A model generated the notes under the pieces. That model saw only the letters and a program-made list of their open reading frames with translations. It did not search any database and was not told where the DNA came from. From Capsaspora owczarzaki ATCC 30864 (Eukaryota; Opisthokonta; Filasterea), in assembly GCF_000151315.2 (NCBI RefSeq), contig NW_011887292.1, positions 2,023,181 through 2,087,180 of the forward strand: a stretch of 64,000 nt of DNA. Direction: 5' to 3'. The position numbers and the translations under genes were made by a program. Each line of letters starts with the position of its first letter. Within the stretch, counting starts at the first letter, position 1. Shown in pieces: positions 1-64,000 of this stretch.

Positions 1-129
1 GCAGAACGCGAGGAAGGCGAGCAGCAGCATGAACTTTTCGCCAAACACACGTCGCGTCCCAGCGGCAGCGGCGCCACTCGCGCTCGGTCCTGGCACCGAG
101 ACAGTCGTGTGCTGTGCAGACGACTTCAT
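1..129 (-). CDS. 5' end of an unidentified minus-strand protein (partial)
   Basis: An open frame of 43 codons starts with ATG at 129 and runs off the left edge. The first ~30 residues are polar and Ala/Ser-rich. They are followed by a basic-flanked hydrophobic stretch, FMLLLAFLAFC, at the window edge, which looks like a signal anchor or first membrane segment. The frame is open throughout and the gene would be divergent from NUP98-96, with 316 bp between start codons. I do not recognise the family. It could also be a chance frame, since only 43 codons are visible. Confidence 0.35.
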   Translation of the reverse strand, partial: MKSSAQHTTVSVPGPSASGAAAAGTRRVFGEKFMLLLAFLAFC

Positions 130-445
130 TGGAAGAAACAAAAAGTAGGAAAGAGTGAAAGAATGAAAAAGGATGAAAGAGAAAAAAAAGAACGGGACAA
201 AACAAAACGCAAAAGAACAAGAACTGAGCTCAATCCCATTCATTCTGCTCATCATTGGCTAGTGAATCACCGGCTTGGTTCTCGATGCATTTACGTGTCT
301 TATTTCAGCCTGCAAATACCTCCCTCCTTGTCAGTGGCTGGATTTCCCCAATACAACGCCAATGCATTGTGTATTGAAATCCATTCATCTTTTTTTTTTT
401 TTCTTTTATCTTCGACCCTTTTTTCCTCTTCACGTGGCCTGTACA
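130..445. promoter_or_regulatory. Divergent intergenic region upstream of NUP98-96
   Basis: About 316 bp separate the putative minus-strand start at 129 and the NUP98-96 start at 446. The stretch is A-rich on the left and carries a T-run at about 391-401 just before the NUP98 ATG. No TATA box or other motif is clear. I infer a shared promoter region from the layout alone. Confidence 0.4.
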
Positions 446-3400
446 ATGTTTCGCCCCAACACCGGCGGTGGTGAGTGTTGCATGCATCCACACGCAATGC
501 ATTGAACGATAGAGAGAGAGAGAGAGAGAGTCAGAGAGAGAGTCAGAGAGAGAGACAGACAGAGGCCCTCAACAAAGATCGTTGAAGCGTCGACCGCGTC
601 TTGTTTCCCCCTCCCCCTCCAAAACACCCGCCGACGACGCGATCGCTGCTCTTGAGGTCCCTGCTTTTGTTCCTTCTGCACATGCCGTGTCTCTTTGGGT
701 CTGAGGAGTGAGCGGGACAAGGGGGGGGGAATGGTCGGGACGAAACCGCCTCGTCCTCGTGTAGGATTTTTTTTTTTTTTTTTTTTTTTTGGCTCTGTGG
801 CTGTTGGAGAGTGGCGTTCCCAGTGGCAGTGGGTGGCATGGATGGATGTTGAAGGGAGCGTTCGCATGAGCTTGCGTAGGCATACAGAGTTGCCTGCCCC
901 CTTTCCAACACGCCGCCGCCGCCAGAGAGTCGCCCCGCTTCGGGCTCACGCTCAGCCGAACCGCGCCACCAACGAAAGCCAGAGATCGCTCGTCTTGGAA
1001 GCGACCAGCCCCAGAGAGCGCCGTCATCGCACCACACCTTGGAAATCGCGTTTTGCTCAACACCATTCGTGTTACTAGGTGCAAGTTGGTTGTGTATGCA
1101 TCGGGCGAAACGCAGCGCGGTCGCTTGAGCTGTTCCCCTGAACGTTCGCTGCCGTTTTTGCGCGCGCTTTTTTCCCCTCCGTTCACATGTCGTAAACCAC
1201 GGTCAGGCTTACTCACTCGATGAGCACTGTGTTTTTGCTTGTTAGGATACTACGCAGGTGCCGGCGGAGCTGGCGGTGGCTTTCGTCCCGCCACAGGCGG
1301 CTTTGGTTACGGTACGTTCAAGATGAACTTGAGGTTGACAGTCTGATTGATGCGAGGGGCCTCACGTCGCATTGGACAATCAATCACATGTTGCTACACA
1401 GGCCGAGGTACAAATGCTTACGGTGTTGGAGCCGGAGCCGGTGCAGGTGCTGGAACCGGTGTCGGCTTTGGCCGTGGCGCGGGCGGCTTTGGCGCAGGAG
1501 CCGCTGCTGGCGGTTTTGGTCGAGGTGCCGGCGCCGGCGGCTTTGGTGCTGGTGCGGGCGCAGGCGCAGGTGCAGGCTTTGCTGGCGGCTTTGGCCGAGG
1601 GGCGGGAACTGCTGCGCAGCAACAAAACGCGTTCGTGTTTGACGAGGGTGTCGGCAACATGTTCTCCGTCACTGCCACCCCCGACTATGGCGGCTACAGC
1701 TTTGAAGAGTGGCGCTTGAACGATTACATGAACGGCCGCAAGCCGCCTCCGGCCATGGCAGCTCCTGCGATGGGTCAAGCAGGCGGCATGGGCATGGGCG
1801 CTGGAATCGGCATGGGTCGCGGCACTGGCCTTGGCGCTACCGGTGGCATGGGCATGGGTCAGGCTGGCATGGGTCAGGCTGGCATGGGCATGGGCCAGCA
1901 AGGCATGGGCATGGGTGCTGGAATCGGCATGGGTCGCGGCACCGGCCTCGGCGCAACCCCCGGCATGGGCATGGGACAAGGACTCGGCATGGGTCGTGGT
2001 ACCGGCATCGGCGCAGCAGGCGGCATGGGCATGGGCCAACAAGGCATGGGCATGGGCATGGGCCAGCAAGGCATGGGCATGGGCCGCGGCATGGGCACCA
2101 TGGGTCAAGGCATGGGCCAAATGGGCCAGATGGGTCAAGGCATGGGTCAAATGGGCCAAGGCATGGGCCAGATGGGCCAAGGCATGGGCCAAATGGGTCA
2201 AGGCATGGGCCAGATGAGGCCTGGCGTGATGGGCCAAGGCATGATGGGCCAAGGCATGATGGGCCAGGGCATGGGCCAGATGGGTCAAGGCATGGGTCAA
2301 GGCATGGGACAAGGCATGGGCCAAATGGGTCAAATGGGCCAGATGGGCCAGATGGGACAAGGCATGGGCCAAATGGGTCAGGGCATGGGACAAATGGGAC
2401 AAATGGGCCAAATGGGACAAATGGGACAAATGGGACAAATGGGTCAGATGGGTCAGATGGGCCAAATGAACCAAATGAACCAGATGGGACAAATGAACCA
2501 AATGAACCAAATGAACCAAATGAACCAAATGAACCAGATGGCTCAGATGATGTCCAACCCGATGTTTGCCCAAATGATGGCCATGATGACCAATCCAATG
2601 ATGGCCCAGCAAGCAGCTGGTGCGCAGCAACCACAACTCACTGCGCAGCAACAGGCTGCACTTGCTCAGCAACAAGCGCAATTCAAACAAGCAACTTTGA
2701 CCAACGCTCCGTACGGCAACTCAAACCTCTTCCTCCACTCTGGCAACCTTCCCAAGCCAGCCGGAGGCGCTGTCTTGCCTGCGGCGTCTGGTGCCGCAGG
2801 TGCCGCAGGTGCCGCTCAACCAGCTGCCGCCTCAGATGGAGCTGCAAGCAGTTCCGGTGGTTCCGGTGCCTTGCGACCAAGCGCAGCCGCTGCTGGGCCC
2901 AATATTGCACACTTCAAGGTTACCCCTCGATCGGCATCCAAGGTGAAGCCACGGTCGTACGGTCGGCTGACGGCCGGCAGCGATCGGGCTGGTGCCGGTT
3001 CTACGGCGAGCAGTGATGGGCTGCACCTGTTTGATGGCGGCTCGGCGGATGAGACAGTCCTGAGCCCGGACAAGTTCGTTCCTCGTTCGAGCGTCAAAAA
3101 GTTAGTCATTCTGCCGACCGGCGGCAGCGGGGGCGAGCAATTGCACTTCCCTGGCGACAACCGTGATCCTCGTGATTTCCGCAGCGTGCCAGCCACACCT
3201 CTGGCTCACGGCAGTATCTCGACTCCGAACGATACTGCTCTATTTAGTGGCTCACGCCGAGGCTCCCCGCCACATGGAACAATGCACTCATTGACCAGCG
3301 CTGCGAGCGGCGGTCTCTTTTCTTCGCCCGTTCGTCCTTCGCCCCGGCGCGAGCCGCTCGTGCCCTCCTCCGGTTCTGAAGCCACCGGATCTGCATCATC

Positions 3401-3523
3401 TTTGGACAACGGCTCGGCGACGCGCTCTGACTCGGCGATTCTTCCGTCGAGCCGAGCGGGCGCAGGATCAAGCTCGAGCGCCGTTACTAGTAGTTCCGAT
3501 CCTAGCAGCCACAGCCACAGCCA

Positions 3524-3554
<31 letters not shown>

Positions 3555-6500
3555 CTGAAACTGACGAGCGCTCGCGAGGAAGGCAAAAAAGCACCGTCAG
3601 CAGCTGCGTCTGACTCGAGAGAATCCGCCTCCGCGTTCAACGCCTCCGCCAACACTTCGTCCGAGTCTGTCAGTAACAGCGGTATTGTGTGCACGCAAGA
3701 AGGGTACTACACCCGACCGTCCGTGGCCGAGCTCGACGAGTTGTCTGAATTGGAGTTGACTCGCGTGAAGGACTTTGTTGTGGGTCGCGAGGACGTTGGC
3801 GAGGTTTTGTTCCCTGGAGCTACCGACGTTCGCGATCTGGACTTGGATGCCATTCTCGATTTCCAACCCCGCGCCATCTCCATCTACCCCGACGAGGACG
3901 CCAAGCCGCCGGTTGGCCAAGCGCTCAACAAGGAGGCCATCATCACTTTGCTGGACGTCTATCCCATGAATGCAGCTACCAAGGAGCTCAACCGCGACCC
4001 CGCCAGTCTTCTCGAGAAGCAATACCCCGAGAAGCTCCGAGCGGCTGCCGTCAAGATGGGCGCAGTGTTCCTGTCCTACGATGTGAACAGCGGCGTTTGG
4101 AAGTTCCGCGTGGATCACTTCTCACGCTATTCCTTGTCTCATGATGCCCAGGGCAATCCAGAAGGTCTCCATTCGGAGAGCTCTCGTCGCAGCGGCTTGT
4201 CCTTTGCTCCCGCAGCTCGTGGTGCCTCCATCCGTTCGCCTTGGACTGCCGCACCGACGTCCTCGGCAGCGGCCGTGTCCCACCAGACGTCAAGTTTCCC
4301 TTCAATCCTTCAGACCGACCTCGGCGACGACGTCATCGATGGGGATACTTCAACCTTCCCGTCGGCCATGCTCGGCATCGATGATGCACCCCCGAGCAGC
4401 TTATCAACGAGTCGCTTGAACACCAGCCAACCAACATCAGATTCTTTTTTCGGCCAAGCGCCGGGCGTTGCGCAGCATCCTCTGACCACCTCCCGGCGCT
4501 TTTTGGCTTCTGAACTTGGGCTGAATCCCAAGACCATGCAGCTGATGAAGGCATCGTACTTTAATGACGACCCGAGCAGCAGCAGCAGCAGCACTGACAC
4601 AACAACAGACGGCTCCGTCCAACCCATTCCAGCATCCTTTTCAACCACCATATCCGATTCAGCGAGAACCCGCCTGGGCGATCGCAACTACCACACTTCA
4701 TCTGCCTCTCCTCACATTCGTCAGCGAATTGGGCCTGCACCGTCCGCTGCCACCACCACCACAACCACCACAGCACTTTCCTCTGCCACGCCTTCCATCG
4801 TAGCATCGGCCTCTGGGCGCGCCACTTTTGCCGCAACCTCCTTGTCGGTTGCCAGTCGTCTTGATGCGCTGGCGGGCCGGCTTTCCCGCCCCTCAATCGC
4901 CCCAACGACTGCCAGCGCTACCGCCGTCTCCGTTTCGACCGCCGCAACTGCCCTTGCAGCGCGGTTTGAGGCCGAGACAAGCACGCTTCTCACGCAGCCC
5001 CTCCGCGAGCCATGCGTCATTCCCGCCACGAGCTCCATCGCCCACCCTTTGAACAACAAGTCCACTGTTGATGCTGGCTATTCAATGTCGCGTTCGTTTC
5101 GCATCGGGTGGGGTCCGGGAAACACGTTGGTTTTGCCGTCCAGGCAGCCCGTGCGCCCCGCCGCCCCGCTCGCGCCGAGCTCGCCATTGCCCGCTTCAGT
5201 GGCCATCACGTCGTCCGGCTCGGAGTCGTCTGCGCTGCATGTAGTACAGATTCAGCAAGTCAAGCCTGACCTCGTGGGCACGACACCTGCTCACCTGGAG
5301 CGGCTGCTGCAGCACCAGCTCGACTTTTCCATCGTGCAAGAGCGCACTAATCCTCGAGTGCCCCACGCCTCGAGGAGCAGCAGCAGCAGCATGGCCGTCG
5401 ATTCGAACCTCGCATCCACTTGCTTTGGGCTTCCTCAGAACAAGTTGGCCCTGATTGCGCAGCTCATGCGACGGATACTCGCCGATGTGGACGCGCAACT
5501 GGCAGAGTGCAATACGAGTAAGCTGCTCGTCAACCCCTCGACGACAGCAACGTCGAGCGGCATGGACTCGGGTCTGAGCTCACCGGCATCCTCGCGAGCC
5601 CTCAAGCTTGCCACGAGCGGTTCAAAGCGCCCAGCACACTCCACCCAAAGTCCCGGCGCTTGGTCTCGTGAGGAGGCTGTGCTCGACGCCGTGCACAGTG
5701 CATGGTCACTCACTCACGCATTATTCAGCCAGGAGGCAGACCTTGGCGTGCTGGGTTCTCACGGAGGACGCGAGGACCAGTTGCGCCGCCAGACCGTGAC
5801 GCGGTGGCTGGCGCGTGCCACGCGCCGCACTGTCGATGCTGAGGTTGGGGCCAAGCTGGTCGCCCGTCGCCGCCAGCTGGCTGCCCAATCCGCACTTGCG
5901 CCGACCGACAGTGGCAGCGACTCGCTCGACATTATTTTCACCCTTCTGACGGGTCGCCGTTTGCAGCATGCCTGCCGCGTGGCCCAGGAAACGGGCAATC
6001 TTCGGCTGGCCATGTTGATGTCGCAAGTCTTGGAGCACGAGCACATCCGGGACATTGTCGAGCAACAATTGCAAAACTGGGCCGACAGCGGGGCAGACAA
6101 CCACATGGACAAGCTTGCTTGGCGATTGTACACGCTGCTCAGCGGCCATGTATCCGAGGTCTGCGCCGAGCTCGACTGGAAGCGCGCCTTTGGTGTCGCG
6201 TTGTGGTTTGGCACCGATCCGCGTTCGTCCATTCGGGATGCCATGGTCGCCTACCAACATGCTCTGGACCACAAGAAGGCCTCGTTCCCTGTGCCAGTGT
6301 ACCACGAGCGGGCGCTTGAGCGACATGGACGCGAAGGCACCTCCAGTTCGACTCGGCGCCTTCCCCTCGATCTCAGCTACCACTTGCTCCAGCTGTATCT
6401 CTCGCTTGACGGCGAGCTTGAGACAAACACCACAGAGTCTGTCTTCCTGGCCAATTTGCTGTTGCCTGCGAACTGGACCCCGTCGCGCTTGGATTATTCG

Positions 6501-7895
6501 CAGAGTTGGCATCTCTTCCATGTGCTCGCGTCCCTTCGCGATTTCAAGCTGGAGGATGTGGTCTACCACAAGCTGCAAGCCAACTACATCAACCAACTCC
6601 AAGCATTAGGTCTCTGGCGCTGGGCGATTTTCGTCGCGTTGCACTCACACAACCAGGCGCATTGCGATGCCATTGTGCGTGATCTCCTGTTCCAGCACGC
6701 GCCATCCTTCACAAAACGTGACGAAGTGTTCCTCCTTGAGACTTTGCGCATCCCAGCTCCTTGGATTGAAGAAGCAAAGGTTTGTTGATGCTCTCTGCGT
6801 TGGGCTTGTTTGTTTGGTTGGAACGTTGCTGTGTTTGCTTCGTTTTACTCATTTGTGGTGTTGAATTTCTTGGTTTTTTTGTTTGATTTGTTGTTGGGGC
6901 CTTTTGCCTTTTGTTTTTCTCCCTTTTCCAGGCCTTGTGGTGCCGTTACCAGGGCTGTGCCAGCGGCAAGAACGAAATTGTTGCCCGCACGTTGGCGTAT
7001 CGCCAGATCGGCCACCTCCTGCGAGCGGGTCGATTTATCGCTGCTCACTCTGTTCTATGCACGTCCTACGCTGCTTACTGCATCGTGCATGGTATGGGTC
7101 TTTCACTGCAGTGTTTATTGTTGGTTTTTGCTACTTGTAGCACTTTGCTCATTTTTTTTTTGTGTTCGGTACAGAGCGAGTTGACCGACTCCAGACCTTC
7201 CTTTCCGCACTCGAGCCGCATCGCGACCACATTCCACGCTGGCTCGATGGAGGACAGGTGAGGGGTCATCATTGCTGTCGCCCAAAAAAAAAAAAAACCA
7301 AAAAGAAAAAAAAGGATTTTGCCGACTCTCACAATTTCTTGACCACGCGGGTTGTTTCGTGCTTGTTTCTGTTCTGGTTTCACAGGTGTATTCCGACTTG
7401 CTTCGTTTGATTCGTACCCGTGCTCTTCTCGACCGACCAGCGGACGCGGCTGTAAAGCCAAGCGAACTTCGAGACTGCGTTTCGCGAGTCGTCGCTCATC
7501 TTCCCAATCTGCCGTCATCATCGCGACTCGATCGGTATGTGCCTGAATTTGACGAGTTTGATGTGCCTTGGGGGGGGGATTCCTCATCAAGTCTAATTTT
7601 TTTCTTTTCTGAATTTTTCCTTTTGCCATTCCCTTTCTTCTCTCGAAATGGAATCGCGACTGACGCTGTTCGCATTCTTGATGTGTACAGAATTTGCCGA
7701 TCTGTGATTGCCACGCACATCTCTGCCGTTGGCAAACTGTTGGACGCCGCGGGGCAGCGAGAGGCGCCCGACTCGACTCCATCGTGGCTGCTGGAGACGG
7801 CGACGCGTACTGCCGCGTTGCCGTTGGCCGAGCCTGTTCGCCAGTCCGAGCTTCAGCTCATGTCGCTTGATTGCGTGGCCCTATTGAACGCGTAG
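446..7895 (+). CDS. NUP98: NUP98-NUP96 nucleoporin precursor
   Basis: Self-cleaving precursor of nuclear pore proteins Nup98 and Nup96. Seven exons fit: 446-470, 1246-1311, 1402-6779, 6932-7091, 7175-7257, 7386-7534 and 7691-7895. Together they give 2021 residues with all phases consistent. Order: Gly-rich N-terminus with FG dipeptides in a GFGRG context (~20-100); a GLEBS motif for the mRNA export factor RAE1/GLE2 (~117-147, SFEEWRLNDY); a Met-Gly-Gln repeat (~149-425); Ser/Ala-rich linker; the Nup98 autopeptidase domain (~800-945) with the HFS cleavage triad, cut expected after Phe937; then Nup96 (938-2021), a helical part of the Y-complex scaffold. The near absence of Phe in the long repeat is unusual, because family members normally use FG/GLFG repeats there. 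The start is chosen because exon 1 (MFRPNTGG) splices in frame. Intron 1 is long (775 nt) with an AG repeat and a T-run. Confidence 0.93.
511..558. repeat. AG-rich dinucleotide microsatellite in NUP98 intron 1
   Basis: An AG repeat interrupted by TC and CAG units lies near the 5' end of the first NUP98-96 intron. It probably varies in length. No function is implied. Confidence 0.85.
1758..2580 (+). repeat. Coding Met-Gly-Gln repeat of NUP98
   Basis: Tandem degenerate hexa- to dodecanucleotide units built on ATGGGC/ATGGGT/ATGGGA plus CAA/CAG encode GMG, GQMGQ and finally MNQMNQ repeats for about 275 residues. The first part also has MGRGTG units. All three forward frames and the antisense frames stay open across this tract because of its codon composition. 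The frame given is the one continuous with the GLEBS motif upstream and the autopeptidase domain downstream. Confidence 0.9.
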
Positions 7896-9002
7896 AGCTT
7901 TTGTTCCTTGGACCTTCTTCTGCTCAAGTCCACTTCATTGTGGCAAGGCGGCTTTTTTTTGTTGTTGTTTTTGTCGTGATGATTGAAGCTCCACCTCATC
8001 TCTCCACGTCTTATTGAATGTCTTTGTTTAAGTTCAACATAAAGCGTACCACCATCCTCACCATCCTCGTTGTGATTATTATTTTTCTTGTGAATCATTT
8101 TCTCTTCTTCCATTTTGGTTTGTTCGCTCTCTTTTTTGTTCCAATGCCGGAGACTGCGTATGTTTGATTTTTTTTTTTTTTTTTTTTGGTTCTCTTCCAG
8201 CTTTTCTCGGTCTGCAGCTTGTTGCGCCGACACAACCGCAGGCCTGCTCTCTACCCACAACATCGGCAGCAACAATTGAATCGGTTGGGAGCACGAGAGG
8301 CTGGGGCGAAGGCACTGTTGAAGCGAGGGGGCGAGCTGCGGTTGTTGGTTGGAGAGCCAACAAGGGCCGTTTCCACCACTTTGCCCTTCGGCTCGCCTTG
8401 GACGCCCATCCGCACCACCTACCCGCCCTCTGTCACCCCAATCCGATGCAGTTTCTGACAACGTACAGGAGTCCGGTGTAGGAAGCTGGGGTTGTAATGG
8501 GAGAAGTGCTGAAAAGCGAGGTGGAAGCGGGCGTTCGTGGGGATGAAGCTGATTTTTTTTTCAGCTCCATGGGTATCCTTGCTGGAGTAGTTGTCGGTCC
8601 TGCTGGATCCTTGTTGGAAGATTTGAGAGGGCAACCAACCAACAAGTTTCAGTATAGGCGTACTGGCAGAGTTTCGTCGTCGATCAACGGTGTGACTGTG
8701 AGTGCAGTGCCATTGGAGCGAGAGAGAGAGAGAGAGAAGTTGGTTTGGCTCGCGCCTTGCTCCTCGTCTCGCCCGATCAGTCCGTCATTTCGGTTCAGCT
8801 AGGGTTGCATTTTGTTTTGTGATTGGAGTATCTCCAGCCCTAACACTTGGGGGGACGGGACAATGAGATGGCTTTTTTTTGTTAATTCTTTGGATTTTTC
8901 TTCCATCTGCTTTGTTCATTTGCTCCCTGCCCTTTGCACACTTGAGTGTCTCTCTCCTGGAACCCCTCAGTGACTTGATTAGCAACATTCCTCTCTTCAA
9001 CA
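7896..9002. other. Intergenic region between NUP98-96 and RPL7
   Basis: About 1.1 kb holds the NUP98-96 3' UTR and the RPL7 promoter. It contains a T-run at 8169-8187, a short GA repeat near 8720-8738 and several pyrimidine-rich stretches. Possible frames on either strand have no family resemblance and I do not call them. A further 5' non-coding or short first exon of RPL7 could lie here. Confidence 0.5.
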
Positions 9003-10642
9003 ATGGGCAAATCTGGGCAAAGAGTTTGGTGACATCCACACAAAAATACTCATTGTATTGGTTTTTTTTTGTTGTTGCCCTCACAGCGCTGCCACCCTGC
9101 CCAAGGTCCCCGAAAGCCTTCTTAAGAAGCGCAAGACCGCCGAGAAGCTGAAGGCTGAGCGCGCCGTCCGCGCCGCCAAGCAGGTCAAGGTAGGCCTTTT
9201 TGTTTTTCTCGACACACCATGTGCTTTTTGCAGATTGTCTGCCTTCCTACCTTCCCTTCCCTTCTTGGAGTGCACTTCTTTCGTTCTCTTTGTTTCTTGT
9301 ATTTTTCCCCTTTATTATCTTTTTTGATCTTGTTTGCGTTGATGAAATTGAAATTCTACAAAGGCTTAATGTATGAGGGGAGCGCCAACGGGTGCCTCGT
9401 GTGGCTACTTTGATGCTTTTGCCTACGCAGTTCCCTATTGCTCTTCAATGATTCGTTTGGTTCTGAGCACACACTTTCTTCATCCTTGTTACTTTTCTGG
9501 TTTTTCCGATTGCGACTTTTTGTCGAGTCTTTTCTGTCTTGGTTTTTTGTTTTTGTTTTTTGTTGTCTGACTTTTTTTTTCTTCTATTGTTTTGCTTTTT
9601 GAAGGCTCGCCGTGCCCAGCGCAAGGTCATCTTCAAGCGCGCTGAGAGCTACGTCAAGGAGTACCGTCAGATCCAGAAGGACGAGGTCCGCCTGCGTCGC
9701 GACGCCAAGACTGCTGGCAACTTCTACGTCCCAGCAGAGGCCAAGCTCGCTTTCGTTATCCGCATCCGAGGGTATGTTGACTTTTTTGAACTCTTTCGCC
9801 TCTTTCGCCTCTTTCGCTTTCCACGAGTTTGGAGCTTTGTTTCGGGTGGTCGTTTTGGGATGGAATTGCCTTCCTTTTCCCGGTTTTTCTTTTCTCTTGG
9901 CTGTGACGAACTGCAAGATAATGTCTCGTTCGGATGAGCCCGGGATTAATCACCCGGGGATGATATCCAACCGTCTTTGGGTGTTCATTTATGAAACACC
10001 TCCGAGCCTACTCTTTTTTTGTGTTTTCTTTTTTTCGGTGACCTTTTCTTCTTCCTCCTTTTTCATTTGTTCAAAACCCCTCCCCAACTCTCCGCAGTAC
10101 ACCTTTCTCTCCACCCTTTTGGTTTTGAGCTTTGACGTTGCCGTCCTCTTCTTGTTGACTCACCCACCGCCTTGGCACATTGTAGTATCACCGGCATCCA
10201 CCCCAAGGTCCGCAAGGTGCTGCAGCTCCTCCGCCTGCTCCAGATTCACAACGGCGTTTTCGTCAAGCTGAACAAGGCCACCATCAACATGCTCCGCATT
10301 GCTGAGCCCTACATTGCTTACGGTTACCCCAACCTCAAGTCTGTTCGCGAGCTCGTCTACAAGCGCGGCTTTGGCAAGGTCCACCGCCAACGCATTGCCC
10401 TGACCGACAACCGCATCATCGAGAACGCCCTCGGCAAGCTCAACATTATCTGCGTTGAGGACCTCATCCACGAGATCGTCACCGTTGGCCCCCACTTCAA
10501 GGAGGTTACCAACTTCCTCTGGCCCTTCAAGCTGTCGTCGGCTCTTGGCGGCATGCGCAAGGTCACCCAGCACTTCATCGAGGGTGGTGACTTTGGCAAC
10601 CGTGAGGACAAGATCAACGAGCTCATCCGCTCCATGAACTAA
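9003..10642 (+). CDS. RPL7: 60S ribosomal protein L7 (uL30)
   Basis: Cytosolic large-subunit ribosomal protein uL30, which contacts 25/28S and 5S rRNA regions. Exons 9087-9189, 9605-9771 and 10186-10642 are secure and match the family end to end: the basic N-terminal helix, [56 protein letters not shown] and the closing [14 protein letters not shown]. The first exon (9003-9028, MGKSGQRV) is tentative. It keeps frame and gives 250 residues, the usual size, but its donor GTGACA is weak and another tiny first exon upstream is possible. The two large introns (415 and 414 nt) have room for small RNAs; the second holds two strong hairpins. A polyadenylation signal AATAAA follows at 10739. Confidence 0.93.
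9930..10010 (+). ncRNA. Two consecutive hairpins in RPL7 intron 3 (candidate intronic small RNA)
   Basis: Inside the last RPL7 intron, a perfect CCCGGG/CCCGGG stem with an 8-nt loop is enclosed by an outer GGAT/ATCC pairing. It is followed by a second hairpin with a GGTGTT/AACACC stem. Ribosomal protein introns often host snoRNAs, and a hairpin-hinge-hairpin layout resembles H/ACA RNAs. I do not see a convincing terminal ACA box or clear C/D boxes, so the class is open and the structure could be incidental. Confidence 0.25.
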
Positions 10643-10738
10643 GTTTTCTGTTTCTCGCCAGTCCACTGTTCCTGACCCCCCATCCCTATCTTCAATGGAG
10701 TATTGTGAGTGCTTGTGCTTGAGCGATGCGCCCCACCA

Positions 10739-10744
10739 AATAAA
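10739..10744 (+). terminator. Polyadenylation signal of RPL7
   Basis: Canonical AATAAA about 100 nt after the RPL7 stop codon, followed by a T/GT-rich stretch. It lies in the 276-bp convergent gap shared with the LATS gene. Confidence 0.6.
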
Positions 10745-10918
10745 CATTGTTGTTGCAATTTTTTTCTATCTCTGTTGTTTTTTGAAAGTAAAGGAAAGGA
10801 GCGAGAGACAAGAGGGGAATGCAAGTGCACGGCTGGCAGGTTGTCTGAAAAAACAATATATTAGCATTGACCAGCGTCAACTGGAGGGTGGGAGGTGGCG
10901 CTTTTTTTTTTTTTTTTT

Positions 10919-13900
10919 CTATCGGCGGGCATCAGGCGCAGGTTGGAGGGTGCTGCTTTTGCCCCCGCGGCTTGAGCGACTGCTCGAGCTGGAAGGAGCG
11001 GCGTTTTGGCTTGGTCTCGCACCGCCTGGAAGAGTGCTGCTACGAGTTCCATTGGCACTGCGACTGTCGCCTTGAGCTGATGCGCGTTGTTGCGGAGCGT
11101 TGGCGGTACTGTTGCTGCTGTTGTTATTCGTGCTGCTGCTGCTGCTGTTGCTGTTGTTGTTGTTGTTACTGCTGTTGTTGTTATTGTTGTTGAGCGTCCA
11201 GAAGCGACGGAAGGTAAACTCAACAAAAGCGTGATGCGCGCGCGGATTGGCCATGAGCTCTCGAACCTCACCAGGATTTTGCTGAGAAACATGAAGCGCT
11301 TGCGGCAAATCATCAAAGTTGCTGGTATCCTCCTCGGTCCGCACGTCGGGGACAAACGGGGCAGGCAACGTGTGCAAATCGGCTGACCAGTCGATCGAGG
11401 CAAAAAATGGGTGCATTTTAATGTGCTCGACCGTCTCCCGGCCGAGACGATCGGAGGATTCACAGCAGAGCCGGGAGATGAGGTCTTTGGACTCGCGCGA
11501 AATCTTTGCCCGCGGGGGGATTTGCAACGTCGCACGCCAGTTGAGAACCTTGCGTTTGGTTTCCGCAGAGGTTTGCGAGCAAAACGGGGCGTAGCCCATC
11601 AGCATTTCGAACAAGATGATTCCCATCGACCACCAGTCGCACTCTTTGCCGTAGCCTGTGCGCTGCAGAATTTCTGGCGCGATATAGTTGGGCGTTCCGA
11701 CGAGCGAATGCGCCTGCGATCGTAGTCGCCTCATTTGCTCCTGGCGTTCAGTGAGCCCTGTTGGCGTGCCTGGGGCGCTGGCATCATTCTGCGCAGCCGC
11801 AGCCAAGGCACCGCCATGGGTTGCTGGTGGACTGCTGGGCGCGGGTGAAACCGACGGCGGTGAAGAGGCGCCGTTCGCAAGGGACGCGGCAATGGCCGCG
11901 GACGCGCTGACGGTGGCTGCATCGGGCTCCTTGTAATAGGCCGAGTCGTGCGTTGAACGGAAGCCGGTGCTCAGGCCAAAATCGGTCAGCTTGATGTGAC
12001 CGCGACGGTCGATGAGAATGTTGTCGGGCTTGATGTCGCGGTGCGAAAACCCCATCTTGTGCACAGAATCGATGGCCATGACCATTTCAGCAATGTAAAA
12101 TCGCGACATGTCTTCCGAGAAGGTGTTGAGCTTCATGAGCAACGACATCATGTCACCCCCAGGAACATACTCCATCACAAGGTAGAGCTTTGTTTCGTCC
12201 TGGAACGAGTAGAAGAGCTTGACGACCCACTCATTGTCGGCCTCGGCGAGAATGTCACGTTCGGCCTTGACGTGGGCCAGCTGGTGCTTGCGCAGCACAT
12301 CCGCTTTACGAAGCGTCTTCATTGCGTAGACATGGGCATCGTCGACCTTGCGAACGAGGGTAACCTCTCCGAAAGCGCCGACTCCGATCTTCTTGACGGT
12401 CGTGAACATGGACTTGTCCAGCTTGACGCGTTTGAGTCGGATGTACTCTGATTCCTTCATGCGGAGGATGCGACGCAACTGGGTCTTTTGAACATCGGTC
12501 AGGTCCATCTTGGCCATCTCAATCTCGAGCTGGTCTCGCCGTTTGTTGCGCTCGTAGCACGCCTTCATCAGGTTTTCAAAGTGCTGCTCAATGTAAAACT
12601 TGACGACAGAGGCCTTTTCCAGGATGCGGGCCGGCACAGGAACGTTTTCATTTTCAGCAGCAACTGTCGCGGCATCTGGGACGTGGTGACCAGCAACAGC
12701 AGCAGCAGCAGCAGCAGTCGGAGGTGGGGAGACGGGCTGCGTCGAAGCGACAATTCCTGCCGCCGCGGCCGCCGCCGCAGCAGCAGCAGCCGCAGCAGTG
12801 ATTGGAGGCAAATCGGCGGAACTCGGTGCAGGTGACCCATCTGTTGGTGCATCCTCGATGCTGCGCGCGCGGACTGAATTGAGAAGGGGAGGATCGCGGT
12901 TGATGGCGACACGGTACTCGGGCAGACGCTTGGTGTTGGAAACACGAACTGGAGGGGGCGATGACGAATCTGCAAGTCGATCGTTGAGTGATGCAATGAC
13001 CACCGTGTCGCGGCGTGGGGATGCAGGCTGAGCTTGCTGGGGCTGGGCGTGGTGCAGGGGCCCAACGTCATGCGCATGCCCGTCTCCATCGGTGGCGGCT
13101 GGCGATGGCACCGCGCCACCATCACCCGACTGAGGATCTCGCTCGTAAGTTTTGATGGACGCTCGAATGGTGTCAAGTCGGCGCGACGAGAGGGAGGCAG
13201 CGGCGGGCGACCCCGCCACAACAGCGCCGCCGAGATGGGAGGTTGAGGATGTAACGCCACCCAGCGTGAGAACGGGCAAGTTGGTTTCAGACATTGGCGT
13301 CGTGGAGGACGGTCGGCTTGACGGAGATGCGAGGGGTGAGGCGGAGGCGGGTTGGGACCAAGCTTCTGGATTGTACAGTGGTGGTGGTGGTTGCTGCTGT
13401 TGCTGTTGCTGTTGCTGGTGTTGTGACTGTTGCTGTTGCCGTTGTTGTTGCTGCTGCTGTTGTTGCTGCTGGAGCCGACGTTCGTCTTGCTGGTGTTGTG
13501 CAGACAAGGAGGCGGCGGCGGATGCAATGTTTGCACTGCTCTTTGCAGCAACCACAGCGCGTTGAGCGGCTATGGCAGCATCGATACTGTTAATGCTAGT
13601 TGGAAGGTGTGGCGTGGTAGTGTTGGGGAGCGGACTGCTGCTGATACCAGCTCTGCTGCTTCCGAGCAAGTTTTGCGCAGGGTGTTGTTTGTGGCTTGCA
13701 CGCGCAGCAGCAGTATGGTGGTCAGGGGTGTTGACCGTGGCTCCGGCGGCATCAAATCCTGGCACGTACTGCATCTGCGACACGTGTAGGTCGGACGGCA
13801 TCCCGGGCGAGGTCACGGATGTCGTCGCCGGGAAGGGCACATTCATGCCATGTATTGGGGAGACATGCTGGTAAAGCGGGGACGACGTCGAAACGCTGCC

Positions 13901-14086
13901 ATAGAGTGCAGAAGAATAATGCACACCGCCTTGGTGTGGCATTGGCGCGGCGTGGTCGGCTACGGATGGGGTAAACGACCGTGGAGAAAGTGGTGCACCA
14001 GCGCGCTGCGGGGTCACGGACTGTGGCAGCGATAGCGGATGTGCCTGTGTCTGTGCAAACGACATGGATGGCAAAGCAGAAACTGC

Positions 14087-14130
<44 letters not shown>

Positions 14131-14536
14131 TGGACGGTGCGAGCGCGTGTCCCTGCGGTGCGGGCGATGCGGATGCGGATGCGGTTGTGGTTGTGCGGTT
14201 CGGAGTCATTGGGCCCTCGGTGCTGCTGCCGCTGTTGCTGCCTGCGCCGGCCTGGCCCTGTTGGAGCAGCAGTCCCTGGCTACTGCCGACGATGGGCGAG
14301 TCGACACGGAGTGGGTCGAGGCTCATTCGGATGCGCTCGATCGCGACTTGGTATTGCGGCAGCTGAGCAAACTGCGGTGGGAAGCTACCATGTTGCTGCT
14401 GCTGTGCCACTGGAGACGGCGACTGCTGCTGATGATGCTGTTGTTGTTGTTGTTGCTGCTGCTGTTGTTGTTGTTGTTGTTGTTGCTGCTGCTGCTGATG
14501 GTGCTGAGAGTAGGGCGGCGCCGGGGTTGCGTACAT
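10919..14536 (-). CDS. LATS: LATS/Warts-type NDR-family protein kinase (Hippo pathway)
   Basis: Single-exon gene for a 1205-residue AGC-family kinase of the NDR/LATS branch, the Hippo-pathway kinase that phosphorylates Yorkie/YAP. The N-terminal half is low complexity with long Gln and Ala runs and has a PPLY (PPxY) WW-domain ligand within QQPPPPLYNPEAW. A MOB1-binding N-terminal regulatory helix (VVKFYIEQHFENLMK) precedes the kinase domain (~709-1058): glycine loop GVGAFGEV, HRDIKPDN catalytic loop, DFG, an alanine/serine/proline-rich insert before the activation segment AHSLVGTPNYIAPE (~943), and the AGC hydrophobic motif FVEFTFRRFW (~1110). LATS rather than NDR is favoured by close identity through ERDILAEADNEWVVKL, GGDMMSLL and the activation segment. 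I see no UBA domain like that of human LATS1. The start is the first ATG of the long frame. Confidence 0.93.
13380..13480. repeat. CAG/CTG-type coding repeat in LATS (polyglutamine)
   Basis: Interrupted TTG/CTG triplets on the plus strand encode Gln runs in the LATS N-terminal region. Similar tracts lie at 14092-14129, encoding Ala in the LATS frame, and at about 14430-14505, encoding Gln. Triplet expansions like these are expected to vary in length. Confidence 0.85.
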
Positions 14537-17474
<2,938 letters not shown>

Positions 17475-17631
17475 ACTTGACGAGTCTTTGAAATTGTCTT
17501 TGTCAATAATCTGCTCAATACAGTTTTCACTGTCTCCTCTATCCAAGTGCTTTTCACAACGTTTCTTTACTTTTTTTGAGTTGCTATTCTGATTTGCAGT
17601 GTTCTGATATGCCGGGTTGAAGGTGGTGGTG

Positions 17632-17637
17632 TTTATT
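17632..17637 (-). terminator. Polyadenylation signal of the mitochondrial S15 gene
   Basis: AATAAA on the minus strand begins 6 nt after the MRPS15 stop codon, in the short gap shared with the convergent polyubiquitin gene. Confidence 0.5.
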
Positions 17638-17642
17638 CTGGA

Positions 17643-18855
17643 TCAACGCTTCTGAACGAGCTGAACATATTCTGCTTGCTCGGCAGCGCGCCAGTCGTGG
17701 CGTGCCTTCGGGACTTGGTGTCCGCGCGAGGACTTCTTGCTCTTGGAGCGTGCCACGCGCGCTTGCCGTGCTCGCTCGAACGAGTCGTACTTGTTGGCGG
17801 GGACGATGGTCTTGAGGCCGAGGGTTTTGAGGGTGACAAAGTATCGCTGAACGTCCTGGCGTTGCAGATAGAGCAACATGCGCCGTCGTCGCGCTGCAAG
17901 CAGCATCAACGTTCGTCGTGCGCGGTGGTCTTTGCTGCGGCCGATGGTCTTCGAGTTGAGGTGTTGAATTAATTGCTGAATCCGAATGGAGAGCATCGCA
18001 ACTGTTCAAGCAAAGCACACAACTCATCACAGGTCAGGAAAACACGCCCAATGTTCTCAAAGCAAATCAAAGGCACGCAAACGCATGATTGGCCCCACCC
18101 CGAAACCAAAACCAATTCAAACCAATCCAAAAACAAAAAAACCAAAAACAAAACCAAAACTTCACCTCCCCCCTCAAAAAATCCAAATAACAAAACCCGC
18201 TCAAAGCTCAAAGCTCACCTTGAACTTCGGCCGACCCGGTATCATGTGTATGACGCTGCAGATCTGCGGCAACTTCGCGCTTGCGGAGGGTCACGACTTC
18301 GGTTTGAGTGCCCATGTGAACAGAGAGGGCTTGGGAAAGCGCTGGCGAGCTTCGGACAAAGTCCTCGACTGACTGCGAGCTGACAATGTTGGGCAGCAGG
18401 GCAGTCGAGCCTTCTCGGCGCAGACTGACCTTGGTGAGGTCGACGGGATGCTTGGCCTCAAACTCCATCGTGGCGACGTGGTGCTTGAACTTGCCGCCCG
18501 TCAGACGGTCGTGCTCCTTGCCAACGACGGGCAGGAACTTGGTTTGCCGATCGGCAGCCGAAAGGGTCTCGGCAACATAACGGGCGGTGGCTGCCCGCTC
18601 GTCCGCGTTCGAGTTGGTGGCGGATTCGGCCTCCAACTTGTCCAGCTTGGCCTTCAAGCGGTCAAAGTCGCGCAGGCGTGTCCGGGCCTCTGGCGTCGAC
18701 AAGCGCGATGACACTGACAGGTCGAGTTCCGGGATGTCTGCACGGTACGCATTCTCAATCTTGGGTGGCGACTTGAGCTTGCGGAGGACGCCTGGTTTCG
18801 GCGGCTGCTGCTTGATGCGCGGGCGATACGTGCCTCCAACTGCCAAGCCAGACAT
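17643..18855 (-). CDS. MRPS15: Mitochondrial small-subunit ribosomal protein S15 (uS15m)
   Basis: Two exons, 18855-18219 and 18001-17643, join in frame (donor GTGAGC) to give 331 residues. The C-terminal third carries the S15 fold: LIQHLNSK, the signature DHRARRTLMLLAARRRRMLLYLQ and RYFVTLKTLGL. S15 binds the central domain of small-subunit rRNA. Residues 1-210 are a long, charged extension starting MSGLAVGGTYRPRIKQQPPK, basic near the front, which fits a mitochondrial import sequence plus an organelle-specific extension. Cytosolic uS15 lacks such an extension and differs in sequence. The start is the first ATG after an in-frame non-ATG codon. No upstream exon is evident. Confidence 0.85.
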
Positions 18856-19493
18856 GTACACAAAAAGCCAAACAAGCAGTCAGCGGGGACACAAGCAAAA
18901 GGCGGACAAGCGAAAGGGGGAGAAAAGGCGAGATCGCAGCCTCTTTTTCCTTCTAGATAAGAGTCTCCATGTCAAAAGTGCGACCCGTGCTGAACAGCCA
19001 GGAATGGCGTGTTGAGCAGCCCTCTCTCCCCGCGTCCCCTTTCTTTCCGTTAGCAGGAGGGGGAAGGCGAGCAGGGGGCCTGCTGGCTGCACAAGACCGC
19101 GTGCAAAAAGTACAGGCTCCTTTCCTTCTCTTGCCCTCCTCCCCGCTCTGTGCCTCGACATTCAGGAGCCAAGGCGACGCTCTTACATCGTGCAGGAGGA
19201 GCAATTGTACATGCTGATGATGCGACACAGGCCAAGGCGACCCGAGCCGCGACTGCCTTCGGAGCAGCAGCAGCAGTCAGTGAGCCGATTGAAAGCATTC
19301 ACAAAAGAGAACAATGACTGACTGGAGACTGCCGAATGCTCGCTGTTCTAGCACGAGACACTCTTATGCTGAACACATATTGTCGGATGTTTCTGGATAC
19401 GGGGATTGTGAGTCTGATAAAGCAAAGTCCATGATCCAGTCTGTTTTTTTGTGTTTTGTTTTTGTGTGTCAAGTTGTGAATTTGGTGCGCACC
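18856..19493. promoter_or_regulatory. Divergent intergenic region between MRPS15 and the FLASH-like gene
   Basis: About 640 bp between two divergent start codons. It contains a pyrimidine-rich stretch and CAG repeats near 19266. No TATA box or other gene is recognisable, so I treat it as the paired promoter region. Confidence 0.4.
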
Positions 19494-20233
19494 ATGGCGA
19501 GCGCTGCATCGTCAGAGGCAGACAAGATGGACTTGTACGGCGATCTCGAGGCACCTGCTCAGCCAAGCAGCTCGACGGCCTCGGTCGGTGAAGCGACGGC
19601 AGCCACCAGTAGTAGTAGCAAGCTCGAGTATGGCATGGAAACGTATGCCGAGGTAAACCTTGCCTTGATGCACACGTTTCCTCGTCTCAGCCATGTCGAT
19701 ACCGATGAGAAATGAAGCTTAGGTTGTTGTCAGATGCGGGATCTGCTCTTTCATTCGAGCGATCGCGCTGTGGCTCACAGCCACCAACTCACCCGCCAAT
19801 TTTGTTCTTGGGCGTGCTTCCTCACAGGTCTACAATCGCGCCGAGGCAGCCCAGCGTGCTCTTGAAGAATTGCGCGCGCGATTCACCGTTGTCGAGAGCG
19901 AGGTATGTTCATGCACACATGTTGATTGTCTGTTTGTTGCCTGAGCAAGCTTGCCAACTTCACACGCACACCTTCTCCCGTCCCTTGCGTCCCTAGAACA
20001 AAAAGCTTGCTCAGCAAAACACCGCGCTCAAGAAGAACATTTCGTGCTTGTTCAACACGGCCAAGGCGGAGCTCAAACGCCAGACGCTTCAACTCGATCA
20101 ACAGCAGAAAGACCTGGACGCACACCGGCAAAGACAGCTGGCTCAGCGTCACCGAGCCCCAACACATCCGCCTGCCGCCACATCAGGTGCCTCATCGAGC
20201 ATTCCACCCCAAGAGGGCGCTCGGCACTCCTAG
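19494..20233 (+). CDS. Small coiled-coil protein resembling the FLASH (CASP8AP2) N-terminus
   Basis: Three phase-0 exons (19494-19652, 19828-19902, 19997-20233) give 156 residues. The N-terminus has an acidic MDLYGDLE motif. A helical segment runs from about residue 54 to 125 and contains QQNTALKKNISCLFNTAKAE. It resembles the conserved segment of animal FLASH, NQSLKKNISALIKTARVE, which follows a DIYAGLD motif. FLASH works with U7 snRNP protein LSM11 in histone pre-mRNA processing. The resemblance is to the FLASH N-terminal coiled coil only; the large remainder of animal FLASH is absent. The assignment rests on short motifs and memory, so another KKNIS-type coiled-coil family is possible. The C-terminus is low complexity. 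Confidence 0.6.
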
Positions 20234-20479
20234 GTTGGGCCTGACTTTAGCCACAGCGAACTATTCAATCCGCACAATCGGAGCAACCACAAATTTTTCG
20301 CAAGTCTTGCGGCGTCTGATTCTGGAGGAATGCTTCTATTCAATTGACAAGACACTAAATCAGCAGCGACACAAGATTACTCGCGATCAGCGATTTAAAA
20401 AAAAACAAAAAAACAAACGAAAGCAAAAGAAAAATCAGAGCGCTTGGTTTTCTTTCCACGCTTGCGCGGCGCAAGTGGA

Positions 20480-22039
20480 TCATGCGCTTCCATACATCAA
20501 GCTGCTGACCACGGTAAAGCACCACATTGACTCGTTCTCCCATCGCATTGTTTGGTTTTCTGCAAGTCGAACGCAAAAAACCCAAAACAAATCAAAATTC
20601 CGAGCCAAAGCTTCAATCATACAATCAACCGTCGCGCGCGCTCCCAACATGCTTACCGTCCGTCTCCTTGTCGTACAAGCATCCACTAGAAATGTGCGAT
20701 CCAGCGTTTCGCTTCTGAATCAAAATGGCAGTTACTGTGGTTGTTGCAAATACATGTTGAGTGATTTGGCATGTCACGATCGCCACAACAAGCATCAAAG
20801 CGTTCGCCAGCCATTGGATGGCAACAAAGCAGCAGCAAGGAATCATGGTCCAATGTCGTACGTACCGGAAAACTTGTACGGCAGGTGAGGGCCCACAAGC
20901 GCGTTAAGTTTGGTGAGCATTCGCTCAACAATGTCGGCAGACCACTGGTCGGCCTTGGATGGCTCGTACTGCATTCCACCCAGCACGGACTGCACAACCT
21001 GTTGGTCATGTCCAAAAGGAGGATTCAGTGAGCCACGCACAAACCGTCATAACTGGAGCAGAATGTGTTGGAGAGCGTGATCAGGATTCGCATTCCCCCC
21101 CCCCCATACACACTTCTCCCATGAGGGCCCCTTCCGCGTCTGCTCATCACAGCACCGCGCAACTTGTTTTCCACACTTGGCGATTGCAGAGATGAGCTCA
21201 ACACCGCAAGACAGACGAGGCATGTCGGGACTAATTCCAGAAGCTTGGCGACGCCTCATCGACAGGCCGCATGTTGGTCCCCCTGTCCTCCCTGCCCTCC
21301 ACCGCTTGCGCACACAGGCACAGGCACTCGTTCACATACAACGCGTTCAACCCACCAAGGACAGAGCGATTGTCCAGCTGCACAGCAGCCAGAGGAAGCG
21401 CAACTTTTTTTTTTTTTTTTTTTTTTTGCTGTTTTGTTGTTCGACAGTTTGCTGTTCCTGTTCCTCTTCCAGCACCCAACACGGGTGATCAAAAGCGACA
21501 CCACTTGCCACTCAGACTGCAACAAACACGACTGCGCGGGGGCGGGGCTGGCAGGGCTCGGTGCCATACGTCTGGTTGGAAGAAGGGGGTTGATGTTTGC
21601 GAAGGCTTTCAGCTGGCTTGTTGCTCCCCAGTCACGAACGTTTACCTCTTTCGACAGCCGGGGCAGATCGGCCAGCAGCTTTGCGGCTTCTACTGACTTG
21701 CTTGCGTTCTCAGGCTTGGCAGCTGCGGCAGACTGATGGAGCGGGCATACGAACGCGGTTGTCAGATTTGGGTTGCGTTTTAGCGATTCAGACGTGAAAT
21801 TTCTTACCATGAAACAAAGAAACCGTGTTTCGAGGTGGAGTGACCTGCACGAAAAATACACTGCAACGACACAATGCTGGGGGTAATCGAGGTCCTGCAC
21901 TCGTCAAATCGCGCGAAGCAACGAGGGAAAGAGCAAAAGGGGGGGGGGAAGAGAGTGAGAGGCAACCAATTTGATTGGAGTCGATTCCGAAATCATCGCA
22001 AATCCAGACCGGCAACGACCAGGCCAGCGGTGCATTCAT
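20480..22039 (-). CDS. DYNLT: Tctex-type dynein light chain
   Basis: The three 3' exons (20998-20866, 20734-20657, 20559-20480) are secure and encode a Tctex1 domain: VVQSVLGGMQYEPSKADQWS, ERMLTKL, YKFSVTAILIQKRNAGSHIS, CLYDKETD and TMRWENESMWCFTVVSS. This matches DYNLT1/3 light chains, which dimerise and link cargo to dynein intermediate chain. Upstream exons 22039-22010, 21844-21808, 21722-21646, 21377-21340 and 21230-21164 all join in frame, giving 179 residues, similar to the longer DYNLT2/DYNLT5 members. Two of these donors (GTCTGG, GTTGCG) are weak, so the N-terminal half is provisional and might include part of another transcript. The gene converges on the FLASH-like gene (246 bp between stops). 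Confidence 0.8.
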
Positions 22040-23011
22040 ATTTCATGGAGGGCATTGTAGGAAGTATACCGAGGAATATGCGAGCGGGACGTACGGACGT
22101 CAGCCCTGCTGTCCCAGGATCACGACTCTGAGCTTGTTTGCATTGCCATTGCTGTTCGTCCTCTCCGTCGCGTCTGATCGTCCACGCAAAATCAGATTTT
22201 GAGCCGAATACTCAATGCAATAGTTTACAATAAAACCGAGCTCTTGCCAAGTCGACCTTTTCATCCATTGTGCCGATAAAACCTCGATCGAAGAGTACAA
22301 TGAAGAAGAAAATCGAAAAAAAAAATACAAAATAAAAAAATCCACATTCGGTTTCTCGACGCAACTTTGTTCGCTCTCTCTTTTTACTTGTGCGTTTGTC
22401 ATCCTGCGCCCGACCCACGTCCCCCTTCGCGAATCTGTTGAACAATCATATGCCGAGCACGATTGAGTGGCGCGAGGGTGGGGCAGCAATGGAGCATCAC
22501 GTCGTACGGCCTCGGCAAAGTTGGAGGAAGAGTTGAGCGGTTGTCGTTCGGCTTGGTGCTGTGGGCTCCGTTTTTTTGCAGCTGGAGCGGCTCTGTCGGT
22601 CGCCACGACTCTCTGGTCGCCCTTTCACGGTTTCGGCATGGCTGGGGTGCGACTCTGGGGGCCCGTGCACAGGCGCCACAGGCTGGTCCTGGCCTGCGGA
22701 TTGCTGGAGCAGACGAAAGCGCTTTTTTTGTTGCATTTTCTGTTTGATTTCATGGCCGTCCGTCCCCTTCAACCGTGGGTCCTCGGCATTGTGCGGCGCT
22801 GTGCACGCTAGGCGTATGTTGCGAGGGGATGCTGGGGCCACGAGAGGAGCGACTCTGAGGCGCCCGTTTACAGCTGTGTTGAAAGCTCTTTGCTTTTTTT
22901 TTTTTTTTTTTGTCCAACCCATATGCCCGTTTCTTTTCCACTCACTTGCGCTTCTCTCTCTCTCGCTCGCTCTTGCTGTCGCCGTCGCGTGCCGAAATCA
23001 ACAGATCCACA
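22040..23011. other. Divergent intergenic region upstream of RPS14
   Basis: About 970 bp between the Tctex light chain start (-) and RPS14 (+). The 3' part ends in a T-run (22893-22910) and a CT-rich tract (22951-22978) just before the RPS14 start, resembling a pyrimidine-rich ribosomal-protein leader. A frame ending in KLRVVILGQQG near 22100 on the minus strand was considered and not called. Confidence 0.45.
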
Positions 23012-23485
23012 ATGTCTGGTGCTGCTAAGGCTTCCAAGGCTGCGGCCAAGCTCCTCAAGAAGGAGGAGAACGTCAACCTCGGCCCCCAGGTCCGCGAGGG
23101 CGAGCTCGTTTTCGGCGTCGCACACATCTATGCCTCGTTCAACGACACCTTCGTGCACGTTACCGATCTGTCTGGCCGCGAAACCATCGTCCGCGTCACT
23201 GGCGGCATGAAGGTCAAGGCTGACCGCGATGAGTCCTCCCCCTACGCTGCTATGCTCGCCGCTCAGGACGTCGCTGCCCGCTGCAAGGAGCTCGGCGTCA
23301 CTGCCCTTCACATCAAGCTCCGGGCTACCGGTGGCAACGGCACCAAGACCCCCGGCCCTGGCGCACAATCGGCCCTCCGCGCTCTTGCCCGCGCTGGCAT
23401 GAAGCTTGGCCGCATTGAGGATGTTACCCCCATCCCCACAGACAGCACCCGTCGCAAGGGTGGTCGCCGTGGTCGCCGTCTGTAA
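23012..23485 (+). CDS. RPS14: 40S ribosomal protein S14 (uS11)
   Basis: Intronless 157-residue protein matching uS11 along its whole length: [96 protein letters not shown] and the basic end KGGRRGRRL. It lies in the small-subunit platform near the mRNA exit. The start ATG follows a CT-rich leader typical of ribosomal protein mRNAs. The extra N-terminal Ala/Lys residues make it a few residues longer than the human protein. Confidence 0.97.
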
Positions 23486-23684
23486 ACCGCGAGTGGGAGC
23501 CCTCCCTTCTCTCACTCTGGTTTTGCAGGTGTTTGCCTCGGTTTTTTGTTTTCTTCGCCCTCCGCCCCACTCCACTTCTGCAGCATGTTCCGGGTTTTGC
23601 TGTCGATATGTTCCCGCCCTCACGATATGACGTTGTTTTGTTGAAAAGCCAACAAGTTGGAAGACAAATACAATGTTTTCAATC

Positions 23685-23690
23685 TTTATT
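23685..23690 (-). terminator. Polyadenylation signal of the coiled-coil gene
   Basis: AATAAA on the minus strand about 60 nt downstream of the stop codon at 23750, in the convergent gap with RPS14. Confidence 0.5.
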
Positions 23691-23749
23691 TTCAATCCTT
23701 GTCGGTTTTTTTGAACGATTTTTTTTTTGGACCAACACCGCGACGGCCA

Positions 23750-25798
23750 TTATTGTAGTGTGCACGAAGGAGCAGTGTCCTGGCTTAGTGATCGAGCATA
23801 CTCGTCTGCAACATGTCGCCGAATAGTGTTGAGCTCGACTCGCGAGACTTGGAGCGCGTTGAGCAATCTGTCCAAAGGCTCGTCCTCTGACGGGACGGCT
23901 TGAACTTGCTCATGTCTCATTCTCGTCGATTCGGGGTCTGTTCGAGGCGGAGAAAAACAAACAAAAATGGTGAGTGAGATTGCGCATTCGTTTGACTCAA
24001 CGAGATGAGAGGTGAAACGCACCATTCAACGCCAACAATAAACCGGCAGCTGGAGCTTGTCCCTTTGTTATGCTGCTGCAGACTTGGAGCAAGGAGCGGA
24101 GATCGCGAATGCATTCGGCTGCGCCATCGCGAGTGCGCCGACGGTTGTGAATCTCGTCCACAATGTTGCGATCAATGATTTGCTCCAGATCTTCGATCGA
24201 AATGAGAGACGTCACATTGAAACCGGGAGGCAAGGGTGCTGCAAAGCGCTCGACAAGTGCTGCCCGGAGCTGTGCATTGCGTTGTTGCAGGTCGAGGGCA
24301 ATCTTTGACAGGCGAATGTTTTCGAGCTGCTCTGCTTTTTCACTACCAAGAGGGGGGGGGGTTTGTCACAGTGCCAGCGTGTGAGTTGGAAGAGAGGTCC
24401 ATTACGGTGTTTTTTTTTTCTCACAAGTGTCCCTTCAATACAAAAATGGCACCTACCGTGCTAGCAGGTCTTCGAGTTGAAACACTTTCGATTGTGCATC
24501 GTCCCGCTCCTGATGGAGTTGAGCGAGCTGTCTTCGAAGGTGTTCCATTTCGTCGTATGCTTGCTCTAGTTGCGCGTGTGCTTGCGTCGCGGAATGGTGC
24601 TGCCCCAAGCGTTGAGACGGTGAGGACACAGCACTTTGATGAAGCCGAACAATGCCAAGGCACAAAGCCTCACAAACACGAAAGTCTCATCAACTTGGGC
24701 TCACCTGCTCGCGCAACAGCTGCTCCGCTTGCTGACGATCGTGCGATGCGTTGGTAATCACTTCCGCCTGCATGTCTTCCAAGGCGTGGATGCGCTGCAA
24801 AAGCTGTGCATGACCACGGTTGAAACTACGTTCGTTTTCTTGATTCTCCTGGTCCAGGAAGGGATGCTGATGAGCAGTATCAAACGTGTTAAAACTAGCC
24901 CCGAAGCTTTCGTGCAAGTCGTCCGTCGGGCCGACGGGATGCTGTTGTCGTTTCGCCGAATGCGGAGTGAAAAGCACAGCCTCGCCTCGAGCGTTCGCGG
25001 GATCTGGGTGTGTGCCGGGACGTGTCACGGAAGAATTTAGCGGTATTCTTGGCGTGTGAAAATCAGTGCGAGGTTTGGGAGGCTTCAATATCAAGCAGCA
25101 AAAAAATAAAATAAAAAAAAAAATCAGCAAAACAGCAAGAAAACGTCGAACGAAGAATGCCATACCTGTGGTGTTTCGGAAGCATGTGCCTGGTTGGCGA
25201 AAACAGGGGCCGGAGTGGGAGGATTGTCTAATTGTGCTGTACTTGTTGTACTTGCAGTCCTTGCAGCCCTTGCTGTGCTGGGGTGTGGTGTTGCGACCGG
25301 ATCTGACCTCGTCGACTGCCGGCTACTTGACAACAGATCGTGCACGCGTGCGTCGTCTTGTGCAGTGAACTGGACCTTGCCCGCATGTCTGTGATGTGCA
25401 TTTGCACCAGCGATCGATCTCGCATCTCCGAGGATGATGCCAAGGTACGTGTCCAGCAGATCGCCCGCTTGCACCAAGTCGTTTTCCCGCGACTGCAAAA
25501 GCCGTCTCAGACCCGAGGCCCCGATCTCTGGACTCATTTTCCCAGCGGCCGATGGATTGCGCACATCACGTCGATCCTTTTGCGTTGCAGGGGCCTGGGC
25601 TGGTGCTTGGCCTGGTCTGCTTGCTGATCTCGGCGGAGCCGCGCGGTTAGTGTGCGTCAAAGGGTCTTCGCGCCGCCTTTGCCCCTGTGGCTGCGTCTGC
25701 CATCCCGCTTCGGCTGCCCGTGGCGTCTGTCGCGATGCCATTGCCGGCGTGTTGCCTGCATACGGCGATGCGGGCATAGGTGGCTGATAGAGCGGCAT
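23750..25798 (-). CDS. Unassigned coiled-coil protein
   Basis: Five exons (25798-25166, 25082-24705, 24599-24457, 24342-24023, 23937-23750) join with consistent phases and good splice sites to give 553 residues. The N-terminal ~230 residues are disordered, rich in Pro/Gln/Arg/Ala. From about 270 to 440 the sequence is strongly helical with heptad-like patterns (AQLEQAYDEMEHLRRQLAQL; QLENIRLSKIALDLQQRNAQ). A conserved-looking helical domain follows (SLISIEDLEQIIDRNIVDEI ... IRDLRSLLQVC) with a short helical tail (LNALQVSRVELNTIRRHVAD). I do not recognise the family. The layout suggests a centrosomal, cytoskeletal or tethering coiled-coil protein, which is only a guess. It is head-to-head with NUP42, 236 bp between start codons. 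Confidence 0.75.
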
Positions 25799-26034
25799 TA
25801 TGTTGAAAAGTCGAAACGAAACGAAATGAACGCGGAATTTGAAACGGTTTCAAACTGAAAAATGGATGAAATCGAAAAAAAAAACCGCCAATAAAATGCA
25901 ATAATTCGAGACTGAGGCGGGGTTTGTTTCCGTTTTACGACATCTGCACAGAATAAGACCAATAGATTTGCAAGTAGTATTAACTCAGAAGAGAAGAGGA
26001 ACAAGTCAGTCTCTCTGTTTTGCTTGCTTTCCAA

Positions 26035-27981
26035 ATGGTGCAGCAGTGTCGTTACTTTGCAGCAGGCAACTGCCGAAATGGCGCCAATTGCACATTCAGC
26101 CATGTAAGCATGATGAACACGTTCACGAAAACAAACAAATGCGTGCGTGCTGCGTTTGACGACTGACTGGACCGCTGACTTGACGTGCAATGCAGGGTGC
26201 TGCTGGTCCGCCTGCGTCCATGTCGCGTGGCGGCGGCGGCGGCGGCGGCGGCGGCTTTGGGCGCGGCGGGGCCACTGGCCGTGGCGGAGGCTTTGCACCG
26301 CGAGGTGGGCATGCTGGCATGGCGACTGGCGCGGGCGGCTTTGGAATGGCTACGGGCGGCAGTGGAGGCGGCTATGGTCGAGGCGGCGGCGGCGGTGGCT
26401 ACGCAGCTCATGGCGCTCCCAACACTGGCTACCGTGGGGCACCCGCAAACACAGGCTTCGGGTTCCAGTCCAACACGGGCGGCATGGGACGCGGCGGCGG
26501 CGGCGGCGGCGGCGGAGGAAACACACGAGGCGGCGCTGCTCAGACGGGTTGGTCGGTAAGTTGGCACCTTTCGTTTTGCCGTCGTTCAACCAAACAATGT
26601 CAAAGAATGAACGTCGTGCTGGCAGCATTGGATGCACGCCACTGTGACTGTGCTCAGCTGTGACTGATCATTGGTGTGCCACGATCTGTTTTTCAACTTT
26701 ATCCAGAACCGAGGCGGATTCTCGCAACCTCAAACAAGCCACATACAACCTGCATCAATGGGCGGCGGCGGCGGATTTGCTCACCAAGGCGCAGGCCGTG
26801 GCGGCGGCTTTCAAGGAGCTGGGGGCTTTAACAACACCTCGCGAGGCGGCTCGCGTGGCGGAGGTGGGTTTGCCGCAAACAATGGTCGAGCCCCGGTCGG
26901 GACCAGCTCGTTTAATGGCAATCAATCTTTCAATGCTGCGCGAGGCGGCGGCAACAGCCAGCGCGGCGGCTTTGCTGGTGGTGCCAGTGCAGCCAATGCT
27001 CGCCAGGCCGAAGAGATCAAACTGGAGACGTTTCACGCCGAATTCCCCCAGCATTGGCCCTTGACTTCGTTTGGTGACCCAAACACACGCTCCACACTGC
27101 ACGGCGACATTTCGTTTGAAGAATTGCAATGGGACTTGTACGAGTTGCTCGGCACAGGCTCTGCTCAAGCCGCCGACATTCATGTAAGAGCTGGCGAAGT
27201 ATTTTGGGGCGGGGGTGGTGGTTTGGCGTGTGTCGGAAGATGGGCGGGGAGAAGAAATTGGTTGCTTTTTGTCGTTTTTTCCAGCAGAGCTTTGAAACTT
27301 GCCGACCTTTTTGTAAAACTCATCCTCGCCTCGCCTGGTCTCTCTTTGTGTTTGTGTTCTGTCCCCGCTACACAGCGACAACGGCATCAAATCTTACTCG
27401 AAGCGGCCAATTTACGGTTGGATCAGCTGCAAGCAAGGGGCCTTGACGCCGAGATTGATGAGCCATGGCTTCTCCCGGAATTTGCTGCGGTGAAGGAGCT
27501 GTTTGCAAACTCAACCCTCGCAAACGGAGTCTTCTCGCCTCCCGTCGAGTTTACCAGCGAAGACTCGTCAACTCATGTCGAGTACTTGAGAGCTCTATGG
27601 AAGGCCGCCAACGTTGGGTTGTTGCCTCCAGGCCTCGAGCCCGCAGCCGTGCTTGAGCACGTCCAACGAGAAGTTGTGGCGCTTGGATTGGACGTGAGCA
27701 TACTCGACGCTGGCTTGCTAGCCGCACCCAGCAGTTCTCTTGATGATGGCGGCTTTGGCAGAGGTGGCGCTGCGCCCTTTGCGGCCAGCCAGCCGGTTGC
27801 CAAGTCTCTATTCGGTGCGCCAGCGGTGCCCAGCGGCGGCGCCGCGGCTTCTGTCCCAGCGGCGGCAGTTCCTTCTGGCCCGCCCGTTGAGCTCGATCAA
27901 GACGAGCTTGATGCGTTCCAAAGTGCCAGCTTTACATTCGGGCACATTCCTGAAACCGCTCCACCACTACCGTTGTGTTAG
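26035..27981 (+). CDS. NUP42: Nucleoporin NUP42 (NUPL2/CG1-type CCCH nucleoporin)
   Basis: Exons 26035-26103, 26196-26555, 26707-27183 and 27376-27981, all phase 0, give 503 residues. Exon 1 is a complete CCCH zinc finger (CRYFAAGNCRNGANCTFSH, C-x7-C-x5-C-x3-H). It is followed by ~230 residues of Gly-rich FG and RGG repeats (GFGRGG, GGFAPRGG, GGFQGAGGF). A globular helical region (~240-390) follows, then an Ala/Pro linker. The C-terminus, ELDAFQSASFTFGHIPETAP, matches the human NUP42 end that binds GLE1. NUP42 sits on the cytoplasmic side of the pore and with GLE1 stimulates DDX19/Dbp5 in mRNA export. An uninterrupted frame runs through intron 3, but its content (a KLADLF-type stretch after GT and before a CACAG acceptor) is non-conserved. 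Confidence 0.85.
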
Positions 27982-28143
27982 TGCCATTTTCAGAACAGTT
28001 GTCTCTTGATGGGTTTTCAAACAAAAAACAACAAATCCAAGTTGATTTCTCCACTCCAATGAGATGATTTCCTGCAATGTGTCATAATAGTGCAGCACCG
28101 CTCCAGCACCACTCCTTCTTTTTCTGAGTTTCCTCCAACAATA

Positions 28144-30700
28144 ATGTTGCGCAGCTTTGGTCGCATCGTCCCGCCACTCACCCGACAAATGACGCGCTCT
28201 GCTGGCGGTGCGGGCGCTGGATCCGACATGGCCATCGAACGCAGCTCATCGTTGCTGATGCAGCAGCCTGCCTCTGTGTCTGTGTCTGGCGGTGCATCAG
28301 CTCGCGTCGCCTGCGTTGCTCGGGCGCTGAGCTCTGGTGCGCGGATGAGTCTCGCGCCTGCGCTCACTGCCGCTGCGTCATCCGCCTCAGCGATTGGCGG
28401 CGTGAACGGACCATCAGCAGCTGCTACCTCGCTGGCAGCCGCATCTGCTGCTGCGCTGGGCGGTCTCGACGATGAGATTGCGCTCGAGTTTGACGTGTCC
28501 GAGCTCCGCGCTCGTCGCCGGCTCAGCACTGCGCCTGTGGAAGTGTTCACCGAGTCGCATGTCGTCAGTCTGCTGGATGGCGCTCTTGCGACTGCCTGCC
28601 GCGCAGAGTCGGACCCTGCACTTGTACGTGGTGCCAATCGACAAGTCAGATTGGATTGAGTTTGTTTCGCGTGTGAATTTGGAGCGCGCTCACCTTGACG
28701 TGTCTCGTGTGTTTGTGTAGAAACAAGAAGCTCGTCGACTTGCGTTCCAAGTGTGCGAGTTGTATTGCTCCCTCGCAGAGGTAAGTTGGAGTTGATCACC
28801 ATCAGTTGATTCTTCAGAATCACTGTCAGAATCACACGCTCATCCCCGCTCGTTTCGCCACTTGTGGAACAATCCATGTATCACAGTCGTATCGCGAGCA
28901 CTTCTACTTGGATTTGATTCGTGCAAAAGGTGGCAACGACACGCAGGTTGGTTGATCGGTTGGATAATTTGCTGTGACATTCGTTCGGTGGCTCAATGAT
29001 TCAAACTCCTGGGCTTGGAATGAATAACTAGAAATTCGCGTACAAATCCCTGCTGAAGACCATCCTTGAGCTTCCAGGAGGACCGCGACTTCTTGTCGAT
29101 ATGCGAGGAGATTTGCTTGTAAGAATTTGTTTTTTTTTTGTTTTTTTGTTTTTTTTTTGTTCTTTGTCGGCCGTGGCTTTTGCATTTAACATCTGACGTG
29201 CTGCTCTTCGTGGCGCCAATGCTTTTCTCGCTTGACAGTCGCTCGTGCACCAAAACCAGCTTGATGCCGCTAGCGTTGAGCCGATCGATCAGCTTGGGGT
29301 TGATTTGCGCAACATTCTGAAAACAATCATTGTTGGCCATACCCACCTCACGCGACTGTCTTGGAACACTTCAGCTGCAATCTTGGAGAAGGTACGTTTG
29401 TCAAGCAGCTTGATTTTTTTTTTTCGGTTTCAGCCTGCAGTGCGGTGTGTTTTTGGTGTTTTTGTTCGATCGCTTCAAGACCCTTACTTGCTCGTTTCGC
29501 TTTGACAGGTCATGGGATACGAAGCCGTTCATCCGATGAACGGCTGGAATGACTTGAAGCGTCGAATTGGTCGGAATCGAATCTGCTTCTCCTACTTTGT
29601 TCCCCTCTTGCCCGGCGAACCGCTGATTGTGCTGCATACAGCGCTCATGACCCATCGTGCGGACAACATCCACAAGATTTTCGAAGAGCCGCATGATTCA
29701 CTGGCGTCACCCATCCCGCCGACCTGGGCCATTTTCTTCTCGTCGTCCGCCAGCCACAAGGGTAATGCGCTGCATTCGCTAGTCACCTAATTTTTTTCGA
29801 TGCTAATTGTTTCTTCTTTGATAGGTCTGAGTGGTGTTGGCCTGGGACACGATCTGATCATGGAGGCGGTGGCCTACATCAAGAAGCGGCATCCAACCGT
29901 CAAGAACTTTGCCACATTGTCCCCCATCCCACGTTTCCGCATGTGGCTCACTGCCAATTTGGCGGCGGCTGTCGCGGATCCTGCCCACCCGTTTAATGGT
30001 TTGGCCCTCCCTTCGTCGGGATTGTGTGTTGTTCCACCTGAATGCTCGACTCACTCTCGCGAATTGCCGTCATCTTTCAGATCTTGCATTAACGAAAGCT
30101 GAACTGAGCGTCGTTCGTCGTCTTGAGTCGCTCTCTGCCAAGGAGTACAGCACTCCTGCCGCAACTCTTCAGGTGCGAGTTTGGGTTGGCTCGACTTTTG
30201 TTCGTTTTGTATTTTTACTTTGGTCCATTGACGTCCCTGCCTCTTATCTTTGCCACACTCAGACCATCCTTGGCAACGACGATTGGAGCAAATCGCATCG
30301 TATTTCGGAAGCGCTGCGCGCACCCATGCTCCGCCTGGCTTCACAGTAATCCTTCTTGGTTTTTTTTTTCTTGTTTTTTTGTTTTCTGATAATTGCTTGG
30401 AGCGCACCAACTAACTGCTTTTTTCCCTCTTTGGTCGGTAGTTACGTCAATTTGAAAGTTGGCAAAAGCAGCTACGACCCAGTTGGTAAGAAGGATGGAA
30501 AGCTGCCGTTGATCAGTCGATACGATTTTGATTGTTGCTCACTCGAGTTCTGCGGTACTACTGCAGCCGCATTCCATATCGGCAACGGAGCCACTGCTGG
30601 CGACATCAACTGGATGGCAAACGCATCTCCCCGTGGAATGGCCGAGTCCTACGGCTTGATGATCAACTATCGCTACTTGAGTGTGAGCGAGGGAAACTGA
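28144..30700 (+). CDS. MLYCD: Malonyl-CoA decarboxylase
   Basis: Converts malonyl-CoA to acetyl-CoA, controlling fatty-acid synthesis and relieving CPT1 inhibition. Eleven exons fit: 28144-28623, 28721-28780, 28887-28946, 29032-29118, 29239-29391, 29509-29761, 29825-29998, 30081-30172, 30263-30345, 30442-30485 and 30567-30700, giving 539 residues. Family landmarks: VHPMNGWNDLKRRIG (~287), PGEPLIVLHTAL, IPPTWAIFFSSSASHKGLSG, FATLSPIPRFRMWL, DPVAAFHIGNGA with the catalytic-type His (~499), and GLMINYRYLS near the end. The N-terminus (MLRSFGRIVPPLTRQMTRSA) looks like a mitochondrial presequence. The protein ends SVSEGN, lacking the peroxisomal SKL tail of animal enzymes. The last intron is 81 nt with no stop and a length divisible by three, so retention would insert 27 residues. 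Confidence 0.93.
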
Positions 30701-30850
30701 GACGTTGTAATGAAATGAAGCATCAACAACGTCAAAATTGTTTGTTTATTTTTGCACATGGACTGAACCGCAGTTCAAAAACAAACCATACAGCAAACCA
30801 CACACCAACCCAAACAACCGCAGTCACGAGGATGACTGCACACAATCCGA

Positions 30851-33111
30851 TCACAGACTCAAATGAAGAACAATCGGGCAATGGTCGCTGCCGTACACTT
30901 GAGAGCGGATTTGGCTGTCTGCCACGCTCTGCATAAAGCGTTGGGAGACGACAAAGTAGTCCAGACGCCTGTCACAACAAAAATGCGAATGAGCAACCAA
31001 GTTCAAACAAAATTGGGAACGTCCTTTGCCAAACCGTACCAGCCAACGTTCAGGGCACGAGAATTGTGGCGGTAAGACCAGAACGAGTAGGCCGACTCTT
31101 CGGGGTACAGGACACGGAACGAATCAACAAACTCGGTTCCAAGAATGGTCGTAAAGCCCTCGCGCTCCTGAGGCGTGAAGCCGGCCGAACGCTTGTTGGT
31201 CTTTGGGTTTTTGAGATCAATTTCGTTATGGGCAACATTGAGGTCGCCGCACAGCACCACGGGCTTCTTGGCATCCAGGCTCAGCAGATAGGTGCGGAAC
31301 GCAACGTCCCACGTCTGGCGGTACGGCAACCTGTTGAAACGAGATGCCAAGGGGAGATGGGCAAACTTTCACAAAAAGAAACCATGCACAGTCAACACCT
31401 CACTCACGTTTCGAGCTTCTGTCCCGAGTTGGGCACGTAAGCAGTCACCAAGTAGAAATCAGCAAACTCTGCGGTGATCACTCGGCCTTCCGTGTCATGC
31501 TCCGGTACATCTGTCGTGCCAGCAATGCATTCGTAAGCAAGCGCCAATGAATGTGTATGAATTGATTGATCTCAGCGCCAACAGTGTCTGAGATGACTGG
31601 CGTGACAAACTCACTCAGGCCAAACGAGACACGGATCGGTTGGGTTTTCGAGTACATGCCAGTGCCGGCATATCCTCGCTTTTGGGCCGAATACCAGTAG
31701 CCATAGTATCCGGGCACGGCAGAGTCCTGCGGCGAGATCGTAACCAGTGAGCGCCACCACCACAACAACAAAATCAACACAGGACAGGACGAGAACGAGA
31801 ACGGTCGTTCGGCTGACTGACAGCGGGAATCTCGCCCTCGCCGCATTTTGTTTCCTGGATGCAAAGTACATCCGGCTTTTCGTACTCGAGATACTGCAAG
31901 CAGCCCTCCTACGTCAAGAGCACGGCGTGAAGCGCGACACAAAGTGAGTAAAGTTTTGATTCTCTGCTCGAGTTTTTGCTGATTGCTGTTGTTGTCGTTC
32001 CGGTTTTTTCGGTCACGGTCCTTCCTGCACCCCAGTCACATCGAGCGGCTCAACGCTCTGCTCGCCCAAAACGATACCTTGATGGCGTTCTTCAATCCGT
32101 TGACATTCCAGCACGCAATTTTAAAGTTGATGGGCTTGCCGTTGGGAGCCGCGCGACTTGTGGTGTATGTCAGGGTCTTGAGCGCTTCCGCCGAGAACTT
32201 GACGTTCGCAACGACCGTTTTCTCGGTCGCAGCGTCGGTCTGTGAGAGTTGGGTCAAAAAAAATGAATCTCTGGATCGGCATCCTCCACCTCCACCACCA
32301 CCACAACATGAGAACAACACGCACCTCGGCAGCATCGTCGTCTGCGTCGTCCTTCTCGGCTTTCTTGGCCGGAGCTTTGGCTTTCTGTGATTGTTTCAAA
32401 TCGTGAGCACCAAAAACAGACTGTCAACTCAGCTCACAACATGTCGCACCTTTCCTTTGCCCTTCACGCTGGCATCATCGGGCGTGTCGACTTCCATGGC
32501 ACTGGCAGTGTCCGAGGCAACAGTGACAGTCGTGGTAACAGTCGTCGTCGTCGTAGCGGTATTGGTGGTGGTGGTCTTGGCACGACTGGATCGGCGCTGT
32601 CGAAACGAAGCGAGTCAAGTGAGATGCATTTGACATGCAAACCAATAATATAAAACAAGAGCAAGTCAAAGTCCATTTCAGCTTGGCTTTGACAAGGTGC
32701 GCAAGATTGCATGAAAATGCAACACGTACAGCAGTCGGTGCTTCCTGCTCATCCTCGCCACCAGCGGCACTTGCGCTGGCCTTGCTCACGCGGGTCTTCT
32801 TGGTGATCTGCGAAATGCAAAACAGGACCGATTGCGAGAGTTTGTTGGAGTGAGCGAGTGAGTGAGTGAGCGGATCATGCATGAGAAACAAAGCGAACAA
32901 ACAATCACCGCCAACGCACAGGTGCAGCAACAGCAGCGGTGGTGGCGGCGGCAGCTGGATCGACGGCAGCGTCAGACGCAGATGCAGTGGCAGCAGTACG
33001 CTTGGTTGAGGCCTGGAGAGCGGACGGGTCATCCAAAGTGAGCACAACAAAGATGGAAAATCCTCAGAGAACTGTCAAAAATTGCAATGGCAAAAGGCTG
33101 ACGCGAGTCAT
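30851..33111 (-). CDS. APEX1: Apurinic/apyrimidinic endonuclease (APEX1/ExoIII family)
   Basis: Base-excision repair endonuclease that cuts 5' to abasic sites. Eleven exons fit: 33111-33103 (tentative), 33012-32920, 32807-32730, 32596-32450, 32384-32325, 32239-32078, 31908-31822, 31726-31615, 31510-31408, 31330-31040 and 30968-30851, totalling 419 residues. Residues 1-129 are a basic/Ala-Thr-rich tail, with an acidic patch DDADDDAAE, longer than in human APE1. The catalytic domain shows [11 protein letters not shown] (Asn174), CIQETK (Glu202), [35 protein letters not shown] (Asp313, Asn315), [16 protein letters not shown] (Asp384) and GSDHCPI (His410). All catalytic positions are kept. The 9-nt first exon (MTR) has a weak donor and could be wrong. 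It converges on MLYCD with 150 bp between stops. Confidence 0.93.
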
Positions 33112-33325
33112 TTTGGTCGAGCTCGGAAATGAGATAAATTTGACGAGTGAACAGCAACAACAGTTGAACATCATGATTGAAGATGATGACAGGTAACGTG
33201 TATGTCTTGAAGTTGAAGCGTTTAAGCGGAAAGGACGAGAAGGCCACCAGTCCCCTTTCTCTTGATTTTGCCGTCGCTCACTCACTCACTCACTCAAACA
33301 CTCACTCAAGCACAAAAACCCAACC

Positions 33326-34137
33326 ATGTCGAGCTCGCTTCGAACCGCACTGGCAACAATCACGCAAGGCGGCGCTGCTGCAGCCAGCCTGGGCAAGGAC
33401 AAGGCGGCGCAGTACAAGGGGTTGGTTGACCAAGCGTTCCAGCAAGCGGACGGCGCCCAGCTTCACGCCGACCTGTCCCTCCTGATCGAGACGAGTACGC
33501 GAAAGCAAACCAAACAAAAAGCCATCATCACGCAAACACCCAATCGAACAAGAGCAAAAGAGCGGCACAGTCAAACACGCGCGCGAACAGCCGTCGCTGT
33601 CGCTGTGAGAGCGCGAAGACAGGCGACTGAGACAAGCGAGCTCCATCCGTCCATTCACCATCCATCCATCCATCTATTCACCATCCCATAGATTGCGACT
33701 CAGAGTTGTGTTTTGCGTTTTTGTGCATCTTGTTGTTGTTCTGTGTGCTCACCTCTCCCTTCTCTTTTCCAGTCACCGACGATGCAGTGCCGAACGCGCT
33801 TTCCCGCCAACTCGTCACCGACATTATCAGCGGCCTCGTCGCCCTGGCTGACGGCCCAGCGGAGGCGGGCGGTGCAGCTGCATCGTTGCGGCTGTCGCTC
33901 CACTTGCTCGACCGTCTCCAGCCTCGCTTGGTCTCCTTTGAGAACCAAGCCAGTTGAAAAACCAACATCCAGACCTACTTGTTGTTGTTTACTGATTTCT
34001 TCGTGGTTTGGAACGTCTGGCGGAACAATTAGGTCACCAACCTTCGCCAACACTTGGCCAGCCTCTACGAGCAACAAGAGTCCTGGGGCGAGGCGGCTTC
34101 GATGCTGATTGGCATTCCCATCGAATCGAGCCAACGG

Positions 34138-34171
<34 letters not shown>

Positions 34172-35482
34172 CTTTTTTTATTATTGGGTGGTCTTTCATA
34201 TGGGGCTGACATTGGATCCACATCCTCATCAGAGTCGTCTCGCCCGAGTTCAAGCTCGGCATCTACCTCCGCATCGCGCAGCTGTACCTGGAAGATGACA
34301 ACCCGGTTCAGGCCGAAGCGTTTGTCAACCGCGCTGCAAACCATCTGTCGACCCGCGATCAACTGCTGCAGCTCAAGTACAAGGTCTGCTATGCTCGTAT
34401 CCTTGACAGCAAACGCAAGTTTATCGAAGCCGCACAGCGCTACTACGAGCTCTCGTACTTTGTCAACGACGCCGAGCGCCTCTTCTCCCTGACCTGCGCT
34501 GTCAACTGCGTCGTCCTCGCCTCTGCTGGCCAACTGCGCTCCCGCATGCTTGCCACCCTCTACAAAGATGAGCGCTGCCAAAAATTGCCCGTCTATGATA
34601 TTCTTCAAAAAATGTAAGAGTCGCTTTTTTGGTTTTTTCCTTGTTGGTGTTTTTCTGAGCCGTCTGGCTTTATGGCCATTGTCTCATTGTGCTACTGCTG
34701 CTGACGATTCTTTAGGTACATGGACTGGATTATCAAACGGCATCAAGTTCAGGCTTTCGCAGAGACACTCCAGCCCCATCACTTGGCCAAACTTGCTGAC
34801 GGTTGGTCGATTCTTTCGTGTCGCTCTTCATGTTGCCCCCACCCAACCTCATCGCTCCATCATTTGTCGTCATGTCTGTCCTGTCTCTTGTCCGTTTTCT
34901 ACTCGCAGGAACCTCAATCCTCGACCGCGCCGTCATCGAGCACAATCTGCTTGCGGCCAGCAAACTTTACGACAACATTACCTTTTCAGAGCTCGGCTCT
35001 CTGCTTGAGATCCCACCAGCACGGGTATGGCGATTGTTCCATTTTGATACTGTTTGGCTTCCGTTTTCATTCTCTGAACTCTGCGAAATCTGGTGGACTT
35101 TTTTTTGCCCGTCTTGTTCCTCTTCACCAACACTTGTTCATCATTATCAACCTCCAGGCGGAGAAGGTCGCTGCTCAAATGATTGCCGAAGGACGCATGA
35201 AGGGTGCCATTGATCAGATTGATCAGTTGATCCACTTCCAAGCAGGTACGTGACTTTGCGTTTTCGATGTGGTTTTATTTGTGATTTCGTCTGTCGCTCG
35301 CTCAGCCCATGTGTGGCTCACTTGCTCCGGCTGAAACACCGCCTTGATTTATTTCCTGGCATTGTCTAGACAATCAAGCCATCCAAAACTTCAACTCTCA
35401 AATCGAGGATACCTGCGTTCAAGTGAATGGCATCATTGAGACCATTGCCGCCAAGTACCCCGCGTTCACGCAACACCTTTAA
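33326..35482 (+). CDS. COPS4: COP9 signalosome subunit 4
   Basis: PCI-domain scaffold subunit of the COP9 signalosome, which removes NEDD8 from cullins. Exons 33326-33494, 33773-33948, 34033-34136, 34233-34613, 34716-34801, 34909-35024, 35158-35245 and 35370-35482 give 410 residues, against 406 in human. Strongly conserved segments include [44 protein letters not shown]-type [74 protein letters not shown] and [17 protein letters not shown]. Intron 2 (33949-34032) seems to use a GC donor (CAA|GCCAGT), since no GT position keeps the conserved frame. The gene is head-to-head with APEX1, 214 bp between start codons. Confidence 0.95.
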
Positions 35483-35608
35483 CGCTCGCGTGCCTTTTTA
35501 TCAGTTGTGTGCTCCTCGCACCTGCTGTGTGTGTGTATGTGTGTTGATTGAACGACAAGTTGATGTGTGTCAAGCTTGCGCAACATTCCAAATGATACCG
35601 TTTATTTC

Positions 35609-38600
35609 TCAACGCTCCGATCGCGTCATTGCATCAGCATGATGGGAGACAAGCTCCAACACTTCTTCCTGGGAAAAACGAAACAGCGACTTGGACTGCA
35701 TCAGAGCTTGGATCGAAGCCTTGGGCGTTGTGCTGCGCACGCGAGGATTTGGTGCAGGATTGGCTGCCTCCTGAGCAGCCTCCAGCCCGAGCTTGTGTAT
35801 TGCCTTGAGGGTGTCTGGAGACAGATTAAGAAGAACGCAGGTTTCCTTGATGCTGTTCGCTCAAAGTGAGAGAAGGGCAGACTTCCCCCCCCCCAGCATT
35901 CGCCTCATCATACGTAACATTGCATCATCATACGTACTGCTTCAAAAAGTTTTCGGGCTTGGAGGTGAAATCTCGGAAGAGGAGAAACAGACGATGCATG
36001 TCAAAAGCAAGCTGCACGGCTCCTGCGCGATTAAAGTAACTTCGGCGGACGAGGTCTGTCCAGAGACAGTCATTCACGTCTCGTGCAATCTGGTGCCAGA
36101 CCGTGCCAAAGAGCGAGGTGGCCAGGTTTCTGTGCAACAAGGCCAATTGTTCTCGCAGCAGAGCTAGGGGCTCACAGAACGATTGAGAAATATCCAGCAC
36201 GACGACGGCCGACACTGCCGCACCAGGCTGCAAAAACGGCACGTTGCCAGCCTCTGCCGCCGCGATAGACTCTCGCTCGACTTGGTCCAACGACACTGGC
36301 ATCTGCAGCAGCCACCTGAGTGCAAGCACGCGTCAGTACGAAAAAAAAAACCAAAAAAAAAACGAGTCACCATGACCCTGATAGGATGCTGTCACGAAAC
36401 TGCTTCCTGTCCTCACTTTTGTTTGCAATACGCCTTGCTGTGGTGAGTGAATGCATCACGGGCCATGGAGGTGATTGTCGCAATCATCTCCTCTTCAATG
36501 CGAAGACACGCAGACCACGTCTGCTCAAAGCAAAAGTTATCCCCTCCCGTGGCGGCGGCCAGCTCTGCTTGTGCTTCTGGGGAGAGATTTTGCCGTGCAT
36601 CACGAGTGTATGCATGTGCTTCGAGGAAGAACTGTCAGAGCCGCCACCAAGTTGCAAATGGAGTCAAATGTCAGCACGACTCAGCAAGAACTGGACTCTC
36701 AAAGCTAGCTACATCAATGAACATACCACATGCTCTGAATATTCCTTGATCATGCAGCGAACATAGTGTACTCCGTTCAGAAGCAAGCAAAACTGCTCCA
36801 GTTGGGGTGCACTGGTGATGGATTCAAACTCACGAGCCAAGTACTTTTCCAAGTTCTGCATGAACAGCTCAATCAGCGGAATGTGAATCATTGCCACGAC
36901 CGTTAGCCGGAGAGCCGAGCTCGATACAAGTTGAAATCGTTCTGACACGTGTGCAACAAGCAAAACCAGCAAAACAAAACATGAAAAAAAAAGGTGAACT
37001 TTCAAGTCCTTTTCCCCCTGCACGCGAAACGCAACTCCTCCTGCTTACCGCAAATTGTCCAAAGCAGATTCACCAGCGTCTCAGCCGCTTCAGGCGCCTT
37101 GTACTCGTCAACTGTCGCGGCATCTCGAAACTTTGGCTGCCATCGAGTCGGCAATGCGAGGGCTTGCTGCAGAATGCCAATGGCATGACGTCGCTCGAGA
37201 AAGATCCAGCGCGACATCCAGGTCGCATTGGCAGAAAAGACAGCAACGGCTGCAGGATGCCAGGAAGGTAGCTCATGGGCAACCCGCAGTTCGTACTCGA
37301 ACACGGCCAGCTCTGAGAGGAGGTGGCTGAGCATGGGGTAGGGTGGAGGCTGGATGGCATCGTCCGACGCCCCCTTGCCTCCGCTGGCTTGCAATGGATA
37401 CAATTTCACAAGCCGCTCGACCTCATCCACAATATGGTTGAACTGCGCATGGGTCAAATTATGAGGCTTGGCGAGCGATTGGTTGGATGTTGCGCCTGGC
37501 TCGGTGTTGCCTGCAGCGGCGGCAGCGGCCTCTGGATCGCCGTCGTGGGAAAGCATGCGCGGGACCTGCCGAAGCAACTTGGCACGAACCAGGTTGACAA
37601 TGCTCCTTGTAAACTCAACCCGAACGTCGTACACGGCCAGGCCGCTGTCGTCCACCAGGGGCTGGATGGTCTGAACGAGGAACGTGGCATTGGACTTGAT
37701 TGCCTCCAGGGCATGCATAAACATCCACTCTGGTTTATCGAGCCTGTTGGTTGGTCGTTCGCCAGAAAAGTGGAACTGGAAACGCTGGGCAACCGGGACG
37801 ATCAATGCCTCCACAACCCACAACGAAGGGAGATGCAGCGACTCGAGCAGTGTTTGCAGGTTTTGATGCGAAGCAGCTCGTCTCGTGCGGTCGGATCCTT
37901 CCTCGACGCGCTGCTCAGTAATGCTTTGCTCGACGATGGCTTCTGCCGCGGCAATGTGCGGGAAGAGAAGCAAAAGCTGGACCTGCAGGAGCAACCGAAT
38001 GATGCGTTGCATGCAAACCAGTGCAAGGTCTGGCAAATCAAGTGACGAGGGCGAGGCGCCGGCGGCCGAGGAGGAGGAGGAGGAGGAGGAGGAGGAGGAG
38101 GAGGCGGCGGAGGCGGAGGGGGAAAGCGGTGGGGAATATGTGCCAGACGCGGTTGGAGGCATTCGAGCAGAGAGGTCAATGCTCAGAGGCCAGCCCAGCT
38201 GCTTCAATGCCAAGGAGAGCTCGGTGACTAGACGTTGGCGGAGCACGTTGGACCAGTTGTTGATGGATGCGTCAATGTGTGCTTTCAAATTTCGGCACGC
38301 GGACGTGCGCAATGCATGCTTGAGCTCGCACAGCTGCCGGAGCGGTGTCAGAATGGCCAACTGCATGCTCGACGGAGGCGTTGCGCCCACTGACTCTTGC
38401 GCACCTGCGACCGACCGGCGCAACGCATCAACGGCACTTGTCACTTCGGATGTCGAGGAGTTGCCACTTCCAGCTGCATCCGGGCGAGACTCCGCTGGCT
38501 GCTGCCTCGCGACACCACCCGTTGGCGTGACGACATCCACAGCCAGCAATGCAGAGCGCAGAGTCTGTTGCCATCGCTTCTGACTCGGAGTCGCGCTGTC

Positions 38601-39158
38601 CTTCTTGCTCGTTGATGACGACGTCTTGGACGACGACGACTTGGACACGGATGAGCCTGGCGGGTCTGCGTCGCCATACAACTCCCGAGCGTGCGCGTTC
38701 ATCTGCTCGACGCATGCCACGACCACCAGGTAGCGCTGAGCACGGTCGTGTGCTTGCTCGGCCTCGACCAAGGCAGCGAGGCGCGACTGAAACGCCCGCG
38801 CAGAGTCGAGGCAGCGCTGCGCCCCGACAGCAGCCGCGGCCGTGCGGACTGTCAGCGGATCCGTCTGGAGCTCGAGCAGCTGGTGGGCCTCGTCGAGAGC
38901 GTCCTGTGCCTGGCTGCGCGCCGTCGGCTGCCTGAGCTGGTGCGACTGGAGCGACTGTGCTTGCGACTGTGCGTTGCCGCTGCTGCTGTTCGCGGCGAGC
39001 TCGCGCTGGAGCTCAACCCGCTCCTGGCAACTGGCTTGTAGCAAGGCAGAGAGACGAGTGAGGCTGCCGAGGGTGGTGACGTTGGCGTCCAGGTGCTCGC
39101 GGATGAGCCTTTGCTGCTGCTGCTGCTGCTGCTCTGAGCCGCTGACGTTGGTTGTCAT
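35609..39158 (-). CDS. RINT1: RINT1/Tip20-type vesicle tethering protein (frame break near the C-terminus)
   Basis: Subunit of the NRZ/Dsl1 complex that tethers Golgi-to-ER vesicles. Exons 39158-37049, 36941-36727, 36631-36417, 36315-35938 and 35854-35609 give about 1053 residues. The N-terminal half has heptad-rich helices, a Gln run and Ser-rich linkers; the C-terminal half matches the RINT1/TIP20 domain: DEYKAPEAAETLVNLLWTIC, LEQFCLLLNGVHYVRCMIKE, WTDLVRRSYFNRAGAVQLAF and TSKPENFLKHIKETCVLLNL. After that point a GAGAGA (35818-35823) shifts the frame by two nucleotides. With GAGA the next residues read on into the expected end (SLFRFSQEEVLELV), whereas the sequence as given would stop at 35701. 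Coding Ser/Glu-type triplets (GAG runs at 38070-38105 on the plus strand) occur inside. Confidence 0.88.
35906..35936. repeat. Short direct repeat at the last RINT1 donor site
   Basis: CATCATACGTA occurs at 35906-35916 and again at 35926-35936 on the plus strand. The right copy overlaps the GTACGT splice donor of the last RINT1 intron (minus strand), so the left copy presents a second donor-like sequence 20 nt downstream. Confidence 0.6.
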
Positions 39159-39449
39159 TGCTGTTGTGAAACAACCTTCGCTCAGCAGGCAGCAAATCCA
39201 AAAATCAAAGACTATGCTATGGATTGATGTACAGTACGTTGTTTTTTTGGGAATGTCACAAAATCACTCAAATCTCAGAGCAACATCAACAAAAAAAGCC
39301 CAAACAAAGACGGAAGCTCAGAATTTCTCAGCCAAGCTGATTTTGTTTCAAACTGGCTTTTTCTTATGTTTCTCTATTTCGTATTGAATTGTCGACCTTC
39401 ACTCTCTCTATCTCTATCTCTTTGCTTCTTCATCATAGACATTTGCACG

Positions 39450-40078
39450 ATGGAACAAGTGGACGAGGAGCGCGTCGCAGAGCTCAATCTCTTCATTGAA
39501 GAGGTACAGTATTCCACTCCATCAAAACCCGCCCACTACGAACATGGCCGTGAATAGCCGTCGTCAATGCACGTCGGCGCTTGGTTCGAGCCAGGAGGGC
39601 GAGATTGAGCAAAACGAGGCAGAGAGAGACAGAGAGACGAGCTGGTGGTTGGCGCCAGATTGAGCATTTTTTTTGGCGGGAAAAAAAACCAAATCCACTT
39701 CCACTTTGAAACGCACAGTGCATTCACGACTCACCATCAACCATCATGCATATGCCCCCCCCCAACCTCATCTATGATCTCATCGGGACTCACTGTTGGC
39801 ATCCACTCGTCGTGTGCTGGGGCTGCGCTCGACAGACTGCAACCGCCATCTTCCAGATTCACCACTTTGTGACCACTCAAACGGGACAGGTGCGCGACCT
39901 TGTCGACAAGATCCAGAGCAATACAAAGGCCATTGCTGCATGGAAGGCCATGCTCGCGCACGGGGCTGCCCAGGTGCAGTCGGGCGCTGAAGCACAACGC
40001 TCGGCGCAATCCCAGCGAGCGAACATTGTTGGAGCACCGGTCGGTCCGTTGCGGATACCACGAGCAACGCAGCAGTAG
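39450..40078 (+). CDS. Small 91-residue coiled-coil protein
   Basis: Two phase-0 exons (39450-39503 and 39857-40078) with a 353-nt intron give 91 residues. The first 55 residues form an amphipathic helix (RVAELNLFIEEIHHFVTTQT ... LVDKIQSNTKAIAAWKAMLA), followed by an Ala/Gln-rich end. The pattern V-A-x-L-N-x-F with repeated hydrophobics is reminiscent of WASHC3/CCDC53 and BRK1-type short coiled coils in WASH/WAVE complexes, but identity is too low to assign by eye. It is head-to-head with RINT1 (291 bp between starts) and convergent with NUP43. Confidence 0.55.
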
Positions 40079-40187
40079 TAGTTGTTGTAGTGGCAATGTA
40101 CAAGTGAAAATAAGATGAAATTTGAACAGAATCGGACAGGATGTGTGAAGGTCGGGTCGTCAGGGTTTTTTTTTCAAAGGCAGCATT

Positions 40188-41746
40188 TCACTCAAGACCA
40201 CCAACAACATAGACGGCATGATTGTCAGCAATCGCGATGGCCACACCTCGGCGGGTGTCAATAGCAGAGAGGCCGATACCGCCCGACTCGAGCAGTGTGT
40301 CGCAGCCGAGCACCATCTCGTCGCCATCGACGCGGGTCTGCTCTGGTACAAATCCTCCCTGCGGGTACTTTTGGTAGGGATCAAAGTCAAGCAGTGATGC
40401 AGACCCGTCTTCGCTGCAGCAGACCATTTGGCTGTTGCGAGTGGGGTGGAATCGGACATCCCAGACTGCACCAGCAAGCAACAGAACGAAAAGGGAAAAG
40501 GGCACAATCACCGCCCCCTCAATTAGTCCAAAAGAATTGAGTCGATTCGACACAAAATGCAAAGGAAGAAGCAAAACGCACCTGGTGATTCGGAAATGAC
40601 GACAGAGCGAAGCGGCGCGTCCTCGAATCGCACATCCCACACGTCCACCACGCCGGCATACGAGCTCGTGGCAAGAATGTTTGGCTGGCTGGGGTGTGTT
40701 TTGACAGATAGGAGGGGGTTGTTCCCAGTACTGGAGCTGTTTCATGGCGACAGAGATTGAATGTAGCGTCATTCTGCACGTCCCAAAAAAAAAAATCGTG
40801 CCAGAACAAAGCAAAGAGAAGCTTGTACCTTTTCACTGCACGAACAGATTGATTCCCAGGCTGCCGCAAGTCCCATACCCGCATTCGCCCGGCGTGATTG
40901 ACTGTAACGATTTGCGAAGGCGTCGAGAACGACACACCGTTCAAAGCGCATCCGTCGGGATCCGCTGCGACGTGCAAACAAGATCCTCCCAAAAGTCAGT
41001 GTAATGTTTGTCGATTGGTCCTCGGAAGGATTTTCGTTTAAAAAAAAAGTGTGTGCGGGGTGCGGGCGTGGCTTACACAAGACGCGTGTTGGAACGAGCT
41101 TTTCGTGAACACGGGTGAACGGGAACACGGCCACATCGCCAGTGTCGCCGACTGCGGCGACATTGTCGTCTTGCAGCGACACTCCAGTGACAGGCGCCGG
41201 TCGACCATTCACAGAGAAGAGAACGCTGGATTGTGCTTGCCGAGTCAGGTTGATCTGCCAACAATTGGACACCCGCAGAAAAGCGAAATCCAGACTGTCA
41301 AACACCTCGTACGGACGATCAAGCAAAACCAGAAAGTTGCACGCTGCTTCGTGTAACAACCACGAATATGACACCCTTGCTAGGGTCTGAGAGAGGGAGG
41401 GAGGGAAAGGGAAATCTGAGAAAGATCGCGGAGAAGTATTTACCATGTTTTCGCCCAAATAGTTGTACTGGTAGACCGAGACGATGCCGCTGCTGGATGC
41501 GGCCAGCACTGCAGAGGACGATGCCAGGAACTGAATGTCGAGGACATCGCCCGACTCATGTGGGGCGACACAAAGCGATTGCAGAGCGTCGAACGCGCCA
41601 AGCTTGTTTGTATCCAGCGACCAAAGCGTGATGCGATTACTCGTCTGCAAGCAAAAAAGCAAAGTAGAAGAATTGCATCAAGATTGAGCAACGCGAGTTG
41701 TTTATCAACACGGATCCACAGCTCAGCCTCGAGCGCGAGAGAGAGC

Positions 41747-41777
<31 letters not shown>

Positions 41778-41942
41778 CATGCGGGCGTCCCCAAAGCCCA
41801 AACTTTCATCCTGTGTGCCGACGTTCTCGTCTGCAGAGCCGGTGCCAAAGATCAATGGCTCGGAGTGGTAGCTCTCGTGAGGGTGGATGGTCAGGCAGCT
41901 CAGCTTGTAGCCAGTGTACTTGCAGCTCGCTTGGACGACCAT
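40188..41942 (-). CDS. NUP43: Nucleoporin NUP43 (WD40)
   Basis: Seven-blade WD40 subunit of the Y-complex (NUP107-160) of the pore. Exons 41942-41823, 41644-41444, 41386-41077, 40964-40829, 40736-40582 and 40465-40188 give 399 residues (human 380). Landmarks: LIFGTGSADEN then SNRITLWSLD, HESGDVLDIQFLASS, NVAAVGDTGDVAVFPF, NGVSFSTPSQIVTVNHAGRM, RVWDLRQPGNQS, ILATSSYAGVVDVWDVRF, VWDVRFHPTRNSQMVCCSED and the family-specific end LSAIDTRRGVAIAIADNHAV. The first donor (AAC|GTCGGC) is weak but keeps frame. Intron 1 carries a long GA repeat. The Y-complex also contains Nup96, encoded at the left of this window. Confidence 0.9.
41751..41778. repeat. GA dinucleotide repeat in NUP43 intron 1
   Basis: An uninterrupted GA run of about 28 nt, preceded by interrupted GA units, lies in the first NUP43 intron. 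Confidence 0.85.
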
Positions 41943-42612
41943 TGTGTGAGCAATGAATGGAAGACTGAACTGACTATACAAGACCCTCATCATCATCATC
42001 ATCAAACAATGCATGACAGTGATCTTGACGAGGTCAATGGTCAAACAAGGAAAGCAATCATAGAGCTGTACGTTGAAAGGAAGATTGTTGAAATCGTGGA
42101 CAACAGATTTTCGTTAGAGATTTCTCTACTGTAGGAACATACTACAAAGGGAAGAATGTGACAGTCAAAACACAATACGACGACGAGCAACAGAAAAAGC
42201 AGAAAGCAAGAGGGAGAGAGGGAGAGATGGGGGGGGGGGGTGACTAGCACAGGAAAAGTACACAGGATGAATCAACACACAAAGAACGAAAAACCCTCAC
42301 TCAGAAACATACAAGACCAGAAACAAAAAAGAGAGAAACAGATCACAAAGACACATGCAGATATATTTCATGAAAGGGCAATGCGGAGGGCGCCGCCTCC
42401 ACGGAGCGCTTGCCGAGTAAATAGCGTGTTAGTGTTGTTGAAGTTGTTGTGTGGTCGCAGCGAGCCCAGCGTTGCGAAGAAGAAGAAGAAGAAGAAACAA
42501 ACGACCAATGGCTGCGACGGGATTTTGCGTCGTGAGAGGAAATCCAGTGACAGTGAAAAGCAAAAGTAGGCGACGAAGAAAGCGTGAAGCAGCGGGCAGC
42601 AACAGTGCACGT
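41943..42612. other. Intergenic region between the Rap-GAP gene and NUP43
   Basis: About 670 bp in tandem orientation (both genes minus). It should hold the 3' UTR of the LIM/DEP/Rap-GAP gene and the NUP43 promoter. A G-run at 42230-42240, a CAT repeat near 41990-42005 and an AAG repeat near 42478-42494 are visible. No further gene is evident. Confidence 0.45.
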
Positions 42613-45600
42613 TTAAGCGTCTGAGGAGGTGCCGCCCTCGGGATGAATGGAGGGCGAGGATGGGCCTGATGCGCTGGGGAGAGAGGTGTGGCTGGAATTG
42701 GGGCTGCCGCTCTCGCTGCCTGTCGGACCCGCATCCATCGATGCGCCACGGCGCATCTTGGTCGAATTGATGACCCGCTCCTTGGTTTTGCTCAAGGTGC
42801 GCTGCAGCACCGCTGACATTTTCTCGGAAGTCGAGGACGCCGAATCCGATCGAGAGCGCGACGCTGATGGGCGGGAGGGGCTGCCGCGACCTGGATGAGG
42901 GCCAGTGCTCATTGCGTCCAGTTCGCGCAGCATGTCGAACAGATCGGTTGAGGCCTCCTCGCGTGCGCTACGCGCCTGCATTGGCTTCATGGGCGAGTGC
43001 AGGCGAGCAGAGCCAGGTGCAGAGCTCGAACCTTCACCGTCGTAACCGGGAGACTTGGTCGCCGTGAGCGACGAACGAGTCGAATTGGGTTCGCTGGAAT
43101 CTTCTTCGCTTTCGGCGATGGTAGACTCGTGTGCGAGCGGTGCGGGAGTTTCGGAAAGCGCCTCCGCGTACGAATTGGTGGACTGAAGGCGTCGGTTGGC
43201 GCCGCGTTCTGCCTGGGAGGGTGGAGGCGCCGTGTTGATGGTGAGTGGCTGGACCACGCCGTTCTCGTCAAGTCGCGTTCCGGAGAGCCGACGCCCAGAC
43301 TTGACCTGTGCGGGTGCGAGGCTTGAGGAAGTCGTCGATGTGGCTGTTGTTGTTGTTGTTGTTGCGGCTACATCTGCTGCTGCTGCTGCTGTTGCTTCGT
43401 CTGTTGTTGTTGGCGCTGATGCATCGTCGAGTGGTTCCGGATCATCATTGAGGCTCGTTTCGGGGGCATCTTCGAGCAAGTGCATTTGCTGCTCAAGGCT
43501 CAAGCGGCTGAACGAGACCTCGCGAGGCAGCAACAAGTCGACCTTCTCTTCCGAGGAGGCAGATGGCAGACCCTGCTTGTTGGGTTGGGACGGGACGGGG
43601 GCTGGCGACGTCGGGGACTTGGGCGACGCGGCTTCACCAACCGGTGTTTGCGAGCGACTGCTGCGCGCTCGGGCGGCGGCCTGGCTAACGTCGTCCGCCT
43701 TGCCTCGACTTGCCGTGCGGAGAACTGAAGCGACAGACTTGATATTCCGCAACATGCCCTTCTTTTTCTTGTCGTCGTCCTTGGCCGGGAACGAAAAGTC
43801 GCCGCTAACAGCAGGCATCGACGACATTGACGCGGACACTGGAGACAATCCTCCCGAGCCAGCGCTGGGCATCGAAGCCATGGATGCAGCGGTGCCGGTA
43901 AGCGACCGGCGGCGCGGCTTTGGCGAGAGCGAAGGGCTCTTCGAATCCGATGGCACGGCGAGATCAGAATTGGACGTCGTCGTACTCGATGTAGCAGAGC
44001 CGGTGCGACGCGCAGTCTCCGGGCTGGTGGACAGGTTCTCGGCGGAGCGCGCCATCTCGGCGCTGTCGTTGCCAGTTGGAACATGGGCGGCAGCGCGGCC
44101 AGTTTCAAGAACCGAACGGCCAGCGGCGCGGTTGCTCTTGCGCTCGGCAAAAACGCCTTGCATCTCCTCGAAAAGCACGCCCATCGATTTCATCTTCTTG
44201 GCAACGGACGCCGACACCGATGGGGATGCGTCGTTGAATTTGCCAAACGTGTCAATCGTGTCCTTGAGCAAGCCGTGTCGCGTGCGGCGCGCCAGATTTT
44301 GAAAGCCGGGCGAAGACAAGGCGGCATTCTCGGCGTTGATCAACTTGGCCAACAGGAATTCTCGCAACTCGGGGCCCTTCTGGAAGACATACGCCTCAAT
44401 CAGCCGGGGGCCAAACCCGGGAACGTCCTTGCGGGAGATGACCGTGACGCGATAGCGCATCGCATGGGTGTTTGCATTTTCCACTTGAATGACAATGAAA
44501 ACGTGCAAAAAGTGCGATCGGATGCAATCCGGAACGAAAGGAGTCTCTCCCTCGACAAAAATGATGCTCACAATGTCATTGCCAATGTGTCGCTTGCGCT
44601 GCACTTGCTGAGGGTCGTTGGAAAAGTACGGCAAAAGCGTAGAAACGTGGAACATGATTTCACGGTGGTTCCAGGTGGTGTAGACCGAATGGGTGCCGCA
44701 CTGATCTTGCTTGACATCGAGGCCCGCCTTGTACTTGGTCCAGCCCTTTAGCCGAACCTTGTCGCCAATCATGGTGAGGAAATCGTCAAAGACTGGGGAG
44801 CCGTGCTCGTTGCCAAACATTTCTTCCTCCTTGGTCTGCCCGTCCTTCACGTAAACAATGCCAAACTTGAAGTGACGAACAATCTTGTGCTCGTCAAAGC
44901 GCAGAATGACGTCCATGGCGTCCGGGTAGAGAACAGGATGGAACTTTTTGTAGCCCTTAAAGTCGGGTGCCACCTGTCGGACAATGGACGAAGGAGAGAT
45001 TTTGCCACTCTTGCCAGAGCCGCTGGTCAGCTCCTCGGCCGTGACGGCTCGCCGAATGTCAAGGTCAAGGGTACGCAGAATAACACGATAAATGTCCTCG
45101 TTGCGCTCCTTGTCCTTCTCACGACGAAGCGAAAGAAGAGCTGGGCCCAGCGTTTCATCTTCTGCATAGTAATTCCAGTGCCCGCGGCCGTAAAAGTGTG
45201 TGCGGTAGTAGTGGGCGCCGTCGTCCACATGCTCGAGCTCAATGTCGAAGGCGAGCTTGCCAACTTCCTCCTTGCGAATGACGTGGCGTGCTTCCTCAAC
45301 CCATCCATCAATCGCGGTCACCAGCGGCCTGTGCGGGTCGTACTCGCGAATGGGAGCTTCCGGAGCGGACTCGGCAACAACTACGCTGGTCGCAGCAGCA
45401 ACACCCGCAACGCTCGCAACGCTCGCAGACTCTTCCGACTGCGCGACAGGGCTGGTTTCCTGAGCGGGCGGTGAGACTTCAACCGGCGAGAGAGGCACGG
45501 ACGGAGCATTTTGGGAGACTGGGGATGGCAAGGGGTCGGGAGTCTCCGAGGTCTGCTGAGCATTGTCCGATTGTCGCCGCGACAGGCGCTTGACTTCGGT

Positions 45601-48600
45601 CGCGAATCGATAGAACGTGTTATCGTCCTTGAAGTCTTGGGCTGGGCCGTCCATGGCATACAGCAAGTCTCCAGCAGTCGTCAGTTCGACACCGAGGGCA
45701 ACAGCGGCAGTGCGCGAACTGGCCTCGCCCGCAGCAATCATCCAGTCAACAAACTCGGAGCCAACAAGAGTTTGCGGATAGTTGCGCAAGCGGAGGCGTC
45801 GATCTTTGACCAGGGACTCGAGGGCGTTCGTATCAACCAGCTTGCCAAAGAGACGGTCGCCAAGCCGCTGCTGCTGCGAAGTGACGCTCGGGATGGATGC
45901 AGAGGAGGCTTTGGTGCGCAAAACGGGAGAGTCCGCACCGACACTCGCCTTCGCTGGCGCGGGCTCTGGAACTGCGACAACAGCAACAGAGGCAGAAGAG
46001 GGACTGAGCGGAGGTGCCGACTCGGCTGCAACAGCCGAATGTTGCGAAGTGTGCGAAGTGGAGGAAGAAGACTGCAGCGGGAGCTTCAGCAACGCAGACA
46101 TGTCCGAAAGCAGACCTCCGCCGAGCGGAACGGCTGGGACGGATGTGCCGGACGGCTGCTGACTGAGCCGAGAATGCTGGCTGTGCATGGAGGTGGCATC
46201 GCCGGCAGAATCCTCGTCGGCCATGGACGCCGCTTCCGACTGACCAGCGCCGGGAAGGGTACTGTGCGATGAAGCAGTCACAGCCGAGAGCGATGCGGCG
46301 AGCAATGCAGCGTGCTCCTTGGAATCGGCGATAAAATGGAACATTTGCTCGCCGTCCTCGAAATCGTGCTCGAGAGATACATGGGAGAGAACGCCAAAAT
46401 CAATAAACTGCTGCCCGAGGGCAACAGCATCACGACGCGAGGGGGCTTCCTCGTTGGCCACGAGCCAATCGACCAGCTTGCTGCCCATCAAACAGGTGCG
46501 ATGGACCTTCAGGCGGGCACGACGGTCCTTCAGCAAACCGTCGGCAGATACGCGCTCGTGCAGCTGAGCACCGTGAGCTTTAATCCGCGCTGCATCCATC
46601 GGGTGAGACGTAATGTTGCTGGCCACGCGCATGAGAATGCCGTCAGGGACATCGGGAGCCCCAGCAGAACCATGCGAGCCGTCAGCGCCGCTGCCGCTGC
46701 TGGAAATGCTGAGCTTGCGACCGTCGACAGGGCTGCCTGCAGAGCCATCGCGGGATGGCATGCGCGCGGTGGCTCGACGCGATGCGCTGCTTGACTTGCT
46801 TGTTGCGGCCTTCTTGGCAGCCTTTTCGGCTTGCTTCTCTGTCTTTTCCATTTCGAGGTGGAAGCGGTCGGCGGTGAATTGGTACAACAGAAGCTCGTCC
46901 TTGAACGCGTGCTCGTCCACAACGTGTGCGATAATCTTGTTTTCGAGCAGCTGCTGAGCCAAGGTGACACCCTCGTCGCGCGTCCAAACCTCCTTGATGG
47001 TGATGAGGTAGTCGATAAACTCCGAGCCGAAAAAGCAGCGCGGGTAGGTGCGCAAGCGATAGCGGCGATCCTTGATGATCTGTCGTCCACTTTGGTGGCA
47101 CGAGCGATAGAGGACCTCGCCCTTCACGAAAATGTTATCCGTGTCGGAAATGGAGGGCTTGTGACGAGCCGCGGCGAGAGAGCGGTAGTACTGCTGGCCC
47201 TCAGCAACAGACACGAGTCTTTCAGAGTTTGTGACAACACCACTGCTCGAGCCAATGGACTCAGAGTCGAACGCTGGAGCAGAAGCCGTGGACATCATCG
47301 ACATGGGACGGTTTGGCGCATGCAGCGACGAGGTCATGCCTGTCGACGCGAGCGAATCCACGTCGAACGAGTCGTCGTCTTCGAGCTCATCGAGCTCGTC
47401 GCGATTGCTCGGTGCGGCCACCGCATCGGGCGTATCGACGGAACTCTGTGTCACCGTCAGCCGAGGAGCGCCCGACGGAGTGGGTGTGGTTGGCGTGGTC
47501 GGGGATGAATCGTCCTGTGCGTTGTCACTCGACTCGTGCGAAGCGAGCACCAGCGGTGTTGGCTCGACAGCGGCATCGGACACGTCCTGGGGCTTCTTTG
47601 AAGGCGAGGCGTGGGGAGTCGTGTCGGCATCGCCGCTTCCGTCAACGTTCACGACGGGGACTTCCACCGCCAGATGCGAAGTGTTGACATGCGCGTCGTG
47701 ATGATGATGATGATGGTGATGATGGTGCGGCTCTTCCACGTCATCAATGGACGTTTCGACGGTCGACGGAGCGGGCTCGTCAAGCGATGTTTCGACTCCC
47801 AACCCAGTCTCGATATCAAACCCAATTTCGGCGCTGAAATCTGTCATTGGCTCTGGCTCTGGCTCTGGCTGTGGCACGGGAGCAGCGATGATGGGTTCTG
47901 CGCGCGGTTTCGCGACGACAAGGTCGTCGTCGTTCAAGGTTGAGCCTGTAAACCCACGACTGTCGAGAATATCGTCGTCCTCATCGTCGATGGCGTCAAG
48001 ATCTGGCATGCTGCCAGTCGCGCGGAACGTCAGGTCCTCCTCACTGCCAGTCTCAAACGAGACTGTCGGTAGCGAGCCGGATGTTGCTTGAGAGCGGGAG
48101 TCACCGTCGAGCGCGGCCGTCGGGGCCTCGGAGTTGTCTTCGGCCGTGCTGACTGCTGCTGCTGCCGGGTGGCCGACCACATCCTCCGGAGAACCAGTCG
48201 CCGGCTGCAATCCATGCTTGCGCGCAATCTCATGGCTCGAGGCATCAGCTCGACCCTCCGTCGCAGCCGGGGAGTCGACCGAGTCGACCGAATCTGTAGA
48301 TGAAGGCCTCGAGTCCGAGATGTGGACGTTCCCGGTGGATGATGAACGGGCACTAGCGGCAGCAGGGTCGGCAAGAGAGCCGCTGGATTGCGAGTTGGAC
48401 TTTGAGCTGGGAAGAAAGGGGACGGAGCGAGCGGCAAGATTGCCAGTGCTGCCCCGCATTGCCGTGGCCGAGGCCATACCTGTGCTGCTCCGCGATGCAG
48501 AGTGGTGCATCAGCGTGGACGGCGCAATACCGCGGCGCGCGGCGTAATCTGCCGTTGCCGCGCGGACTGTCGAGGGGCTGCGGGACACGTGAGCGGTGAG

Positions 48601-48990
48601 TTGGGCCGGGCGTGATCCTCCGTCAGAGGGACTCGCCGCATCAATGGCGTCAAGGTCGGGCTGGGTGCCAGTGTGAATGGTGTTGCGCCTTCGTGTGGGA
48701 ACCGGCGAGGCACGCGCGGCCATGCTATTCCGGTGGCTGTCGCAATACAGGCTGTTGCCGTCGCGCTTGCCGTAGCTGACTTGTGACATGACCTTCGAGC
48801 ACACGCAGCAACGAAAGCACGACTGGTGGTACGTCTCGTTGTACATTACCAGGCGCTCCATCATGTAAACGGCATTGCCGCAGACAACGCACTGCTCTGG
48901 CGGAACATTCCATTCGCGGCTTCCTCCTGCCCCTGGCGACGAGGCAGACGACGTGCCAGTCATATTGGTTACGCTACCGTGGCGACTCAT
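42613..48990 (-). CDS. Giant LIM / triple DEP / Rap-GAP protein
   Basis: Single-exon gene of 2125 residues from ATG 48990; an upstream in-frame ATG at 49299 is rejected. Domains in order: one LIM zinc-binding domain (~35-88, CVVCGNAV ... HQSCFRCCVC ... CDSH); disordered Ser/Asp-rich region with a His run; three DEP domains (~620-705, ~805-885, ~1045-1130), each with the KDRR-R-L-R ... GSEFVDW core; a Rap-GAP domain (~1223-1583) with FKFGIVYVKDGQTKEEEMFG, YFSNDPQQVQRKRHIGNDIV carrying the catalytic Asn (~1468), and ETPFVPDCIRSHFLHVFIVI. A Ser/Thr-rich tail follows. Rap-GAPs insert an Asn thumb to stimulate GTP hydrolysis by Rap; DEP domains usually mediate membrane or receptor recruitment and LIM domains protein docking. 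I infer an adhesion or cytoskeleton-linked Rap regulator. Confidence 0.92.
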   Translation of the reverse strand: MSRHGSVTNMTGTSSASSPGAGGSREWNVPPEQCVVCGNAVYMMERLVMYNETYHQSCFRCCVCSKVMSQVSYGKRDGNSLYCDSHRNSMAARASPVPTRRRNTIHTGTQPDLDAIDAASPSDGGSRPAQLTAHVSRSPSTVRAATADYAARRGIAPSTLMHHSASRSSTGMASATAMRGSTGNLAARSVPFLPSSKSNSQSSGSLADPAAASARSSSTGNVHISDSRPSSTDSVDSVDSPAATEGRADASSHEIARKHGLQPATGSPEDVVGHPAAAAVSTAEDNSEAPTAALDGDSRSQATSGSLPTVSFETGSEEDLTFRATGSMPDLDAIDDEDDDILDSRGFTGSTLNDDDLVVAKPRAEPIIAAPVPQPEPEPEPMTDFSAEIGFDIETGLGVETSLDEPAPSTVETSIDDVEEPHHHHHHHHHHDAHVNTSHLAVEVPVVNVDGSGDADTTPHASPSKKPQDVSDAAVEPTPLVLASHESSDNAQDDSSPTTPTTPTPSGAPRLTVTQSSVDTPDAVAAPSNRDELDELEDDDSFDVDSLASTGMTSSLHAPNRPMSMMSTASAPAFDSESIGSSSGVVTNSERLVSVAEGQQYYRSLAAARHKPSISDTDNIFVKGEVLYRSCHQSGRQIIKDRRYRLRTYPRCFFGSEFIDYLITIKEVWTRDEGVTLAQQLLENKIIAHVVDEHAFKDELLLYQFTADRFHLEMEKTEKQAEKAAKKAATSKSSSASRRATARMPSRDGSAGSPVDGRKLSISSSGSGADGSHGSAGAPDVPDGILMRVASNITSHPMDAARIKAHGAQLHERVSADGLLKDRRARLKVHRTCLMGSKLVDWLVANEEAPSRRDAVALGQQFIDFGVLSHVSLEHDFEDGEQMFHFIADSKEHAALLAASLSAVTASSHSTLPGAGQSEAASMADEDSAGDATSMHSQHSRLSQQPSGTSVPAVPLGGGLLSDMSALLKLPLQSSSSTSHTSQHSAVAAESAPPLSPSSASVAVVAVPEPAPAKASVGADSPVLRTKASSASIPSVTSQQQRLGDRLFGKLVDTNALESLVKDRRLRLRNYPQTLVGSEFVDWMIAAGEASSRTAAVALGVELTTAGDLLYAMDGPAQDFKDDNTFYRFATEVKRLSRRQSDNAQQTSETPDPLPSPVSQNAPSVPLSPVEVSPPAQETSPVAQSEESASVASVAGVAAATSVVVAESAPEAPIREYDPHRPLVTAIDGWVEEARHVIRKEEVGKLAFDIELEHVDDGAHYYRTHFYGRGHWNYYAEDETLGPALLSLRREKDKERNEDIYRVILRTLDLDIRRAVTAEELTSGSGKSGKISPSSIVRQVAPDFKGYKKFHPVLYPDAMDVILRFDEHKIVRHFKFGIVYVKDGQTKEEEMFGNEHGSPVFDDFLTMIGDKVRLKGWTKYKAGLDVKQDQCGTHSVYTTWNHREIMFHVSTLLPYFSNDPQQVQRKRHIGNDIVSIIFVEGETPFVPDCIRSHFLHVFIVIQVENANTHAMRYRVTVISRKDVPGFGPRLIEAYVFQKGPELREFLLAKLINAENAALSSPGFQNLARRTRHGLLKDTIDTFGKFNDASPSVSASVAKKMKSMGVLFEEMQGVFAERKSNRAAGRSVLETGRAAAHVPTGNDSAEMARSAENLSTSPETARRTGSATSSTTTSNSDLAVPSDSKSPSLSPKPRRRSLTGTAASMASMPSAGSGGLSPVSASMSSMPAVSGDFSFPAKDDDKKKKGMLRNIKSVASVLRTASRGKADDVSQAAARARSSRSQTPVGEAASPKSPTSPAPVPSQPNKQGLPSASSEEKVDLLLPREVSFSRLSLEQQMHLLEDAPETSLNDDPEPLDDASAPTTTDEATAAAAADVAATTTTTTATSTTSSSLAPAQVKSGRRLSGTRLDENGVVQPLTINTAPPPSQAERGANRRLQSTNSYAEALSETPAPLAHESTIAESEEDSSEPNSTRSSLTATKSPGYDGEGSSSAPGSARLHSPMKPMQARSAREEASTDLFDMLRELDAMSTGPHPGRGSPSRPSASRSRSDSASSTSEKMSAVLQRTLSKTKERVINSTKMRRGASMDAGPTGSESGSPNSSHTSLPSASGPSSPSIHPEGGTSSDA

Positions 48991-51091
48991 GGCTGATACG
49001 ATCGTTTGAACAGAGCCAAGTCGACAGAGACGAGTCGAATAAAGGAAAAAAAAAAAAAAAAAAAGAGGCTGGCAAGAACAAGAACGAACCAACCTAACAA
49101 GCTTGCAAGCCAAGCAAAGGAGGTGAAAAGCAAGTGAGTGCATGTTTGGGTGCCGAGAAAGAGTGTGTGTGTTGCAGACGATGGGAAAAGAAGCCAGAAA
49201 TTGACGCTTAGACGCTGTTGCGAAGCAGAGAGCAGGTCGAGTCGAGTGCCAGCGAGCGCAGACAGACACCCGCGGTCGCATTGCCACATGCGGCACCAAC
49301 CAAGCACGGTGGTTTCGTTCGCACTCTCATTGAATGTCGCGCTCGCAGCGAGCCAAACGACCGACCTCGTTCGTTGTTGCTTTTTTTCGCACCCAAATTT
49401 TAAAATAAATAAAAAAAAACTTTTGAAAATCGATAAAAGTAAATAAAAAATAAAAAATAAAAGACGAAAAATAAAAAACAAATCAAACAAAAGAACGTTG
49501 CTGCTTGTTGTGCGAGTCGATGGCCCCTGTCCGTCATGTTGCATGCAACGACGCTTGATGAGCAACCAAAGACCAGACCAGTGCAATCGCACTCAGCCGT
49601 GTGCGCCTGCACGATGCGACCGAGCAGCCAGCCGAGCTGTGTGTGCTGTTTGAAAATTCGTTGCTGCTTTTTTTTTTCTTTTTCTTTTTTTTTTTCAAAA
49701 AGCGATTCGGGTCAAAGGTCGAGATTCGCAGCCAATACAGACAGTCTAGACTCGCAGTCATGACCCAAGGCGCCAATGACGCGGCTCCACTTCAGTGGTG
49801 CAATCCCTGCATGTATCCAGCAGCGGAAAGAACGCAGGGGACACTCGCATCGAACTAACTCGAAAAAACAAAAAAGCGGTTGGCTCGTCGCATTGCGCTG
49901 CAAATGGTCGTTCCAACGCTGCAAACCACGAGCGCGGAGAAGCGATGGATGGCATGTCACAGCAACCCAAGGGCAAGCACGTGCACGATCAAATCGACGA
50001 TGCGGGGCTTCCGACTGCCTCGGACAAGATTCAGAGTGACAAAAGAATGGAACTGGAACCGCAAAAAAAAAAAAAAAAAAAAAAAAAGAGGTGAGATCGA
50101 CCTTCGAGGGCTGCCCCGCCCTTCCGCCGTCCACCTTCACCTGCACAAGCACCCTGCAGCATCACGTTGGTCATCTCTCGAGTTGACAGATGGCTGGACA
50201 CGTGCAGCCCCAAACGGGCGCCCGGCTGCAAGCACACAAGCGGGCTGACGATTGCAGCTCCCCTGCATTCTACCACTTCCTCTTGCTCTGGGCACGCAGC
50301 CGAAAGAAAGGGACCAGTCCTGCCCTCTACCCCCACGATCCACACTTCCAATGCACCCCTGCTGCTTCCACAGGACCGAACAGTGGATCGTCGATCGTCC
50401 TCCACACCTTCGCAAAGGTTCGATTGTTTTCAAACCACTGTTTTCAAAAATAATAATAACAAAAAATAAAAATATGTACCAGAAAAAAAAAACGGAAAAA
50501 AAAATGAAAAAATGAAAAAAAAATGAAAAAAGGACTACAATTTATTTGATTCATTCCAAAATACAAAATGTCCATGTCATGGATTGGATTCACCTCGAAC
50601 TGTAGATCACACACGCAATGAATAAAGGAGCACACAAAAAAGAACTTGCGAGGACTTGGATCTGCAAAAAGGCGGAGCAAGATGCAAGATGTTCGTCCGA
50701 CTGGTGATTTGGCAAAATTTGCATTCAGGCAGCTCGTTCCCGGCGGTCGCAGTCGAGGCAAGTGAACCACTGCAAACAACGCATGGTGGGGATTGGAAAT
50801 TCCGTAGCGGGGAGATTGGGGCTTGGCACTGGATTGCAAAAACACCTCAAAACAAAAACGGCAAAAAACACTTGCCTCAAACAAAGCTCCCTGTTCGTCC
50901 ATCTCGACCCCCATTTCGATTGAAGTCTCAGCGTGCAACAAAGAAAAACAAATCTGCCAAACAAAAATCAGCTCTCCTTTTGACGCCGGATCATTCCAAC
51001 TTTTTCTGTGTTTCTCTTTTTTTTTTTTTTTTGACTTGCGTTTCGCCAAACGGTTTCGGTTTCAAACCAACTTCAGGCTGAACAACAAACT
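48991..51091. other. Long divergent intergenic region between the Rap-GAP gene and NDC80
   Basis: About 2.1 kb between divergent starts. It holds an A-run at about 49047-49063, AT-rich runs near 49395-49490, an A-run at about 50063-50086 and T-runs near 51017-51032. Weak signs of a small minus-strand gene lie at 50724-51049: a basic start MAKRKSKKKKK and a possible last exon ending WFTCLDCDRRERAA with a CxxC pair. A short plus frame at 49760 (QWCNPCMYP) also has a CxxC. Neither is strong enough to annotate. Confidence 0.45.
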
Positions 51092-54000
51092 ATGAGCGCC
51101 TTCTCGTCGACCTCGTCAACCTCTTCCTCAATGAGCAGCTCGAGCCGCCGCCAGACGCTCGGAGCCGTGTCCACCAACGACACGAACATTATGCGAGGCC
51201 GCGCGTCGCTGGGTGCTTCACGCGTCTCGATGGTCAAGCCGCCCCCGCCAGCCGCTGCGAATGCCGCTGCATACACCTCCACCAGCGCCTACACTAGCAA
51301 TACATCCATGATTGGCGGCATGGTGTTTACAGCGCCCGCAGCCTCGGCGTTCATGGCCAAGACGCCGACAAAGAGCGGCGGCGGCGGCAACTTTCTGGCA
51401 CCGACCTTCAGCAACTCTGCCAAAAAGTCCTCGCGCAAGAGCATCACTGGCCGCACTTCCATTGGCAATGCCAACGCGTTTCTCGGACTCGGCACTGGTG
51501 CAGAGCGCGCAACCCAACCACGCACATCCCTGTCGCGGTAGGTGTTTTTCTTGCTTTCTTGTTCGATTTTCAAACAAACCGTTTGAAACGGTTTGAAACG
51601 ATTTTTTGTTTTTGGTTGGCGGTTTCCCGCTCGCTCTGTCCCTTCTTTCATCCTTCCTCCTGCCTCCCTCTCCTGTTTTGCCTTCTGCCTCTGTTCTGTT
51701 GCCATGCTCGACTCTGTTTGTTTCGGCCTGTTGGCGGAAACTGGCTTTCTGGCATATCTCAATCAGGCTGTTCAACGTTTGACAGTTTGAAATTTGTTTC
51801 GCGCTGTCAAAAACCTCGATTCCGCTTTTTTTATTTTGCGTTTTTTATTTTGCGTTTTTTTTTTCTTGGGTTGTTTTTTTCTTGGTTTTTTTTTTTCATT
51901 TTATCAAAACCAATCATCACACACGCACTCATTCAATGCAAACTTATGAAACCATCACAGTCGCTCGAGCATCTTTGACAAGCCAGCATCGTCGATCGTC
52001 AAGGACCCGCGCCCGCTCAGCGACAAAACCTACATGGCTGACAGCATTCGCAACTTGATGAGCTTTTTGACGCAGCACGGCTACAGCACCGCCGTTAACG
52101 TTAAGATGCTCTCGTCTCCCAGTGTGACCGACTTTCAGCGCATGTTCAAGTTCCTCTATGCCCATCTTGACGCTAGCTACCCGTTTGCTGGCAAGCTTGA
52201 AGATGAAATTCCAGTGTTGTTCAAGCGCATGAAGTGTGTATTATGCAATACGTATCGTTTGGTGGTGATGGCTCGACAGCAAGGATTCACGAGCAGCTGA
52301 CCTTTCTTGTTTTTGTGGGTTTTGTTGTTTTTGGTTCTGTTTTTTTGTTTTTTGATTTGTTTTTTGTAGGTATCCATTCACCATCAGCAAGAGCAGCCTT
52401 TTCGCAGTCGGATCTCCTCATACATGGCCCACTTTGTTAGGTGCCCTGAGCTGGCTTGTCGAGCTTGTGACAGTACGTGAAAGACAAATGAATTTTTTTT
52501 TGTTTCTTCCGTCTTGTTATTGTTGTTCTTCGAGCGAAAAGCGACTCACGCGGTTTTTCTGACAGTACTCAATGTCTGTCGATCCCATGGCATGCCTGTT
52601 CCCATCGGTGGGCGACGGGTTTGATCAAGAACTCCGAAGCGACAACCAAATCTTTTTCGAATACCTGTCGCGCGCCTACGTGTCCTTCCTCGAAGGGAGC
52701 GACAACTATGACGATTTGCGCGCCGAATTGGCCAACACTTTTGATGCACGAAACGTGATGATTGACCGGGATGTGGAGCGTCTCACCCAAGAAAAGGATG
52801 CATACCTTGCCGAGATTGAGGAAAGCCGCAAACCTGTAAGACTCCTCTCAAAGTTTAGACACTAGACTGTCCTCTCTTGCTCATTGTTGTTGTCTTATGC
52901 TAACATCTATTCCGACCGCGTATGTTTTGCTTCCGATCATGATTGCAGTCGCCTCTGGAAGCGATCGAGGCGCGCCGCAAGCTGATGGTGTCGGACAAGG
53001 ACAAGTTCCTCAAGTATGTGCAAAACTTGGAACAACACAAGGTGGCCAACGAGCGCAAGTTGGACGACCACGCTCAAGAAGTGACTGCCGCCAAGCGCGA
53101 ACTCGACCAGTTGCATCAAGATCGCGCGCAGCTGCAGGCGCAAATTGACGCACAAGATATGAGCCCGGCGGATGTTGAGCGCATCACCAAGGAACGGCAA
53201 CAGGTGGACGAAGCTCTCCGCGCTGCGGTAGTTGCGCGCGAGGAGATGGAGCGCATTGCCTGGGAGCGCGAAATGCAAGTGACTCGCAAGATTGCAGAGG
53301 TAGGCAAAGCGAACCAAAACAGCAAAATCTGGTTTATTCATTTTGGTAGCCTTCGCGTTGATGATTTCTCACTGACCACATCTCTCTCCAAAAACAAAAC
53401 AACAACCAAACTGCTACAAACTCAGATGGAGCAAATGATCTCGGCCTACAACAAGCTGGCAGAAACATTGATGATCATTCCCACTGACGCTGTCAACGCC
53501 GACGGCGTGGACTTTGAAATCCAACTGAACATGAACGGCTCAAACCCACACAGCGTGCTCAATGTGGACGTTAACGAGCATGCCCGCCCGGCGCTGACCC
53601 GGCTGCGCGAAAAGTTCACCGTGCAACATCAGCTTGCCACCGAGCAACTGGCAAGCTGCCAGGAGCGCCTCGAGCAGGAAGCCGAGATGGTGACGGAGCG
53701 TGAGACCGAGGTGAATGTGCTGGAGAGCAAAGCCGCCAAGATTGAGCAAGAGCAGCGCGCCGAAAAGGAGGTGAGTCGCGTTTGGTCTGGGGTGATTACT
53801 GCGGGACGTGCCGTTTGATTGGAATCATCTCAAAGTGTGCTCATCGTCCCCCCCCCCAAAAAAAAAAACATCCATGACAGGCTCTGCTGCATGAGTACAA
53901 GGAGCAGTCGGATGTCATCTTGGAACTCGAGCAGCAGCTAAAGCAGTTGCGCATGGGCGCCAATGCAGGCTTGATGGAAAGCGAGCGGCAAGTCAAGAAG

Positions 54001-54265
54001 GCCAAGAGCGAGTACGTTCATCGTGTGGCGTTGTGTTTGGCTTGTGTAGGGCTCCAAAGTCTACGCTGGGAACTAAACTGCGCTGTTTGTGAACAGGCTT
54101 GATGCGGCCCTCGCCCAGTGTGATCAGGAGAAGAACGAGTGCAATGCTGTTATTGTCAAGACCTTGGAGCTCGTGACTGCGCACAAAACTCGCATTCAAG
54201 AGCGACTCGCGCAAGTCAAGAGTGTCGGTGCTCGGATTCATCGCGAGGTGCAATCGGCCATGTAA
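51092..54265 (+). CDS. NDC80: Kinetochore protein NDC80/HEC1
   Basis: Microtubule-binding subunit of the NDC80 complex at kinetochores. Exons 51092-51537, 51961-52233, 52370-52472, 52566-52835, 52949-53299, 53426-53770, 53881-54011 and 54097-54265 give 695 residues (human 642). Residues 1-149 form a basic Ser/Arg-rich disordered tail, the region Aurora B phosphorylates in other species. The calponin-homology head follows (~150-280): KDPRPLSDKTYMADSIRNLM, FLTQHGY, FKFLYAHLD, YPFTISKSSLFAVGSPHTWP and LGALSWLVEL. The rest is a long coiled coil broken near residue 490 by a non-helical stretch (MIIPTDAVNADGVDFEIQLN), as in the family. It is divergent from the Rap-GAP gene. Confidence 0.95.
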
Positions 54266-54618
54266 AGTTTCAGGCTTCCCTCCAAGATTTTTCGGGAGCA
54301 TTCCCACATGTTGTGATTTCTTGTTGTTGTCGTCGATTGTTGTCGTTGTTGATTGATGTTGATGCCCCCCCCCCCGCCTTCTCCCTGTGTTCTTGCTTGT
54401 GCCTGTTTTGCCCCTGTGCTCCTTGTACTCTTTTTTTTTTGCATGACTGAACAGAGACGTCGAGTTGAAGCTTTTTTTTCTGCTGTGAAGTTGAAGAAAA
54501 CAAAACAAATAGATCAAAATTGTTTGTTTTTAGATCAAACATTTTCGCATTGTTTTGATTTTTTTTTTTTTTTTTTTTCGGGGCGGATCATTTCTTGTTT
54601 TATTAATTCCGCCAACAA
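54266..54618. other. Intergenic region between NDC80 and AGMO
   Basis: About 350 bp in tandem orientation with a C-run near 54366-54376, a T-run near 54431-54440 and another T-run at about 54561-54580. It holds the NDC80 3' UTR and AGMO promoter; nothing else is seen. Confidence 0.4.
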
Positions 54619-56501
54619 ATGTCGAAATCGACGGGTGCGCAAGCCACCGGCGTCCGCACAGGCGACAAGAAGGCGAGTGCCGCAGCAGCAGCAGCAACAG
54701 CAGCAGGAGTGGTTCGTGGCGCCAGTCTCAATGCGCGCGCGCGGAAGGGCACCACGACGGTGGAGGAGACCCGCAAACTCTACGCAATGACGCCGAAAGA
54801 AGCCGCCGCCGATTACACTGAGGCCGAGCCGGGCGTGCTCGCCACGCTGATCTGCATCGCGTACCTCGGCGTGGAGTGGCTGTGGCTGCGACACGTGATG
54901 GACGGCTACAATGCGTGGCAGGATGCAAAGGCCAATGCTACTCTGGCCGAAGGCGGAGGAATCGTGCCCCAGCTGCCAACACGTCCATTGTTCATGCGGG
55001 TATTCCGATCTTCTTCACGGCCATCGCGTGCGAGTTTGTCGTTTCCATCCTCGTGCGCCCAGGCACCTTCCGTCTGTCCGAGCTCGTGTTTGATATGAGC
55101 ACCGGAATGATGCAGCAATTGCTCGAAATGTTCATCTCCGTCGCGGCCAACTTTGCCGGCTTGACCCTGGTCGCGATGGTCCCCTATGCCTACATCTTCG
55201 ATCACTATCGTATTGCCGACATTGATGGACCTGCTGGGTGGATTGGCACGATTCTGGCGCGCGACTTTGCCTACTATGTCTTCCACTACGCGTCGCATCG
55301 CTGCGCAGCCCTGTGGGCCATCCATGGTGTTCATCACGCGCCGTCCGAGTTCAACTATGGCGTCAACCTGGCGCAAGGTGCGCTGCAAACCGTGGCGTCT
55401 GCTCCCTTCTTTGCTCCTCTCGCCCTGTTCTTCAACCCGCAAATTTTCGCCATTGTCTACCCAATGTCCAAAATCTACGGCTTTTTTACGCATACGCGCC
55501 TCGTTGGCAAGCCGTACCTGCTCCAGACAATCTTTGTGCTGCCGCCCGCCCATCGCGTGCACCATGCGGGCGCTCCTTCCTGGTACATTGACAAGAACTA
55601 CGGCGAAGTGTTTACCATTTGGGACCGCATTTTCGGCACATGGCAGGATGAGGATGTCCGCCCAATCTTTGGACACGTCACGCCGATGGCCTCGTGGAAT
55701 CCCTTCGAGTCGCAGTTTGCCATCTGGCGCAAGCTCGCTGAGAAGGCCTCAACCTGCTCGTCCGTCACCGACAAGATTTGGTGCTTCCTCGGGCCCCCTG
55801 GCTGGGACCCCAAGACTGGCGGCGAGTATCCTCTGCCAGACACCACCCCCTACAATGCTGTCAAGTACGACTCGCGCCTCCCCACCTTTGAAACAGCGTA
55901 CTGCGGCGTGCAATACCTCGTCAGCCTTGCGGTCGGCGTTGTCATTCTGGTCGCGCATCGGCGATTCCCTTCGTACTACTCTGTGGTCGGTCTGGCTGCT
56001 CTCGTGGTTCTCGGCGTGACGCTTGCGGGCCGACTGTTTGATCGCACCCGCCAAGCCGCATTGCTCGAAATTTTCCGTTTGCTCGTCGCGGTGCCGGTGA
56101 CCCTTGTGTTTCTGCTGTACGATGCTGGGTTGATTTCCAACGTGGCTCAGCTGTGGTCTGGCTTGGACTTTTGGCACACGCTGGCCGAAACGCTGAACAG
56201 CCGATTGGTGCACTTGCCGCCTTCAGTGCCCGCGGAGATGGTCTTTGTCCTGCCCCTCGTGTTTGTCCTCATGAGCGCCGTTGCCATTGGCCTCCGCCTG
56301 GACACTTTTGCACCAGAGTCGGACGACGCTTGGCTCAAGCGGGTGTGGATTCCCGAAATTGGCCGCAACTTCAAGCAGTCCCTGCAGGACGCCAACATTC
56401 AATTCTGGAAGTCCGCTCCTGCACCTGCGCATGCTCATGCTGATTCCACCAAATCCGCTGTCAAGCGTGGCTCCAAGCAAAATGCGAAAAAGGTCCAATG
56501 A
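54619..56501 (+). CDS. AGMO: Alkylglycerol monooxygenase (frame break at a G-run)
   Basis: Membrane di-iron enzyme of the fatty-acid hydroxylase superfamily that cleaves ether lipids with tetrahydrobiopterin. The main frame carries the His cluster FHYASH (~223), AIHGVHHAPSEFNYG (~236) and PPAHRVHHAG (~312), plus IDKNYGEVFTIWDRIFGTW, closely matching animal AGMO (IDKNYAGVLIIWDKIFGTF). Several hydrophobic helices precede and follow it. The N-terminal ~127 residues (LYAMTPKEAAADYTEAEP, a membrane helix) lie in another frame from ATG 54619. The switch occurs at GGG 54998-55000; one more G would join the frames as MRGIPIFFTAIACEFVV, giving about 627 residues. No intron can explain the shift. Sequencing error or a real mutation are both possible. 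The C-terminus is basic (KRGSKQNAKK). Confidence 0.88.
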
Positions 56502-56803
56502 AGGGAAACGGCTGGTGTTCGTTTGTTTGCCATTTCTCCTTTCTTTTTGTGTTGTTTGTTTTCTTGTGAGATGTGTGTCACTGTTGCTACTTTGTGTGTG
56601 TGATTGACTTGTACCTGCTCGACTCTGTTCGTTTGCTGCATGTCAATCTGAGCTTCGTCATTTTCCGAACATTTGCTCCATCCAATTCGGTTTTGGTTGT
56701 TGTTGTTGGATTCTGTGTGACCAACTCAAGTAACAACATGACAACCAACGTCCCACTCCTTCTTTTTGTTGAAAATTCACTCTTCATTTTTTCCTTTGTT
56801 GAT
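56502..56803. other. Intergenic region between AGMO and the MEF2-type gene
   Basis: About 300 bp, T-rich, with TTG and TGTG repeats, holding the AGMO 3' UTR and the promoter of the MADS-box gene. No other gene is seen. Confidence 0.4.
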
Positions 56804-58407
56804 ATGGGTCGAAAGCGTATTCAAATCAAACCAATCTTCGACGACCGAAGCAAACAGGTAATGCGACCGAATAACGAGAGCAACCAGACAAAGAAGCGGG
56901 GGCTTTGTGTCGCACCGACGCCATTCCCTCTCCCATTCGCATCGTGCTACGAAGCGTGTGCATTTGTGTGTCGGTGCGTGTGTGTGCTGATGGACCAAAG
57001 CACCACACACCCAAGCCACAGTGAAAAATGCGTCGTCTCATTTGGTTGCTGACTGACCAACCTTGCTGCTGGATCAATGTTGGACTCCACCACCTCGCGC
57101 CCTTGCACTTCGCCTCCCCCCCCCCACCATCGCGCAATCCAGGTCACTTTCACCAAGCGCAAGCTGGGTCTGATGAAGAAGGCCTACGAGCTGAGCGTCC
57201 TCTGCGAATGCGAAATCGCCCTCATCATTTTCAGCAACCAAAACCGCCTCTTCCAGTACGCCAGCCAGGACATGGACAACATCCTGCTCAAGTACACCGA
57301 GTACAGTGAGCCACACGAGAGCAGGACCAACGAGGATCTCGCTGCGGTACGAACCCAAACCAAAAAAAAAAAAAAAAAAAAAGGCAGTGGCTGTTGTTTG
57401 GAGTGCTTTTGGCTCACTTTTTTGGTACCTTGTTCCTCGATGGCTGTTTTTGCGGGGTCGGTTTTGTCTGTGTTTGCAGCAAATTGCCAAGAAGGAAGCC
57501 CGGGCACGCGGCGACTCTTCCCTACGCGACGATTCCGACTCGGACACCGATGGCGAGGTTTGTGGGCTTTTTTTGATTGGAAAAGACAAACAAACAACAA
57601 AAAAAAAAAAAAAAAATCGAGGTCGATTTTTAGACATTTCGGCGTGTCAAATTTTCTCACGCGCACAGCCCTCGTGCATTGAAGTGGGGAGAAACGGAGA
57701 ACAAATCTGCACTGAGCAGGCTGATTAGAGCATGTGACGTGCATGTGGTGGGAGCGTTTTTTTTTTTGCGGCGACTTTTGTGTGTGCAATTTTTTTTTTT
57801 GCGACGTACTGTTGGTGCGTGTCACTAACTTGGCGTTTTTTGTTTTTTTTTTTGGTTTTTGTGTGCGCAGGACGGAATACAATCCCTCGACCAGAAACGC
57901 GCAGCCACGGACCAGATTCGACAAGACTTTACGCTGCAATCCCAGCAGCAGCAGCATCATAGCACCATCTCCGCCAACCGCATCCAACAACTACAAGCCA
58001 CCTCGAACGACGCCCTCCAACAACTCCACAACTTTCAACAGCAGCAGCAGCAGCAGCAGCAACAGCCTTTTTCTCTGATTCCACCGGCTTACGTCCCGCA
58101 CCCTGAAACCTTAAACGGGCAACCCAACCTTGTCTTTGCACCAGCCCCGCTCTCCGCGTCGTCCATGCCGTTTGGCAGCGCGCTGGGAAGCGCAGGCTAT
58201 TTCCCCTCGTACAATCTCGGATCTGCTGAACTGGCAAATGCACAGGCCGGGTCCACCCTGCCCCCGCACATCAACCTAGGCGCGCCGCCATTCTACACAC
58301 CGCAGTTTGCTCAAGGTGGACCCGCGCCAGGGGCGTCTGCAACCATGCCAACCCCTCCACTCCCTCCTCCACCTGTCACCACAGCGAAATCGCGCGGCAA
58401 AAAGTGA
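56804..58407 (+). CDS. MEF2: MEF2-type MADS-box transcription factor
   Basis: Exons 56804-56857, 57143-57346, 57480-57557 and 57871-58407, all phase 0, give 290 residues. The MADS box (1-57) reads [18 protein letters not shown] then [20 protein letters not shown] and [10 protein letters not shown]. It is followed directly by the MEF2 domain (58-86), with [19 protein letters not shown] and [13 protein letters not shown], diagnostic for MEF2 rather than SRF. It binds CT(A/T)4AG-type sites as a dimer. The exon junction after Gln18 is typical of the MEF2 family. The C-terminal part is acidic then Gln- and Pro-rich, as expected of a transactivation region. It is convergent with HMCES. Confidence 0.95.
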
Positions 58408-58724
58408 TTTGCTGCGGTTGCGTTGCAGGTACGAGCGAGTACTGTCTAGAGAACATCCTTTTTGGGCGCCCAATCTTGTTTTTGATGTCGGTTTTTGTTT
58501 CTTTGTTTTTGGAAAGGGGTTGATTGTTTGTTTGTTTTTGGAAAGGGGTTGATTGTTTGTTTGTTGTTGTGTTCTCGTTGTTTGTTGTGTTCTTGTTGCT
58601 TTTGTTTGGTTTCGGTTTTTTGTTTGTTTGTTTGGGTTTTTTTTTTTGTTTCGTTTCAAGTGTGTATGTACATGTGCATTCAGAGCAAATACCAAGAAAT
58701 TTTGAGAGCAAACTCATGCAAACA
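58408..58724. other. Convergent intergenic region between MEF2-type gene and HMCES
   Basis: About 317 bp between two stop codons, rich in T and TTG/TTTG repeats, with a tandem copy of a ~30-bp unit (TTTTTGGAAAGGGGTTGATT) at about 58504-58560. It contains both 3' UTRs. Confidence 0.5.
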
Positions 58725-60764
58725 TCAATCGGACAGCAGCGAATTGATTGCGCGAGGAAGGTCGTTGTTAAAGGCGAGCAGTGTGTGGCGCGCTACCTCT
58801 TCGGGAAATCCCATCGCTTGCAGCTCGCTCATCGCAGCCTCGTCGACAACGCAAACTTCTTCGGCGGATGCGGAATGCTGATCAGAATAATCGTCGTCGT
58901 TGTCGTTGTCCGCATACGGGTCCTCCCCAACAAGCGACCGCCGTGCGCTCCGCGGGCTGCGAGACTTGCCTGGCGAGGCGCGCTTTGGAGATCGATCTGG
59001 AGAAGCGTCGAGATGAACGCGTTTGGGAGGCGGAATGAGCTGCGTGTTGGCGGTTTCGTGCTCGCTGTCGCTGTCGGCCGAGGTGGACAATGATCGCTTG
59101 AACGCTGCATTCTCGGGTCGAGGAGGCCGGGAATAGACAATTTCTGGTGATGCGGGCGCTTCTTCTGTCGAGGAAGCAGCTCCGCTCGACTCGGCCGCGT
59201 CCGCGGGAAGCTTGGCCTGCAGCTTGCTTGGGGACGCTGCGAACGACTCGGACTCGGATGCACATGCCTGTTGTTTCTTGGGCGATGGCAGGACCTTGAA
59301 AAAGCTGGTGATTTTGCTGGCTTCCTTGATTGGGCGCACGTTGGTGGGGAGATCGTTGCCGACCTTGTTGACATCGTGAGGAACCTGATACCATTGCAGA
59401 AAGTTGTGTGCCGGCCGCAAGAGGTGCTGGACTGCGCGAAAGTCGAGGTCTGGGTTGAGCCACTGATCGATTTCCTCTTGCGATTGCAAAATCACGGGCA
59501 TGCGATCGTGCAGCCAGCGCAGATCGGGATCGCTGTCCACGGTGATGATTGTGTAGCTGAATTCCGGCGTTGGTTTCTGGATGTCTGGTTTCTGATCGCT
59601 TTCCGGTTCGTGCTGTGTTTCGGCTTCCGGCTCGTGTTCCGCATCGGCTGCGTTTGCCTCGTGGTCGCCGTCGTCGTCGTCGTCGTCGACTTGTCCGAGG
59701 TGCAGATCGGTCTCTTCGATCTCGGTCTGGGTCGGCGGAGGAGCATTCTCTGTCAAGCCAGGGTAGCCGTGGCAAAGTTTAGCATACATTATCACAAGAA
59801 GAAACCAAAACATTGGCAAATCTCACTCACCTTGCGGGTTGCGGGGAGTGTCGGGATACCACACGTCGTACAGGCCGGCGAAAAACAGCGGCTGAAACTC
59901 TTCCGGATTGGCCACAGTCGCGCAAGACTTGCGGAACATAAAGTACGGAATGCGGTCCTTGCCCTTCTTGAGCCATTCGAAAAACCCAGTCACCGGGAGG
60001 ACGCATCGCTTCTTGTTGACGAGGCGGCGATAGACACCGCTCTCTTGGAGGCGATCTGCCCGGGCGTTGATCGTCTTGAGCAGAGTCGAGAAATCGCCGC
60101 GCTGCTTGGTGTACGACGGGATGAGGCCCCATGTCATGCAGCGCAATTCGCGCGTGCCTGGGTTGTGCTTTGAGGCGAGCATGACTGGTTGGAAGCGACC
60201 TGCACGCACAAAAATAATAAAATAAGAATCATAACAACCACCACCAACAATCAGTGACAATTTCATTGAGTGTGAATGGCACAAAAAACCGTGTCATTGC
60301 AATCATGAGAGTCATTTGCATCAAGAAGGTTGCAAGGCAGAAGAACGGAAAAACCCAAAAAAACAAAAAAAGCTTGCAAGTTTTCCATCATTGCGTCAAA
60401 AAACAAACACGCGACACTGCAACACCGCGGCGACCATGCACACAGGCACACAGGCACACACCACCCGACATGCGCTTGGGCTCCAAAAGAAATGAATGAG
60501 AGATGGAACCCCCCCCCCCCAACGCACGACAACAGACAAACTCACCAGGTCCGACATTGTACGATGGTCGATACTTGTCGCTCTGCGCCCAGTTGTCGGA
60601 GCTCGCCACGCCAGTCGCCTGCTGCAACCGATGAGGAGCCTGGAAGAGGCAAGTGGTGCAACAAAGAGGAGAATGGTGGTGAGCGCGAGCATCGAATAGA
60701 ACAGAATAGGCCGGGCGAGCAAGCGGATCGATCGTACCAATGCACACGCTGCGCGCCCACACAT
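58725..60764 (-). CDS. HMCES: HMCES, SRAP-domain abasic-site shield with extra C-terminal modules
   Basis: SRAP protein that forms a thiazolidine cross-link with abasic sites in single-stranded DNA at forks. Exons 60764-60738, 60639-60546, 60199-59831 and 59749-58725 give 504 residues (human 354). After Met removal Cys2 is N-terminal (MCGRAAC). Other active-site residues are kept: KYRPSYNVGPG, TINARAD (Asn85), VTGFFEWL (Glu115) and LHDRMPVIL (His244). An acidic insert (~174-220) interrupts the domain between AGLYDVW and YTIITVDS. C-terminal to SRAP lie KITSFFKVLPSPKK (~309-322), resembling a PCNA-binding PIP box, a Ser/Arg-rich stretch, and a UBA-like end (~465-502, MSELQAMGFPEEVARHTLLA). The start at MCGR is fixed by the catalytic Cys2. 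Confidence 0.92.
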
Positions 60765-60936
60765 CGCAAACACGAAACACGAAACGCAAAAAAATAAAAG
60801 TTTTGGAGTGAGTTTGTTCTGGAATGGTCAAAGTGCAAACGCTGGATCGAAAAACTGGGTTTGTTTTCAGAGTTTTTAATACCACAACAACAACAACCAA
60901 ACATTCTCGGAGAGCAATGCATCGGAGAAGGCCTCC

Positions 60937-62860
60937 TTAGTAGTTAATCATCTTCTTGATTGCCTCGAAGCAACGGAGAGTATCGGGCATGTAGAACTTT
61001 TCAAAGATGAGCGGGAAAGGAGTGTCCCAGCCGCACACGCGTTGAATAGGCGCCTCGAGCCGCAAGAAGCAGCGGTCTTGAATGGTGCTGGCAATCTCGC
61101 CTGCAAAGCCACCTGACAAGGGAGCCTCGTGGGCAATCAAAAGACGGCCAGTCTTGTTGACCGACTGCAAGCAGAAAATGGTGGTGGCAGAGAATCAGTA
61201 CGAGCACGAACAATGAAGCATACAAAAGACAACGAGTTTTGCAAGCTTGATAAGGAGGGGGGGTACCTTCTCGATCGTGTCAACGTCCCACGGCATAATT
61301 GTTCGCAAATCAATGACCTCGCACTTGACACCGAGCTTCTCCTCGGCGAGCTTGGCCGTCTCGCGAAGGACATGCAGCTGAGTGCCCCAACCGACAAGTG
61401 TGACGTCTGAGCCCTCCTGGACAATCTCTGCCTGCGATAGAGGAAGAGTGTAATCACCGATGGGGACTTGCTCGACTGCGTTTGGTTTCGAGTTGATGGA
61501 CGACAACAACAACAACCCCAACCAAAAAAAAATGGTTCATCAGTGCACCGCAGGATGAACAATGGCGACATTCAGCGACACATCTGAGAGTGTGGGGGCT
61601 TTACCGGCCGTTCGGTACATGATCTTGGGCTCAAAGAACACAACGGGGTTCTGGTCACGGATGGCCGCAAGCAGCAAGCCCTTGGCTTGAATAGGGCTGC
61701 GCGGCACGACCACCTACCACCACAAAAAATACAAAAATGCATCGTAGTCGCGAGACAAGCATGGGTGAGAATTCGCGGGCAGTAAGGATTGCAAGGGCAG
61801 CAAACAGGGCGGACGACTCACCTTGAGACCAGGAGTGTGTGCAAAATAGGCCTCGGGGCTCTGGGAGTGATAGTGGCCACCATGACCGACAGCGCCGCAG
61901 GGTGCGCGAACTGTGAGCTTGCCGACGTTGAAGAGATCACCAGAGCGGTAACGGTACTTTGCAGCCTCGTTCACAAGCTGATCAAAGGCCGGGAAGATGT
62001 AATCCGCAAACTGAATCTCAGCGATCGCGGTCGCGCCTGCTGCGGCCATGCCGATGCCGAAGCCGACAATGCCTTGCTCGCAAAGGGGCGAGTTGAAGAC
62101 ACGGTCCGCGCCTGAACATTGTTGGATTGTTGGGATGGCAAAGCAATGAAGAGTGAGATGAGGTCAGAGGGCTCAAGGGAGACAGACTACTGCCGCAGTC
62201 ATACCATGTCGCTTGGCCAGATCCAGCGTGCAACGGAAGACACCGCCAAAAGCAACGTCTTCACCAAAGACAACTGTGGTTGAGCAGAAAAACGAATCAA
62301 GCAAGACGGGTGGTGAGCAACCGTGCCAGCAGCTCGAGCCAAACACAAAACGAAACGAAGCCACTTGATCTCACCGGATGTCGGGTCTGTGGCAAGAGTA
62401 ATGTTCATGGCATCGTTGACGGCCTGGTACAAGTTCATCTTTTTGGTTTCGCCTGCCAAAAGCCACGAGACGACCAAAGCAAGATGAGTATGGATTCACC
62501 GCATGCAGATTGTCACGAAAGGCCCCATGGGTCGTTGATGTGCCTTGTGCCCAGTCAATGACGCTCACAGATCAGATCGTTGGTGTTCCTTGTGAATCGT
62601 GATCGTGATGAGAGTGAGGTAGGAGTGATGGTCAAAGAGCAAGAAGGGAAAGGGGGAGTCAAAGCGTGACCAGCCAACCCCCAAATGCTTCAGCACTCTG
62701 CACTCCAGCGCAACAGTGTGGGGGAGGGAAGGCCGCTCGTAGTGAATAGGGCCGACATGCACACGTTTTGGATGGCAGTGGACTGCGGATGGACCACAGG
62801 CAGTGTGAGCTCCAACAACCATCCGTTGAACTGAGGGGGACAATCAATGATCACGGTTGA

Positions 62861-62891
<31 letters not shown>

Positions 62892-63167
62892 GTGCTTTTG
62901 CTGCGTTTGACTCGTTTTGTTCACTCGGTTGGCTTGGGCGGTGTGTGAGCAAGAGCATCGTTTGCTGTGGTTGTTGCTTTAATGGGTTGAAGGGAGCAGC
63001 GAGAGTGGGGGGGGGCAAGGAAAACGATCGGCTCATTGAACGTTTGTTTGGCGTCAAATCCTCTCACCGAGCTCAGCAGGGGCCACGTCGGGGTAAAAGT
63101 TGAAGCCAGCTGCATGGGCGGCGCGGCTGGCGTGGAAGGATCGGCTTTGCTGGCGAGCAGCGCCCAT
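60937..63167 (-). CDS. BCKDHB: Branched-chain 2-oxoacid dehydrogenase E1 beta subunit
   Basis: Mitochondrial thiamine-diphosphate enzyme subunit for Leu/Ile/Val breakdown; pairs with BCKDHA as alpha2-beta2. Exons 63167-63068, 62452-62375, 62273-62205, 62111-61822, 61713-61605, 61475-61267 and 61164-60937 give 360 residues. It matches human BCKDHB almost throughout: [112 protein letters not shown] and [10 protein letters not shown] at the end. The first exon encodes an Arg/Ser presequence ([20 protein letters not shown]). Its ATG lies just after an AG, so an extra upstream exon is possible. Intron 1 is 615 nt with a T-run at 62869-62891. The stop is 172 bp from the HMCES start in tandem. Confidence 0.95.
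62869..62891. repeat. Long T homopolymer in BCKDHB intron 1
   Basis: About 23 consecutive T on the plus strand, which is an A-run in the transcript, inside the first BCKDHB intron. Comparable runs occur at 763-790, 15069-15140 (A), 50063-50086 (A) and 54561-54580. Confidence 0.8.
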
Positions 63168-63605
63168 ACGCACTGCAGAGGCGACGCGCGACGAGAGCCG
63201 GGAAAGGCCAGTGATGGATTGCATGGATCAACAAGAGAAGCGAAAAAAAGCGAACCAGGACTGAACGAACCTGAACTGGATTGTATTCGGCTCAGAAAGC
63301 AAGTACACACAAACAAGGGGCGCCCCGAGATTGACAGAACAAAATGCCATGGAGATGGAGCGGGGAAGTCGAGCTGAAACGTCGTGCATTCGGTTTCCGA
63401 ATCCTCCATCGTGCACCATGCATCAGTGTGATCAAGTGTCTCGTGTCATTCAACTTGTACTGATGCAGCTGCGATCGTCTCGCCACCCAGCAGCTTCGAG
63501 ATGCGTAGTGCTTGAACAAGTTGTCGCCTGCATAGAAAAAGCGTTAAATAAATGCATTCATCGAACTGCAACCGGATGGGCCCGCAACTGGCAGCTGCCT
63601 GCTGC
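63168..63605. other. Intergenic region upstream of BCKDHB
   Basis: About 440 bp between the BCKDHB start and the stop codon of the next minus-strand gene. It should hold the BCKDHB promoter. An acceptor-like CTGCAG directly before the BCKDHB ATG leaves open a short upstream exon. Confidence 0.4.
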
Positions 63606-64000
63606 CTATGACATCATGGCGGTAGGCGCCAACGTGCTTGCGGCCGACTCGGGCGCAACAGGCTGGGACAGAACATCTCGGGCAACGTCAAACAGGGGCC
63701 TCCATGAAGTCGAGATGGAGTCGATCGCTGCCTTCTGCTCGGCTGCGAGTGCGCCGCTGCCAGGGTGTGTAAGTTTCTCGATGCGGCGTAGCTGGTCATT
63801 CCTACCAAGCCAGAGACAGGAAGAGTCGAGCAGTAAGCCCCGAAACACCAAAAAGTGAGCGGTTGGACGTTCTGGACTTTCCCGCCAAAACCCAATTCTT
63901 TGATTCCTCCTTCGAGCTCAGTGCTGCTGCTGCGGCTGCGGCTGCGGCTGCTCACGTACAATCGATGGACGGTTTTCAGAATGGCATGCAGCTCGAAAAC
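63606..64000 (-). CDS. 3' end of an unidentified minus-strand gene (partial)
   Basis: The last exon, starting at about 63829 and ending at the stop codon 63606, reads LRRIEKLTHPGSGALAAEQK then AAIDSISTSWRPLFDVARDV and ends TLAPTAMMS. It has the composition of a helical protein tail. The preceding exon enters from the right edge (FELHAILKTVHRLY) and ends at a GTGAGC donor near 63955; the two join in phase 0. I do not recognise the family. The gene continues beyond the window. Confidence 0.45.

Follow-up and report, generated by a model that had tools for sequence, protein, structure and literature searches.

Does the nuclear gate need phenylalanine? Nup98, Nup62 and Nup58 are usually the main carriers of FG repeats, and three channel nucleoporins of a single-celled eukaryote, with MG/LG repeats where well-studied species have FG, would provide a natural way to ask. 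The question is raised by the start of the plus strand of the window (the whole 64-kb stretch of DNA analysed here), where a first-pass annotation had described a NUP98 gene with Met-Gly-Gln repeats in the usual place of FG repeats and had proposed that Met stands in for Phe as the sticker.

Joining the inferred exons of this gene (446–470, 1246–1311 and a long exon from 1402, with joins inferred from GT/AG and frame) gave one open frame, whose features are collected in Table 1. When compared with PDB sequences by phmmer, the HFKVTPR and HLFDGG motifs of the linker, the autopeptidase with its HF|S site and the Nup96 domain were all aligned to the Nup98–Nup96 chains 7f60_C and 7fik_G; the linker motifs HFKVTPRSASKVKPR, HLFDGG and FVPRSSVKKLVI align with PDB Nup98 at 16.8 bits. 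In the autopeptidase, HFSRYSL lies opposite HFSKYGL of the PDB Nup98 chains, which makes HF|S the predicted cleavage site. The GLEBS motif, which binds Rae1/Gle2, was found at its expected place between the repeat sub-domains: TATPDYGGYSFEEWRLNDYMNGRKPPP shares, by eye, 13 of 27 residues with TAMKEYESKSLEELRLEDYQANRKGPQ of 7f60_C, within phmmer stretches that are themselves weak (−2.1 bits for 7f60_C; 12.7 bits, i-Evalue 0.13, for 7fik_G). On the strength of these predicted domains, the gene is the organism's Nup98–Nup96 precursor.

Table 1. Features of the Nup98–Nup96 gene, in coordinates of the window
Feature	Position	Strand	Details
Nup98 N-terminal block, GGFG-type	446..1625	+	105 aa, 6 FG, 9 Phe; exons 446-470, 1246-1311, start of exon from 1402
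GLEBS motif	1626..1751 (about)	+	phmmer alignment to 7f60_C and 7fik_G
Met-Gly-Gln / Met-Asn-Gln tract	1752..2612 (about)	+	287 aa, 79 Met, 1 Phe, 0 FG
Linker before autopeptidase	2613..3677	+	355 aa, 0 FG, 51 charged residues
Nup98 autopeptidase PF04096	3699..4136	+	143.7 bits, cut-off 28.4; HF|S site, Ser codon at 4122
Nup96 domain PF12110	5934..6779	+	247.3 bits, cut-off 25; later exons to about 7895, read by eye

A second FG-rich NUP98, which had been named as something that would refute the proposal, was sought genome-wide and not seen; the autopeptidase model has a single match in the 27.46 Mb genome. Relatives of the autopeptidase were likewise absent from the genome-contig and viral-contig collections, which are non-eukaryotic, and the whole protein, searched against the viral contigs, matched 15 loci, each only within residues 305–444 of P0001, the low-complexity part. 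Elsewhere in the window, the plus strand carries a polyubiquitin-like frame (16776–17471).

The Met-Gly-Gln tract between GLEBS and the autopeptidase is real and had been placed correctly. Up to NPMMAQQ, its 287 residues include 100 Gly, 79 Met, 56 Gln and a single Phe, with 58 MG, 3 LG, 3 IG and no FG dipeptides. Among 1000 composition-matched shuffles the mean was 27.5 MG and none had as many as 58, whereas the LG and IG counts were reached by 41 and 51 shuffles, respectively. The density of [MLIV]G is 22.3 per 100 residues; D, E, K, Cys and His are absent, and the Met spacings include 33 MxxM and 10 MxM. Two parts of the original description had to be narrowed. The tract lies between GLEBS and the autopeptidase but does not reach the latter, because a 355-residue linker intervenes; and the absence of FG holds from GLEBS to the autopeptidase but not before GLEBS, where 105 residues contain six FG and nine Phe, the last FG before the autopeptidase being at residue 94. 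Since six FG were equalled in 120 of 1000 composition-matched shuffles, the order of residues in this block shows no clear FG enrichment.

Taken together, the N-terminal block and the tract (392 residues) contain 20.4% Met and 2.6% Phe. Their six FG correspond to 1.5 per 100 residues, below the norm for Nup98 FG domains, for which about 8 FG per 100 residues and a median of 43 FG are reported (PMC4283134, PMC8245513). The charge (2.8% R+K and 0% D+E) fits a feature of such domains, whose median is 2.5% charged residues.

The larger finding extends beyond Nup98, as FG has been nearly lost from Nup62 and Nup58 too. Nup62 is found on contig C12 (PF05064, 55.0 bits; PDB matches to Nup62 and Nsp1 chains) and Nup58 at 3.69 Mb of contig C1 (PF15967, 59.8 bits; PDB matches to Nup58 chains), each with its conserved coiled-coil region. 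The 309-residue repeat region of Nup62, read from a piece that excludes the first exon, has 23 LG, 9 VG, 5 MG, 3 IG and 1 FG. Three repeat pieces of Nup58 (Na, Nb and C, the last tied to the gene by neighbourhood and strand only) have 46 LG, 35 MG, 5 IG, 5 VG and 1 FG. In terms of density, FG amounts to 0.3 per 100 residues in the Nup62 piece and to 0, 0.2 and 0 in the Nup58 pieces. The two proteins thus hold 131 LG/MG/IG/VG vs 2 FG, and the pieces read from all three nucleoporins 197 [MLIV]G vs 8 FG (66 vs 6 for Nup98 without GLEBS and linker, 40 vs 1 for Nup62, 91 vs 1 for Nup58).

None of 1000 shuffles attained the LG counts of Nup62, Nup58 Nb and Nup58 C, nor the MG counts of Nup58 Na and Nb, as was the case for MG in the Nup98 tract. 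Enrichment was weaker for MG and VG in Nup62 (reached by 29 and 12 of 1000 shuffles), while VG in Nup58 Nb and C was unenriched (691 and 438 of 1000). Leu is dominant in Nup62 and in two of the three Nup58 pieces. The Met-rich repeat of Nup58, on the minus strand, shows a single frame change near L008:6560, beyond which the repeat goes on in another frame, so that the two N-terminal pieces were read separately; it may reflect an assembly error, a polymorphism or a genuine change.

When a degenerate pattern for MGQMGQ was run over the whole 27.46 Mb, it found 25 (overlapping) coding sites, vs 0 for a control pattern. Of these sites, Nup98 has 19 and Nup58 has 5, and the last one falls in an ENTH-like frame. 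Regions with at least seven [ML]G per 100 residues were confined to the three nucleoporins and the ENTH-like frame, among 2638 windows of 100 residues taken from the 64-kb window and ten stretches picked for other matches (of which L037 and L039 overlap). In this same set, at least five FG per 100 residues occurred in the Nup98 N-terminal block, on the antisense strand of Nup98 and in an epsin-like tail. Searches that use a tract as the query can miss related tracts, because the search with the Nup58 tract skipped Nup62 and the search with the Met tract skipped Nup58.

Two of the frames encountered are of a different kind. The ENTH-domain-like frame (L036:4634–5053, plus strand) carries QPQMGF/QMGF repeats, so that what looks like an adaptor of the endocytic type has a tail of Met-Gly-Phe. 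The epsin-like frame (L012:1480–3030, minus strand) ends in AFG, NPYGQ and NPFGQ repeats, with 5–6 FG per 100 residues in the tail. L012 and L013 had both come up as weak LG-like matches (E 0.005, 0.009), and upon frame reading neither was judged to be a nucleoporin: L012 looks like epsin, and the L013 match lies on the strand opposite a proline-rich frame.

As for FG repeats elsewhere in the genome, the FG-domain model PF13634 found no match, a weak negative because the margin by which a true PDB Nup98 FG piece clears this model is just 2 bits (34.2 vs 32.2). That same piece, used with phmmer against the PDB, retrieved only four sequences, named Nup98 or Nup98–Nup96; these few matches and the thin PF13634 margin indicate that sequence search is a poor tool for FG domains. 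Nup54 (PF13874, PF18437) had no match in the genome. The Nup214 propeller model PF16755 gave, among the matches listed, one sub-cut-off match in a WD40-like frame, which we did not accept as Nup214. Nup35 was located (PF05172, 88.7 bits), and no FG-rich exon was seen at its locus among the listed plus-strand frames of at least 75 residues.

Physically, the repeats resemble FG domains. On the hydrophobicity scale printed in PMC4283134, the tract has a mean of 0.414, Nup62 of 0.443, Nup58 of 0.405–0.437 and the linker of the Nup98 protein of 0.362, while a 141-residue PDB Nup98 FG piece and a published 12-mer GLFG unit score 0.416 and 0.412. No D or E occurs in the Nup98 N-terminal block, in the tract or in any of the repeat pieces read from Nup62 and Nup58. 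FILVM residues make up 30.3% of the tract, 11.4% of the Nup98 N-terminal block and 18.8–24.8% of the Nup62/Nup58 pieces, as compared with 13–17% reported for ten studied Nup98 domains (PMC4283134), and [MLIV]G density ranges here from 11.8 to 22.3 per 100 residues. The higher FILVM content points to weaker stickers at higher density. The charge depletion, the FG-like hydrophobicity and the loss of FG from Nup62 and Nup58 lend indirect support to the idea that Met stands in for Phe as the sticker. The idea is borne out only in part, since the change is not to Met alone and Nup98 keeps six FG.

Could the tract be an artefact of the gene model, being intronic or read in another frame? Much of it is also open in one other plus-strand frame and in two frames of the antisense strand, and a scan of 1402–2700 for splice donors of the form GTRAGK or GTACGT, which found none, was narrow, because the presumed donor GTTTGT after 6779 in the same gene would escape it. 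Nonetheless, the frame runs uninterrupted from GLEBS through the autopeptidase to Nup96, and single-base differences within the tract are all synonymous in the coding frame. Among codons nine bases apart (2088–2537), we counted 25 synonymous and 0 non-synonymous differences in that frame, vs 5 and 25 or 0 and 33 in the other two; the coding-frame count takes in single-base codon differences only, between repeat units that are not independent. An artefact is thus largely refuted and barely credible. The same count bears on a neutral low-complexity expansion, whereby the tract would be filler made by slippage, with no barrier role. A near-perfect 9-base periodicity and the small number of unit types (33 MGQ and 7 MNQ in 44 units) would suit such an origin, but synonymous-only single-base differences are the trace of a constrained protein repeat, not of plain slippage. 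Over all pairs of the 44 units, pN/pS is 0.20, with a non-synonymous share that includes whole-codon changes between unit types; codon use in the tract is GGC 33, GGT 10 and GGA 8 for Gly, and CAA 30 and CAG 12 for Gln. A similar motif change in two more nucleoporins, mostly via Leu codons, the near-restriction of MGQMGQ to two nucleoporins and the depletion of charge also argue against neutral expansion, which we disfavor as improbable.

A dedicated Met function outside the barrier, as a redox sensor or as Cu(I)-binding Met motifs, seems very improbable. The wealth of Met (79 in 287 residues) and its MxxM and MxM spacings would be in keeping with it, and the Met-rich domain of Pbp1 is said to melt on oxidation (PMC8394241). 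Yet the tract lacks Cys and His, and Leu, which is mainly used in Nup62 and in two of the three Nup58 pieces, suits neither role; a redox effect could, on the other hand, accompany a barrier function. The remaining alternative is that a conventional FG barrier persists, with nucleoporins of the Nup54, Nup214, Nup153, Nup42 and Nup50 type and the GGFG block of Nup98 giving Phe for receptors, and with Met/Leu repeats contributing only cohesion or bulk. This would agree with the six FG kept before GLEBS and with the report that, in vitro, FG phases admit receptors far better than Phe-free phases do (PMC9918544); moreover, the models for Nup54 and Nup214 matched nothing or fell below threshold, and those genes may carry FG. 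The near absence of FG from Nup98, Nup62 and Nup58 tells against it, as does, if weakly, the lack of any PF13634 match in the genome, and on the whole we find a conventional barrier rather unlikely.

Opposite the MNQ/MGQ tract, the minus strand (2218–2637 of the window) has an open frame that reads GSFGSFGSFG. Reverse-complemented and read in a shifted frame, FGS repeats become MNQ repeats, and micro-inversion of an FG array could swap F for M. As the main account of the tract we rejected such an origin: the motifs of Nup62 and Nup58 use Leu, which inversion leaves unexplained, so that it is not the general cause.

We consider it probable, with some reserve, that the post-GLEBS domain of Nup98, like the repeats of Nup62 and Nup58, carries aliphatic XG motifs (MG, LG, IG, VG) in replacement of FG and builds a mostly aliphatic, FG-like permeability barrier. 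The tract would be disordered and would condense through its Met and Leu side chains, the weakness of the stickers presumably being offset by their number (11.8–22.3 [MLIV]G per 100 residues here vs 6.3–10.3 FG in studied Nup98 domains), and the Met/Leu tracts may fill the channel as an FG-like phase. Transport receptors might be fitted to the aliphatic motifs, or might use the six remaining FG and other nucleoporins. By analogy with Pbp1, Met oxidation could loosen the phase. A bolder version, which we offer only tentatively, would have selective nuclear transport run through a central channel nearly free of Phe, with Met/Leu-Gly stickers in Nup98, Nup62 and Nup58, co-evolved receptors and importin pockets predicted to be reshaped for aliphatics.

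With regard to receptors, the model PF02136 gave three matches in the genome, assigned to two genes. Downstream of the gene on contig C8 lies a long frame of low complexity, an arrangement like that of G3BP, while the one on contig C14 is NTF2 (best PDB match 1.6e-22), the sole NTF2 found. In its start, MGDARAIGENF (L038 from 814, plus strand), Ala4 aligns with the Ala of chain 1qma at wild-type residue 7; 1qma is the rat NTF2 W7A mutant. Where rat NTF2 has Trp7, which contributes most to FG binding, the NTF2 of this organism has Ala. The W7A change is reported to cause about ten-fold weaker binding to Nsp1 FG domains and no brush collapse (PMC4336380). The Ala hints at receptor adaptation, although a single site in one gene with approximate exon ends is suggestive only.

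Should the bolder version hold, FG would be one solution that can be replaced rather than something physics demands, and its Met share would allow the pore to be tuned by redox state. A natural barrier of this sort would also allow the question "why FG?" and the co-evolution of receptors and motifs to be tested in an evolved system instead of in mutants.

In the open-licence literature we found no report of nucleoporins with LG/MG in place of FG, and the available text of PMC2951903 makes no mention of them. From 666 Nup98 FG domains, an unvarying FG density and a marked preference for Phe/Leu have been described as conserved or invariant (PMC4283134, PMC8245513). In that survey, as set out in PMC4283134, an FG domain ended at its last FG dipeptide, counted from the start, and only domains of 400–1000 residues were retained. 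With its last FG before the autopeptidase at residue 94, the present Nup98 would, by our reading of this rule, have dropped out, and a case of this kind was nearly invisible to the method.

Compared with the canonical Nup98–Nup96 (human, and T. brucei Nup158 for GGFG), the protein has the same order of parts, namely FG block, GLEBS, repeats, linker, autopeptidase with HF|S, and Nup96, and it shares a charge-depleted repeat domain of similar mean hydrophobicity. Tetrahymena micronuclear Nup98, with its NIFN repeats, is also a natural departure from GLFG, yet it retains Phe in the motif. Canonical Nup98 differs in FG density: the ten domains listed in PMC4283134 Table 2 have 6.3–10.3 FG per 100 residues, as against 1.5 here. 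Pbp1/ataxin-2 offers a likewise low-complexity domain with Met replacing aromatic stickers, whose condensation is reportedly reversed by oxidation (PMC8394241); it is, however, no nucleoporin and has no barrier role. Of the traits of such redox-sensing domains, the tract described here shows Met enrichment. Another close system is the engineered GLLG//L phase (Ng 2023, PMC9918544), which has aliphatic stickers, uncharged spacers and no aromatic residue in the motif, as do the repeats of this organism. Replacement of Phe by Leu alone was reported to abolish phase separation until extra Leu was supplied, the added Leu compensating for the lost Phe; the GLLG//L phase does form in the absence of Phe, and mCherry is kept out of it (PMC9918544). 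The GLLG//L phase is engineered and relies on Leu only, whereas the repeats found here are natural, use Met as well and occur in three nucleoporins.
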